Shown: one piece after another, positions 1-49,204 of the stretch
Numbering within the stretch: the stretch's first letter is position 1
Layout: every line of letters begins with the position of its first letter
NCBI GenBank assembly: GCA_021159005.1
Contig: JAGGSN010000117.1
Location: 1-49,204, forward strand
Source: Candidatus Zixiibacteriota bacterium
Lineage (GTDB): Bacteria > Zixibacteria > MSB-5A5 > UBA10806 > 4484-95
DNA length: 49,204 nucleotides
Direction of reading: 5' to 3'
Program-made: the position numbers and the translations under genes
The notes under the pieces: model-generated
The model's input: only the letters and a program-made list of their open reading frames with translations
Databases searched by the model: none
Told to the model about the DNA's origin: nothing

Positions 1-1
1 T

Positions 2-256
2 CCCATGCGTATTGCTGTGGGGACAGCGTCTGCGATGGTGGCGGCAACGGCGTTCACTGGTTTTCTAGGACATGCATTGCATGGGAGTTTCAATCCTTCT
101 TGGGCTATACCAATTGCGGTTATAACGATATTTGGCGGAGTGTTAGGAGGTAAAACTGCTCTTAAAACAAAACCGAAATACTTAAAAACACTTTTTGCCG
201 TCACTACTCTAATTGCAGCTTTACTCATGATTCTAAATTCTGGTATTGGTAATTGA
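2..256 (+). CDS. TauE/SafE family permease, C-terminal end (partial)
   Basis: The frame is open from the window edge and stops at 254-256, so only the last 84 or so residues are seen; the ATG at 5 is probably internal. The visible part has three hydrophobic segments, with a GGVLGG loop followed by a short basic stretch (TALKTKPKYLK) before the last membrane segment. This is the usual ending of the TauE/SafE family of anion or sulfite exporters in the inner membrane. Substrate cannot be judged from this part. A multispan protein of another family is possible, but the glycine loop and final helix fit TauE/SafE well. Confidence 0.6.
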   Translation, partial: PMRIAVGTASAMVAATAFTGFLGHALHGSFNPSWAIPIAVITIFGGVLGGKTALKTKPKYLKTLFAVTTLIAALLMILNSGIGN

Positions 257-949
257 TTAGTGAGTTGTATAAGGAAGGACTTGAGTTGGTTGAAAGTTTG
301 CTGAGAGTGATAAAAGGTGTACAATCAATTTTGTAACTCATTGGTCATTAAGGGGATATAAAAAGCGGGGGTTGGCTGCGCAAAAGACAAAACTTTTAAA
401 TTAACGTTCAGTTTATAGTTGTAGATTTTGGCGTATAGTTGATTGTTGTTGCAACTTCAAGCAGCCTTTTTAGCCATACTCATCTTCTACAGTTCGATTT
501 GTTAAGCAATTTACTATAAGCAGGTTACAAAGCGCAAAAAAGTGTAGTGCCTCACTTTTTCAGCTTATTACAACAAATTCAGACTGTCTGTTTAACGTTT
601 TCCTGCCTGCCGGCGCCCGCCTGTCTGCGGACATGGGGCATGGCGTAAAGTTGGAGGCATCGCCACGCCGCAAACCTGGGCTACCTTGCCTATAGTTCCT
701 TTCGTTTCATTACGGATGATGTAACCTTTGTCGTTGATGGTTTATTATGTATCAGGATGGAGGCTTTGCGACATCCTGATACCAAAGGTACCCTCAGGAT
801 GTCACTTCGTTTCCATCATGAGAGATAAGAAAAACTAGTAGATTGTTTTAGATAAAACCTGATATATCTGCTTGATTTTAATAACCAAATATCACTAAAT
901 ATATCAATAAAACTGATTAATGGACAATAAACCCTAACGAGGTGAAAAT
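257..949. other. 690-base gap: repeats and no convincing gene
   Basis: No reading frame looks like a gene. The stretch holds a GC-rich palindromic segment near 600-640 (CCTGCCTGCCGGCG), a REP-like palindrome at 751-780 and a half copy near 792-802. On the minus strand about 640-740 a short open stretch reads INDKGYIIRNETKGTIGKV, flanked by stop codons in frame. It could be the relic of a gene with glycine-rich short repeats, but it is too short to call. The final 100 bases are AT-rich and probably hold the promoter of the downstream dehydrogenase. Confidence 0.4.
751..780. repeat. REP-like palindrome, family A
   Basis: ATCAGGATG and CATCCTGAT form 9-base inverted arms around a 12-base centre (gaggctttgcga). 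The centre and arms match the copies at 10976, 16031 and 16633, the last two of which flank the RAYT transposase gene. A half copy (CTCAGGATGTC) follows at about 792-802. Confidence 0.75.
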
Positions 950-2308
950 ATGAAAGCCATCAACCCTGCTACTAATGAACTCATAAAAGAGTATAAAGAA
1001 CATACCAAAGAAGAAGCCAGCCAAATTATAAATGCCTGCCATAATGAACATCTATCTTGGCGGAAAATACCCTTTGGCGACCGGGCACAATTGATGCATA
1101 AAGCGGCGGATAACCTTCGCGAAAACAAAGAGGAATATGCCCGAACAATGACACTCGAAATGGGGAAAATCATCGCCGAAGCGCGCGCCGAAATCGAGAA
1201 ATGCGCCTGGGTGTGCGATTTTTATGCCGGCAACGCCGAGCGATTCCTTCAGGATGAGATTATCGAAACCGATGCCAGCAAAAGCTTTGCCGCTTTCGAG
1301 CCGCTTGGCGTAGTGTTGGCTGTGATGCCCTGGAATTTCCCGTTCTGGCAGGTGTTCCGTTTCGCCGCGCCGGCCCTGATGGCTGGCAACGGCGGCGTTT
1401 TGAAACATGCTTCGAATGTTCCCGGCTGTGCTCTTGCTATCGAGAGGGTTTTTCATGAAGCGGGATTTCCGGAAAATATATTCAGAACGATGCTGATAGC
1501 CTCCGGCAAAGTGGCTGATGTAATCAAGAACAATCGTATCAAAGCGGTTACTCTTACCGGCAGCGAACCGGCGGGCATGCAGGTGGCATCCATAGCCGGG
1601 CAGGCGCTTAAAAAGACAGTCCTTGAGCTTGGCGGCTCCGATCCGTATATCGTGCTGGAGGACGCCGATATAAAAGCCTGCGTCGAGACCTCAGTTACAG
1701 CCCGTATGATTAACGCCGGCCAGAGCTGTATCGCCGCCAAGCGGTTTATTGTAGTCGAATCGGCGGCAAGGCAATTCGAGGAGGAGCATACCCGGATAAT
1801 GAAATCGCTAAAAATCGGCGACCCGCTTTCGGATGATACACAGGTTGCCCCGATGGCGAGGATGGACTTACTCGAGGAGTTGGACGGGCAGGTTCAAAAA
1901 TCAATCAAGCTTGGCGCTAAGCTTCTCTGCGGCGGTAAAAAAGCTGAGGGACCCGGAGCTTTCTATCTCCCTACTGTTTTGTCTGATGTCAAAAAGGGAA
2001 TGCCGGTTTACAATGAGGAAACATTCGGTCCGGTAACCGCGATTATCAAAGTGAAAGATGCCGAAGACGCTGTCGAGGTTGCCAATGATTCGGAATTCGG
2101 GTTGGGGGGAAGTCTCTGGTCGAAGGATTTGCGCAAGGCTGAATCAATCGCTCGCAGAATCGAGACCGGGTCGGTATTCATCAACGGCATGACTAAATCC
2201 GATCCCCGTTTACCATTCGGCGGCATAAAAAAATCCGGTTTCGGACGGGAGCTTTCGCATTATGGCATAAAAGAATTTGTCAATATCAAGACGATTTGGA
2301 TTGCCTGA
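950..2308 (+). CDS. NAD(P)-dependent succinate-semialdehyde dehydrogenase
   Basis: Aldehyde dehydrogenase superfamily, 452 residues, closest in style to the short Sad/YneI group that oxidises succinate semialdehyde to succinate. Visible motifs are the MPWNFPFWQ cofactor-binding stretch (about 125-133), TGSEPAG near 203, the ELGGSDPYIVL region with the general-base Glu near 225, and NAGQSCIAAKR with the catalytic Cys near 258. It ends with PFGGIKKSGFGRE, the usual dimer-contact segment. The start has a good ribosome site (GAGGTG, seven bases upstream). It stands alone, with repeats on both sides. Other short-chain aldehydes are possible substrates; the family call is secure, the substrate is inferred. 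Confidence 0.88.
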   Translation: MKAINPATNELIKEYKEHTKEEASQIINACHNEHLSWRKIPFGDRAQLMHKAADNLRENKEEYARTMTLEMGKIIAEARAEIEKCAWVCDFYAGNAERFLQDEIIETDASKSFAAFEPLGVVLAVMPWNFPFWQVFRFAAPALMAGNGGVLKHASNVPGCALAIERVFHEAGFPENIFRTMLIASGKVADVIKNNRIKAVTLTGSEPAGMQVASIAGQALKKTVLELGGSDPYIVLEDADIKACVETSVTARMINAGQSCIAAKRFIVVESAARQFEEEHTRIMKSLKIGDPLSDDTQVAPMARMDLLEELDGQVQKSIKLGAKLLCGGKKAEGPGAFYLPTVLSDVKKGMPVYNEETFGPVTAIIKVKDAEDAVEVANDSEFGLGGSLWSKDLRKAESIARRIETGSVFINGMTKSDPRLPFGGIKKSGFGRELSHYGIKEFVNIKTIWIA

Positions 2309-2420
2309 GTCAAATGATTTGAAGCATATTTACATAGATAATCATTATTTAATTTAGGCAAGCCGCAGCGAAATATAGCCTGTTAGTTTTGCCCGCATTA
2401 TTCAAAAAAAATATAAGAAA

Positions 2421-2530
2421 GTCATTGCTCCGCCTATGGCGGACGACGCGGCAATCTCCTTGTTGCCATGCAAATTAGGGCATACAGATTGCCGCGCTCC
2501 CTTTGGTCTCCGCCGTGGCGGAGCAATGAC
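2421..2530. repeat. 110-base inverted-repeat element (GTCATTGCTCCGCC ends)
   Basis: The element begins GTCATTGCTCCGCC and ends GGCGGAGCAATGAC, a perfect 14-base terminal inverted repeat. Internal pairs (CTCCGCCtatGGCGGA, and GCGGCAATCT against AGATTGCCGC) would fold it into one long hairpin. A diverged half copy begins at about 19363 (GTCATTGTGAGGAGCG, then GCAATCTC). Such hairpins are common dispersed repeats in genomes of uncultured bacteria. The rest of the gap 2309-2685 shows no gene. Confidence 0.7.
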
Positions 2531-2650
2531 AGATTGGCATGCTGCTGCATTACCCTATAGAGTTTATGAATAATGCGGATTAGAGGAATTTACATAATTT
2601 TGTATCGATACTGGAGTTTATGAATAAAACAGGTTTATTTACGCTAATTA

Positions 2651-2685
2651 TTGACTTTATAGCATCTTAAAGCTTAATATTAAGC
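2651..2685 (+). promoter_or_regulatory. uvrC promoter with a 14-base palindrome over the -10 box
   Basis: TTGACT at 2651-2656 and TAATAT at 2675-2680 are 18 bases apart. The -10 box lies inside a perfect palindrome, GCTTAATATTAAGC at 2672-2685, which abuts the uvrC ATG at 2686. The predicted transcript start is at or next to the start codon and no ribosome site is visible. A repressor bound to the palindrome would block transcription. Confidence 0.45.
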
Positions 2686-4548
2686 ATGAGCGATTCAGAA
2701 AAGCAAAATTTGCAGAACGCCGCCGGCGTTGAATTTTCAACCAAATTGAAAAATATTTCCGATTCACCCGGAGTCTATCTTTTTAAAAACGCCGAGGGAA
2801 AAATAATCTATATAGGCAAAGCCAAATCGCTTAAAAAACGCGTAAGATCATATTTTTCAAGAACAATAGCTCATCCGCGTACCCAGAAGCTTGTCTCATT
2901 AATTGCAGACATCGAAACGCTGGCTACCGATACGGAACTCGAAGCGCTTATCCTTGAATCTAATCTTATTAAAGAAAATCAGCCGCGCTATAATGTAAAC
3001 CTCAAAGATGATAAAAGATACCCTTATATAAAAATTACCAATGAAATATATCCCCGACTGCTGGTTGTCCGTCAGGTTAAAAATGATAAGGCGAAATATT
3101 TTGGACCATACACGCAAGCCAAAGCGATGCGTTGGACCCTGAAGCTTATTCGCAAAATTTTCCCCGTGCGTTCCTGTAATCTGGCAATACCATCGCCGCG
3201 CAAGTATAAAGTCTGCCTCGATTATTTTATAGGTAAATGTCCCGGATGTTGTGAGCCGGGCAGGACAACGCCGGATGAGTATAATGAAATAATCGAAGGG
3301 GTTATATTGATGCTTTCCGGCCGCTCGGATGAGGTTGTTGAAACATTAACTGCCAAAATGATGGAACATTCCGATAGACAGGAATTTGAAAAAGCCGCCG
3401 CTGCCCGCGATCAAATTAGAGCCTTGCAATCGATAATACAAAAGCAAAAAGTTGTTTCGGGTGATTTAATCAATAGAGATATAATTGTAGTTGCCCGCGC
3501 GGTAGCTGATGTTTGCATTGTTGTTCTGCAAATTCGCAAAGGGATATTAATTGGCAGACAGCATTTCTATCTTACCGCCCCTGAGGAGGCTCAAACAGGC
3601 GAGATACTATCCTCATTTATAATAAGATATTATAAAACCACGTCATTTTTGCCCTCTGAGATATATACTCCGGAAGAGCTTGAGGAACCGGAATTGATTA
3701 AGCTATGGTTTTTATCAAAGAAAAGCTTCGGCATTAAAATGATTCAACCAAAAAAAGGTGAAAAATTTAAACTGATTAGATTAGCCGAGAAAAATGCCAA
3801 GCTGCTTTTAAATGAATTGTTGGCGGAAAAAAGCACCATAAAGAAGAAACCGCCGGCAATACTGTTAAGCCTTCAAAGAGACCTTTATCTCAAAACCATT
3901 CCCCGCACTATTGCCGCCTGCGACATATCAAATCTTGGCGATAGCGATGCAGTAGGCTCGGTAATCTTTTTCAGCGAGGCAAAACCTCTTAAAAAAGGCT
4001 ACCGCCGCTTCAAGATTAAAACCGTTGAGGGACAGGATGATTATTCAATGATGGCTGAAGTAGTCGGCCGGTATTTCAATCATCTCGCTGAAAATAATAT
4101 GGATTATCCTGATTTGCTGTTAATTGATGGCGGGAAAGGCCAATTGGGAGCCGCTTTAAACGCCTTAAGCGAGCTGGGAATAACCTCACAGCAATGCGCC
4201 TCGCTTGCCAAGCAATTCGAGGAAGTGTACCTTCCCGGACGACCGGAACCGATTAGCATACCGCGAACATCATCGGCATTGAGGCTCCTTCAGCATGTGC
4301 GGGATGAGGCTCATCGTTTTGCGATAAATTATCACCGTAAACTGCGGTCAAAAAATGTTGCGGCATCGGAGCTTGACAATATTCCGGGAGTAGGCGATAA
4401 GCGGAAATATATTTTGCTTGGCGCCTTAGGCTCGGTGGAGGCAATAAAAAATGCCCGCTTGCAGGATATTTTAAACATTAGCGGAATTCCAAAGACATTA
4501 GCAGTTAAAATATATGAACATTTTCATTCGGGAGATACAGATGAATAG
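2686..4548 (+). CDS. uvrC: UvrABC excinuclease subunit C
   Basis: UvrC makes both incisions around damage in nucleotide excision repair. At 620 residues it has the full domain set: a GIY-YIG nuclease (GVY at 29-31, YIG at 42-44), a Cys-rich segment about 165-190 (CLDYFIGKCPGCC), a UVR helix pair around 215-250 that contacts UvrB, an RNase-H-like nuclease with ACDISN and LLIDGGKGQL at about 405-490, and a tandem helix-hairpin-helix end (IPGVGDKRKYILL). The start is set by the absence of earlier in-frame Met codons; the promoter seems to fire at the ATG. The stop codon overlaps the next gene by eight bases, suggesting a repair operon with the glycosylase at 5336. Confidence 0.97.
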   Translation: MSDSEKQNLQNAAGVEFSTKLKNISDSPGVYLFKNAEGKIIYIGKAKSLKKRVRSYFSRTIAHPRTQKLVSLIADIETLATDTELEALILESNLIKENQPRYNVNLKDDKRYPYIKITNEIYPRLLVVRQVKNDKAKYFGPYTQAKAMRWTLKLIRKIFPVRSCNLAIPSPRKYKVCLDYFIGKCPGCCEPGRTTPDEYNEIIEGVILMLSGRSDEVVETLTAKMMEHSDRQEFEKAAAARDQIRALQSIIQKQKVVSGDLINRDIIVVARAVADVCIVVLQIRKGILIGRQHFYLTAPEEAQTGEILSSFIIRYYKTTSFLPSEIYTPEELEEPELIKLWFLSKKSFGIKMIQPKKGEKFKLIRLAEKNAKLLLNELLAEKSTIKKKPPAILLSLQRDLYLKTIPRTIAACDISNLGDSDAVGSVIFFSEAKPLKKGYRRFKIKTVEGQDDYSMMAEVVGRYFNHLAENNMDYPDLLLIDGGKGQLGAALNALSELGITSQQCASLAKQFEEVYLPGRPEPISIPRTSSALRLLQHVRDEAHRFAINYHRKLRSKNVAASELDNIPGVGDKRKYILLGALGSVEAIKNARLQDILNISGIPKTLAVKIYEHFHSGDTDE

Positions 4549-5167
4549 TATTCTAAAAGTTGATTTTATTGAAGTTGGACCGTTTCAAACAAACTGTTAT
4601 TTAGTGAGGGGTAATAATAAGGCGATTATTATCGATCCGGGCGATGAATTTTTTAGAATCGAAAAGCTGATTAATAAGTATAATGCGGAAGTGGAAAAGA
4701 TTATTCTAACTCATGGTCATATTGACCATATCGGGGCGGTTTCTCAGGTGAAGAATATCACTAATGCCCTTGTTATGATTCATCCTGATGATGCCGGGAT
4801 GCTTACCGATGCCAAAGCCAATCTATCGGCATATCATGATACGGAGTTTACTATCGATGCCGCCGATGAATTTATAAATGACGGCGACATTATCGAAATT
4901 GGCGGGATTCAGCTTAAAACGCTTCATACTCCCGGGCATACTCCCGGCGGGATTTCCCTTCTAACTGACGGTATAGTATTTACCGGCGACGCCTTATTCT
5001 GGGGTTCTATAGGACGCACTGATTTACCCGGCGCGAATCATGAAACATTAATAAATGCCATAAAGTCGAAATTGCTGACTCTTCCCGATGAAACCATTGT
5101 TTATCCGGGACATGGACCGCAAACTACAATCGGCAAAGAACGAGAAATAAATCCATGGCTGATATAA
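4541..5167 (+). CDS. MBL-fold hydrolase, glyoxalase II-like (YcbL type)
   Basis: A 208-residue metallo-beta-lactamase fold protein. Zinc ligands are visible in THGHIDHIG (HxHxDH), in HTPGHTPGG, in FTGDALFWGSIGRTD and in YPGHGPQT. This order and the short length fit the single-domain glyoxalase II-like group (YcbL, GloB-related) that hydrolyses thioesters such as S-lactoylglutathione or similar small-thiol adducts. An ATG 27 bases further upstream exists, but the one at 4541 has a GGGAGA site at proper spacing and overlaps the uvrC stop, which favours translational coupling. The actual thiol substrate cannot be told from sequence. Confidence 0.88.
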   Translation: MNSILKVDFIEVGPFQTNCYLVRGNNKAIIIDPGDEFFRIEKLINKYNAEVEKIILTHGHIDHIGAVSQVKNITNALVMIHPDDAGMLTDAKANLSAYHDTEFTIDAADEFINDGDIIEIGGIQLKTLHTPGHTPGGISLLTDGIVFTGDALFWGSIGRTDLPGANHETLINAIKSKLLTLPDETIVYPGHGPQTTIGKEREINPWLI

Positions 5168-5349
5168 TACCCTGCGATTTACATGTCCACCCCGATTTTG
5201 TGAAGAAAACAGTTGAAATGGGCGCCGCAATTAATGCCATCGGTTCGGGTGCGCATCATGCTGACAGTCTTGGCGCAAATATAAATTCGACGCTTGAATT
5301 AATCGGTAATTTCAATATTTCTGTTAAGCCATTTTATGAAAACAAGTAA
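5155..5349 (+). pseudogene. Internally deleted PHP-domain phosphatase relic
   Basis: This 64-residue frame starts with CDLHVHPDF, the first metal motif of PHP-family phosphatases such as histidinol phosphatase. It then jumps at once to AINAIGSGAHHADSLG, which resembles the last metal motif and C-terminal region (usually SDAH near the end of a protein of about 250 residues). About 180-200 residues between seem to be missing, in frame. It overlaps the upstream hydrolase by 13 bases and the downstream glycosylase by 14, so it still acts as a coupled link in the operon. Catalysis is unlikely because most metal ligands are absent. A small protein with a new role cannot be excluded. Confidence 0.55.
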
Positions 5350-5962
5350 ACTGAATCGCTCATTCTATAAGCGGCCGACTCTTGAGGCAGCTGTAAATCT
5401 TCTTGGCAAGATTTTGATATACAATATAAACGGTGAGCAACTTGGGGGACGGTTAGTTGAGCTGGAGGCATATATCGGCGAGGATGACCCTGCCTGTCAT
5501 GCCTGCCGGGGGATGACGCCGAGAAATGAAATCATGTATGGAAACGCCGGCTATTTATATGTATATTTTACCTACGGCAACCATTACATGCTAAACATCG
5601 TAACAGAGAGAAAAGGGTTTCCAGCCGCCGTGCTGATTAGGGGTTTGGAACCGCTTTATGGTATTGAAGCTATGAAGCGAAACAGAGGAGTTAAAAAACT
5701 GTCGGATGTAAGCAGCGGACCTGGCAAGCTGGCTAAAGCATTAAATATAACCACGGCGCAAAAAGGCCTTGATGTTGCCGGAAATACGATATATGTACTT
5801 GATGATAAGAAGCATATTGATAATATCTGGCATTCGACACGCATCGGTATAGGAGATAACGGCGCCGATAAGAAATGGAGATTTTATATCAATGGCAACC
5901 CGCATGTCTCAAAAATGGCGCGTTATGTGAAAGAAACGGCGAAACCTTATGCGGATTGTTGA
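5336..5962 (+). CDS. DNA-3-methyladenine glycosylase (Mpg/AAG family)
   Basis: A 208-residue monofunctional glycosylase of the AAG fold that removes alkylated purines in base-excision repair. The N-terminal LARxLLGK-type segment (NLLGKILIY), the catalytic Glu in RLVELEAYIGEDDPACHA, and the TPRNEIMYGNAGYLYVYFTYGNHYMLN stretch (read as two adjoining motifs) are all typical. SSGPGKLAKAL and the late RIGIG segment complete the family pattern, and the length is normal. Its ATG lies inside the end of the PHP relic, so it is probably translated from the uvrC-led transcript. The pairing of uvrC with an alkyl-purine glycosylase suggests a DNA-repair operon. Confidence 0.93.
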   Translation: MKTSKLNRSFYKRPTLEAAVNLLGKILIYNINGEQLGGRLVELEAYIGEDDPACHACRGMTPRNEIMYGNAGYLYVYFTYGNHYMLNIVTERKGFPAAVLIRGLEPLYGIEAMKRNRGVKKLSDVSSGPGKLAKALNITTAQKGLDVAGNTIYVLDDKKHIDNIWHSTRIGIGDNGADKKWRFYINGNPHVSKMARYVKETAKPYADC

Positions 5963-6020
5963 CAGATGGTTATTGACTTGAAAAATTTTATCGATTTTAA
6001 ATGGTATAAAATCGCTGCCC

Positions 6021-6138
6021 GTAGGGGCTTATCCTCCGAAGCGGATAAGCCCTCTGGTTGATGATAAAGCAACAAACAACTCTGGTTGCCAAGCGCCGCT
6101 TGGTAACCAGAGTGGGAGTATGCAATACGCCCCTACGC
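6021..6138. repeat. Nested composite palindromes (families B and F)
   Basis: The outer arms GTAGGGGC (6021) and GCCCCTAC (ending about 6136) are the ends of the family B palindrome found intact at 33621. Two other hairpins lie inside: GGCTTATCC/GGATAAGCC near 6026-6051 and CTCTGGTT...AACCAGAG at 6080-6112. The second recurs at about 49062-49091, and a diverged copy is near 34690. One repeat seems to have inserted into another. Confidence 0.65.
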
Positions 6139-6226
6139 GCGGTGCATTTATTATCTTAATACTTGAGATATTGTTTAATAAGGATGGTTTTATTAATACT
6201 ATTAAAGATTCATTTCGGAGGACAGC

Positions 6227-6868
6227 TTGTTTAATCTTGAACGCTTAGTTTTATTGGCGCCGGCATTTCTTTTGGCGATAACCGTTCACGAATTTTCTCA
6301 TGGCTATATCGCCTACAGGCTTGGCGACCCAACCGCCAAGGATATGGGGCGGCTAACATTAAATCCCTTGGTGCATCTGGATTTATTTGGCTTATTGGCA
6401 CTATTATTTATAGGATTTGGCTGGGCTAAACCGGTTCCGGTTAATACTGCCAACTTGGCAAATCCTCGACGCGATAATATCTGGATTGCCTTAGCGGGAC
6501 CGGCATCCAATTTTATAAGCGCTTTTATATTTGGCATACTGTTTAGAATTTTAAGCCCGCTGCTAATCGGTTCCGACGTAGGTCAAGTGATTTTATCCAT
6601 GATATTCTTAGCGGTATGGATAAATTTAATCCTTACTGTCTTTAATCTTTTGCCAATACCCCCTCTTGATGGTTTTCATATTTTGGAAGGGCTTGTGTCC
6701 TATGAAACATACATGAAGCTTCAAACTTTTAATCGTATGGGTTCAATGATTCTTTTGGGTATTATAGTTATTTCAACTATGACTCATATAAATATCTTTG
6801 GGATTATCTTTGGCCCGTTTCTCAGGATTTTCGGCAGCATATTTACAGGACAAAATCTTGCGTTTTAG
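6227..6868 (+). CDS. Site-2 protease family membrane metalloprotease (M50)
   Basis: A 213-residue intramembrane zinc protease of the short S2P group. The zinc motif HEFSHG is at about 22-27 and the third ligand lies in LLPIPPLDGFHIL near 145, a variant of the usual NPxDG. Four to six hydrophobic segments span the rest, with no PDZ domain. The start is a TTG, supported by CGGAGGA ending four bases upstream; no ATG fits. Short S2P proteins of this type are widespread and their substrates are mostly unknown, so a sigma-factor role should not be assumed. The gene meets the downstream lipoprotein gene by overlap, consistent with one transcript. Confidence 0.9.
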   Translation: MFNLERLVLLAPAFLLAITVHEFSHGYIAYRLGDPTAKDMGRLTLNPLVHLDLFGLLALLFIGFGWAKPVPVNTANLANPRRDNIWIALAGPASNFISAFIFGILFRILSPLLIGSDVGQVILSMIFLAVWINLILTVFNLLPIPPLDGFHILEGLVSYETYMKLQTFNRMGSMILLGIIVISTMTHINIFGIIFGPFLRIFGSIFTGQNLAF

Positions 6869-7583
6869 AATAACTCCATTGCTGTTGCTAATGTTATTTG
6901 CCTGCGGTCCCAAACCCGAGGTGAAAATCAGCAATGTTTCGAATAACCCGCAGGAAATCCGGGATGGATTTTTTCAACGCTATAATGATATTAATTCGCT
7001 AGCGATAAGCGGCGATTTATCTATCACCGCTGATAAAGCATATAACTGTAAACTTCAACTGCTTTATGCTTCCCCTGATAGTTTTGCTTTTATGGCAGAG
7101 GGAACTCTTGGAGTTGACTTAGCGCGGGGAGCCATTTGCGGCGATTCAGGATTCTGGGAGATTCCTCGCGAACAATATCATGAGAAACTTCATCAGGGCG
7201 ACCGAATAAATTTCGAAAATGGCAAGTTTCAGATAGATATCGAACAATTATTGCAGGCGGTTTTCTATTTTCGCAAGTACGCAGATGTTGATTTTATTAA
7301 ACAAACAGGGTCGCGTTTTACTTATTCATACGGCGCTGATAATTGCAAAATAATTATGGAAATAAACAGAGATTCACTAACGCCGGTAAGGCAGACATTT
7401 ATAAGTTCGAGCGATAAGACTTATGCAGAGTATTACGATTGGAAATTATCTTCTGATAATATAATGTTTCCGGGGCGAATAAAAATATATTCATTTCAGC
7501 CAAATACAGTCTTGGAGTACAAAATAGATAAAATAAAAGCTAATCATAGCTTGAAAACATCCTTTTTCCTGCCAAAGTTTTAA
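6858..7583 (+). CDS. Outer-membrane-type lipoprotein, DUF4292/LolA-like
   Basis: From the TTG at 6858 the product has 241 residues, beginning with a lipoprotein signal (RFRITPLLLLMLFAC) whose LFAC lipobox puts the acylated Cys at about residue 16. The earlier ATG at 6798 would place 20 extra residues before the signal, so I prefer the TTG; AGGA lies eight bases upstream. The mature part is predicted beta-rich (SLAISGDLSI, FAFMAEGTLGVDLARG, RFTYSYGADNCKIIM) and resembles DUF4292 proteins, a LolA/LppX-like half-barrel group in the envelope. Role in lipid or lipoprotein transport is inference only. It overlaps the end of the protease gene. Confidence 0.65.
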   Translation: MRFRITPLLLLMLFACGPKPEVKISNVSNNPQEIRDGFFQRYNDINSLAISGDLSITADKAYNCKLQLLYASPDSFAFMAEGTLGVDLARGAICGDSGFWEIPREQYHEKLHQGDRINFENGKFQIDIEQLLQAVFYFRKYADVDFIKQTGSRFTYSYGADNCKIIMEINRDSLTPVRQTFISSSDKTYAEYYDWKLSSDNIMFPGRIKIYSFQPNTVLEYKIDKIKANHSLKTSFFLPKF

Positions 7584-7629
7584 TATATTATCGTTCAACG
7601 GGTTAATGCGGACAATACGCTAAAACAAC

Positions 7630-7668
7630 TTGACAAATATTGGTTTTGTCTTATGTTGATTATATAAT
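7630..7668 (+). promoter_or_regulatory. Possible promoters of the large secreted protein
   Basis: TATAAT at 7663-7668 has TTGGTT 17 bases upstream (7640-7645). A consensus TTGACA at 7630-7635 pairs instead with TATGTT at 7652-7657 (16 bases). Either would give a leader of some 60-80 bases before the ATG at 7738. Confidence 0.4.
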
Positions 7669-7737
7669 GTATGGAATAATTGTAAAAATTCAGGATTTAA
7701 CTTTAGGGAATTATTAAGGAATTACTGCGCTGTAATA

Positions 7738-10700
7738 ATGAAATTTAAAGCTGTAAATTTTCTATTTTTCGCGATGCTGGCAATTCTCTTTATTCTCAGT
7801 TTTGCCAGCGCCAAGGAGAATGAACAATCTCATAAAGCGTATCCGCCTATGACTCTCGATAGCGGCGGCCCGGATGCTTTCGGCTATACCTGGATTGATT
7901 CCGATGAACCAGGCGGACCTGTTTTCGGATGGATTGATATTGCTGATATAGGCACTCCGCTTACGTTGGGTGATGATGACAACCAGGGGCCTTTCGATAT
8001 TGGATTTGATTTCACATTTTATGAGAATACTTTCACCTCAGTAAACATTTGCTCGAATGGCTGGATAACATTCATCGGTACCGAAAATGAATATCTGAAT
8101 ACCTCTATCCCGGATACATCCCGGCCTAATAATTTGCTATCTGTTTTCTGGGATGATTTAGCTCCCAACAATGGCGGCGAGGTTTATTATTACAGTGATT
8201 CCGAACAGGGTATTTTCGTTATTTCATATGATGGCGTTCCCTATTATTTTCAAAGCGGCGCTCTTCATTTCCAGGTTATACTTCATGATAATGGCGATAT
8301 CGTATACCAATATGGCTCTATGGCTGATGCCGGACATGGCAATAATTCCGCAACAATCGGCATAGAGGATGCCATGGGCACGGTAGGTCTTCAAGTTTGC
8401 TGCAATCAGGCTTATATACATGGCGATATGGCGATTCTATTCAATCCTCCAGCGGCATTTGATTTTGATGCAGCGCCAACTGCCTTTGTTTCACCTGCCG
8501 GTTTCGGGCAGGTTGATAATCCTTTTACGCCGGCTGTAGCTTATGCCAACCTTGGAACGCAGAGAATATCTTTTGATGTTTCCCTTATTATTACATTTAA
8601 CGAGCAAGAAGTATATAGAGAAACGGGCGTTATCAACAGTTTGGATCCCGAAAGCGAAATTGATTATTCCTTCCCCGATTATAATCCTATCAATGAAGGA
8701 ACTTATATGTTGTCTGCCATATCTTTTTTTGAGGCCGATGAAGACACTGCCAATGATGTTCTCAATTACGATTTTCTGGTTTTGTCAACTAACTTGCCGC
8801 CTCAAGACCTTGCTGCTGTAAGCAATCAGGACAGCGAAGTGCCGTTAGAATGGTCTGAGCCGGGCGGTTCTGCCTGCTCAACTATTGTTTATGATGACGG
8901 CGTTATTGATAACATGTATTATTTTTGCTCGGCGGAAAATATTAGCGCAAGCCGTTTCGCGGCAGTCGCGCCGATAGAAATTCATGCTGTTTGGGTGCAT
9001 GTATTAACTCTGGGCGATACGCAATGGCCATGGCCGGATGATGCTCACGATCCTGTCGAAATCGGAATCTGGCAAGGTTGCAGCAATCCGGAAACGCAGA
9101 TATATTCGGAAATAACAACCTGCTCGCCGGGTGAGGATATAAATCTTTTTTTCGATCCTCCGTTAATTTGCTCAACTGACGAAATGTGGGTATCTTTTAA
9201 CAACACAACCAATGTAGGTCCGTATGACGCTCTTTGCCTTGATGCTTATACGGATTACCCGGAAAATAAATGGGCTCGTATTAGCGGCACCTGGTCTTTG
9301 TATTCAAATATTGATGGCGACAACTTTATAAGAGCCTCTATACGTTCCAATGGCAACAACATAGTCTTAACACCGGCTAATCCATATATGGACGATAATC
9401 CGGTTGCTCTTGATACGGAGCTTTTGCTTGGCTATAATCTTTATCGCTCTCTTACACCAGATGTTCCTGTTGATGAAGAACACAAAATTAATTCCGGCTA
9501 TCTTGGTGAAACCGAATACAATGACAATGATGTTGAAAACGGCGTTACTTACTATTATGTCTGCACCGCAGTATACGATAATGACGGCGATATTGAAGAA
9601 TCGGAACCATCAAATGAAGTTTCGGCAACGCCTTGCGCTCCGGGCGAACTAATAGTCAATCCATATGAAATCAGCGATACGGTTGATTTCGGCGGTATTG
9701 CTTACATTGCTTTAACCCTGACCAATGATGGCGGCTTACCGGTAAATTTCTCTATCGAAACAACAACCGAAGACAGACTTTACACAGCCGATGCTCCATA
9801 CAGACATGGCATTGCATCCGCTAAGCGCTACAGCAATAGCTCCGAGTATGACAAGTCATGCACTGCTCCCGATAAGCGCTTCCTGCCGGTTGCTCTTGGT
9901 TTTGGCGGTCCTGATGAATTTGGCTACAAATGGATTGATTCGGATGAGCCAAACGGGGCATCTTTTAATTGGCTTGATATTGCCGGCTATGGCAGCCCGC
10001 TTTATATGGCTGATGATGACAACCAGGGGCCATTCAATATGGCATTCCAGTTCCCGTTCTATGGTCAAACATTCTCAAGTTTCAGGATTTGCTCGAACGG
10101 ATTTATCTCATTCACAAGCGACGATAATGATTATAATAATGGAGAAATTCCCGCTTCGGATTCTCCCGAAAACCTTATAGCGCCGTTCTGGGAAGATTTA
10201 GCGCCTAATGATGGCGGCATGATATACTGGCTAACCAATGAGAACATGACAGTTGTTTCTTATGTTGATGTTCCCGCCTATGACTATGGTAATGGAACCG
10301 GACCGTTTACTTTCCAGGTTATTTTCTATCCTGACGGCAAGATTAAATATCAGTATCTCGATATGAATCCTCCCTTTGACTATTGTACCATAGGCATTCA
10401 GGATGCTTCCGGAACAATCGGTTTGCAGGTAGTTTGTAATGCGCCTTATGTCCACAATGATTTGGCTATTATACTCAAAGCTGGTTGGCTAAGCGTAAAT
10501 ACATCTTCTGGCGTGGTGCCGGCAGGCGGCGAGTTTGAGGTCGGGATAATTATGAATGCCTCCGATTTGGATGAAGGCGCCTACTATGGCGATATCCTCA
10601 TTTGTTCCTATGATGAAAACCATCAGCTTGATGATATTGATGTGCCGGCTACCCTAATAGTAGGTGATACTACAGGTATCGAGAATGAAAATATCGCTTT

Positions 10701-10968
10701 GACTGCCGCATATTCGCTGAGCCAGAACTACCCCAACCCATTCAACGCCCAAACCGCAATCAACTTTGCACTTCCCGAAGCGTCAGATGTAGAATTGTCT
10801 GTCTATAATATACTTGGACAGAAAGTCGCAACGCTTGTTGATGGCTTTAAGCAAGCCGGTTATCACACTGTCAGCTGGAAGGCAGTAAATGTGTCATCGG
10901 GCATCTACTATTACAAAATCACTACCGGAGATTTTATTAAAGTTAATCAAATGACATTGCTTAAGTAA
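7738..10968 (+). CDS. Large secreted protein with duplicated beta domain and T9SS-type sorting end
   Basis: A 1076-residue protein with a signal peptide (about 1-25, ending FASAKE). Two copies of a domain of about 200 residues lie at roughly 42-238 and 720-920; both contain GYxWIDSDEP, the DDDNQGPF motif, ICSNG and an FWxDLAPN stretch. Between them are a CARDB-like segment (about 240-345), a beta domain with many aromatic residues and a fibronectin-III-like domain near 575-630. The last 80 residues carry YPNPFN, SVYNILGQKV and a SGIYYYKI end, the type A C-terminal sorting domain used by type IX secretion and related FCB systems. It is probably exported and bound at the cell surface. No catalytic motif was found. 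Confidence 0.8.
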   Translation: MKFKAVNFLFFAMLAILFILSFASAKENEQSHKAYPPMTLDSGGPDAFGYTWIDSDEPGGPVFGWIDIADIGTPLTLGDDDNQGPFDIGFDFTFYENTFTSVNICSNGWITFIGTENEYLNTSIPDTSRPNNLLSVFWDDLAPNNGGEVYYYSDSEQGIFVISYDGVPYYFQSGALHFQVILHDNGDIVYQYGSMADAGHGNNSATIGIEDAMGTVGLQVCCNQAYIHGDMAILFNPPAAFDFDAAPTAFVSPAGFGQVDNPFTPAVAYANLGTQRISFDVSLIITFNEQEVYRETGVINSLDPESEIDYSFPDYNPINEGTYMLSAISFFEADEDTANDVLNYDFLVLSTNLPPQDLAAVSNQDSEVPLEWSEPGGSACSTIVYDDGVIDNMYYFCSAENISASRFAAVAPIEIHAVWVHVLTLGDTQWPWPDDAHDPVEIGIWQGCSNPETQIYSEITTCSPGEDINLFFDPPLICSTDEMWVSFNNTTNVGPYDALCLDAYTDYPENKWARISGTWSLYSNIDGDNFIRASIRSNGNNIVLTPANPYMDDNPVALDTELLLGYNLYRSLTPDVPVDEEHKINSGYLGETEYNDNDVENGVTYYYVCTAVYDNDGDIEESEPSNEVSATPCAPGELIVNPYEISDTVDFGGIAYIALTLTNDGGLPVNFSIETTTEDRLYTADAPYRHGIASAKRYSNSSEYDKSCTAPDKRFLPVALGFGGPDEFGYKWIDSDEPNGASFNWLDIAGYGSPLYMADDDNQGPFNMAFQFPFYGQTFSSFRICSNGFISFTSDDNDYNNGEIPASDSPENLIAPFWEDLAPNDGGMIYWLTNENMTVVSYVDVPAYDYGNGTGPFTFQVIFYPDGKIKYQYLDMNPPFDYCTIGIQDASGTIGLQVVCNAPYVHNDLAIILKAGWLSVNTSSGVVPAGGEFEVGIIMNASDLDEGAYYGDILICSYDENHQLDDIDVPATLIVGDTTGIENENIALTAAYSLSQNYPNPFNAQTAINFALPEASDVELSVYNILGQKVATLVDGFKQAGYHTVSWKAVNVSSGIYYYKITTGDFIKVNQMTLLK

Positions 10969-10975
10969 ATTTTTT

Positions 10976-11008
10976 GCGTCAGGATAGAGGCTTGCGACAT
11001 CCTGACGC
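10976..11008. repeat. REP-like palindrome, family A
   Basis: GCGTCAGGAT and ATCCTGACGC form perfect 10-base arms around a 13-base centre containing GAGGCTTGCGAC, the same orientation as the copy at 16031. It lies seven bases after the secreted-protein stop codon and may act as its 3' hairpin. Confidence 0.8.
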
Positions 11009-11025
11009 CAGTGAACGGCTCCGCT

Positions 11026-11074
11026 ATAGGCGGACTCTTCTGCCAGAGCTGTCGGAAGTAGCTTCCGACAGCAC
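11026..11074. repeat. Palindrome family E with a CTGTCGGAAG hairpin
   Basis: GCTGTCGGAAG at 11048-11058 pairs with CTTCCGACAGC at 11062-11072. The preceding CCGCTATAGGCGGACTCTTCTG and this hairpin recur as a reverse complement at 13137-13190, so inverted copies stand on either side of the xerD-like and GGDEF genes. Confidence 0.7.
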
Positions 11075-11120
11075 AGAAACCCTCTGCAATAAGGTCTTTT
11101 TTTATTTTATGCCGATATAA

Positions 11121-11150
11121 TTGACAGCGGCATTGAGTGTAGTTTATAAT
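11121..11150 (+). promoter_or_regulatory. Consensus sigma-70 promoter of the Xer gene, leaderless geometry
   Basis: TTGACA at 11121-11126 and TATAAT at 11145-11150 are perfect consensus boxes 18 bases apart. The expected transcript start, six to eight bases past the -10 box, is the A of the ATG at 11157. The TTG that would extend the frame upstream is the -35 box itself. Confidence 0.75.
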
Positions 11151-11156
11151 ACAGGT

Positions 11157-12044
11157 ATGCATGATATAGCCGAAATATACTTAGAAAGCATGCGCTTAGA
11201 GAAAGGTTCATCGCCCAATAGCATAGAGGCTTACAGCCATGATTTGTATCGGTTTATGGAACATTTCGCGAATAAAAAAATAACAGAGATTTCGCCGCTT
11301 GATATAACCGATTACCTTATAACGCTTCAACAAGCAAATCTGTCATCAAGCTCGATTGGGCGAAGTCTAAGCGTTATAAAGGGGTTTTTCAAATATGCAG
11401 TCCGGATTGGGAAAATCAACATCAACCCGGCAAATAACATAGCCGGCCCTAAAATCTTTCGGCCATTGCCCGAAACGTTGACGATTAAACAGGTTATAAA
11501 GATTCTGGAAATGCCCGATACTAATACTCTACTTGGCATACGCGATAGAGCGCTGTTGGAGTTCTTATACGGAACCGGAGCTAGAATCTCCGAGGCATTA
11601 AACTGCCGAAAGGATGATTTAATCCCGGAGATGATGTTGGTGAGATTGTTTGGAAAAGGAAAAAAAGAGAGAGTTGTGCCATTAGGTATGGCTGGCTGGC
11701 AGGCATTAAAAATTTATTTAGAGAATGCAAGACCTAAGCTTGCCAATAATAAAAGCGCTGATTATATGTTCTTAGGCAGCCGCGGCAACCCGCTTCAAAG
11801 AATGACCGGTTGGAGAATCGTGAAAAAATATTGTCTGATAGCGGGTATTGACAAGAATATTTCGCCGCATACCTTTCGCCACAGTTTCGCCAGTCATTTG
11901 CTTATGGGCGGCGCGGATCTTTTAGCTGTGCAGGAATTGCTCGGACATGCCGATATATCAACAACGGAGATATATACGCACTTAGACCGCGATTTTATAA
12001 TCTCTGAACATCGAGAGTTTCATCCACGGGAGAAATGGAATTAA
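11157..12044 (+). CDS. Tyrosine recombinase XerC/XerD type
   Basis: A 295-residue tyrosine site-specific recombinase, the usual length for XerC/XerD, which resolve chromosome dimers at dif. An N-terminal SAM-like core-binding domain spans about 1-90. The catalytic domain shows R143 (GTGARISE), K167 (FGKGKKER), H238 and R241 (HTFRHSF), H264 (LLGHADIS) and the nucleophile Y273 (TEIYTHL), with spacing nearly the same as in E. coli XerD. The ATG at 11157 is preferred over the upstream TTG at 11121, which is part of the promoter. No integrase-type extra domain or flanking att site suggests a mobile element, so a housekeeping role is likely. It overlaps the next gene by TAATG. Confidence 0.92.
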   Translation: MHDIAEIYLESMRLEKGSSPNSIEAYSHDLYRFMEHFANKKITEISPLDITDYLITLQQANLSSSSIGRSLSVIKGFFKYAVRIGKININPANNIAGPKIFRPLPETLTIKQVIKILEMPDTNTLLGIRDRALLEFLYGTGARISEALNCRKDDLIPEMMLVRLFGKGKKERVVPLGMAGWQALKIYLENARPKLANNKSADYMFLGSRGNPLQRMTGWRIVKKYCLIAGIDKNISPHTFRHSFASHLLMGGADLLAVQELLGHADISTTEIYTHLDRDFIISEHREFHPREKWN

Positions 12045-13024
12045 TGCCGACAGAAATGACCACAAAGCCGGATTATAAGGAAAAGGCTGAAACACAGAAA
12101 TTCCACTGCGCTTTAATCCAGAAAGGCACCGCAGTAGAGGATCGGATTCTGCGGTCAATCGGGTCGTATGAAGTTGTTATCCATAAGATTTCAAATATCG
12201 ATGAGATATTAACTCATTGCCATCGGGCAAAGCTGGAGATGATTGTAATCGCAGGCAATGGTCCCTCCGATTGGATGATGGAATTCATTCGCAGAATCAA
12301 ACGCGATTCTACGCTTCAATTTATCCCTATAATTATGTTTCATCCGGCTCCGGCAAGGGATATACTTATCGAAGCATACCGAAGCGGCATTGATGAGGTT
12401 ATTACAAACTTCTGGGATTATGCGTTGGTTACCGCCAAAATGGAAATGCTCATAAACCGTTCAAAGCGCGATCTTTCAGTCAATCCGACAACCAAACTGC
12501 CGGGTCCATCGGCAATTGAAAAAGAAATCAATACCCGACTTCAGAACGATGAAAATATAGCTGTTTGCTATGGCGATTTAGATAATTTTAAAGCCTATAA
12601 TGATTATCACGGTTATGTTTATGGCGACAAAATAATCTTGCTGGTTTCATATATAATTCGTAATACCGTCCATGATTTAGTTGAAAACGGTTTTGTTGGT
12701 CATATTGGCGGTGATGATTTTGTTTATATAATTCCTTTGTCGAAGGTGGATATAGTATGTAAAAAAATTATCGAAATATTCGACAGGGTTATTCCATTCA
12801 AATACAGCCATGCCGATCGTGAAGCAGGATATATTGATGTTATCAATAGAAAAGGCGAGATGGAAAGATTTCCTATAATGACCCTATCGATTGCTGTCTT
12901 GCCTAATCAAAGGCATACATTTACGCACATTGGCGAAATGTCACATATGATTGCGGACTTAAAAAAATATACTAAAACGCTGTCGGGTTCTAATTATATG
13001 ATAGAACGCCGGAAAAAGTATTAG
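12044..13024 (+). CDS. GGDEF protein with a degenerate receiver domain
   Basis: The start at 12044 shares its A with the upstream stop (TAATG) and has GGGAGA ten bases upstream, better than the ATG at 12035. Residues of about 20-140 look like a receiver fold, but the phosphoryl-accepting Asp position reads VIAGNGPSDW, so the site seems lost. A GGDEF diguanylate cyclase domain follows, with GDLDNFKAYNDYHG for metal and substrate contact and a GGDDF signature near 222-226 in place of GGDEF or GGEEF. Cyclic-di-GMP synthesis is likely but reduced activity is possible. Coupling to a Xer recombinase gene is unusual and may be chance. Confidence 0.8.
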   Translation: MPTEMTTKPDYKEKAETQKFHCALIQKGTAVEDRILRSIGSYEVVIHKISNIDEILTHCHRAKLEMIVIAGNGPSDWMMEFIRRIKRDSTLQFIPIIMFHPAPARDILIEAYRSGIDEVITNFWDYALVTAKMEMLINRSKRDLSVNPTTKLPGPSAIEKEINTRLQNDENIAVCYGDLDNFKAYNDYHGYVYGDKIILLVSYIIRNTVHDLVENGFVGHIGGDDFVYIIPLSKVDIVCKKIIEIFDRVIPFKYSHADREAGYIDVINRKGEMERFPIMTLSIAVLPNQRHTFTHIGEMSHMIADLKKYTKTLSGSNYMIERRKKY

Positions 13025-13353
13025 CCCGGATTAATCATAAAATCCATTTTGTTATTAGAAGTCAGCTTTTAATCCCATAGACAATAATATAATAGAAGCA
13101 ATATCAGGAACCAATTAAGAATACAGAGTTTTTTGTGCTGTCGGAAGTTACTTCCAACAATTCTGACAGAAGAGTCCGCCTATAACGGATTAAAATTTAT
13201 GAATAATCCGGGCTATAACTATATCTAAAAACAGCCAAAACCCATCTATCTAAATCAGTTGACTTTAACCTGCTAAATTTATACATTGAAGCCCAATTGA
13301 ATATTGGAAATAATTAAACTTTTACGATAATTCCTCAACGAAAGGATTACTGA
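13025..13353. other. 330-base gap: family E repeat copy and operon leader
   Basis: No gene is seen. Positions 13137-13190 carry an inverted, partly decayed copy of the element at 11026-11074 (GTGCTGTCGGAAG, then CAGAAGAGTCCGCC). The last hundred bases hold the promoter listed at 13259-13287. Confidence 0.6.
13259..13287 (+). promoter_or_regulatory. Probable promoter of the HMG-CoA operon
   Basis: TTGACT (13259-13264) and TACATT (13282-13287) lie 17 bases apart, with five and four of six consensus matches. The predicted leader before the ATG at 13354 is about 60 bases and contains an AAAGGA ribosome site. Confidence 0.5.
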
Positions 13354-14406
13354 ATGGTTGGAATTGTTGGATATGGAGCTTATCTACCCCGCAACCGAAT
13401 TAAAGTTGAAGAGATAGCCAAAGTTTGGGGCACGGATGCTGTAAGCTTTAAAAAAGGTATGATGCTTCAGGAAAAATCGGTGCCATGTCCTGATCAGGAT
13501 ACTATCACGATGTCGGTAGAAGCCGCTCGCCGTGCTATAACGCGAGCCGGTATCGACCCATCAAAAGTGGGAGCTATTTACATCGGATCAGAATCTCATC
13601 CCTATGCGGTTAAGCCATCCGGCACGACCTTAGCCGAGGCTATCGGCGCAGTTCCCGATTGTCATTGCGCCGATTTCGAGTTTGCCTGCAAAGCCGGCTC
13701 GGAGGGCATGTTTGTGGCTATGGGCTTAGTCAAAGCAGGTGAAATCGAATACGGCATCGCAGTAGGCGGCGATACCTCACAAGGTGCTCCCGGTGATGCC
13801 TTAGAGTACTCTGCCTCTGCCGGAGCAGCGGCGTTTGTGATGGGCAAAGATAAACTTGTTGCCGAATGCCTTTACACGCATTCTTTTATGACTGATACGC
13901 CCGATTTTTGGCGGCGCGAACACCAGTTCTACCCCCGTCACGCCTCGCGTTTTACCGGCGAACCTGCCTATTTTAAGCATACTCTGGGTTGTGCTAATGC
14001 TATCATGGAAAAAGCCAATATGAAGCCGGCTGATTTTGATTATGCGGTTTTCCATCAGCCAAACGGCAAATTCCCGATGATGGCCAGCAAAAAGCTTGGC
14101 TTTACAAAAGAACAGGTAGAGCAAGGCTGGTTGTCGCCGCTTTTGGGCAACACTTACTCCGGCGCTTCCCCGATAGGATTAACTGCGGTTTTGGATATCG
14201 TCAAACCCGGCGATAAAATCCTAATGGTATCTTATGGTTCCGGTTCTGGCAGTGATGGTTTCATCTGGCAGGCAACCGACCGTATTACAGAAGTACAGGA
14301 TATGGTAGCGCAAACGAGGGCTCAGCTTGAATCAGACCGCCGGAAATATCTTGATTATGGTACTTATTCGAAATATCGCGGCAAGATTAAGAAGCTTAGT
14401 TCATAA
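13354..14406 (+). CDS. Hydroxymethylglutaryl-CoA synthase, archaeal type
   Basis: A 350-residue thiolase-fold enzyme of the archaeal HMG-CoA synthase group, which joins acetyl-CoA and acetoacetyl-CoA to HMG-CoA and can act reversibly. It opens with VGIVGYGAYLPRNRI. The catalytic triad is visible as Glu in GSESHPY near 80, the acyl-accepting Cys at 112 (FACKAGSEGM) and a His in FHQPNGKFP near 230. GNTYSGASPIGL and YGSGSGSDGF close the fold. The C-terminal tail with basic residues is typical of the archaeal form. It leads a thiolase gene and a DUF35 gene, the same three-gene set that forms a channelling complex in archaea. Bacterial MvaS proteins are longer and read differently. Confidence 0.93.
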   Translation: MVGIVGYGAYLPRNRIKVEEIAKVWGTDAVSFKKGMMLQEKSVPCPDQDTITMSVEAARRAITRAGIDPSKVGAIYIGSESHPYAVKPSGTTLAEAIGAVPDCHCADFEFACKAGSEGMFVAMGLVKAGEIEYGIAVGGDTSQGAPGDALEYSASAGAAAFVMGKDKLVAECLYTHSFMTDTPDFWRREHQFYPRHASRFTGEPAYFKHTLGCANAIMEKANMKPADFDYAVFHQPNGKFPMMASKKLGFTKEQVEQGWLSPLLGNTYSGASPIGLTAVLDIVKPGDKILMVSYGSGSGSDGFIWQATDRITEVQDMVAQTRAQLESDRRKYLDYGTYSKYRGKIKKLSS

Positions 14407-14439
14407 CCCCATTTTGAATAGAATTTTGGAGGATAATAA

Positions 14440-15600
14440 ATGAGAGATGTTGCAATAATCGGTATCGGGATGAACAAATGGGGAGAACTCTGGAAAACGT
14501 CGATCCGTGATCTGATTGCCCAGAGCACCATGTTGGCTCTTGATGATGCCGGTTTGGATAAAGTCGAGGCGATGTATATAGGCTGTATGTCATCCGGGTT
14601 GTTTACCGACCAGGAGCATTTAGCCGCAATCGGGCCTGATTATTCCGGTCTGTGTCCTATCCCGGCTACTCGCGTAGAATCAGCTTGCGCGTCCGGCGGA
14701 TTAGCGGTGCGTTCGGCATATATGCATATAGCCTCAGGCATGGCAGATGTAGTCATGGCAGTAGGTGTCGAGAAAATGACCGATGTTGACGGCGCTGGAG
14801 CCACTTTCGGCTTAGCCTCCGCCGCCGACCAGGAATACGAAGTATATAATGGCATAACATTCCCCGGCTTGTATGCGATGATGGCTGCTCATCATATGAA
14901 CAAATACGGCACTACGCGCGACCAGCTTGCTCAAGTAGCGGTCAAAAACCATAAAAACGGCAAACTGAACCCCTTAGCTCAGTTCAGGATGGATATCACT
15001 GTTGAACAGGTTAAAAATGCGGTTATGATTGCCGACCCGCTGACTATTTTAGATTGCTCGCCTATTACCGATGGTTCAGCCGCGGTTATTTTGTGTTCTA
15101 TGGATAAAGCCAAAGAGATATGCAAAAAACGGTTGGTCAAAATAATCGGTTCCGGTCATGCCACCGATACAATCCAGCTGGCTCAGCGTGAAGATATTTC
15201 ATATCTGAAATCAACTGAACTGGCCGCCAAACAGGCTTTCGAGATGGCTGGCAAAAAACCGGCTGATATTGATTTTGCCGAGGTGCATGATTGTTTTACA
15301 ATCGCCGAGATTATGGTAATCGAGGCTTTAGGTTTTGTGGATAAGGGCAAAGGCGGCTCTGCTATCGCTGATGGTTTAACTATTATAGAGGGCAAAAAGC
15401 CCGTGAATGCCAGCGGCGGTTTGAAATCAAAAGGTCATCCTGTAGGAGCAACCGGAGTAGCCCAGATTGTCGAACTCACCAAGCAGATTCGCGGTGAGGC
15501 AGACGAGGGGCGTCAGATAAAGAAAGCGGATATTGGATTGGCTCAGAACATGGGCGGCAGCGGCGCCAGCACAGCCGTTCACATCCTGGAGGGTATGTAA
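14440..15600 (+). CDS. Thiolase, archaeal acetyl-CoA acetyltransferase type
   Basis: A 386-residue thiolase of the archaeal/SCP-x-like group that partners DUF35 proteins. The acyl-accepting Cys is C83 in [10 protein letters not shown]. The HDCF motif (about 286) supplies one His, and [14 protein letters not shown] near 330 the other. The second Cys found in classical thiolases is replaced, here by a region reading [10 protein letters not shown], as is usual in this group. A strong ribosome site (TTGGAGG) precedes the ATG. It should interconvert two acetyl-CoA and acetoacetyl-CoA, passing the latter to or from the HMG-CoA synthase encoded 33 bases upstream. Confidence 0.92.
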
Positions 15601-15601
15601 T

Positions 15602-15994
15602 ATGTCAGCGCCTAAATACTGGAGAGAAATGCCTCAGAGATACCGCTATGAGGCGGCTAAATGCACAAAATGCGGTAAAGTAAATTTCCCGCCGCGGCTG
15701 GTTTGCCCAGCCTGCGGCGCGCGTGAGTTTGAACAACAGAATATTAACACTGCCGGTAAAGTTGAAACTTTCACAATTATTCGTACTGCGCCTTCTCCTT
15801 TCGTAGACCAGGCGCCTTATCCGATAGCGATTGTCAATCTTGGCGATGATGTAAAAATCCTCTGCCAGATAGCCGATTGCGATCCGGATGAAATAAAAAT
15901 CGGCATGCCTGTTAAGCTCGAATTCAGAATGATACAGAAAGAGGGCGAGGACGGTATTATCTGTTATGGCTACAAAGGCGTTCCGGAATTTTAA
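15602..15994 (+). CDS. DUF35 Zn-ribbon/OB-fold acyl-CoA scaffold protein
   Basis: A 130-residue protein with a rubredoxin-like zinc ribbon (CTKCGK about 21-26 and CPACGA about 37-42) followed by an OB-fold that ends in ICYGYKGVPEF. DUF35 proteins bridge thiolase and HMG-CoA synthase in archaea and share a CoA-binding site between them. The ATG at 15602 overlaps the thiolase stop almost completely (TAATATG), so translation is coupled; a longer frame reading into the thiolase gene is a shadow. The gene completes the archaeal-type three-gene set. A hairpin repeat and a transposase gene follow. Confidence 0.9.
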   Translation: MSAPKYWREMPQRYRYEAAKCTKCGKVNFPPRLVCPACGAREFEQQNINTAGKVETFTIIRTAPSPFVDQAPYPIAIVNLGDDVKILCQIADCDPDEIKIGMPVKLEFRMIQKEGEDGIICYGYKGVPEF

Positions 15995-16030
15995 TTGATA
16001 AATAACGGTTTGAAAAGATAGAAAGTGTGA

Positions 16031-16065
16031 TGTGTCAGGATGGAAGCTTGCGACATCCTGACACA
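16031..16065. repeat. REP palindrome, family A, left of RAYT gene
   Basis: TGTGTCAGGATG and CATCCTGACACA are perfect 12-base arms around gaagcttgcga. It stands 10 bases before the RAYT start codon, in the opposite orientation to the copy at 16633. Confidence 0.9.
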
Positions 16066-16075
16066 AGTATGCTAT

Positions 16076-16663
16076 ATGAGTAGAAATTGGAAAAACTACT
16101 ATATCGATAATGCCGTTCATCATGTAACCGGCACAGTTCATGGCTGGCAGCCAGTATTGATCTATCCTGAAATCTTATCAATATTTTTCCTTGATTTTAA
16201 TCGCATGACAATAAGATGGGATGTTGTTATTATCGGTTTTGTAATAATGCCCGAGCATTTTCATATGTTATTACAAAGTAAACACGCTGAACATATAAAG
16301 AAGTTTATTCAAGGTGGAAGACGTTCTGTGTCTGGTAGAGTCCGTCGTTTGATAGAAGCAAAAAGCTGTGTCTTTAAATCTTTCTGTTTAAAAAATGATA
16401 TTGAACCATCGGTGTTCTATTCAAAAACTGGTGGCAAATCATTGTTCCGGTTCTGGAAAGAAAAGCCCAGAGTTTTACCTTTATCTAAAGAAATTGACAT
16501 TAAAAATAAGCTGGACTATATTCACAATAATCCTGTGAAGAGAGGATTAGTAAAATCACCCGATGAATGGGAGTATTCAAGTTTTGGGTTTTATGCTGAT
16601 AGAAGGCCTGTTGGTTTGCCTATCAGCGCCCAGCGTCAGGATGTCGCAAAGCTTCCATCCTGA
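16076..16663 (+). CDS. REP-associated tyrosine transposase (RAYT, Y1_Tnp)
   Basis: A 195-residue HUH-family transposase. It shows the MPEHFHMLL motif, whose HFH is the metal-binding HUH pair, and DYIHNNPVKRGLV near the end, whose Tyr is the nucleophile. This end signature marks RAYT proteins, which process REP palindromes rather than mobilise a full IS. The start at 16076 is chosen because the alternative ATG at 16040 lies inside a REP. The last ten codons and the stop lie inside the right-hand REP. It sits between the DUF35 and carboxylase genes, in the same direction, so it may be carried on the same transcript. No obvious ribosome site is seen. Confidence 0.9.
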   Translation: MSRNWKNYYIDNAVHHVTGTVHGWQPVLIYPEILSIFFLDFNRMTIRWDVVIIGFVIMPEHFHMLLQSKHAEHIKKFIQGGRRSVSGRVRRLIEAKSCVFKSFCLKNDIEPSVFYSKTGGKSLFRFWKEKPRVLPLSKEIDIKNKLDYIHNNPVKRGLVKSPDEWEYSSFGFYADRRPVGLPISAQRQDVAKLPS

Positions 16664-16666
16664 CGC
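16633..16666. repeat. REP palindrome, family A, right of RAYT gene
   Basis: GCGTCAGGATG and CATCCTGACGC form perfect 11-base arms; the centre (tcgcaaagcttc) is nearly the reverse complement of the centre at 16031. The two copies therefore face each other across the transposase gene, and this one contains its stop codon. Confidence 0.9.
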
Positions 16667-16677
16667 ATCAGAATATC

Positions 16678-16762
16678 GCGTAGGGGCGTATTGCATACGC
16701 CCTCTTTGGATTTCGGAGATCAGCGTCAGGATATCGCCCGCCCGAGACGGACATCCTGACGC
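16678..16762. repeat. Family B fragment plus another family A palindrome
   Basis: GCGTAGGGGCGTATTGCATACGCC at about 16679-16702 is a shortened family B palindrome. At 16723-16762 the arms GCGTCAGGAT and ATCCTGACGC surround a 20-base GC-rich centre unlike that of the other copies. Together they fill most of the gap before the carboxylase gene. Confidence 0.7.
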
Positions 16763-16800
16763 ATAAGAAAAATAACAGCTTGAAAAGATAGAGGGTTCTC

Positions 16801-18408
16801 GTGTTTCAGATAGAATCGAAAATTGATACCAATAGCCAGGAATTTAAGCAAAACGTTGAGCATTGGAAAAAGAAAACAGCTCTTCTAAAAGAACGTCTCG
16901 ACAAAATCAAAGAAGGCGGACCGCCTTATGCCCGTGAAAAGCATCTCAAAAGAGGCAAGCTTCTAACCCGCAATAGAGTCAAAGGTCTATTCGATAAAAA
17001 CACTCCTTTTATGGAGTTTTCATCCTTAGCGGCTTATGATATGTATGATAACGCGGCTCCGGCTGCCGGCATTATTACCGGCATCGGCTGTGTGCATGGC
17101 CGCGAGGTTTTAATTGTTGCCAATGATGCTACTGTGAAAGGCGGCACCTATTTCCCGATTACAATCAAGAAGCATGTGCGGGCGCAGGAAATAGCTATGG
17201 CAAATCACTTGCCTTGCGTCTATCTTGTTGACTCCGGCGGTGTGTTTTTACCGCATCAAAAAGATGTTTTCCCCGATAAAGGGCATTTCGGCACTATCTT
17301 CTATAATCAGGCAAAACTATCGGCCATGGGGATTCCCCAGATTGCAGTAGTGATGGGTTCATGCACTGCTGGCGGCGCTTATGTGCCGGCGATGAGCGAT
17401 GAGGCTGTTATTATCCGCAAGCAGGGAACAATCTTTATCGGCGGGCCGCCGTTAGTCAAAGCCGCTACCGGTGTGGATGTTACCGATGAAGAATTGGGCG
17501 GCGCCGATGTTCACTGCCGTATTTCGGGAACGGCTGACCATTATGCTCAAAATGATGAACATGCTCTGCAGATTACCCGCAATATTATCGAATGTTTAGA
17601 GACTCCAAGGAAATTCGATATCGGCAGAACCGAACCTGTCGAACCGAAATATGACCCGAAAGAGCTGTACGGCGTTATGCCAAAAGATATAAGAAAGCCT
17701 TTCGATATCCGCGAAGTCATCGCTCGGGTTGTCGATAACAGCGAATTTCAGGAGTTCAAAGAATTGTATGGCCAGACGCTTGTCTGCGGATTTGCCCGCA
17801 TCATGGGTTATCCGGTTGGGATACTGGCGAATAACGGCGTGCTGTTCTCGGAAAGCTCGGTAAAGGGAGCGCATTTTATCGAACTGTGCACAATGCGTAA
17901 AATCCCGCTTATTTTTCTGCAGAATATCACCGGCTTTATCGTCGGCAAGGATTACGAGCATGGCGGTATTGCCCGCAACGGCGCCAAGCTGGTTCATGCA
18001 GTCGCTAATGCGGATGTGCCGAAACTAACCGTCATGATTGGCGGCTCCTATGGCGCCGGCAATTATGCCATGTGCGGCCGCGGCTACGAACCAAGATTTA
18101 TCTGGATGTGGCCAAGCTCCAAAATCAGCGTGATGGGCGGCGAACAGGCGGCAAATGTATTATTAACGGTTAAAAAAAGAGGTCTGGAGGCAAAGGGCAA
18201 AACCATGACCAAAGAAGAAGAAGAGGCGTTTTTAAAACCGATTATTGATAATTATGAATATGAAGGCTCACCCTATTTCAGCTCTGCTCGTATTTGGGAT
18301 GACGGTATAATCGATCCTTTGGATACCCGAACTATTATAGGCTTGGGCTTGTCGGCGGCCTTAAATGCTCCGATTCCGGATCAGCGTTACGGTGTATTCA
18401 GGATGTAG
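16801..18408 (+). CDS. Methylcrotonyl-CoA carboxylase carboxyltransferase (beta) subunit
   Basis: A 535-residue acyl-CoA carboxyltransferase, the right length for MCC beta. [20 protein letters not shown] (about 160-179) and [19 protein letters not shown] (about 182-200) are close to the MCC beta pattern and differ from propionyl-CoA carboxylase. Glycine-rich oxyanion stretches ([15 protein letters not shown]) appear in the second crotonase-like half. The start is GTG, with GAGGG six bases upstream. The enzyme would carboxylate 3-methylcrotonyl-CoA to 3-methylglutaconyl-CoA with the biotin carboxylase and carrier encoded at 20398-22458. Repeats and RAYT separate it from the DUF35 gene. Confidence 0.92.
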
Positions 18409-18455
18409 TGGATAGATATTGTGTTTAGGAAAAGTGTTTTAATATCGCCAACGCG

Positions 18456-18533
18456 CAGGGGCGTATTGCAATACGCCCCTGAGCGCGGTGCATATTCATG
18501 TTGTGGTTGGCGTACGTTCTCGTGCACCAACAA
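18456..18533. repeat. 26-base perfect palindrome (family B) and family C hairpin
   Basis: CAGGGGCGTATTG and CAATACGCCCCTG form a perfect 26-base palindrome at 18456-18481. A second hairpin (GTTGGCG against GTGCACCAAC) follows at about 18505-18532 and resembles the copies at 26303 and 38594. Both lie between cotranscribed genes. Confidence 0.75.
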
Positions 18534-18558
18534 TAATTGATAACCAGGATTTGATGAA

Positions 18559-19359
18559 ATGACAGCAAACAAAAAATACGAAACAATCAAAGTCGAGTTC
18601 ATAGATAGAATAGCTCGCGTTACATTAAATCGTCCGGATGTGCGCAATGCTTTCAATGCGGCTATGATTGCGGATATGGCCGATGCTTTTAAAACCATCA
18701 ACAAGGCAGACAATTTACGTGTAGTTGTTCTCACCGGTGAGGGTTCCGGATTTTGCGCCGGAGCCGACCTCAACTGGATGAAGGGCGTAGTCAATTATAC
18801 CTATGAGGAAAACCTTCAGGACTCGCAAAACCTGGCTGATATGTTCCAGCTGATGGCAAACTGCCCATTGCCGACCGTTGCGCGCGTTAATGGTCCCGCA
18901 ATCGGCGGCGGAACCGGCATGGTTGCTGTTTGTGATATTGTGGTGGCTTCCCCCAAGGCGGTATTCAGCTTGAGCGAGGTGAAAATCGGCTTGGTGCCGG
19001 CCTGTATATCTCCCTATGTCATCCGTCGGATGGGCGACAAAAACTGCCGCGAGTATTTCCTGACCGGCGAACGGCTGACAGCAGAAAAGGGTCTTGCCGC
19101 CGGGTTGGTCAATTATGTTGTGCCTGAGGATAAACTTGATGAAAAAGTCGAACAGCTTGTCAAACAATTAATATCCAGCGGACCTGAGGCATTAAGCTGG
19201 TGTAAGAAGCTTCTATCGGAGGTGCCCGGCATGGCAAGGGATAAGGCAGGAACCTACACAGCCGAGGTTATCACCAAGCTTCGACTAAGCGATGAAGGGC
19301 AAGAGGGCATGAAAGCCTTTTTCGAGAAACGGAAACCGGATTGGTGCGGGGATGTTTAG
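18559..19359 (+). CDS. Enoyl-CoA hydratase family, likely methylglutaconyl-CoA hydratase
   Basis: A 266-residue crotonase-fold protein. The oxyanion-hole stretches are GSGFCAGADLNWMKG (about 60-74) and NGPAIGGGTGMV (about 111-122); FSLSEVKIGLVPACISPYV follows with the expected Glu. GADLNWMK and the LVPA region are commonly seen in 3-methylglutaconyl-CoA hydratase, the enzyme that converts 3-methylglutaconyl-CoA and HMG-CoA. Its place between the two carboxylase blocks fits that step. A general enoyl-CoA hydratase is the alternative. The ATG is preceded by CAGGA at ten bases. Downstream are 250 bases of repeats and then an AT-rich inserted gene. Confidence 0.87.
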   Translation: MTANKKYETIKVEFIDRIARVTLNRPDVRNAFNAAMIADMADAFKTINKADNLRVVVLTGEGSGFCAGADLNWMKGVVNYTYEENLQDSQNLADMFQLMANCPLPTVARVNGPAIGGGTGMVAVCDIVVASPKAVFSLSEVKIGLVPACISPYVIRRMGDKNCREYFLTGERLTAEKGLAAGLVNYVVPEDKLDEKVEQLVKQLISSGPEALSWCKKLLSEVPGMARDKAGTYTAEVITKLRLSDEGQEGMKAFFEKRKPDWCGDV

Positions 19360-19362
19360 TAG

Positions 19363-19605
19363 TCATTGTGAGGAGCGAAAAGACGAAGCCCCAAGGCACA
19401 TCTGTGCAATCTCATGCAAGCAACGTGTCGGGTTTCTCCCTCCGGTCGGAACCCGATCTACATCTTGCCATTATGAGTGGCTGAGAGAATTATCTAAGAA
19501 ATATTTGCTTTTAACAACAGCCTCGCGTAGGGGCGTATTGCATATGCCCTCTTTAATATTAGGTCGGTTTTCTCCGTTCGGCAGAAGCCGACCTATAAAG
19601 GACTA
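19363..19605. repeat. Repeat-filled spacer (families D, B and others)
   Basis: GTCATTGTGAGGAGCG with GCAATCTC at 19363-19413 is a half copy of the element at 2421. GCGTAGGGGCGTATTGCATATGCC near 19524-19547 is a decayed family B palindrome, and GGTCGG...CCGACC near 19563-19595 forms another hairpin. The open frame across this stretch is made of repeats and is not a gene. Confidence 0.6.
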
Positions 19606-19611
19606 AGGAAA

Positions 19612-20331
19612 ATGTCTGAAAATTGTAAATGGTTGCATACACAATTAAATGAATTGCCAATTATTCAATATCAATTTGATGAAAATTGTCTTCCATTAAA
19701 TGGGATTTACTTTTTTTATGAAAAAGGGGAATATTGGGGACATGGTAGAAAAAAACAAAGGATAGTTAGAATTGGAACAGCTAATAATTGTAACTTCGGA
19801 AAACGGATTAAAGAACATTATTTATTAGATAATTCGAAAATGAATTTCAATAAAAATAATCCTAAGCCATCTGATAGGAGTATTTTTAGGAAAAATATTG
19901 GAAAAGCAATATTAAGTAAGAATAATGATAGTTATAGTAATATCTGGGAAATAGACTTTATTAAAAAGAAAAATAGAGAAGAACACAATAATAGGCGTAA
20001 TATTGAAAAGGAAAGAAAATTAGAATTAGATATTACAAAAATTATAAGAGACAATTTCTCTTTTAGATTTATAATAATAGATAATCAGATTATAAGAAAA
20101 AACTGTAAAGGACTTGAAGGTTTATTTATTGGAACTATTGCACAATGTAATTTATGTAAACCCTCAAAAAATTGGTTAGGAAAAGATTCACCAAAAAATA
20201 AAATAGTAAATAGCGGCTTATGGCAGGTTCAATGTCTTAATGAAATTGGAATAGATGATAATAGTAAAAGTGATATTCTATATGCTATTGATAACACTAT
20301 TAATTGGTTAAAAAATATGAAGTGTTTTTAA
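19612..20331 (+). CDS. AT-rich GIY-YIG nuclease-like protein, probably acquired
   Basis: A 239-residue protein with a possible GIY-YIG core: NGIYFFYEKGE at about 29-39, RIVRIGTAN at about 50-58 and KRIKEHY near 64-70, where the Arg would be catalytic. A Lys/Asn-rich middle and a C-terminal part with CNLCKPSKNWLG follow. The gene is strikingly AT-rich, dominated by aat, aaa and att codons, unlike its neighbours. It sits between the hydratase and biotin carboxylase genes of one pathway, so it looks like a later insertion. Similar lone GIY-YIG proteins occur in phages and defence islands; function here is not known. AAGGA provides a ribosome site. Confidence 0.65.
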   Translation: MSENCKWLHTQLNELPIIQYQFDENCLPLNGIYFFYEKGEYWGHGRKKQRIVRIGTANNCNFGKRIKEHYLLDNSKMNFNKNNPKPSDRSIFRKNIGKAILSKNNDSYSNIWEIDFIKKKNREEHNNRRNIEKERKLELDITKIIRDNFSFRFIIIDNQIIRKNCKGLEGLFIGTIAQCNLCKPSKNWLGKDSPKNKIVNSGLWQVQCLNEIGIDDNSKSDILYAIDNTINWLKNMKCF

Positions 20332-20397
20332 TTATTTTGTAGACAACATCCGCCAAAGGCGGATTCGTCTGCCCCTAATGTGAGTTAAGGAAACAAC

Positions 20398-21903
20398 ATG
20401 TTTAAAAAAATACTAATCGCTAACAGAGGCGAAATCGCAGTCCGGGTGATGCGCGCCTGCCGCGAAATGGATATCGAATCGGTCGCCGTCTATTCGACTA
20501 TCGACCGCGATGCCCTGCATGTGCAGATTGCCGATGAGGCTGTCTGTATCGGCGAAGCGCCCGCCAACGAAAGCTATCTTAATATCGATGCGATTATCAT
20601 GGCCGCTAAGAAAACAGGCGCCGAGGCTATCCATCCCGGCTATGGCTTTCTCTCGGAAAATTACCTGTTTGCCGAACGATGTGAGAAAGAGGGAATTGTC
20701 TTTATAGGTCCAAACTCCAAAGCGATAAAATTAGTAGGTGATAAAGTAGCCTCCCGTGAAGTAACCGAGAAAGCCGGCATACCTTTAATTCCGGGCATGA
20801 AAGGCACTATCACCGATGCTGCGGACGGCATAGCTCAGGCTGAAAAAATCGGCTACCCCGTGCTGCTCAAAGCCTCAGCCGGAGGCGGCGGCAAGGGTAT
20901 GCACATCATCAACTCTGAAAATGAGGTGCAATCCGCTGTAGAATCCGGTATGCGCGAGGCAAAATCCGCTTTCGGCGATCCCTCGGTTTATCTCGAAAAA
21001 TATATCGAACAGCCCCGCCATATCGAGTTTCAGGTGCTGGCTGATAATCACGGCAATGCCATTCACCTTTTTGAAAGGGAATGCTCGATTCAAAGAAGGC
21101 ATCAGAAGATAGTCGAGGAAACCCCCTCGGTTGCGCTCGATGACGACCTTCGGCGCCGCATGGGTGAAACAGCCCTGAAAGTGGTTGAGATATCGGGCTA
21201 CACCAACGCCGGCACTGTCGAAATGCTTTTAGATATAAACAACAACTACTATTTCCTTGAGGTTAACGCCCGTCTTCAGGTGGAACATCCGGTTACAGAG
21301 ATGGTTGTCGGTATCGACTTGGTTCATGCTCAGATTAGAATCGCCGCCGGTGAAAAGCTATGGCTTAAGCAAGCTGACTTAAAGCAAAACGGGCATGCTA
21401 TCGAATGCCGTATATATGCCGAAGACCCCGAAAATAACTTTCTGCCATCTGCCGGAAAAATCCTGTATATGAAAGAGCCAACCGGCCCGGGTGTCCGTCA
21501 TGATTGCGGCATCTATTCGGGATATGAGGTTTCGGTGTATTATGACCCGATACTCTCAAAGCTGGTAACTTGGGCGCCCAATCGAGAGGTTTGCTGTAAA
21601 CGGATGGTCTCCGCATTGAAAGACTTTCCGATATTGGGAATTAAAACCGGCATCGAATTTCTGCGCGAAACAGTCAGCCATCCCGAATTCATAGCAGGCA
21701 ATACTTATACGGATTTTATCAACAAGAACATGCCATCATGGAAACCGCAATCCGGCGAAAATATATTAGATGAAGCTTTGATTGCGGCGGCAGCATATTC
21801 CAAATACGGCAAAAAAGGTTCTGGCTATTCAGCTAAAACTACCGAGATGCCCTCGCCTTGGCAGCAAATCGGCGATTGGCAGATTGCCAGCGGCATGGTC
21901 TGA
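20398..21903 (+). CDS. Biotin carboxylase subunit of acyl-CoA carboxylase
   Basis: A 501-residue ATP-grasp biotin carboxylase that carboxylates biotin using ATP and bicarbonate. It begins FKKILIANRGEIAVRV. The ATP-binding glycine loop KASAGGGGKGMHI is at about 158-170, FLEVNARLQVEHPVTE at about 280-295 contains the active-site Arg and Glu, and the biotin carboxylase C-terminal domain ends about 445. A short tail follows. In most MCC alpha subunits this domain continues into a BT and a biotin domain; here the chain stops and these are encoded separately 27 bases later. Partner choice (methylcrotonyl-CoA) is inferred from the neighbouring beta subunit. AAGGAAAC gives a ribosome site. Confidence 0.93.
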   Translation: MFKKILIANRGEIAVRVMRACREMDIESVAVYSTIDRDALHVQIADEAVCIGEAPANESYLNIDAIIMAAKKTGAEAIHPGYGFLSENYLFAERCEKEGIVFIGPNSKAIKLVGDKVASREVTEKAGIPLIPGMKGTITDAADGIAQAEKIGYPVLLKASAGGGGKGMHIINSENEVQSAVESGMREAKSAFGDPSVYLEKYIEQPRHIEFQVLADNHGNAIHLFERECSIQRRHQKIVEETPSVALDDDLRRRMGETALKVVEISGYTNAGTVEMLLDINNNYYFLEVNARLQVEHPVTEMVVGIDLVHAQIRIAAGEKLWLKQADLKQNGHAIECRIYAEDPENNFLPSAGKILYMKEPTGPGVRHDCGIYSGYEVSVYYDPILSKLVTWAPNREVCCKRMVSALKDFPILGIKTGIEFLRETVSHPEFIAGNTYTDFINKNMPSWKPQSGENILDEALIAAAAYSKYGKKGSGYSAKTTEMPSPWQQIGDWQIASGMV

Positions 21904-21930
21904 AATTGAAAATAGATATGGAGCGATAAA

Positions 21931-22458
21931 ATGGAACAGGAATTTTCCTATCAGAATGAAGTTAATAAGATAAAATTCGATGCTGACAATGAAGATTGTC
22001 TCAAAGCTGACAGCTTCAAAGCATTGATAGGAGAAAAGGAATACAGATTCAATATCTCTAAGATTTCAGCCAACAGCCTTTCTATAATCCTTGACGGCAA
22101 AAGCAGGCTGGTTTATGCCGCCGAATCCGATGACGCAATTTTCATTAACCTTGACGGCAGGAATATCAAGCTTGATAAAGTCGGCGATGACATGCAAAAA
22201 TTCGCGCAGGATGATTCCGTGTTTGGCGATAAAGATAAGATTACCACTCCCATGCCGGGCAAGGTTATAAAAATCTTAGTTGGTGAAGGCGACAGGATTG
22301 AAGAAGGTCAACCGTTAGTGATTGTCGAATCGATGAAAATGGAAAATGAGATAAAATCGCCTACAAACGGGTCTGTTAAATCGGTGCATTTCGAAGCCGG
22401 CGATCTTGTCAATCCCGACCAGCCGATTATCATGCTTCAGCCGGATGAAGAAGAATAA
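21931..22458 (+). CDS. Biotin carboxyl carrier protein with BT-like N-terminal domain
   Basis: A 175-residue protein. Its C-terminal 70 residues are a biotinyl domain with VIVESMKMENEIKSP, where the Lys of MKM is biotinylated, and KITTPMPGKVIKI leading in. The N-terminal 100 residues (FKALIGEKEYRFNISKI, VYAAESDDAIFINLDGR) are beta-rich and resemble the BT domain that links carboxylase and biotin domains in MCC alpha. Together with the 501-residue carboxylase upstream it adds up to a normal MCC alpha length, which suggests gene fission. GGAG lies eight bases before the start. Confidence 0.9.
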   Translation: MEQEFSYQNEVNKIKFDADNEDCLKADSFKALIGEKEYRFNISKISANSLSIILDGKSRLVYAAESDDAIFINLDGRNIKLDKVGDDMQKFAQDDSVFGDKDKITTPMPGKVIKILVGEGDRIEEGQPLVIVESMKMENEIKSPTNGSVKSVHFEAGDLVNPDQPIIMLQPDEEE

Positions 22459-22584
22459 TAATTGCAATTTTATGTTTTAGAATAATGCAGCTGCCAGTTT
22501 TCCATACTATAGTATCAGAAACAGCCTTAGACGTTAGACTTCACACATATCTTATAAGCCAGTTCAACAGCTATACGTAAATAA

Positions 22585-23514
22585 TTATTCGCAATCTCCC
22601 CTGATTGGAGAATCGCCGCAACCTCTAAAATAGTTGTGGAGGTAAATAACATCCGAGCTTATTACATCGCAGTCGCCATTGGCATCACCCGCTAAAAATG
22701 GTATCGGCGAAGGATTTGAACCGCAAAAATAGGCAATAAGATATGTTATATCAGATAGAATAACAACTCCATCGCCATTAGCATCCCCGGGAATAAAATC
22801 AGTGGTAAATGCTGCGGCAACATTTAAGCTGCTTGTAATAACGACAGTAACGGGGTTATCATCACCCTCAATATCGCCGCCCCATTCTACAAATTCCCAA
22901 GATTCGCACGGCTCAGCTGAAAACACCACCGTATCACCATAATCATAACTTTCTTTGTAGGGGGAATAAGAAATTGAGCCGCAGCCATTTTCCTCAGTGT
23001 CAATATAATAATAGCTGGAACTCGAATCGACTACGGTAAAAACCGGCGAATTGGAAAGGTCGGAGAAATTACCGGCTTCATCAAATGATTTCACAGCAAA
23101 ATAATAGCTGGTGTATAATTCCAACCCGGCTACTATCATGGTTTCGGCTTGTCCTGCCGGGGCTGGTGTCGGTTCGCCATCCGCCTGAATCGCATTCTGC
23201 CATCTTTGCTCGGTATTAATCGGTCCGGAGCTGTAGAGGATATAGCGGACATCATAACCAGCCGCCTGCCCGTAATTGCCATCATCGCCGGGCGCTGTCC
23301 AGTTTAGTGTGATTTCGCCGTAATCCAAAGATACATGACCAGAGTCGCTATCTCCGGCTGGCTTGACGATATAACCGGGATTGGGCTTATTATCACCGCT
23401 AATATTTGCCGTTAATATATCCTGCTTATCTGATTGCGCATGCGCAACAGAACAGACCGACATTATAAAGAAAACTGTAAATACACTTACAGCTTTAGCT
23501 ACCGAATGCTTCAT
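22585..23514 (-). CDS. Secreted fibronectin-III, B-repeat and dockerin protein
   Basis: A 309-residue protein with a signal peptide (about 1-26, VCSVAHAQS). A fibronectin-III domain lies at about 65-160 (LNWTAPGDDGNYG, SYYFAVKSFDEAGN). An InlB B-repeat-like domain follows at about 170-240 (GSISYSPY, FVEWGGDIEG). A dockerin type I pair closes the chain, with calcium loops GDANGDGVV and GDANGDCDV and a YFRG end at about 245-305. It is probably exported and may dock to a surface cohesin. No catalytic residues are seen. It is transcribed convergently to the biotin carrier gene and away from the next gene; no good ribosome site is seen. Confidence 0.82.
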   Translation of the reverse strand: MKHSVAKAVSVFTVFFIMSVCSVAHAQSDKQDILTANISGDNKPNPGYIVKPAGDSDSGHVSLDYGEITLNWTAPGDDGNYGQAAGYDVRYILYSSGPINTEQRWQNAIQADGEPTPAPAGQAETMIVAGLELYTSYYFAVKSFDEAGNFSDLSNSPVFTVVDSSSSYYYIDTEENGCGSISYSPYKESYDYGDTVVFSAEPCESWEFVEWGGDIEGDDNPVTVVITSSLNVAAAFTTDFIPGDANGDGVVILSDITYLIAYFCGSNPSPIPFLAGDANGDCDVISSDVIYLHNYFRGCGDSPIRGDCE

Positions 23515-23898
23515 TTAAATTTCAGCTTCGATCCCTGAAGTAAAAAACCGCGTTTTATATTTTTTCTAACTACCGCTCTCAACAGTGAAGCCCCGTTATT
23601 CCATCCTTGATGCTTGCGATATTAGCTTGATGAGAGCCGTTCAAGCCATAGAAGCCATCGGGAGATATGGGCTTACAAACTCAGCATTTATCTTACGAAA
23701 AACCAGAGCATGCTGTCAAGCTATTTTAGCTAAAAAATCGGAATATTCTGAAAATACTTGACATATTAGGCAAGTAATTATTAAATTCCCGATGAGTGAG
23801 TGATCGCTTTTAAGCAAACAGCTTAAGCTTCTGTGATAATTGAATATGAATAAGATGGTAAGATAATTAGCCGTTAACTTTTAAACGAAAGGGGATTT
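23515..23898. other. 384-base gap between divergent dockerin genes
   Basis: No gene is seen. The stretch holds the promoter at 23758-23786 and otherwise unremarkable AT-rich sequence with the start regions of two divergent secreted-protein genes. Confidence 0.5.
23758..23786 (+). promoter_or_regulatory. Probable promoter of the broken dockerin protease
   Basis: TTGACA (23758-23763) and TTAAAT (23781-23786) are 17 bases apart. The leader to the ATG at 23899 would be about 105 bases with GAAAGGGG as ribosome site. The promoter and start are intact although the gene behind them is broken. Confidence 0.5.
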
Positions 23899-24583
23899 AT
23901 GCTTAAACGATTCAAACGTAGAGTTATGGGGGGGGCATTGCTATTATTAGCATTCGGTTTATTTGCGCCCATTATCAGAACTAAAAAATGGGTAGCAATA
24001 TTTGTACTATAGCCCGGATTCAGCTAATGATTATTGCTACGTTCATTATAATATGGGCGTACCGAGCTACATGTTCTACCTTTTGGCTCAGGGCGGATAT
24101 AATCAGTATTATCCGCATCTCGATACCGTTTCGGGTAGTGGCATTGAAAACGCAATGGAAATTATGTATAAGTCAAACACAATTCCAAGATGGAGATGGA
24201 ATGCCAATTTCTTTCAAGCCAAAACTGGATGTCTTATAGCGGCTATTTTTGATTGTGGTCAGCCTGATTGGGCAATACAAGTTGATAAAGCCTGGAATGC
24301 TGTAAATGTTGGATGCAGATATATGCCTGGTGATGCAAACTGTGACGGTATGTTTATAGGTGGAGATATAGTCTATATTGTACAATTATTCAGAGATCCT
24401 GATCCATGTGATAGACACATACAGTGTTTAGACACAACTGGAGTATTGTTTCAACCAGCATTAGATATAAGTGGTGATTGTCTAGTAACACAAGCTGATA
24501 TAACACATGCTGTAGGGTATTTTAGAGGAGAAATTCCAGCAATAGAATTCTGCCCTGCCTTTCCTGATACAATTTCACCATAA
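23899..24583 (+). pseudogene. Broken thermolysin-family (M4) protease with dockerin end
   Basis: An intact ribosome site and ATG at 23899 start a 37-residue signal-peptide frame (MLKRFKRRVMGGALLLLAF) that soon stops at 24010. The next frame, from about 23996, reads YVHYNMGVPSYMFYLLAQGG and ends DKAWNAVNVG, matching the C-terminal lobe of thermolysin, including the region of its catalytic His 231. A dockerin pair (GDANCDGMF, DISGDCLV, YFRG) follows. The propeptide and the HEXXH half are missing, and an eight-G run lies in the signal region. A large deletion with frame loss is the simplest account. Translation of the second part would need a TTG at 24002. Confidence 0.7.
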
Positions 24584-24644
24584 GTCATGCAGAATTTAGG
24601 GAATAAAATAGTGTTAATAATTGTAAATTAATTAAGGAGAAGTA

Positions 24645-25304
24645 ATGAAAAAAATAATATTCTTTTTAACAATTTCTTTAGCGCTGATATTAATCAACTT
24701 TGTTAATGGGCAGGAAGATTCGACAAAAACAATTCCCAGTATTTATGACCCCCTGCCCGGTTACGAAGAGTGGTTAAAGAACAGAAAACTTAGCGCTGAA
24801 GATGCATCACTTGTTGAAAAAGCTTATCAATATATGGAAAAACGGAAAGATTATTGTAAAACTGATGATCCTCGTTCTGACTTTAAATTTAGATATATAG
24901 ATAGATCTTCAGGGTATTCTATCAAAGTAAAATTCTGGCAAATAGTAAATGGAATAATATTAAAGCACTCATTCATATATATTGGTATAAAAAGTGATGG
25001 CAGTATAAGAAATATAAGCGGCAGGTTTTACCCGCAAGCCTGGAATGTAAATACAACGCCTACTATTACCAAAGAACAAGCTAAAAAAACAGTCTTTAAC
25101 GATTCCCGATGCGTACCAACTGCAAAATATCATGGAGAGGATATTTTATCGTTTGAACAGGTTCATGCTGATAGCCTAATCATATTAGAGCATGAGAATG
25201 ATTTTCACTTATGCTGGAAAGCATTTATACCCGGTTTGACTTACTATGTTGATGCTCATACAGATAAAATAATTAGAACAGAAGTCAATATGATACCAAA
25301 TTAA
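24645..25304 (+). CDS. Secreted stand-alone M4-protease propeptide-like protein (FTP-PepSY)
   Basis: A 219-residue protein with a signal peptide (about 1-22, ending FVNGQ). The body resembles the propeptide of thermolysin-type proteases. An FTP-like stretch (VKFWQIVNGIILKHSFIYIGI, read as two joined strands, then DGSIRNISGRFYP) is followed by a PepSY-like end (TITKEQAKKTVF, then FHLCWKAFIP and YYVDAHTDKIIRTE). The chain stops where the catalytic domain should begin. The protease C-terminal lobe is encoded just upstream, in the wrong order for one gene. It could be a leftover of a rearranged protease or a protein inhibitor/chaperone acting in trans. AAGGAG precedes the ATG. Confidence 0.65.
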   Translation: MKKIIFFLTISLALILINFVNGQEDSTKTIPSIYDPLPGYEEWLKNRKLSAEDASLVEKAYQYMEKRKDYCKTDDPRSDFKFRYIDRSSGYSIKVKFWQIVNGIILKHSFIYIGIKSDGSIRNISGRFYPQAWNVNTTPTITKEQAKKTVFNDSRCVPTAKYHGEDILSFEQVHADSLIILEHENDFHLCWKAFIPGLTYYVDAHTDKIIRTEVNMIPN

Positions 25305-25332
25305 TTTAATAAATAAGTTTGAGGTTTATGAA

Positions 25333-26292
25333 ATGTATAGCAAAATTAGAATAACAAAGCTGTTTTTAATGGCTCTATTGATTACATGTTTTTTTACTAT
25401 CTCATCAGCATATTGTGCTGAAGATCCCGGCTTACCGGATTCAATCATGGTAGGCAATCTTGACGGCAGTTTTATTGCCGCCTGTCCGGGAGATACAATC
25501 GACGTTCCTGTTTGGGCTAAATGTGATGAAAATGTCGGAGGCATGCATATCCCTATAGCTACAGATGATCAATATATTGCAGAACACTTAGATGGTTCGT
25601 TTTATGATCAGCTAATATATTGGTGGATTATTGAATTTTTGCCAACAAGGCCAGATAGACCTTTTGAAAATTTCACTACACAAACGATATTGGGTGTAAG
25701 TATTCATATGGAAGGACCTGATATGGATAGCTTATTCAACTCTCAATACAATTGGGTCAAAATTGCTGAATTTAAAATGATAATAAGTTCAGACACATCC
25801 AACATTGGATGTACAACTCAAATAACAAAAGGCAGGGAACAACTTGCTGGTGGAGTCCATTTCAGCAATGAGATGGGAAGCCTTGACTGGTCGACTGCAT
25901 TAGTTGCCGGCGGAATCGCCATCGTCCCCGACGGCTACGCCTACCTCCCCGGCGATGCCAACATGACTAACGGCTTATGGCCGCCAATGGTTTTAGGCGG
26001 CGATATAACCTACCTCGTTAGTTATTTTCGAGGGCTGCCCTCAAGCCAACCCTGCCTGCTCGACGGTTTCTGGGCCTCCGCGGATGCCAACGGCGACTGC
26101 CTTGTATTAGGTAGTGATATAGTCCGTTTGGTTAACTTTTTTAGAGGTTATACTACAATCGAATACTGCTCGGATTATGAACCGCTATGGCTAACACCTG
26201 ATGATATATCAGGCAGCGCGCCATTAGGCTGGCCTAATTGCGAGACGCCGCCTGTATCCGGCAGAGTTACCCCATCCGGTTTTGGCAAGTAA
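25333..26292 (+). CDS. Secreted cohesin-like and dockerin protein
   Basis: A 319-residue protein with a signal peptide (about 1-28, SSAYCAED). The N-terminal half (about 35-195) is a beta-rich domain opening with CPGDTIDVPVWAKCDENVGG, which resembles the start of cohesin-type beta-sandwich domains; I infer this from pattern, not from a full match. A dockerin pair follows at about 203-275 (GDANMTNG, SADANGDCLV, FFRG) with an insertion in its first loop. A cohesin-like and a dockerin domain in one chain would allow chains of proteins to assemble. The ATG has GAGG at eight bases. It follows the propeptide gene by 28 bases, likely cotranscribed. Confidence 0.72.
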   Translation: MYSKIRITKLFLMALLITCFFTISSAYCAEDPGLPDSIMVGNLDGSFIAACPGDTIDVPVWAKCDENVGGMHIPIATDDQYIAEHLDGSFYDQLIYWWIIEFLPTRPDRPFENFTTQTILGVSIHMEGPDMDSLFNSQYNWVKIAEFKMIISSDTSNIGCTTQITKGREQLAGGVHFSNEMGSLDWSTALVAGGIAIVPDGYAYLPGDANMTNGLWPPMVLGGDITYLVSYFRGLPSSQPCLLDGFWASADANGDCLVLGSDIVRLVNFFRGYTTIEYCSDYEPLWLTPDDISGSAPLGWPNCETPPVSGRVTPSGFGK

Positions 26293-26302
26293 GATTCTAT
26301 AA

Positions 26303-26358
26303 CGGTTGGTGTATGTCTAAGACATTTATGGTTGGCGTCCCTCCCGGTGCACCAACCG
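26303..26358. repeat. Family C hairpin repeat
   Basis: CGGTTGGTG at 26303-26311 and CACCAACCG at 26350-26358 are perfect 9-base arms. The centre holds a second GGTTGGCG copy. Shorter relatives stand at about 18505 and 38594. It lies between convergent genes and may end both transcripts. Confidence 0.65.
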
Positions 26359-26381
26359 CTCAAACCTGAGCCAATCGTCCC

Positions 26382-27826
26382 CTAATCCTTCCCCCATGAC
26401 AACAACCCCATGAGCGTTCTAAAATCGCGCCTGTTTAAACCGCCTGTTATTACTAAGGCAACAACCAAAACCGCCGCGCCGATTAATATGCGCGGGATAA
26501 TCATCACGCTTTCGGTAAACTTTATCGACAACACCATCAGGGCAAGCGCCGGCAGAAGCCGCCAAAGCAGGGAGGCAAACATCCTGTAGGGCAGGCTGCT
26601 TCTCAGCGTAATTATAAAACCTGCCGCCGTTATCAGCTCGGAAGCTACTGTAGCCAAAGCCGCCCCGGCGAAACCATACGGCGGGATTAAAATCAAGTTC
26701 AGGATGATATTGACAAACGCCCCGGCGCCGGTTAGATACATCAGCCGCTTTTTCAAGTCGCGGGCAATCATAAGGGCATTCTGAAGCGTATTGACAAACA
26801 TCATCGCCATCGCCCAGATTAAAATTTTTAGGGCATTAGCGCCGGGAAGATAGGCTTCAGGATAAATCAGCCTATAGATAGGCTCGGCTAAAAATGCGGC
26901 GCCGAATGCCGCCGCCATACCGAAAAATAGCAGGTACTTAAAACCGGTCTGATATAATACATCCAGCTTATCCGGCTCGCGCTTGAAATAGCTCGACATC
27001 CGCGGCAGAAGCGTCGAGGAGAATGTCGCCGACACCAAAAGCAAGCCATTAACCAAAGCATAAGCCGAATTGTAGCAGCCCACCGCCTGATCGCCTTTGA
27101 TAATCGACAGCATGATTAAATCAGCCCGATAGTAGATAGTTATCAGAATCGCGGTAATGCCAAGCGGCGCCGACTGCTTTATTATATCCAACGCCTTAGT
27201 TAATTTTCCCCTCAATGAAAAACCGCCAACAACCCGTCTTGCTGTAATAGCTATGGCAACCGCCGATAATACAGCTGTGATAAGATGCGTTACACCGATG
27301 CCAGGCAGACTATAGCCCAAATATAAAACCAGTATGCCCAGCATAGTTCCAGCCATCTGCGTGCTAAGAGACAGCATGCTGAAATATTTAAACTTTTCAT
27401 AGCCAAGCAAGATGCTAATAAAGCTTCCCGCCAAGCAGTTAAGTATCATAGTGAATGACAATAGCCATAAGAATATTTTCAACGGCAAAGGTTTGTTTAT
27501 GATAACAGATATAACGAATATAATTATTGCAGAAAGAGCGCTTAATATTAATCGGGAGATAAACGAATCAGCTGCTAATATTCTGGCTTTGTTCTTGTCA
27601 TTGAAAATTGCGGTCTGTCTGGTTTGATAATTTTCGATGCCAAAATCAGATATGACTGTAAAAAAGGCGAATACGGCTAAGGCAAAACCATATTGTCCGA
27701 AAGTTTCAACACCGAGCATTCGGGCGGCATACAGGGTAAAAAAAAACCGAGAATTTTAACGCCTGCCTGAGCCGATAACATTACTAAAGAACTTTTAGCG
27801 ATGCTTTGCCGGGCAGGTTCCGACAT
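26382..27826 (-). CDS. Polysaccharide flippase (Wzx/MATE-like), frameshifted in a poly-T run
   Basis: The open frame 26382-27719 encodes 445 residues of a multispan membrane transporter of the oligosaccharide flippase group, starting inside a helix. The missing start lies in another frame: an ATG at 27826, one base after the gmhA stop, reads SEPARQSIAKSSLVMLSAQAG and then reaches a run of nine A/T at 27738-27746. Adding one base there joins both parts into about 481 residues, the normal family length. Either the read is wrong by one base, or the gene is off, or polymerase slippage restores it. Its position after gmhA suggests export of a heptose-containing glycan. Confidence 0.8.
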
Positions 27827-27827
27827 A

Positions 27828-28400
27828 TTAAAAAGCCTCCTTCTCAATTATACCGATAATAATATGTCCGATAGTTATATGGGATTCCTGTATTCTTTGC
27901 ACACAATCCGAGGGAATGATAATTGGCTTATCCGCAAGAGCGGATAACTGTCCGCCATTGCCGCCTAAAAAACCGATAGTATGGATTTTCATCTTTCGAG
28001 CAGTCTTAACCGCTTCTATAACATTGGCAGAATTACCGGAAGTTGAGATAGCAAATAATATATCGCCTGATTTTCCAAAGGCCTCAATCTGGCGCGCAAA
28101 TACTTGCTCGAATCCATAATCATTAGCGCAAGCGGTGAGTGTTGCGGCATTTGCGGCTAAGGCTAATCCCGGTAAAGCCGGACGGTCGAATTTTCCGGTG
28201 AGACGCACTACGAGTTCGGTTGCCAGATGCTGGCTATCGGCGGCAGAACCGCCATTGCCGCAAAACATGATTTTGCCATTACGCTTCATCGCATCTACGC
28301 ACATCATGGCAGCTTCATATATAATTTTAGCAGATTGCTCCGCTAATTTTATTTTCAATTCAGCTGATTCTATAAGTTGAGCTTTTATTATATCTTCCAT
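27828..28400 (-). CDS. gmhA: Phosphoheptose isomerase (sedoheptulose-7-phosphate isomerase)
   Basis: A 190-residue SIS-domain protein, the normal GmhA length. CGNGGSAADSQHLATELV (about 47-64) is the family signature with the substrate-binding Ser and the catalytic Glu; ISTSGNSANVI (about 118-128) and a late RIQESHITIGHI segment with the other active-site His complete it. The enzyme turns sedoheptulose 7-phosphate into D-glycero-D-manno-heptose 7-phosphate, the first step to ADP-heptose or GDP-heptose. The stop is followed one base later by the flippase start, so the two are coupled. Confidence 0.93.
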   Translation of the reverse strand: MEDIIKAQLIESAELKIKLAEQSAKIIYEAAMMCVDAMKRNGKIMFCGNGGSAADSQHLATELVVRLTGKFDRPALPGLALAANAATLTACANDYGFEQVFARQIEAFGKSGDILFAISTSGNSANVIEAVKTARKMKIHTIGFLGGNGGQLSALADKPIIIPSDCVQRIQESHITIGHIIIGIIEKEAF

Positions 28401-28464
28401 ATAACCTTATCTTTCAGATTGTTGACACAGTAGTTCTTATTAAAACTAAGTGGCGTCTGCTATT

Positions 28465-28497
28465 ACGCGTAGGGGCGTATTGCAGCACGCCCCTATG
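28465..28497. repeat. Family B palindrome, diverged copy
   Basis: GCGTAGGGGCGTATTGCAGCACGCCCCTATGGC resembles the perfect palindrome at 33621 with a few changes on the right arm. It lies between the GGGP synthase and gmhA genes. Confidence 0.65.
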
Positions 28498-28563
28498 GCT
28501 TGCGTTTTTACAAAGTCCGAAAATATCAACGAAATAGCAATCAATAATCATCTTTCTAAAGTC

Positions 28564-29301
28564 TTATCTTCCGTGTATAGCCCGGGCAAATTTCTTCACC
28601 ATATCGGGATTATCCTCTAAGGTGTTGCCTATAATTATAAATGAGGCTCCGGCTTTAGCAACTTTACCGGCATATTCGGCATCAGTGATGCCGCCGCCGA
28701 CTATAATAGGCACATCAACATATTTACTGACAGCTTTAATCATCTCCAACGGCACCGGTTTCTCTGCTCCGGAACCTGCTTCGAGATAAACTAATTTCAT
28801 GCCGAGATACTGTCCTGCTAAAGCATGAGCGCAGGCAATATCCGGTTTATTACGAGGTATGGGCAAAGTGTTAGACATAAACGACACCGATGTTAACACT
28901 CCCGATTCAATCAGCATATAAGCGGTAGGGATTACCTCAAGGCCTATCTTTTTTAACACCGGAGCGGCTTTAACATGCTCATCAATCAGAAGGTTCGGGT
29001 TTCGGCCGGATATCAGCGATAAAAACAGAATGGCATCAGCATGACCGGAAACCATCGAGGATGAACCCGGAAATATAAGCGTTGGTTTTTTAGCGGCTTT
29101 TTTAACAGCAATAAGAGCTTTCTCAAAATGGTTTTTCACCATTAATGATGAGCCGAATAAGAAAGCGTCCGCGCCGGCTTTTTCGCACTTTGAGGCGTAG
29201 TTAGCGATTGCTTTCGCTGACTTGCGGTCGGGGTCAAGCAGGACTAAAAAACCGCAGCCTTTTTTCTTTTTGATGTTTAATAGCTTCTCAAATACCTTCA
29301 T
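28564..29301 (-). CDS. Geranylgeranylglyceryl phosphate synthase family protein
   Basis: A 245-residue TIM-barrel prenyltransferase of the GGGPS/PcrB family, which joins a polyprenyl diphosphate to glycerol 1-phosphate by an ether bond. FLVLLDPDRKS near 18-28 carries the metal-binding Asp; YLEAGSGAEKPVP (about 175-187) and VPIIVGGGITDAEYA (about 198-212) bind phosphate, and GASFIIIGNTLE closes the barrel. The length and motifs fit the archaeal/FCB group rather than short Bacillus PcrB. It overlaps the alaS stop by four bases (ATGA). Prenyl chain length cannot be told. With the archaeal-type HMG-CoA synthase it hints at archaeal-like lipid chemistry. Confidence 0.9.
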   Translation of the reverse strand: MKVFEKLLNIKKKKGCGFLVLLDPDRKSAKAIANYASKCEKAGADAFLFGSSLMVKNHFEKALIAVKKAAKKPTLIFPGSSSMVSGHADAILFLSLISGRNPNLLIDEHVKAAPVLKKIGLEVIPTAYMLIESGVLTSVSFMSNTLPIPRNKPDIACAHALAGQYLGMKLVYLEAGSGAEKPVPLEMIKAVSKYVDVPIIVGGGITDAEYAGKVAKAGASFIIIGNTLEDNPDMVKKFARAIHGR

Positions 29302-31940
29302 AGGGAATACTTCTTTTTTAATGAATCTAAAGCAGTCTCGATTTTATCAACAGGCATAGCGCCCCTGATAGTCGGTTTGCCGCCGCCTTTCGCTCCAACC
29401 GATTCAAATAGCGTATTTTTTACCTTAACCGCAAAGTTATAATCAGAAGAGGCAATAGCATACTGGCCATTTAAACGCGAGCATACTACAATCGTCTCAT
29501 TCTGATGAACGCTTTTAAAATTATCGAAATATGTCATGAACTCTTTTGGTGATTTGTTCTTAACTACAAAGCCAAGCAAATTTCCCTTATCGGTATCAAT
29601 ATTGATCTTCGGTGAAAGCTCTTTAGCTTTTTGAGATATATCCTTCGCCGCTGATTTGCTCTTATCTTTTTCTTGTTTTTTGATTATATCCAACAGGTCA
29701 GCAAGCTTGCTTGCCAGATTTTCCTTAGTCAGAATCCGGGTATGTATATAACCCTGTAAATTTTTTATCTCAGCAATATCGCTATCGTCTATCTGCTCAA
29801 TTGGCTTATCAAAATATCTTTTCAATTTGTCTATATAACCATTTTGCTCCGAGATAAATTTCTCAAAAGCATCGCCGGTGATAGCCTCAATCCGCCTTGT
29901 GCCGGCGGCAATTGCGCCCTCGGAAATAATAAAGAATCCGCCGATATCCTTTGTATGGTTAACATGGGTGCCGCCGCATAGCTCCATTGAAAAATTGCCG
30001 GTTTTTACTATCCGAACATCATCACCGTATTTTTCGCCGAACAATGCCATCGCGCCCATTTTCTTAGCTTCGGCAAAACTCTTATTTTCCCATGTAACCG
30101 GCAGGTCGGTATTGATCTTTTCATTGACAATATTTTCCACTTCATTAAGCTCATCATCAGTCATTGCCTTGAAATGCGAGAAATCGAAACGCAGTCTATC
30201 GGGGGCAACTAACGAACCGGATTGGTAAACATGCTCGCCCAGTGTCATGCGCAAGGCTTTATGCAGCAGATGTGTGGCGGTATGGTTGCGCTGGATGTCG
30301 GCGCGGCGGGATGAATCGATTTCGGCGGTTACCCGACCGGTATATAATTCAGGCACTATTCCGTTTACAAGTTTGCCTATATGTATATGCTCATCATTAA
30401 TCTTAATTGTGTCCGTTACCTTGATTTTAAAATTGTCAGCCAAGATAAATCCGGTATCGCCTACTTGACCGCCGCTTTCGGCATAAAAAGGTGTTTGGAA
30501 AAGTATAAACTCGTATTTTTTATCATCAATTGATTTTCCTGCTAAAACCTCGGTATCAATTTTTTCATTGTCATAGCCAATAAATTTTTCGATTTGCGAA
30601 TCTCTCTTAATTTCAATTCCGGCACTGCAAATAATTGCTTGAAATTTACTGCCTTTTTTTGACAACTCTTTCCGTTCCTCGAAGCATTTCTCACAGCCGT
30701 TCATATCAATTCCAAGCCCCTTTTCACGCGCCATAATTTCGGTTAAGTCAACCGGGAAACCGTAAGTATCATACAGTTTGAAAACCTGCTCGCCGGGGAT
30801 AACCTTACTGCCGGTGCCGACTGCTTTCTCGGCAATATCATCGAACAACTCCAAGCCGATATTCAGACATCGTCCGAATTGTTCCTCCTCGGTTTTAACA
30901 ACCAACTCGATATGACCGCGCTGGGCTTTTATCTCCGGAAAGTATGCTCCCATATAATCAACAAGCGGCTGGACAATCTTGTATAGAAACGGCTCGTTCA
31001 ATCCAAGCTGATGGCCATAGCGGGCGGCTCTGCGAAGTATCCGCCTTAGAACATAACCGCGTCCCTCATTTGATATAGTAGCATTGTCGGCTAAAGCGAA
31101 TGTTAGCGCCCTGACATGGTCGGCAATCACCTTATGCGGCGTGCCCTGTACGCCGGAATAGTATTTCTTGCCGGACAATTCAACAACTTTGTTAATAAGC
31201 GGCGTAAACAGATCGGTTTCGAAATTTGATTCCGCATTTTGTAAAATCATACTAAACCGTTCCAGTCCGCCGCCATAGTCAACCGATGGCTTAGGCAGGG
31301 GCGTCATCTGTCCGCTTTCATCGCGGTTATACTGCATAAACACAAGGTTTCCGAGTTCCATAAACCGGTCGCCATCGCCGTTAAGTTCGCCGGGTATATG
31401 CTCGCCGCGGTCGATATGGATTTCCGAGCAGGGCCCGCAGGGACCGGTATCGCCCATCGACCAGAAATTATCTTTCTCGCCGAAACGAAGCACCCTATTG
31501 CCAAGTTCCGGGGCTATTTTTTTCCAAAGTTTTTCAGCATCATCATCGTCTTTATAAACAGTGGCATAAAGCTTTTTTGTATCCAGACCTAATGTTTTAG
31601 TGAAAAATTCCCAGGCAAAATATATCGCTTCTTCCTTGAAATAATCGCCAAATGAGAAATTACCAAGCATCTCGAAGAATGTCTGATGACGCGCTGTCAA
31701 GCCGACATTATCGAGGTCGTTATGTTTGCCGCCGGCGCGGATACATTTTTGGGAGGAAGCAGCGCGCTTATAATCGCCCTTTTCAAAGCCTAAAAATCTG
31801 TTTTTAAACTGGACCATGCCGGCATTGGTAAATAAAAGTGTCGGGTCATCCAGGGGCACTACCGGCGAGGAGGGCACAATACGGTGTCCCTGTTTCTCAA
31901 AATAATCTAAAAAAGCCTGTCTTATTTCATATGATTTCAT
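29298..31940 (-). CDS. alaS: Alanine--tRNA ligase
   Basis: An 880-residue enzyme with the full AlaRS layout. The class II aminoacylation core occupies about 1-250 (FTNAGMVQFKNRFLG, SFGDYFKEEAIYFAW, GPCGPCSEIH). A tRNA-recognition helical part follows. The editing domain has HTATHLLHKAL near 560 and the CGGTHVNHTKDIG zinc site near 660, which removes mischarged Ser and Gly. A C-terminal coiled coil and DHHA1 domain (NETIVVC to GAKGGGKP) end the chain. All catalytic and editing ligands are present. It leads a minus-strand pair with the GGGP synthase gene. Confidence 0.98.
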   Translation of the reverse strand: MKSYEIRQAFLDYFEKQGHRIVPSSPVVPLDDPTLLFTNAGMVQFKNRFLGFEKGDYKRAASSQKCIRAGGKHNDLDNVGLTARHQTFFEMLGNFSFGDYFKEEAIYFAWEFFTKTLGLDTKKLYATVYKDDDDAEKLWKKIAPELGNRVLRFGEKDNFWSMGDTGPCGPCSEIHIDRGEHIPGELNGDGDRFMELGNLVFMQYNRDESGQMTPLPKPSVDYGGGLERFSMILQNAESNFETDLFTPLINKVVELSGKKYYSGVQGTPHKVIADHVRALTFALADNATISNEGRGYVLRRILRRAARYGHQLGLNEPFLYKIVQPLVDYMGAYFPEIKAQRGHIELVVKTEEEQFGRCLNIGLELFDDIAEKAVGTGSKVIPGEQVFKLYDTYGFPVDLTEIMAREKGLGIDMNGCEKCFEERKELSKKGSKFQAIICSAGIEIKRDSQIEKFIGYDNEKIDTEVLAGKSIDDKKYEFILFQTPFYAESGGQVGDTGFILADNFKIKVTDTIKINDEHIHIGKLVNGIVPELYTGRVTAEIDSSRRADIQRNHTATHLLHKALRMTLGEHVYQSGSLVAPDRLRFDFSHFKAMTDDELNEVENIVNEKINTDLPVTWENKSFAEAKKMGAMALFGEKYGDDVRIVKTGNFSMELCGGTHVNHTKDIGGFFIISEGAIAAGTRRIEAITGDAFEKFISEQNGYIDKLKRYFDKPIEQIDDSDIAEIKNLQGYIHTRILTKENLASKLADLLDIIKKQEKDKSKSAAKDISQKAKELSPKINIDTDKGNLLGFVVKNKSPKEFMTYFDNFKSVHQNETIVVCSRLNGQYAIASSDYNFAVKVKNTLFESVGAKGGGKPTIRGAMPVDKIETALDSLKKKYSL

Positions 31941-32070
31941 GATGGCTTAAATAATTGATTTTTACAATAATATCAAGGGTTAAAAATGAATATTGTATAT
32001 TGTATAAATTAATAGTATCTTAAACTATGATGCTAATAAAATTTGAGAGACCTTATAATAAAGGATTGAT

Positions 32071-33465
32071 ATGGGCAGACTGACATTTTATGGCGCGACA
32101 GAAACAGTAACCGGGTCGAGATATATCCTTGAGCTGCAGGGTATGAAACTGCTGATAGATTGCGGGTTATTCCAAGGCTCCAAAAAAAATCGGCTTAAAA
32201 ACTGGGAACCGTTTCCGGTTCCGCCTAAGGAAATAGATCGAGTCTTATTAACTCATGCTCATATTGATCATACAGGATTCCTACCCCGTTTTTGCAAGCA
32301 CGGTTTCAAAGGGCAGGTTCATTGCACTCACGCTACCGCCGACCTTTGTGAAATTTTGCTTAAAGACAGCGCTCATATTCAGCAGGAGGATGCCCGCTGG
32401 GCTAATAAGAAGGGATTTTCCAAGCACAAACCTGCGCTTCCCCTATATACTGTCAAGGATGCCGAGAATGCTTTGACGCATTTTTCGCCGCTGTATTATG
32501 GCGAGGATTTATATCTGGGAGATAATTATCGCTTAAAGTTCAAGGATGCCGGTCATATTCTCGGTTCGTCATTTATCGATATAAAAACAACCGAAGGAAA
32601 AGATGCCAAAAAGATTTTTTTCAGCGGCGATATCGGACGGCCTGCTAAACGGATACTAAGAGACCCGATACAGGCGTTTAATGTCGATTATTTAATACTC
32701 GAATCAACCTATGGCAACCGTCTTCATGGGGACAGTTATCCAATCGATGAGCTTGCGCGCGTTATAAACGAAAGCGTTGAGAGAGGCGGAACGCTTGTAA
32801 TCCCCTCATTCGCTATTGGTCGAACTCAATCGCTTCTATATATAATCAGGGAATTGGAAGAACAAAATAAAATACCGGACTTGCCGATATTTATCGACTC
32901 GCCAATGGCCATTGATGCCACGGAGATTTTCAGGAAGCGAATATCCGACCAGCATCTGACCAGCAGGATACTAACGCTTGAAGGGAAGAGGATATTCCAT
33001 CCTAAACAACTTCATATCTGCGAAACAAGACAGCAATCGAAAGCTATCAACCAGCAAAAAACACCGGCGATAATCATATCCGCCAGCGGCATGGTTACGG
33101 GCGGACGTATTCTGCATCATTTACTGCAGAGATTGCCCGATTCAAAAAATACGATATTGTTCATAGGCTTTCAGGCTTACGGCACTCGCGGCAGGACAAT
33201 TGTTGAGGGCAGCCAAGAGGTTAAAATTCACGGCCGGCATATTCCGATTAATGCTAAGGTCGAGTCAATATCGGGTTTTTCAGGACACGCTGATTATAAT
33301 GAAATCCTTGCCTGGCTTATGGGTTTTAATAAACCGCCGGAAAAGACATTTATCGTGCATGGCGAACCGGAAGCCGCTGCATCAATGGCGGAAAAAATCC
33401 ATACTCATTTTGGTTGGGATGTTGTTGTACCAAAGTTTGGCGATAGTTTCGAGATAAACCTATAG
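32071..33465 (+). CDS. MBL-fold beta-CASP RNase/hydrolase
   Basis: A 464-residue metallo-beta-lactamase of the beta-CASP group (YSH1/CPSF73-like in bacteria), which act on RNA. The HxHxDH site is THAHIDHTG (about 62-70); further ligands lie in DAGHILGSSF, FSGDIGRP and SGFSGHADYNEI. The beta-CASP insert spans about 210-370, with IPSFAIGRTQSLL and ISASGMVTGGRILHH as typical motifs. An HGEP segment near the end supplies the last His. Substrate in this organism is unknown; exo- or endonuclease roles in RNA turnover are usual for the family. AAAGGA precedes the ATG. Confidence 0.92.
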   Translation: MGRLTFYGATETVTGSRYILELQGMKLLIDCGLFQGSKKNRLKNWEPFPVPPKEIDRVLLTHAHIDHTGFLPRFCKHGFKGQVHCTHATADLCEILLKDSAHIQQEDARWANKKGFSKHKPALPLYTVKDAENALTHFSPLYYGEDLYLGDNYRLKFKDAGHILGSSFIDIKTTEGKDAKKIFFSGDIGRPAKRILRDPIQAFNVDYLILESTYGNRLHGDSYPIDELARVINESVERGGTLVIPSFAIGRTQSLLYIIRELEEQNKIPDLPIFIDSPMAIDATEIFRKRISDQHLTSRILTLEGKRIFHPKQLHICETRQQSKAINQQKTPAIIISASGMVTGGRILHHLLQRLPDSKNTILFIGFQAYGTRGRTIVEGSQEVKIHGRHIPINAKVESISGFSGHADYNEILAWLMGFNKPPEKTFIVHGEPEAAASMAEKIHTHFGWDVVVPKFGDSFEINL

Positions 33466-33519
33466 CATGCTCCTATACGCAATGGCATAAAAATTTCATG
33501 ACTTAAAGGAACTGCTTTA

Positions 33520-33560
33520 TCACCAACACGTCTCGATTATAATATTATCAAACACAGGTT
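33520..33560. repeat. Second copy of the panC 3' end
   Basis: The segment around CGATTATAATATTATC at 33534-33549 repeats the last codons of panC (TTGATTATAATATTATC at about 33706-33722). Read on the minus strand it encodes DNIIIET then a stop, against DNIIIKTGR in the gene. The two copies flank the family B palindrome at 33621. Confidence 0.55.
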
Positions 33561-33620
33561 GTTGACAGAATGTAATTTTTTAGAATTATTTTAAAATATT
33601 AATTTTTATATTAACGCAAC

Positions 33621-33652
33621 GCGTAGGGGCGTATTGCAATACGCCCCTACGC
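33621..33652. repeat. 32-base perfect palindrome, family B reference copy
   Basis: GCGTAGGGGCGTATTG and its exact reverse complement CAATACGCCCCTACGC lie end to end. Related copies are at 6021-6138 (split by other repeats), 16679, 18456, 19524 and 28465, always between genes. Confidence 0.85.
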
Positions 33653-33692
33653 AAGGCACATATAGTATCTTATAGCTTTTATTATTACTTTA

Positions 33693-34544
33693 TTAACGAC
33701 CCGTCTTGATTATAATATTATCCAGCAGTCTGATTTTATTTATAACAACGACTAACGAAATTAAAACACGGCCGTCAATTGTCTTAATCTTCTTAAGGTC
33801 ATCCCAGCGATTGAACGAAATGTATTCAATGCTTACATCAGGTATCGAATTAATAAGCTCTGTCATCTTTGATTGGATAATATGAACCCGAGTCTGACCT
33901 GAGTTAATTAATTTTCGAGCCAGCCTGAGGGATTTATAGATAACCTCTGCTTTTTTTAAATCGTCCTTTGATAGATAGGAATGTCTGGAGGACATGGCAA
34001 TGCCTGTTTTAGTCCTGATAATCGGACATCTGACAATTTTCATATCGAGATTCAAGTCGGCCGTAATCTGTTTAATAATTGCCAACTGCTGGGCATCTTT
34101 CTGGCCAAAATAAGACCTATGCGGTTTAACTATATTGAACAGTTTTATGCAAACAGTAGCCGCGCCGCGCATATGGTTAGGGCGGGCGGCGCCTTCAAGA
34201 CAATCATTTATGGAACCAGGAGTTATATAAGTCTGAAAGCTTTCGGGATACATATCATCGGCAGAAGGATTAAATATTATATCGGCGCCGGCAATTTTAG
34301 CTTTTCGACAATCCGATTTAAAACTCCTTGGATACTTTGCATAATCCTCATCCGGAGAGAACTGAACAGGATTAACAAAAATTGAGACAACTGTTAAGTT
34401 GTTTTGTTTTGCAGACTTTCTAATAAGCGACAGATGCCCCTCATGCAAAGCTCCCATAGTTGGGATAAAACCGATTTGTTTGCCGCCCTGACGGTATCTA
34501 TCAGCTAATTTTTGCATCGATTTTAAGGATTTGACTATATTCAT
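33693..34544 (-). CDS. panC: Pantothenate synthetase
   Basis: A 283-residue enzyme that joins pantoate and beta-alanine in pantothenate (vitamin B5) and CoA synthesis. IGFIPTMGALHEGHLSLIR (about 24-42) carries the HxGH nucleotidyl-transferase motif, with FVNPVQFSPDEDYAKYPR next, then YFGQKDAQQLAII near 150 and the KMSKS-like MSSRHSYLS near 188. The longer frame upstream adds 42 basic and Asn-rich residues with no homologous look, so I start at the Met at 34544. A copy of its last codons lies 170 bases further on. No panB or panD is next to it. Confidence 0.95.
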   Translation of the reverse strand: MNIVKSLKSMQKLADRYRQGGKQIGFIPTMGALHEGHLSLIRKSAKQNNLTVVSIFVNPVQFSPDEDYAKYPRSFKSDCRKAKIAGADIIFNPSADDMYPESFQTYITPGSINDCLEGAARPNHMRGAATVCIKLFNIVKPHRSYFGQKDAQQLAIIKQITADLNLDMKIVRCPIIRTKTGIAMSSRHSYLSKDDLKKAEVIYKSLRLARKLINSGQTRVHIIQSKMTELINSIPDVSIEYISFNRWDDLKKIKTIDGRVLISLVVVINKIRLLDNIIIKTGR

Positions 34545-34773
34545 AATCTTGAAATAATTCAAATTCCTAACAATTATGCAAGAATTATTTTTACTTAAAT
34601 TTAGCGGTTCATTGTAAAAAGCAATTTTTTGCCATATTTTCTTCTTCTTTATTTTTATGCGAATTCTCACTTGATGGTATTATACAATCTTCCTCTGGTT
34701 GCTAAGCGGTGCTTGGTAATCAAAGCTAAACAGAGTGTCCGTTAAATCGGGGTAATATCAATCAATATAAGTG

Positions 34774-34802
34774 TTGAGATATTTTTTAAAATAAAGTATA
34801 AT
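34774..34802 (+). promoter_or_regulatory. Promoter of the ZIP transporter gene
   Basis: TTGAGA (34774-34779) and TATAAT (34797-34802) lie 17 bases apart. The predicted leader is about 20 bases and includes the AAAAGGAG ribosome site. Confidence 0.65.
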
Positions 34803-34828
34803 ACTGAAGGTGTTAAAAGGAGTATGCA

Positions 34829-35647
34829 ATGGATATTTTAAGTTGGTTTAAAGAAGCAAACCCTATACTACAAGCTTTCCTGGCGACATGTTTTACTTGG
34901 TTTATAACCACTGCGGGAGCCGCAGTAGTTTTTGCGGCAAAGGATTTAAGCCGGAAAGCACTTGATGCCATGCTGGGTTTTGCCGCTGGTGTGATGATTG
35001 CCGCCAGCTACTGGTCGCTTTTGGCGCCGGCAATTGAAATGTCGGAGGGGCTATCAATTCCAGTCTGGGTTCCGGCAGCATCGGGGTTCCTTCTCGGCGC
35101 TTTTTGCCTCCGTTTAATTGACTGGCTGCTGCCGCATTTGCATTTTGGCGCGAAAATGGAAGAAGCTGAAGGAATCAGCACAAAATGGAAACGAACAACA
35201 CTGCTCGTGTTAGCGATAACCCTACATAATATCCCCGAGGGATTGGCGATTGGCGTTGCTTTCGGAGCGGCCGCCGCCGGCTACCCATCGGCAACGCTGG
35301 CAGGCGCTATGGCGTTGGCGCTTGGCATCGGCATCCAGAATTTTCCTGAAGGCACTGCGGTTTCGGTGCCATTGCGGCGAGAGGGCGTTTCACGTTTAAA
35401 AAGTTTCTGGTATGGACAGCTTTCAGGCGTGGTCGAACCGATAGCAGGCGTTATTGGCGCGGCATTAGTTATAATTGCTCGCCCGATTTTGCCCTATGCT
35501 TTGGCTTTTGCCGCCGGTGCTATGATTTTCGTAGTCATCGAGGAACTCGTCCCGGAATCACAAACAAGCGGCCATTCACATGCCGCCACGATGGGGGCTA
35601 TGATTGGTTTTGTGGTTATGATGATTCTGGATGTGGCGCTGGGGTAG
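34829..35647 (+). CDS. ZIP family divalent metal transporter
   Basis: A 272-residue inner-membrane protein with about eight membrane segments. The two metal-site helices are plain: HNIPEGLAIGVAFG at about 132-145 and QNFPEGTAVSVPLRREG at about 170-186, the ZupT/GufA pattern for zinc and other divalent metals. A short acidic and basic loop (KMEEAEGISTKWKR) lies before them. The last segment follows a His-containing loop (SGHSHAATMG). Import is the usual direction. The gene has its own promoter and seems to stand alone. Metal choice cannot be told from sequence. Confidence 0.93.
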   Translation: MDILSWFKEANPILQAFLATCFTWFITTAGAAVVFAAKDLSRKALDAMLGFAAGVMIAASYWSLLAPAIEMSEGLSIPVWVPAASGFLLGAFCLRLIDWLLPHLHFGAKMEEAEGISTKWKRTTLLVLAITLHNIPEGLAIGVAFGAAAAGYPSATLAGAMALALGIGIQNFPEGTAVSVPLRREGVSRLKSFWYGQLSGVVEPIAGVIGAALVIIARPILPYALAFAAGAMIFVVIEELVPESQTSGHSHAATMGAMIGFVVMMILDVALG

Positions 35648-35711
35648 GATAGATTTTAAAGATATGCGTTTTGAAGACCTTTATTTGTTTTAAACTACGC
35701 AACTGTTATTA

Positions 35712-36401
35712 ATGGAGAAAACCGAGCCAATGAATAAACCTGAAACCTCACCATCAAACATTAGCCGCCGCAAAACCGCTGTACGCAGCATTCTTGATGA
35801 TAGAAATGCTAAAAAGCTGAATCAATGGGCGGAAAAAGCTCGCAATCCCCATAGAATTCTTACCTCCTTTATATTTGATAATGACCCGTTAATCTGCTTT
35901 CGCGCCGCAGAGGCGATAGGTATAACGGCAATATTATCAGCTCGAGAAAACATGGAAAGCGTGCGACGTATAATACGCCGTTTTTTCTGGATGATGAATG
36001 ACGAATCAGGTAATTTCTGCTGCTATGCCCCTTATGCTATCGGCGAAATAGTGCGAAATGTGCCGAAATTGATTGCAGAATACGGTCACCTTCTGCCGCC
36101 CTTTTTAGTAGAGGAACCATTCGAGAAAGGCACTCGTTTGGCTATCGCCAGAATAGCCGAGATAGATAAAACATGTTTTAGCCCTACCGTAACAAAAAAA
36201 CTTATCCAGACGCTTGATGATAATAGTCCGGACATCCGCGGAAGTTCGATAATTGCGCTTAAGGCTTTGAATGCCTCCGATGCCGACGATAAAATCAGTT
36301 CCTTAGTCGATGATAATACGCAAATTGAATTATATGATTTTAATACAGGAAAATTAACACGGATAACAGTGGGTGAAGCGGCAAAGAGCTTCTCAGAATA
36401 A
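35712..36401 (+). CDS. HEAT-repeat protein, DVU0298-like
   Basis: A 229-residue helical protein. The middle part reads LICFRAAEAIGITA, then RRFFWMMNDESGNFCCYAPYAIGEIV and ending RGSSIIALKALN, which fits PBS-lyase/HEAT-type helical repeats and in particular the DVU0298-like group seen in sulfate reducers and relatives. Such proteins are binding scaffolds; no partner is suggested by the neighbours. Two starts are possible (35712 or 35730); the second has GGAG at twelve bases. No catalytic residues or signal peptide are seen. Confidence 0.6.
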   Translation: MEKTEPMNKPETSPSNISRRKTAVRSILDDRNAKKLNQWAEKARNPHRILTSFIFDNDPLICFRAAEAIGITAILSARENMESVRRIIRRFFWMMNDESGNFCCYAPYAIGEIVRNVPKLIAEYGHLLPPFLVEEPFEKGTRLAIARIAEIDKTCFSPTVTKKLIQTLDDNSPDIRGSSIIALKALNASDADDKISSLVDDNTQIELYDFNTGKLTRITVGEAAKSFSE

Positions 36402-36546
36402 ACAATCGAAATGCGATATTCGGTGTAATTGCTTAGTGTGGAAAAGAGCATTCAACTTGCATCAGGAAATAATGATGAAAGCGCGGCTTGCCCGCTATTT
36501 GGAAAAACTGCCTTGAAATAAACTAAATATATAAGCGAGGAGCGAA

Positions 36547-37182
36547 ATGAAAATAACAATAACTTATGACAACGAAGTATTTAAAAAGGGGCTTCAAGCC
36601 GACTGGGGATTCTCCTGTTTTATAGAGGCATACGGCAAGAGAATTCTTTTTGATACAGGCGCCAAGGGCGCGATACTTCTTGATAATCTCAATAAGCTTG
36701 ATATAGATCCTCTCACTATAGATGAAGTAGTTATTTCCCATGACCACTGGGACCATATAGACGGGCTTCCTGATTTCCTTAGTATAAATCAAACCAAAGT
36801 CTATATTCCATTATCTTGTCAAACCCCAAGCGGCGCCAGTGAGATAATCAGGGTTGATGAATCTTTAAAAATCCATGACAATATCTTTTCAACTGGCGAG
36901 CTTGATAAGTTTGAGCAATCTCTCGTAGTCAATACGGAAAAGGGGTTGATTGTAATTGTCGGATGTTCCCACCCCGGTGTCAAGCTTATCTTGAAGGCCG
37001 CATCCCAATTTGGCAAACCATACGCGCTTGTAGGCGGCTTGCATGGGTTCGATGAATTTGAGTTGGTTAAGGACTTACGGTATATATGCCCCACTCATTG
37101 CACTCAGCATATATCAGAGATAAAGTCGCTTTATCCGGATAAATATATTCAAGGCGGAGCTGGCCAGATAATAGAATTTTAA
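36547..37182 (+). CDS. MBL-fold hydrolase, RFA-P synthase-related group
   Basis: A 211-residue metallo-beta-lactamase. SHDHWDHIDG gives the HxHxDH site near 63-72, GCSHPGV near 138 and GGLHGF near 163 supply further ligands, and PTHCTQH lies near the end. The order and the DTGAKG start are those of the group annotated as 7,8-dihydropterin-6-methyl dihydroaminobenzene-phosphate synthase-like. It is shorter than usual (often about 260), because the middle between the HxHxDH site and GCSH is reduced. The true reaction in bacteria is unknown. GAGGAG precedes the ATG. Confidence 0.85.
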   Translation: MKITITYDNEVFKKGLQADWGFSCFIEAYGKRILFDTGAKGAILLDNLNKLDIDPLTIDEVVISHDHWDHIDGLPDFLSINQTKVYIPLSCQTPSGASEIIRVDESLKIHDNIFSTGELDKFEQSLVVNTEKGLIVIVGCSHPGVKLILKAASQFGKPYALVGGLHGFDEFELVKDLRYICPTHCTQHISEIKSLYPDKYIQGGAGQIIEF

Positions 37183-37238
37183 GAGGAAAAATTAATCCGA
37201 TAATATCTGTTTAATATTTGCGGAGAAAGGATAATAAG

Positions 37239-38408
37239 ATGAAAGATAAAATCAGAATATCGAATAGGGTTTCGCAGATTGGTAAATCTGCCATCCATGA
37301 AATGACCAGGCTGTCGAAAGAGGTGGATGATGCGGCGTTTTTGTCATGGGCAAAACCAACCTCCGATACGCCTGAACATATCAAAGAGGCGGCAATATCT
37401 GCAATAAAAAATAAACTGGCAGGCGGCTATTCTGAAAATTCAGGTCTGTTGGAATTAAGAAAAGAAATCGTCAAAAAGCTCAAAAGGGATAATAATATTG
37501 ATGCCAATCCCGCTCAAATTTTGACAACCGTAGGCGCTATCGAGGGATTGTCTGCCGCTATAATGGCTTTAGTTGACCCCGGCGATGAAGTTATTCTGCC
37601 ATCGCCAACATATTCCACTCATATTCGTCAGGTAGTTATTGCCTCAGGAAAACCGGTTTTGGTTCCCACACTCGAAGAAGAAGGATTTATCCTCGATATT
37701 AAGGGCATCAAAAAAGCGATAACTCCCAAGACAAAAGCTATTCTATTTTGCTCGCCAAGCAATCCAACCGGCGCTGTTTTTAGTGAGAAACAGCTCCGCC
37801 AATTAGCCGAGATTGCCTTAGAGAATAACCTGGTGATTATCACCGATGAAGCGTATGAATATTTCGTTTATGATGGACACAAACATTTCAGCATAGCCTC
37901 TATTCCCGAAATAAAAAAGAATGTGATTAGCTGTTTTACATTCACCAAGACCTATGCCATGACAGGCTGGCGAATTGGATATTTGCATGCCGATGAAGAA
38001 TTGATTCCGCAAATCACCAAGGCGCATATTCCATTTGCAATCTGCGCGCCGGTAGTCTCTCAATATGCTGCGCTTGGCGCTTTACAGGGGCCTCAGGATT
38101 GCGTCGCCAAATTCAGAGAGCATTATCTTTTGGCGCGCAACTTGATGTGTGAGCGTCTTGATGCCATGAGTTCAGTATTTCAATATCACAAACCGGAAGG
38201 CTCTTATCTCATGTTTCCCAAAATACTCTTAGATGAGGGCAAGGATTCGACAGCTTTCTGTAAAAATTTATTAAAAAAGGGCGGAGTATCAACAACACCC
38301 GGAATCGCTTTTGGGCCAACCGGTCAAAGCCATCTAAGGTTGTCATTTTGTGTTCCCGAAGATGAGGTAAATAAGGCGTTCGATAGAATGGAAGCTTATT
38401 TCGGTTAG
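37239..38408 (+). CDS. PLP-dependent aminotransferase, class I/II
   Basis: A 389-residue fold-type I aminotransferase. The cofactor Lys is in FTKTYAMTGWRIGY near 230-243; SPSNPTGAVFS near 165-175 and TDEAYEYFVYDG near 198-209 bind PLP and substrate, and the C-terminal Arg is in QSHLRLSFCVPE. This fits the aspartate/aromatic/LL-diaminopimelate-like family; the amino acid cannot be told. The start at 37239 has GGAGAAAGGA before it; an upstream TTG is ignored. It follows the MBL hydrolase by 56 bases and could be cotranscribed with it. Confidence 0.92.
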   Translation: MKDKIRISNRVSQIGKSAIHEMTRLSKEVDDAAFLSWAKPTSDTPEHIKEAAISAIKNKLAGGYSENSGLLELRKEIVKKLKRDNNIDANPAQILTTVGAIEGLSAAIMALVDPGDEVILPSPTYSTHIRQVVIASGKPVLVPTLEEEGFILDIKGIKKAITPKTKAILFCSPSNPTGAVFSEKQLRQLAEIALENNLVIITDEAYEYFVYDGHKHFSIASIPEIKKNVISCFTFTKTYAMTGWRIGYLHADEELIPQITKAHIPFAICAPVVSQYAALGALQGPQDCVAKFREHYLLARNLMCERLDAMSSVFQYHKPEGSYLMFPKILLDEGKDSTAFCKNLLKKGGVSTTPGIAFGPTGQSHLRLSFCVPEDEVNKAFDRMEAYFG

Positions 38409-38439
38409 TTGATATTCAAATCTATTGCCAAAAGATGCT

Positions 38440-38622
38440 AATGGAAATACGATATCGCCCTCAGGATGTCGTCCGCCTTAGGCTGACTCTATACTGAGGG
38501 ATAGCTAAATAAAATAGGCAGGTCTCGGGGAGACCTGTCCTACTGTTTCATGCGTCGTCAGTCCGACACAGCGGATTTCCTGACGACAACGTGGTTGGTG
38601 TAAGTCCCCGTGCACCAACATG
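38440..38622. repeat. Repeat-filled spacer (families A, C and others)
   Basis: CCTCAGGATGTCGTCCGCC near 38459-38477 is a family A half copy. GCAGGTCTC/GAGACCTG near 38520-38543 forms a hairpin, and GTTGGTG (38594-38600) with CACCAAC (38613-38619) is a family C copy. The spacer lies between convergent transcripts. Confidence 0.6.
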
Positions 38623-38638
38623 GCTTATGTGTAAATTA

Positions 38639-40312
38639 CTATGACCTCATCGTGCCCAGATATTTGGTCGTAAGCTGTTTCTCGCGGACATGCTTTTCAG
38701 TATAATCCGGTAATAACATCGGCGCCACACGGTCGCCCTCGATACCGGTTTTTTCGACTTCTTTATTATACTTCACTACATGCTTTAAAGAAAGCTTCGA
38801 ACCATTGGCTTTGTCTTTGGCATAAACAGCGGCGCTCTTACCGGCTATACGGCCAAAAACCATGATGTCTAAAAGCGAATTGCCCATCAGACGGTTTTCG
38901 CCATGCACGCCGCCGGCTACCTCGCCAGCCGCAAACAAACCGGGCAGGGACGTTTCGGCTTTGCTGTTATATTCCAAGCCGCCGTTCTGGTAGTGAAGTG
39001 TCGGGTAGATTAGCATCGGCTCTTTAGCTATATTGATGCCAAAGCGTTTATAAAGTATATGCTTGCCGGGGAATTCCTTTTTAACTGTTCCCTCGCCTGA
39101 AAGCATTTCAATCATCGGAGAATCGAGCCATATGCCAAATTTGCCCGTAGGTGTCGGCACACCTTTTCCCTTAACCGTACATTCCCTAATAATCGCCGAG
39201 GCTTCCACATCGCGCGGCTCGCGTTCGTTAACAAACTGCTGGCCATCGATGTTAACCAGGTTTGCGCCCGAACCTCGGAATTTCTCGGTGATTAATATGC
39301 CTTCAGCTTGTTCCGGGAAGACAACACCTGTCGGATGATACTGGACGGTATGTAGGAAACAAATCTTAACACCGGCGCGGTATCCCATCACGAGGCCGTC
39401 AGCGGTTGCGCCATAGTGATTGGTAGTCATGAACCCTTGAGTATGAAGGCGTCCCGAACCGCCGGTAGCCATAACGACCGCTTTTGCCTTCACAACGATA
39501 TATTCTTCAGTTTCCATATTGTAAAGGACAGCGCCAGCGCAATGGCCTTTTTCATTAAGAATCAATTCAATTGCCGGAGAAAACTCGATTACCTTTATAT
39601 CATTGACGCGGTTGCGGGCTTCATCACGAATTGTTCTCATCATCTCTGCGCCGGTAATATCGGCAGCATAATGCATCCGTTTACGGCAGGTACCGCCGCC
39701 ATGTTTCGTCTGTAAAGTGCCGTCCGACATTTTTGAAAAATTACAGCCTAAGGATTCTAACCAGGCTATAACATCAGGAGCTTTGTTAACCAGCGTTTCC
39801 ACTAATTCTGGAACATTTTTAAAATGACCTCCACCCATCACGTCAATGTAATGATAATAGGGTGAGTCTTTAAAACCCTTGCTAGCGGCTTGAATTCCAC
39901 CCTCAGCCATAATAGTGTTGGCATCGCCATGGCGAAGCTTAGTAGCGATTAGAACTTTTGCGCCTTGTTCCTGTGCCAGTAAAGCTGCTGCCGTACCAGA
40001 ACCGCCGCCGCCAATTACAAGAACATCCGTTTCGTAATCGATATTTGATAAATCAATTAAGGATGGATCAAGACGGCTTTTGGCTTCGATTAAATCGGCC
40101 ATCTCATGAGCGATTTTATAACCTTTATTAGCACCAATTTTCAGTTCGCGGCGTCCTGCTTCCTTGAAATCAGGATGATGTTTGAGAATATCTTTGCGCT
40201 CATCAAGTGAAAGAAAAGTAACTTCCTCATTGCGTTTTTTGCGTTCCACTCTTTCTGCGCGCGTACTTTCGACAATTTTAGCAAGTTTTTTTAATTCTTC
40301 CGGATATGGCAT
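38639..40312 (-). CDS. Fumarate reductase/succinate dehydrogenase-type flavoprotein, non-covalent FAD
   Basis: A 557-residue FAD flavoprotein of the SdhA/FrdA family. The Rossmann loop is VLVIGGGGSGTAAALLA near 95-111. The His that holds FAD covalently in SdhA/FrdA is absent: the matching stretch reads GDANTIMAEGGIQAA, with Asn. VQYHPTGVVFP, FVNEREPRDV with the active-site Arg, and AGEVAGGVHGENRLMGNSLL are all present, so fumarate or succinate chemistry is plausible. An N-terminal extension of about 90 residues precedes the FAD loop. The ATG at 40312 with GAGGT is the start. Genes for an Fe-S subunit, HdrB and HdrC run ahead of it in one operon. L-aspartate oxidase is the main alternative, but the neighbours argue against it. 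Confidence 0.87.
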   Translation of the reverse strand: MPYPEELKKLAKIVESTRAERVERKKRNEEVTFLSLDERKDILKHHPDFKEAGRRELKIGANKGYKIAHEMADLIEAKSRLDPSLIDLSNIDYETDVLVIGGGGSGTAAALLAQEQGAKVLIATKLRHGDANTIMAEGGIQAASKGFKDSPYYHYIDVMGGGHFKNVPELVETLVNKAPDVIAWLESLGCNFSKMSDGTLQTKHGGGTCRKRMHYAADITGAEMMRTIRDEARNRVNDIKVIEFSPAIELILNEKGHCAGAVLYNMETEEYIVVKAKAVVMATGGSGRLHTQGFMTTNHYGATADGLVMGYRAGVKICFLHTVQYHPTGVVFPEQAEGILITEKFRGSGANLVNIDGQQFVNEREPRDVEASAIIRECTVKGKGVPTPTGKFGIWLDSPMIEMLSGEGTVKKEFPGKHILYKRFGINIAKEPMLIYPTLHYQNGGLEYNSKAETSLPGLFAAGEVAGGVHGENRLMGNSLLDIMVFGRIAGKSAAVYAKDKANGSKLSLKHVVKYNKEVEKTGIEGDRVAPMLLPDYTEKHVREKQLTTKYLGTMRS

Positions 40313-40346
40313 AATCAACCTCTTTTATTTGGTTATATTTTCGATT

Positions 40347-41102
40347 TTAAAGGCCCTTGTTATCTTTAGGAATCCAACCTTCGTCCCCTACTGCGGGTTC
40401 AAGTTCGCGCTCCTGATAAACTTTTTTCAATGTGCTTTCATCCATGGCTTTAAGTTCATTTAAACCGTCAGTGAAATGACCGCCTTTAATATTAGCTACC
40501 ATTTTTTCAAGATGTTCAGCGCGGGGAGTAAGAAACGCGCCATTAATTCGCCGCGCCATCTGGGCGATATGGTATTGCGGAAGTTCGCCAAAGCATCTGC
40601 TGGCGCACAAGCCGCATTGAATACAATCGAACGAAATGTGAGCCGCCTCGCCAATATCACCGCGTTTAAGGCAGGCGATATAATCCATCACCTCTACATC
40701 CATCGGGCAAACTTTGGTGCAAGCATTGCAGGCTACACATCGAAAAAGCTCGGGATATATTTCGAATATCTCCTCTGGCTTACCGGTTAGTTTGTCGAAA
40801 TCATAAATAGCGCGATTTGCCGGATAGAACGGCAGCTGCGTTAAATACATCTCCGGTTCGACCACTGTTTGACAAGCCAAACCCGTATAGATTTTATAAT
40901 CACCGGGTTTGCGATAAACAGTGCTGCAGGCGCCGCATACACCGCCACGACAGCCAGCGCCACGGATATACTTGTAGCCGGCGTACTCCATAGCTTTCAT
41001 GATGGTTAACGTTTCCGGAACCTCGTATTTTTTCCCCATTATAAAAATTGGGATCATTTTTGCTTCTACTGATGTTTTTGTTTCTTCAGAAACGCTGCTC
41101 AT
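40347..41102 (-). CDS. Fe-S electron-transfer subunit (2Fe-2S plus two 4Fe-4S)
   Basis: A 251-residue iron-sulfur protein. A plant-type 2Fe-2S domain spans about 20-110 with GAGCRGGVCGACS and the fourth Cys in GLACQTV. Two 4Fe-4S motifs follow near 125-175, CVACNACTKVCP and CIQCGLCASRCF. This is the layout of SdhB/FrdB and of the N-terminal half of thiol:fumarate reductase subunit B, though SdhB has one 3Fe-4S cluster that does not seem present here. It would pass electrons between the HdrBC pair and the flavoprotein. GAGGT precedes the ATG at 41102; an upstream TTG is ignored. Confidence 0.87.
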   Translation of the reverse strand: MSSVSEETKTSVEAKMIPIFIMGKKYEVPETLTIMKAMEYAGYKYIRGAGCRGGVCGACSTVYRKPGDYKIYTGLACQTVVEPEMYLTQLPFYPANRAIYDFDKLTGKPEEIFEIYPELFRCVACNACTKVCPMDVEVMDYIACLKRGDIGEAAHISFDCIQCGLCASRCFGELPQYHIAQMARRINGAFLTPRAEHLEKMVANIKGGHFTDGLNELKAMDESTLKKVYQERELEPAVGDEGWIPKDNKGL

Positions 41103-41148
41103 TTCAACCTCTCTAAAATTTATCAAATTAAATAAATCAACATACTTT

Positions 41149-42039
41149 TTATACAGGAACTTCAGCGATTAGATTTTTTTTAGCGAGAAGCTCCAATGAA
41201 CTTTTACGATTTAGCTCAAAATGACACTTATCCGGAGAAACTCCAAGCGCCAAAGCCAACAATTGTGAAAAATAGAAAACAGGAACATCTTTCGCATCGG
41301 CGTATTTCTCAAGCATAGCATCCTGCCGACGGGATAGATTGTAATCGCATAAAGGACAGGTTAAAACCAGCGCCTCAGCATCATTGGCAGCTGCGCTGCT
41401 TAAAATCTCATGCGATACTTTCAGTGCAGCATCAGGATTGCCCAAAACCTGATAACTGCCGCAACATTCGGTAGCCATCGAAAAATCAACCACTTCTGCG
41501 CCCAGTGTTTCCATAAACTGATGAAATATCTGCGGGTTGTCGGGCGAATCTAAAGCCACATCCTTAGGCCGCAATAAAGTACAGCCATAATAGGGAGCTA
41601 CTTTCATTCTGTTTAATGGCGCTGATATTTTATTTTTGAGCTTTTCCCAACCGTAATCGTCGCGAATATAATCGAGAAAATGAACTACGCGAACATCGCC
41701 GAAATAATCCGGCTCTTCGTCCATAAACGAATTGATAGTATTTCGCTTTTCCTCATCATTTTTCATCAATTCATTAGCGCGGGCAAGCGTGTTGTAGCAC
41801 ATCGAACATAAAGTAATGACAGTATCGTTGCCGCGTTCTTTAACTCTAATTAAATCTCTTACCGGGGCTATAATGTGAATAAGATCATCGTCCGCTAATG
41901 AATAAACTGCCCCGCAACAGTTCCATCTCGGTAATTCTTCATATTCAACTCCAAGAACATCAAGAGATGCCAGAGCGGAAGTTTCAAGATTTTTTGCCTT
42001 AGTTTTAAGCGTACAACCGGGATAATAACTTATCTTCAT
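41149..42039 (-). CDS. Heterodisulfide reductase subunit B-like protein (two CCG domains)
   Basis: A 296-residue protein with two full CCG domains. The first reads YPGCTLK, then WNCCGAV and CSMCYN; the second YYGCTLL, then ECCGSY and CPLCDY. In HdrB such motifs bind two non-cubane [4Fe-4S] clusters that cleave the heterodisulfide CoM-S-S-CoB. The same fold occurs in thiol:fumarate reductase TfrB and in MfrE. A methanogen-type heterodisulfide is not expected in this organism, so the substrate is unknown. GAGGTG precedes the ATG, and the gene follows the HdrC gene after eight bases. Confidence 0.9.
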   Translation of the reverse strand: MKISYYPGCTLKTKAKNLETSALASLDVLGVEYEELPRWNCCGAVYSLADDDLIHIIAPVRDLIRVKERGNDTVITLCSMCYNTLARANELMKNDEEKRNTINSFMDEEPDYFGDVRVVHFLDYIRDDYGWEKLKNKISAPLNRMKVAPYYGCTLLRPKDVALDSPDNPQIFHQFMETLGAEVVDFSMATECCGSYQVLGNPDAALKVSHEILSSAAANDAEALVLTCPLCDYNLSRRQDAMLEKYADAKDVPVFYFSQLLALALGVSPDKCHFELNRKSSLELLAKKNLIAEVPV

Positions 42040-42047
42040 AATTCACC

Positions 42048-42455
42048 TCATGATGTCATTTTACGAAAGCCGGAAACCATAGCAATTTGCGGCAACTCAT
42101 CGATTTTTTCCGGTTCAAGTTTGGCTAATTCTACATGGTCGATATTTTGGCGAAGTTTTATCAAACGGAGAGCTTCCATAACCTTGGCAATATCGATCCC
42201 CCTGGGACAGCGAACCACACATGAATGACATGAAGCGCAAATCCAGGGCATATTAGACTGATTCAGTGCTTCCGCTTGGCCATATTGAATCATTATCATC
42301 ACCTGTCTTGGCAGCAGATTAGCCTCCTCATTCATCGGACAAGAACCTGAACATGTTCCGCATTGGAAACATTGCTGAACATTCTGGCCGCTGATTTCCA
42401 TCACCTTTTTACGTAATTGCTCATCAATAGTGCGTTGCGATATTTTTAATGGCAT
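42048..42455 (-). CDS. Heterodisulfide reductase subunit C-like ferredoxin
   Basis: A 135-residue soluble protein with two 4Fe-4S motifs, CFQCGTCSGSCP near 29-40 and CASCHSCVVRCP near 72-83, the HdrC layout. It would feed electrons to the HdrB-like clusters. There is no membrane helix, in contrast to HdrE-linked forms, and no HdrA flavoprotein gene next to it. It is the first gene of a four-gene minus-strand operon, with AGAGG as ribosome site and a probable promoter at 42562-42590. Confidence 0.88.
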   Translation of the reverse strand: MPLKISQRTIDEQLRKKVMEISGQNVQQCFQCGTCSGSCPMNEEANLLPRQVMIMIQYGQAEALNQSNMPWICASCHSCVVRCPRGIDIAKVMEALRLIKLRQNIDHVELAKLEPEKIDELPQIAMVSGFRKMTS

Positions 42456-42561
42456 TACAACCTCTTGCGTGTTAATATGTTAATAATAAAAAAACACCCT
42501 AAACCCTTTGCTCTGATAATAAAACTTTTTCGTTATTTATTAACTTAAAAGCATATTATCA

Positions 42562-42590
42562 ATATCATCACCTATCCAAACTCATGTCAA
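42562..42590 (-). promoter_or_regulatory. Probable promoter of the hdr-frd operon
   Basis: On the minus strand TTGACA (42590-42585) is followed after 17 bases by TGATAT (42567-42562). The leader to the hdrC ATG at 42455 would be about 100 bases. The -35 is perfect, the -10 weak. Confidence 0.4.
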
Positions 42591-42868
42591 TATAGAGTAT
42601 TTATTTTTCCAGCACAACAACTTTGCGAAATTTTTCACAAGTCTTTTTCAAAATTCATTTAGTATAATTTTAAATAATGGGTTTAGACTTAAAGAAAATA
42701 GACTATTAATTGTAGCTGAAAATTTTTTTATATTAAAGATAGTTAAGATTAATAAGAATTTAATCGAATGCCGACAATTAATTTAGTATTCAGGAACATA
42801 AATGTAAGGAAGAATGTATAATATGTTTAATGTTGTATTAAAATGACTTGACTTTTAGGCAGGTTTAT

Positions 42869-42940
42869 TTTTTCTTAAAACAATAGAAACAGGAGATAAT
42901 TGGATTTTTCTTAGAATATAGAAAAAGGAGATAATTAAAC
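42869..42940 (+). repeat. 36-base direct repeat carrying two ribosome sites
   Basis: Two near copies, about 42869-42902 and 42905-42936, both read TTTTTC, then TTA, ATAGAAA and AGGAGATAATT. Only the second AGGAG is followed by a start codon (42941). The first may come from local duplication or form a second ribosome landing site. Confidence 0.6.
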
Positions 42941-43852
42941 ATGCGAACTACTAAAATACTAATTATTGCAATTGCCGCAAGCCTGTTAATCACATCAACA
43001 GTTTTTGGTCAAACTACTATTAAACAAAAAACAGATCAGATCGCTAAGGAAAAGAAACTTGATAATAAGGGTGAATTAAAGAAAAAAGGACTTGATATAA
43101 AGGGTGAATTAAAGAAGAAAAAACCCAAATCAGTCAAAAAACGCAAAAGCAATATTCCCGAAATCGAGTTGAAAAATTCAAGAATTACCTATGAATACAC
43201 TACTTTTAATTTCGGCTTGGTTTCTTCCGGCTCAAAGGTTTCTCACTATTTTCCGGTAAGCAATACCGGCTCGGATACGTTAATAATCACTAAAGTTAAA
43301 CCAACGTGAGGATGCACAACCACAAAAAGAAGCGGAATAGTTATTCCGCCAGGCGAAACTTCATATATAGATGTAACTTATAGAACTTCTAAATCGGGAA
43401 AGAGAAAAACTCCGGTTACTAAAACTATCAAAGTTTATAGCAATGATTCATCGAAACCTACTTCTCAATTGAAAATAACTTCGACAGTGAATAACGAGCT
43501 TTTGAAATTCACTTGCCTCCCTCTTCAAGCTGATTTCGAGGACGTGGTTTCCGGCAAAAAAAGTAAAATATCTCTCGAATTAACAAATATAGATACCACT
43601 ATTTCAGAAATTATAACAGTTTCTAATCCGATTTCAGAATATATTAAGAAAACCAAGATTAAAAAGCGGAAACTGAAACCGGGCCAAACTACGAAAATAG
43701 AATTCGAGTTATCGAAAACAGCGCCTATTGGCAACTTTTCTACATCACTGACTATTGAAGCCGCTAATAAGAAGAATTCCAGGATGACAATTCCTGTTAT
43801 AGGATCTATCGTTGCTAAAACTATTAAGTCAAAGGAGCAATCCGGTAAATAA
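42941..43852 (+). CDS. Candidate selenoprotein: secreted DUF1573 (ASH-like) protein with in-frame TGA
   Basis: The frame starts at 42941 with a signal peptide (about 1-23, STVFGQ), has a Lys-rich linker with two DNKGELKKK-like repeats (about 35-65) and runs 303 residues if the TGA at 43307-43309 is read. Residues of about 78-185 form a DUF1573 domain: TTFNFGLVSSGSKVSHYFPV, NTGSDTL and IPPGETSYIDV. The family normally has CGCT right after the LxIxxV strand; here it reads KPT-TGA-GCTT, so the TGA replaces the first Cys. The frame stays open for 180 codons after it, with a second beta domain (about 186-300). A hairpin with GU in its loop begins 23 bases after the TGA. AGGAG precedes the ATG. A nonsense mutation or a read error is the alternative. 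Confidence 0.75.
43332..43349 (+). promoter_or_regulatory. SECIS-like hairpin behind the in-frame TGA
   Basis: GCGGAATA and TATTCCGC form a perfect 8-base inverted repeat around GT, or a 7-base stem with an AGTT loop. The loop G and T lie 31 and 32 bases after the TGA, inside the 16-37 base distance known for bacterial SECIS elements, which need a G early in the apical loop. The stem overlaps coding sequence, as it does in fdhF. Confidence 0.6.
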
Positions 43853-43897
43853 AAAGTTTATGTTATAAAATTTGGTTTTATACCAAGATTATTTTTC

Positions 43898-43930
43898 AAG
43901 GCGCTGGTAAATAAACGGCGCCTTTTTTAT
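43898..43930 (+). terminator. Rho-independent terminator after the DUF1573 gene
   Basis: AAGGCGC (43898-43904) pairs with GCGCCTT (43918-43924) around a 13-base loop and is followed by further T residues to 43928. It is 45 bases after the stop at 43852, not after the in-frame TGA, which supports one full-length gene. Confidence 0.7.
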
Positions 43931-43931
43931 A

Positions 43932-44289
43932 TATAAATATTTTTAGGATGTATATTTCCTGGCCTTGTAATAGAATACTATGGTTGTTGTGTAATGTTTT
44001 GCGTATTAATGTTTAGGATACCATACCGATTGGGGGAGGGGATGCGGGTATATCCCTACTGCCATTTTATTCGTCTGGCTTGCTTGGGGCGTTTATTGAT
44101 GACCATTTAGAATAAAATTAATTATATTATTGCTAATTTCTCGTAATTTTCGAATCACTCGTTTTGCTTTTGAAAAACCTGACGAAAATGTTAATATTTA
44201 TAATAAAATATCATTTTTTTCTTGCAATTATAATGGATTTGGATTTTATTTAACATAAGACAATTAATACTTCATAAAAATGGGGATCA
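43932..44289. other. 360-base AT-rich gap
   Basis: Nothing gene-like was found. A G-rich patch (GGGGGAGGGGATGCGGG) lies near 44032-44049. The end is AT-rich and leads to the ribosome site of the small membrane protein. Confidence 0.4.
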
Positions 44290-44484
44290 ATGGACCTTGT
44301 GTTGGTTATTATAGTAGTAGCATTAATCGCAATAAGCGTTTTTTACATTGTCGTTAAAATTATACTTATTATAGCCTTCAATATTTTAAAATTAGCGGTA
44401 TTGGCCTTTATAAGTGTCTGGATATTAAATCATTTTAGTGAAATAATTAGCTTTTTAAATCGTATAAATATCCAAAGTCCCTAA
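44290..44484 (+). CDS. Small two-helix membrane protein
   Basis: A 64-residue, almost wholly hydrophobic chain with segments at about 3-30 and 33-50 (LAVLAFISVWILNHF). GGGGATCA lies close to the ATG and a strong terminator starts 26 bases after the stop, so it looks like a complete one-gene unit. I do not recognise the family; no charged motif or Cys gives a hint of function. It is the only gene between the DUF1573 unit and the Fe-S assembly genes on the other strand. Confidence 0.5.
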   Translation: MDLVLVIIVVALIAISVFYIVVKIILIIAFNILKLAVLAFISVWILNHFSEIISFLNRINIQSP

Positions 44485-44510
44485 ACGATAGAGTCTTGGA
44501 TATAATAAAT

Positions 44511-44544
44511 GGCGCTTGCCTGTTTTAAATATCAGGCAAGCGCC
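44511..44544. terminator. Bidirectional terminator, 12-base perfect stem
   Basis: GGCGCTTGCCTG and CAGGCAAGCGCC pair perfectly around a 10-base AT loop, with A/T-rich flanks on both sides. It lies between the small membrane protein and the convergent NifU-type gene and can end both transcripts. Confidence 0.8.
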
Positions 44545-44571
44545 TATAATTTTGCATTTACCGCAGAATTA

Positions 44572-44790
44572 TTAAGTTGTAACTTCTTTGACTTCAGGTA
44601 TGGCTGATTTTAATACTTTTTCGATACCCATTTTAAGCGTTATTTCAGACATCGGACAACCATGACAAGCACCGGTAAGCTTCACTTTTACAACGCCGTC
44701 ATCACTAACATCCACTAATTCGCAGTCGCCGCCATCGGCTTGAAGTGAGGGTCTTATTTTGTTTAAGGCTTCCTGAACTCTCTCTTTCAA
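44572..44790 (-). CDS. NifU C-terminal-type Fe-S scaffold protein
   Basis: A 72-residue protein made only of the NifU C-terminal (Nfu) domain. [13 protein letters not shown] (about 17-29) and the cluster-binding CHGCPMS (about 42-48) are intact. Nfu proteins carry [4Fe-4S] clusters to targets. It is encoded 24 bases after the Mrp gene and in the same direction, so the two probably act together in cluster delivery. The many Fe-S proteins encoded at 40-42.5 kb would be natural clients. Confidence 0.93.
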
Positions 44791-44814
44791 TTTATTCTCC
44801 TGTTGAAAAAATTA

Positions 44815-45891
44815 TTAATTTCCATTCAATCGTTCAACTATTTTTTCAGCAATATGTTTAAATTCAATAGCAGCCTTTCCGTTACCTGTTAAACCTACAG
44901 GTTTGCCTTTATCGCCGCTTTCACGCAAAGCTGTTTCTAAGGGAATTTGTCCAAAGAGAGGCTGATTGAGTTTTTTCGCTAATGCGACGCCGCCGCCTTT
45001 GCCAAAGATGTATTGTTTATTGCCGTTACCGTCAGAGTAATAGGACATATTTTCCACAACACCAATCATTTTCAAATCGACTTTAGAAGTCATTTCGGCG
45101 ACGCGTTGAGCGACATTTGCAGCTGCCGGTTGAGGAGTTGTTACTACTAAAAGTTGAGATTCTTTGGCAGTTTGTGCGACTGAGATTGTAACATCACCAG
45201 TGCCAGGGGGAAGATCGATTAGCAGGTAATCAAGTTTATCCCAATAAACCTGTGTTAAAAATTGCACTACGGTTTTGTGAAGCATTGGACCGCGCCATAT
45301 AACCGCCTGGTTTTCCTCAATGAAAAAACCCATAGAAATAATCTTGATCCCATTCTTAGTAACAGGAATCATGGCGTTATCTATGACAGTAGGCAAATCG
45401 TTAGTCCCCATCATGCGTGGAATAGAAAATCCGTAGATATCAGCATCGATAATACCAACAGAATAGCCTAAGTTTTTAAGAGCATAGGCGAGATTTACCG
45501 TTACTGTAGATTTACCGACACCGCCCTTGCCGGATGCGATAGCTATTATATGTTTTACTTTGGCATTATCGAAAAGCCCGGATGAAGTTTGACCGGTCAT
45601 TTTTTTTGTTAAATCTGCCCGTTCCTGTGGATTCATACTGGTGAAATTTAGTTCAACTCCCTTTACGCCTTCAACTTGCATCAGGGCATTTGATATATCT
45701 TCGCGGAGTTTATGTTTTAACGGATGACCCTCAATAGTAAGTTTTATGGTTACAATAACTGTTCCATCTTGTTGCTCGATATTATCAACCATCCCCAGGT
45801 CTACAATTGAGCGTCCTATTTCAGGGTCATTAATTGGCTTTAAGGCCTCAATGATTTTTTCTTTGCTTATTACAGCGCTATTTTCAGACAC
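44815..45891 (-). CDS. Mrp/ApbC-type P-loop Fe-S carrier, without Cys
   Basis: A 358-residue protein. The N-terminal MIP18 (DUF59) domain spans about 8-85 (PINDPEIGRSIVDLGMV). The NTPase part has the deviant Walker A loop SGKGGVGKST near 119-128, IIDADIYG near 148 and LLIDLPPGTGD near 222. The usual CxxC that holds a bridging cluster between two Mrp monomers is missing: the stretch after VVENMSYY reads SDGNGNKQ. Indeed no Cys is found anywhere in the chain. It may act with the Nfu protein encoded next to it. The start is GTG, with AAGGAG upstream. Confidence 0.92.
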   Translation of the reverse strand: MSENSAVISKEKIIEALKPINDPEIGRSIVDLGMVDNIEQQDGTVIVTIKLTIEGHPLKHKLREDISNALMQVEGVKGVELNFTSMNPQERADLTKKMTGQTSSGLFDNAKVKHIIAIASGKGGVGKSTVTVNLAYALKNLGYSVGIIDADIYGFSIPRMMGTNDLPTVIDNAMIPVTKNGIKIISMGFFIEENQAVIWRGPMLHKTVVQFLTQVYWDKLDYLLIDLPPGTGDVTISVAQTAKESQLLVVTTPQPAAANVAQRVAEMTSKVDLKMIGVVENMSYYSDGNGNKQYIFGKGGGVALAKKLNQPLFGQIPLETALRESGDKGKPVGLTGNGKAAIEFKHIAEKIVERLNGN

Positions 45892-45943
45892 GACAATCCT
45901 TTCTCCTTATAAATAGACTAATATTGTCTATATATTACTTTTG

Positions 45944-45971
45944 AAGATATACTAAAGGTTCCCATTGTCAA
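45944..45971 (-). promoter_or_regulatory. Promoter of the mrp-nfu operon
   Basis: On the minus strand TTGACA (45971-45966) and TATCTT (45949-45944) are 16 bases apart. The predicted leader is about 45 bases. Confidence 0.5.
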
Positions 45972-46028
45972 GAATTAATATATTGATAGTTTCCCAGACT
46001 TTTTGATATTTCCGCAGCAATACGCATC

Positions 46029-46057
46029 TTGATTTTTAAATGAATCTTAAGTATAAT
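46029..46057 (+). promoter_or_regulatory. Probable promoter of the GH57 gene
   Basis: TTGATT (46029-46034) and TATAAT (46052-46057) are 17 bases apart. The leader would be about 190 bases, long for this window. The rest of the gap 45892-46250 is AT-rich with no gene. Confidence 0.45.
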
Positions 46058-46250
46058 TTTATAATGGTAATCACTAAGAAAAGGAATTTTCAGGATTAGC
46101 TATAATAATAAACCAAAAATGAAAAAAAACGATTAATAAAAAAGTAAGAATAAATAATGAAAATTTAACAGCCATTGTTTAATCATCAAAGGTTATGTAA
46201 AATAATTTAACAGGATTAGCAATTAAAATAAATCCGGAATCGAGAATAAT

Positions 46251-48392
46251 TTGATTAACTTTTGTTTTGGCATTCACAACCATCAACCGGTAGGCAATTT
46301 TGACTTCGTGTTTGAAAAAGCTTATCAGCAATGCTATCTGCCGTTTGTAAAACTGCTGGCTGAATACCCCGATATAAAAACAACCCTTCACAATACCGGT
46401 GTTCTCTGGCAGTGGCTGCAGAATAACCATCCTGAGTATTTCGAGCATATTAAAATGCTTTTAGATGCAGGTCAGCTTGAACTTCTAAGCGGCGGTTTCT
46501 ATGAGCCGATTCTGCCGGTAATTTTTGATAGCCATAAAATCGGTCAGATAAAGATGCTCAACGATTATATCAAGAGGAATTTTTCAGTTAAGTCACGCGG
46601 AATGTGGCTGGCGGAACGAGTCTGGGAACCGCATTTAGCGGGAACAATAAGAGACTGCGGCCTTGAATATACTATCCTTGATGATACCCATTTCCGCTGG
46701 GCCGGATTGACAGAAGACCAGCTTGACGGATATTTCATCACCGAGGAACAACATAAAAAATTGGCGTTGTTCCCAATCTCGAAGGAACTTCGCTATGCCG
46801 TCCCATTCTATACTGTTGATAAGGTTTGCGATGTATTTAAGCGTATGGCTAAGAGTTCGCCGGGCAAGCTGGTTGTTTATGCCGATGATGGCGAGAAATT
46901 CGGTATCTGGCCGGATACATACAAGCTTTGTTATGAGGAAAAATGGTTGGCTGATTTTTTCGAGATGATATCAAAAAATTCCAATTGGCTGAAAATGAAA
47001 TTTTTCTCCGAGGCAATCGATGATTTCGAGCCTAACGGCAGGATATATCTTCCCACAGCATCCTATGCCGAGATGGGTCAGTGGTCTTTGCCATCGCAGG
47101 GATTTAATCATTATGAGGAAATCGAAAAGCATTTCAAGCAAAATAATCTATGGGAAAGCCGCGGATACTTGGTGCGCGGCGGATTCTGGCGAAATTTCCT
47201 ATCGAAATATCCCGAATCGAATAATATGCATAAGAAGATGTATCGAGTCGCTTTAAAAATTGAACGGCTTGAGGAGAAGCTTCCGACTTCAAAGAAAAAG
47301 AAATTAGCTAAGGCTATTGATTTGCTTTACCAGGGACAATGCAATTGTCAATACTGGCATGGCGTATTTGGCGGGCTGTATTTAAACCATCTGAGGTATG
47401 CCGCCTATAATCGTCTCATTCGGGCTGAAAATATTGCTGATAACCTGGGCGCATTGCCCAAAAGCGGCAGCTTGGAAATAGTTGATTTTGATGATGACGG
47501 CAGGAATGAAATTATAGCTGAAACAGGTTATCTGAACGCCTATTTCTCTCCACGGTTTGGCGGTTCGATGTTTGAATTAGACCTTAAAAAGAAAGGCTTT
47601 AACCTTTTGGATACGATGACACGCCGCGAGGAAGGATATCACAACAAACTGTTTCAACTTCAGAATCAAAATGAAAGCGATAGTAAATCTATCCATGACC
47701 GAATCGAGGCTAAAGAAGAAGGTTTGGAGAAATACCTTATATATGATTGGCATCGACGAATATCATTTGTTGACCATATTATGCCAACTGAAACGGGTTT
47801 TGAGCAGTTTGCCTCGAATGATTATCAGGAGTCAGGCGACTTTATTATTGAGCCATTTACATATAAAACCAGAAAAACTCCCGCTAAGCTGATAGTTGAG
47901 TTTCTGCGTGAAGGGCGAATCAAACATGAAGACAGCGCTAACAATCTGTCAATAGAAAAGGACATTTCAATAATGCTTAAGCAGCCGGTAATTGAGGCTG
48001 TTTATACGCTTGAAAATCAGTCGGCTGCAGAGCTTCATTTTGCTTTTGGGGTTGAGTTCAATTGGTCGATGCTTGCCGGCGACTCGGCCGACCGATATTA
48101 TTATATCGATAACCATAAATTAGAACACAGCAGGATGAACAGCCATGGGGAAACCCCGGACGTGAATGTTTTCGGGCTTGCAGATAAATATCATAAGCTT
48201 GATATCAATATCAGCTTATCGGAGTCTTGCCGATTATGGCGTTTCCCGATTGAGACTGTGAGTTTATCGGAACATGGTTTCGAGAGAGTGTATCAATCCT
48301 CGCTTACCTGTCCTTGTTTTGAGATAAAGCTGACGCCGGGTGAGTCGCGTAAGCTGGTAATCAAGATAGAATTTAAAAATTTGCAGGAATAA
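46251..48392 (+). CDS. GH57 glycoside hydrolase, 4-alpha-glucanotransferase/amylase type
   Basis: A 713-residue family 57 enzyme with all GH57 motifs: HNHQP (9-13), GGFYEPILP, WLAERVWEPHL with the nucleophile Glu at 122, and YADDGEKFGIWP with the acid/base Asp at about 213. These positions match the 4-alpha-glucanotransferase of Thermococcus (Glu123, Asp214). A DUF1926-type beta-sandwich follows from about 420 to the end. It probably rearranges maltodextrin or glycogen in the cytoplasm, as no signal peptide is present. The start is a TTG with a poor ribosome site; no in-frame ATG exists between the upstream stop and the first motif. Confidence 0.92.
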   Translation: MINFCFGIHNHQPVGNFDFVFEKAYQQCYLPFVKLLAEYPDIKTTLHNTGVLWQWLQNNHPEYFEHIKMLLDAGQLELLSGGFYEPILPVIFDSHKIGQIKMLNDYIKRNFSVKSRGMWLAERVWEPHLAGTIRDCGLEYTILDDTHFRWAGLTEDQLDGYFITEEQHKKLALFPISKELRYAVPFYTVDKVCDVFKRMAKSSPGKLVVYADDGEKFGIWPDTYKLCYEEKWLADFFEMISKNSNWLKMKFFSEAIDDFEPNGRIYLPTASYAEMGQWSLPSQGFNHYEEIEKHFKQNNLWESRGYLVRGGFWRNFLSKYPESNNMHKKMYRVALKIERLEEKLPTSKKKKLAKAIDLLYQGQCNCQYWHGVFGGLYLNHLRYAAYNRLIRAENIADNLGALPKSGSLEIVDFDDDGRNEIIAETGYLNAYFSPRFGGSMFELDLKKKGFNLLDTMTRREEGYHNKLFQLQNQNESDSKSIHDRIEAKEEGLEKYLIYDWHRRISFVDHIMPTETGFEQFASNDYQESGDFIIEPFTYKTRKTPAKLIVEFLREGRIKHEDSANNLSIEKDISIMLKQPVIEAVYTLENQSAAELHFAFGVEFNWSMLAGDSADRYYYIDNHKLEHSRMNSHGETPDVNVFGLADKYHKLDINISLSESCRLWRFPIETVSLSEHGFERVYQSSLTCPCFEIKLTPGESRKLVIKIEFKNLQE

Positions 48393-48487
48393 TGCTGATA
48401 GTTGTTGCTTTTTCGACAACCTGACAAGCTTACGGCTTGATCTGCTTTAGATTTAGGATTATGGGAAATATCCAGCTAAATAAAATG

Positions 48488-48517
48488 TTGACATTCGGTT
48501 AATTATTCCTTTTATAT
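48488..48517 (+). promoter_or_regulatory. Possible promoter of the VOC gene
   Basis: TTGACA (48488-48493) is followed after 17 or 18 bases by TTTATA or TTATAT (48511-48517). The leader to the ATG at 48560 is about 35-40 bases. Confidence 0.45.
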
Positions 48518-48559
48518 ATTAAAGTATTTATATTTAGATTATCTATCAAAGGAGGAACT

Positions 48560-48910
48560 ATGAATGGTATATGTCACATCGAGATTCCCTCGAAGGATTT
48601 TGAAAAAGCCAAGAGATTCTACGGTGATGTTTTCAATTGGAAATTTCAGGATATTACCGAAATGAGCTATATGACTTTCATGGCTCCCGATGGTGTTAAT
48701 GGCGGGTTTACTAAGAAATTTGCAATCGCTTCTAATCCGGGTATTGTTTTTTATATTGAGGTTGAGGACATTCCGGCGGCAATAAAAAAATCAGAGAAAG
48801 CCGGTGGAAATACTTTGGTTGCCAAAACTGAGATTTCATCTGAATTTGGCTATTTCGCTTTCATAAATGACCTTGAGGGCAACAGGATAGGTCTCTGGGC
48901 TAAGAAATAA
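48560..48910 (+). CDS. VOC/glyoxalase-like small protein
   Basis: A 116-residue vicinal-oxygen-chelate fold protein. CHIEIPSKDFEKAKRFYGDVF opens the domain (two adjoining elements, about 5-25) with a metal-ligand His, and FYIEVEDIPAAIKKSEKAGG and GYFAFINDLEGNRIGLW follow in the second half. Proteins of this length often bind small ligands or give resistance to electrophiles; some are dioxygenases or glyoxalases. The reaction cannot be told. AAAGGAGGA is a near-perfect ribosome site. Confidence 0.88.
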   Translation: MNGICHIEIPSKDFEKAKRFYGDVFNWKFQDITEMSYMTFMAPDGVNGGFTKKFAIASNPGIVFYIEVEDIPAAIKKSEKAGGNTLVAKTEISSEFGYFAFINDLEGNRIGLWAKK

Positions 48911-49061
48911 TTTTTATTTCAGGCTGATTAACAAGCGCTGTTCCAAACCTGCCCGAATATTTTAACCAGATTTTGCAGCCCTGCCCGCCGGCAGGCAGGT
49001 TGGAATTTTATTTTGGCAGTGATTATCATATAAAGCATGCTATAAATCGATATCATTCTCT

Positions 49062-49092
49062 GGTTGCCAAGCGCCGCTTGGTAACCAGAGGA
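49062..49092. repeat. Family F hairpin, second copy
   Basis: CTCTGGTTGCCAAGCGCC and GCTTGGTAACCAGAG are the arms of the hairpin also found at 6080-6112, with almost no change. A GC-rich palindrome (CCTGCCCGCCGGCAGGCAGG) at about 48979-48998 resembles one near 602. No gene is seen from 48911 to the end. Confidence 0.75.
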
Positions 49093-49204
49093 AACATAAT
49101 TCCGAATAATTTATTAATTTATTTCACTACTGTCCGGCTTTTTTATAGAATTCTTAAAATAATACCCAACAATCGAAGCTTGCTTATTTCATAACCCATA
49201 GAGC

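Follow-up and report, generated by a model that had tools for sequence, protein, structure and literature searches.

An in-frame UGA in the gene for an exported DUF1573 protein of a Zixibacteria bacterium very probably codes for selenocysteine (Sec), as judged by comparison with homologous sequences. The gene lies in a window of 49,204 nucleotides, which is the whole stretch of DNA analysed and corresponds to contig C117 of a 3.66-Mb assembly (97% complete, 241 contigs). We regard it as a true selenoprotein gene; ordinary gene callers would truncate it at the UGA. The protein is a divergent member of the known DUF1573/OS_HP2 selenoproteins, and what is new here is the spread and variety of DUF1573 Sec in the candidate phylum Zixibacteria. 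The features of the locus are listed in Table 1.

Table 1. Features at and around the DUF1573 selenoprotein gene (positions in the window).
Feature	Position	Strand	Remarks
Divergent four-gene cluster: HdrC-like Fer4, HdrB-like CCG, Fer2/Fer4 protein, TfrA-like flavoprotein	38639..42455	-	Context only
AAGGAG ribosome-binding-like site	42925..42930	+	10 nt before ATG; read in sequence
Selenoprotein gene (probable), exported DUF1573 protein	42941..43852	+	303 aa, Sec at residue 123, stop TAA
Signal-peptide-like hydrophobic N-terminus, residues 1-23	42941..43009	+	By eye; helix 2-22 in model
First Ig-like domain, DUF1573, residues 82-183	43184..43489	+	Spans the TGA; profile match, 89.9 bits
In-frame TGA read as Sec123, first residue of UGC motif	43307..43309	+	Codon 123
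SECIS-like hairpin GCGGAAU-AGUU-AUUCCGC	43332..43349	+	Loop 43339-43342, 29 nt after TGA
Second Ig-like domain, PapD-like, residues 190-273	43508..43759	+	Profile match; model
Terminator-like stem 43898-43904/43918-43924, then T run	43898..43928	+	7 bp, 13-nt loop; by eye

The reading frame comprises 304 codons, from the ATG at 42941 to the TAA at 43850-43852. As an earlier note on this DNA had claimed, its sole in-frame stop is the TGA at codon 123, beyond which 180 codons remain open, and this TGA stands exactly in place of the first Cys of the CGCT motif (KVKPT-U-GCTTTK). The homology that the note had described on both sides was borne out by the profile search: with the TGA taken as Cys, the match to PF07610 (DUF1573) runs straight across it at 89.9 bits, the gathering cut-off being 26.1. 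A six-frame scan of the window revealed no other TGA with open stretches of 80 codons or more both before and after it, and the window gave no Rfam matches. The terminator was likewise located correctly, after the second stop only; its stem, read by eye, has a loop that exceeds the limit of our hairpin scan.

A structure predicted from a 40-sequence alignment (mean pLDDT 88.6) starts with a signal-type helix, continues through a basic linker of low confidence and then forms two Ig-like beta sandwiches, with residue 123 in a loop after strand 114-120. Both fold and sequence searches matched ASH/HYDIN-type Ig domains of cilia proteins, as well as 2qsv, a Porphyromonas protein of unknown function. 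At about 0.3 the whole-length TM-scores were low, which is no surprise in a protein of two hinged domains with a disordered part, and therefore only the domain type is to be taken from the fold searches. The model indicates an Ig-type fold of two domains for the gene product.

The earlier note had proposed a search for selA, selB, selC and selD, and all four Sec machinery genes were found in the same genome. selD, selA and selB are consecutive on contig C24, and the gene for tRNA-Sec (selC), which is carried by 111 of the 146 genomes of the relatives set, has the anticodon UCA and scored 70 bits. The selD gene itself has a Sec TGA (in CAG-U-ASK) with a hairpin 33 nt after it, and the loops of this hairpin (GUU) and of that in the DUF1573 gene (AGUU) thus share GUU. 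Reassignment of TGA throughout the genome is unsupported: TGA serves as a normal stop elsewhere, as the note had stated, and ends, for example, one of the two Cys DUF1573 paralogues of this genome (that on contig C85, the other being on C124). It is also opposed by the lack of any second frame in the window that continues past a TGA in a similar manner.

The selD genes of the class show variation of their own. The hairpin loop lies about 18-20 nt or 32-33 nt after the Sec codon, depending on the family, and loops include GUU, GGU, GGUC and AGUU (L114, L173-L194). A SelD fusion protein is suggested in families f6, f7 and f15 (L165-L172), where the selD has no TGA and is part of a frame of 734-902 aa.

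Homologues of the DUF1573 protein were matched in 89 of 146 genomes. At the column of Sec123, the codon was TGA in 58, TGC in 32 and TGT in 12 of 102 homologues, and none of the 102 had TAA, TAG or another sense codon there. TGA genes were fetched by preference, so these proportions are no census; the absence of other codons is the point. Two checks that the earlier note had suggested, an alignment for Cys/Sec exchange and a search for relatives with TGA at the same codon, were thereby answered in its favor, and the data support a requirement for Sec or Cys at residue 123. TGA at this column is spread over many genera, Sec is evidently common in this class (Zixibacteria), and Sec and Cys paralogues lie adjacent to one another in relatives L036, L064, L125, L130, L133, L150 and L151. 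A tree built from 97 proteins requires Sec and Cys to have been exchanged 12 times, and at least 10 of these changes are forced by well supported branches. Past the TGA, identity to the Sec genes of the two genomes from the same family amounts to 88/180 and 84/169. In four close pairs from elsewhere in the class, downstream dN/dS was 0.10-0.22 and upstream values were much alike, which indicates that the segment past the TGA is, in these pairs, protein under purifying selection. The class is a natural experiment in which homologues and tandem paralogues carry Sec or Cys at one residue, with at least 10 exchanges between them; therefore, what is gained by Sec over Cys can be tested in a small two-domain protein.

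Small exported DUF1573-like proteins were also observed in runs of at least three, in which one member has Sec and another has Cys (L159:3611-6111, L160:4238-6499 and L161:3795-7163). By eye, an FtsX/MacB-like permease lies near the runs of L159 and L160.

The earlier note had described a perfect 8-base hairpin after the TGA. The hairpin is real, but its stem was overstated: because 8 paired bases would leave a 2-nt loop, the realistic fold has 7 bp with the loop AGUU. Published rules for bacterial SECIS elements specify a loop of 3-9 nt with G in the first two positions, a stem of 4-16 bp, a spacing of 16-37 nt and an MFE of -7.5 kcal/mol or lower (PMC13188914). The bare hairpin at 43332-43349, with its 4-nt loop, 7 bp, spacing of 29 nt and -8.2 kcal/mol, agrees with all of these, and the SECIS search that had been proposed was thus positive. 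By the same rules, an equally stable hairpin follows 22 of the 1766 TGA trinucleotides on both strands of the window (1.2%). The hairpin alone is therefore weak evidence, and its conservation is what counts.

Among Sec genes of families f1 and f5, the peptide G-I-V-I-P is written GGR-ATA-GTT-ATY-CC in 12 of the 12 genes read, and one stem pair varies between C-G, U-A and A-U. When ten gap-free genes were compared, 95.7% of stem cells were paired, and neither the pairing nor the covariation score was reached by any of 500 shuffles or by any slid version. Two-sided change was present in only 2 pairs, and 128 of the 500 shuffles had at least as many. The hairpin is missing from Cys homologues of these families, and the Cys homologue L046 encodes a near-identical peptide, GIVVP, without it. 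Selection on the hairpin is supported by these comparisons. A generic hairpin score (16-37 nt, -7.5 kcal/mol) was attained by 7 of 58 Sec and 0 of 44 Cys genes; it separates the two poorly across the class because the hairpin of many relatives lies further from the UGA.

In most Sec genes of families f3, f7, f9, f12, f14, f16 and f18, an alternative hairpin, GCUGUC-GGU-GACAGC, is kept. With 42 nt between the UGA and its loop, this hairpin falls outside the published 16-37 nt. Across 38 aligned Sec genes, 96.2% of cells pair, and a G-C to A-U exchange occurs in 4. A hairpin with a stability of at least -5 kcal/mol is found at this place in 36 of 46 Sec genes versus 4 of 44 Cys genes. Between the UGA and the +42 hairpin there is another, less conserved stem, and this intervening hairpin possibly brings the +42 hairpin nearer to the UGA.

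The motif itself also varies among relatives. Three genes have lost the second Cys and kept the TGA and the hairpin (L050:316-1134, UGL; L054:143-967 and L056:347-1150, UGV); they form one clade from three genomes of family f5 (support 100/99). Each of them carries a Cys at +29 or +30; in most other sequences that column is occupied by F, Y or a different residue. To judge by the order of the strands, the loop holding this Cys (149-158) and the Sec loop should share one end of the domain, and the former may thus provide a new partner for Sec in this clade. Two genomes of one genus have UHC instead of UGC (L116:354-1055 and L122:376-1083). A radiation of exported DUF1573 selenoproteins beyond UGC in Zixibacteria, with +42 hairpins and a suggested re-wired Sec-Cys pair in the UGV/UGL clade, is a reading that we favor by a narrow measure.

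We propose that the hairpin at 43332-43349 would direct SelB with Sec-tRNA-Sec to decode the UGA at 43307-43309 as Sec. The product would be exported and would fold as DUF1573 and PapD-like Ig domains, the first of which, in the predicted fold, carries the Sec-Gly-Cys motif in a loop. Sec123 would most likely act as the nucleophile and form a reversible selenenylsulfide with Cys125; we infer both the export and this bond. Thiol redox chemistry outside the cytoplasm would then be the role of these two residues, a proposal to which we give about an even chance.

The genomic surroundings hint at a thiol/disulfide redox setting. Upstream of the gene lies the divergent HdrBC/TfrA-like cluster, which is possibly a thiol- or quinone-linked fumarate reductase. 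The same divergent layout was recognized by size and sequence starts at the orthologue in another genus (G001, L154), and the cluster is not beside the orthologue in G003 (L155). Because the synteny spans only two genera, the redox role is without strong support from context.

Three other explanations of the in-frame TGA or of its residue were weighed. A Cys codon could have mutated, or been misread, to TGA, so that the downstream frame is a relic; a single base change turns TGC or TGT into TGA, and the assembly is fragmented into 241 contigs. Such an event does not account for a TGA in 58 homologues of many genera with never a TAA or TAG, for the apparent purifying selection on the downstream parts, for a following hairpin with compensatory changes, or for the presence of Sec machinery. 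As a general reading, pseudogene formation or error is refuted by the TGA/Cys-only column, the dN/dS values and the compensation in the hairpin, and we consider it extremely improbable. It is also very unlikely, though slightly less so, that the UGA is mainly a regulated stop, giving a 122-aa product under selenium shortage and the full protein only under ample supply, with selection acting on the switch and not on catalysis. Sec UGA codons generally compete with termination, and Cys paralogues, present in this genome and in many relatives and often adjacent, could replace the selenoprotein when selenium is short. The UGA, however, lies within the DUF1573 domain, so the truncated product would be without a complete domain, and repeated exchange with plain Cys marks a residue valued for its chemistry.

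The third explanation accepts Sec and concerns its use: Sec-Gly-Cys might bind metal or metalloid ions or cross-link partners on an Ig scaffold, without thiol redox cycling. An Ig sandwich of the ASH/HYDIN type is usually a scaffold and is not a thioredoxin fold, and the UGV/UGL clade keeps Sec without the adjacent Cys. Yet redox nucleophiles typically show the kind of free Sec/Cys exchange that is found on the tree, the new Cys at +29/30 in that same clade appears as if a partner thiol were needed, and the redox cluster adjoins the gene in two genera. We hold metal binding or cross-linking to be a possibility of lower probability than the selenenylsulfide, and one to be taken far more seriously than either a damaged gene or a selenium switch.

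The earlier note had presented the gene as a candidate new selenoprotein. The assignment of Sec stands, on the machinery, the column limited to TGA and Cys codons, the covarying hairpin and the signs of purifying selection. The novelty of the family does not, because OS_HP2 has been listed since 2007-2008; a new selenoprotein family is ruled out by that literature and by the NCBIfam model. OS_HP2, equated with pfam07610 and given the motif UxC, appears in the GOS selenoproteome of 2008 (PMC2398784), and DUF1573 with UGC is listed as a selenoprotein in two reviews (PMC9312934, PMC13188914). On NCBIfam NF041425 (OS_HP2 family (seleno)protein), the Zixibacteria protein scored 83.4 bits (E 1.1e-23), below the cut-off of 100, and we therefore file it as a DUF1573 selenoprotein and not as a strict member of NF041425. 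The listing of DUF1573 selenoproteins reportedly originates in a 2007 study of Olavius symbionts. A text search of the open literature for Zixibacteria and selenocysteine returned a single paper that has both terms, and its subject is not selenoproteins of Zixibacteria, so their wide use of Sec appears little described.

Among known systems, the closest are the OS_HP2/DUF1573 selenoproteins of the Olavius algarvensis Delta 1 symbiont and the GOS metagenome, with which our protein shares the domain, Sec at the first Cys of CGC and a bacterial Sec system; as in the published definition of the UGC type, the UGA is in frame at that Cys and Cys homologues exist. The Zixibacteria protein differs from them in its score on NF041425, in the basic linker that follows the signal peptide and in its second Ig domain, and its relatives include forms without the second Cys. 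The Sec-containing SelD of the same genome relies on the same machinery and also has a TGA followed by a hairpin with GUU in the loop, but it is an unrelated cytoplasmic enzyme whose hairpin has another stem sequence and spacing (33 nt). The Cys DUF1573 proteins (PF07610), of which the genome has two copies, have the same domains and the CGCT motif; they differ in having TGC or TGT for TGA, and Cys homologues of the same families are without the hairpin.
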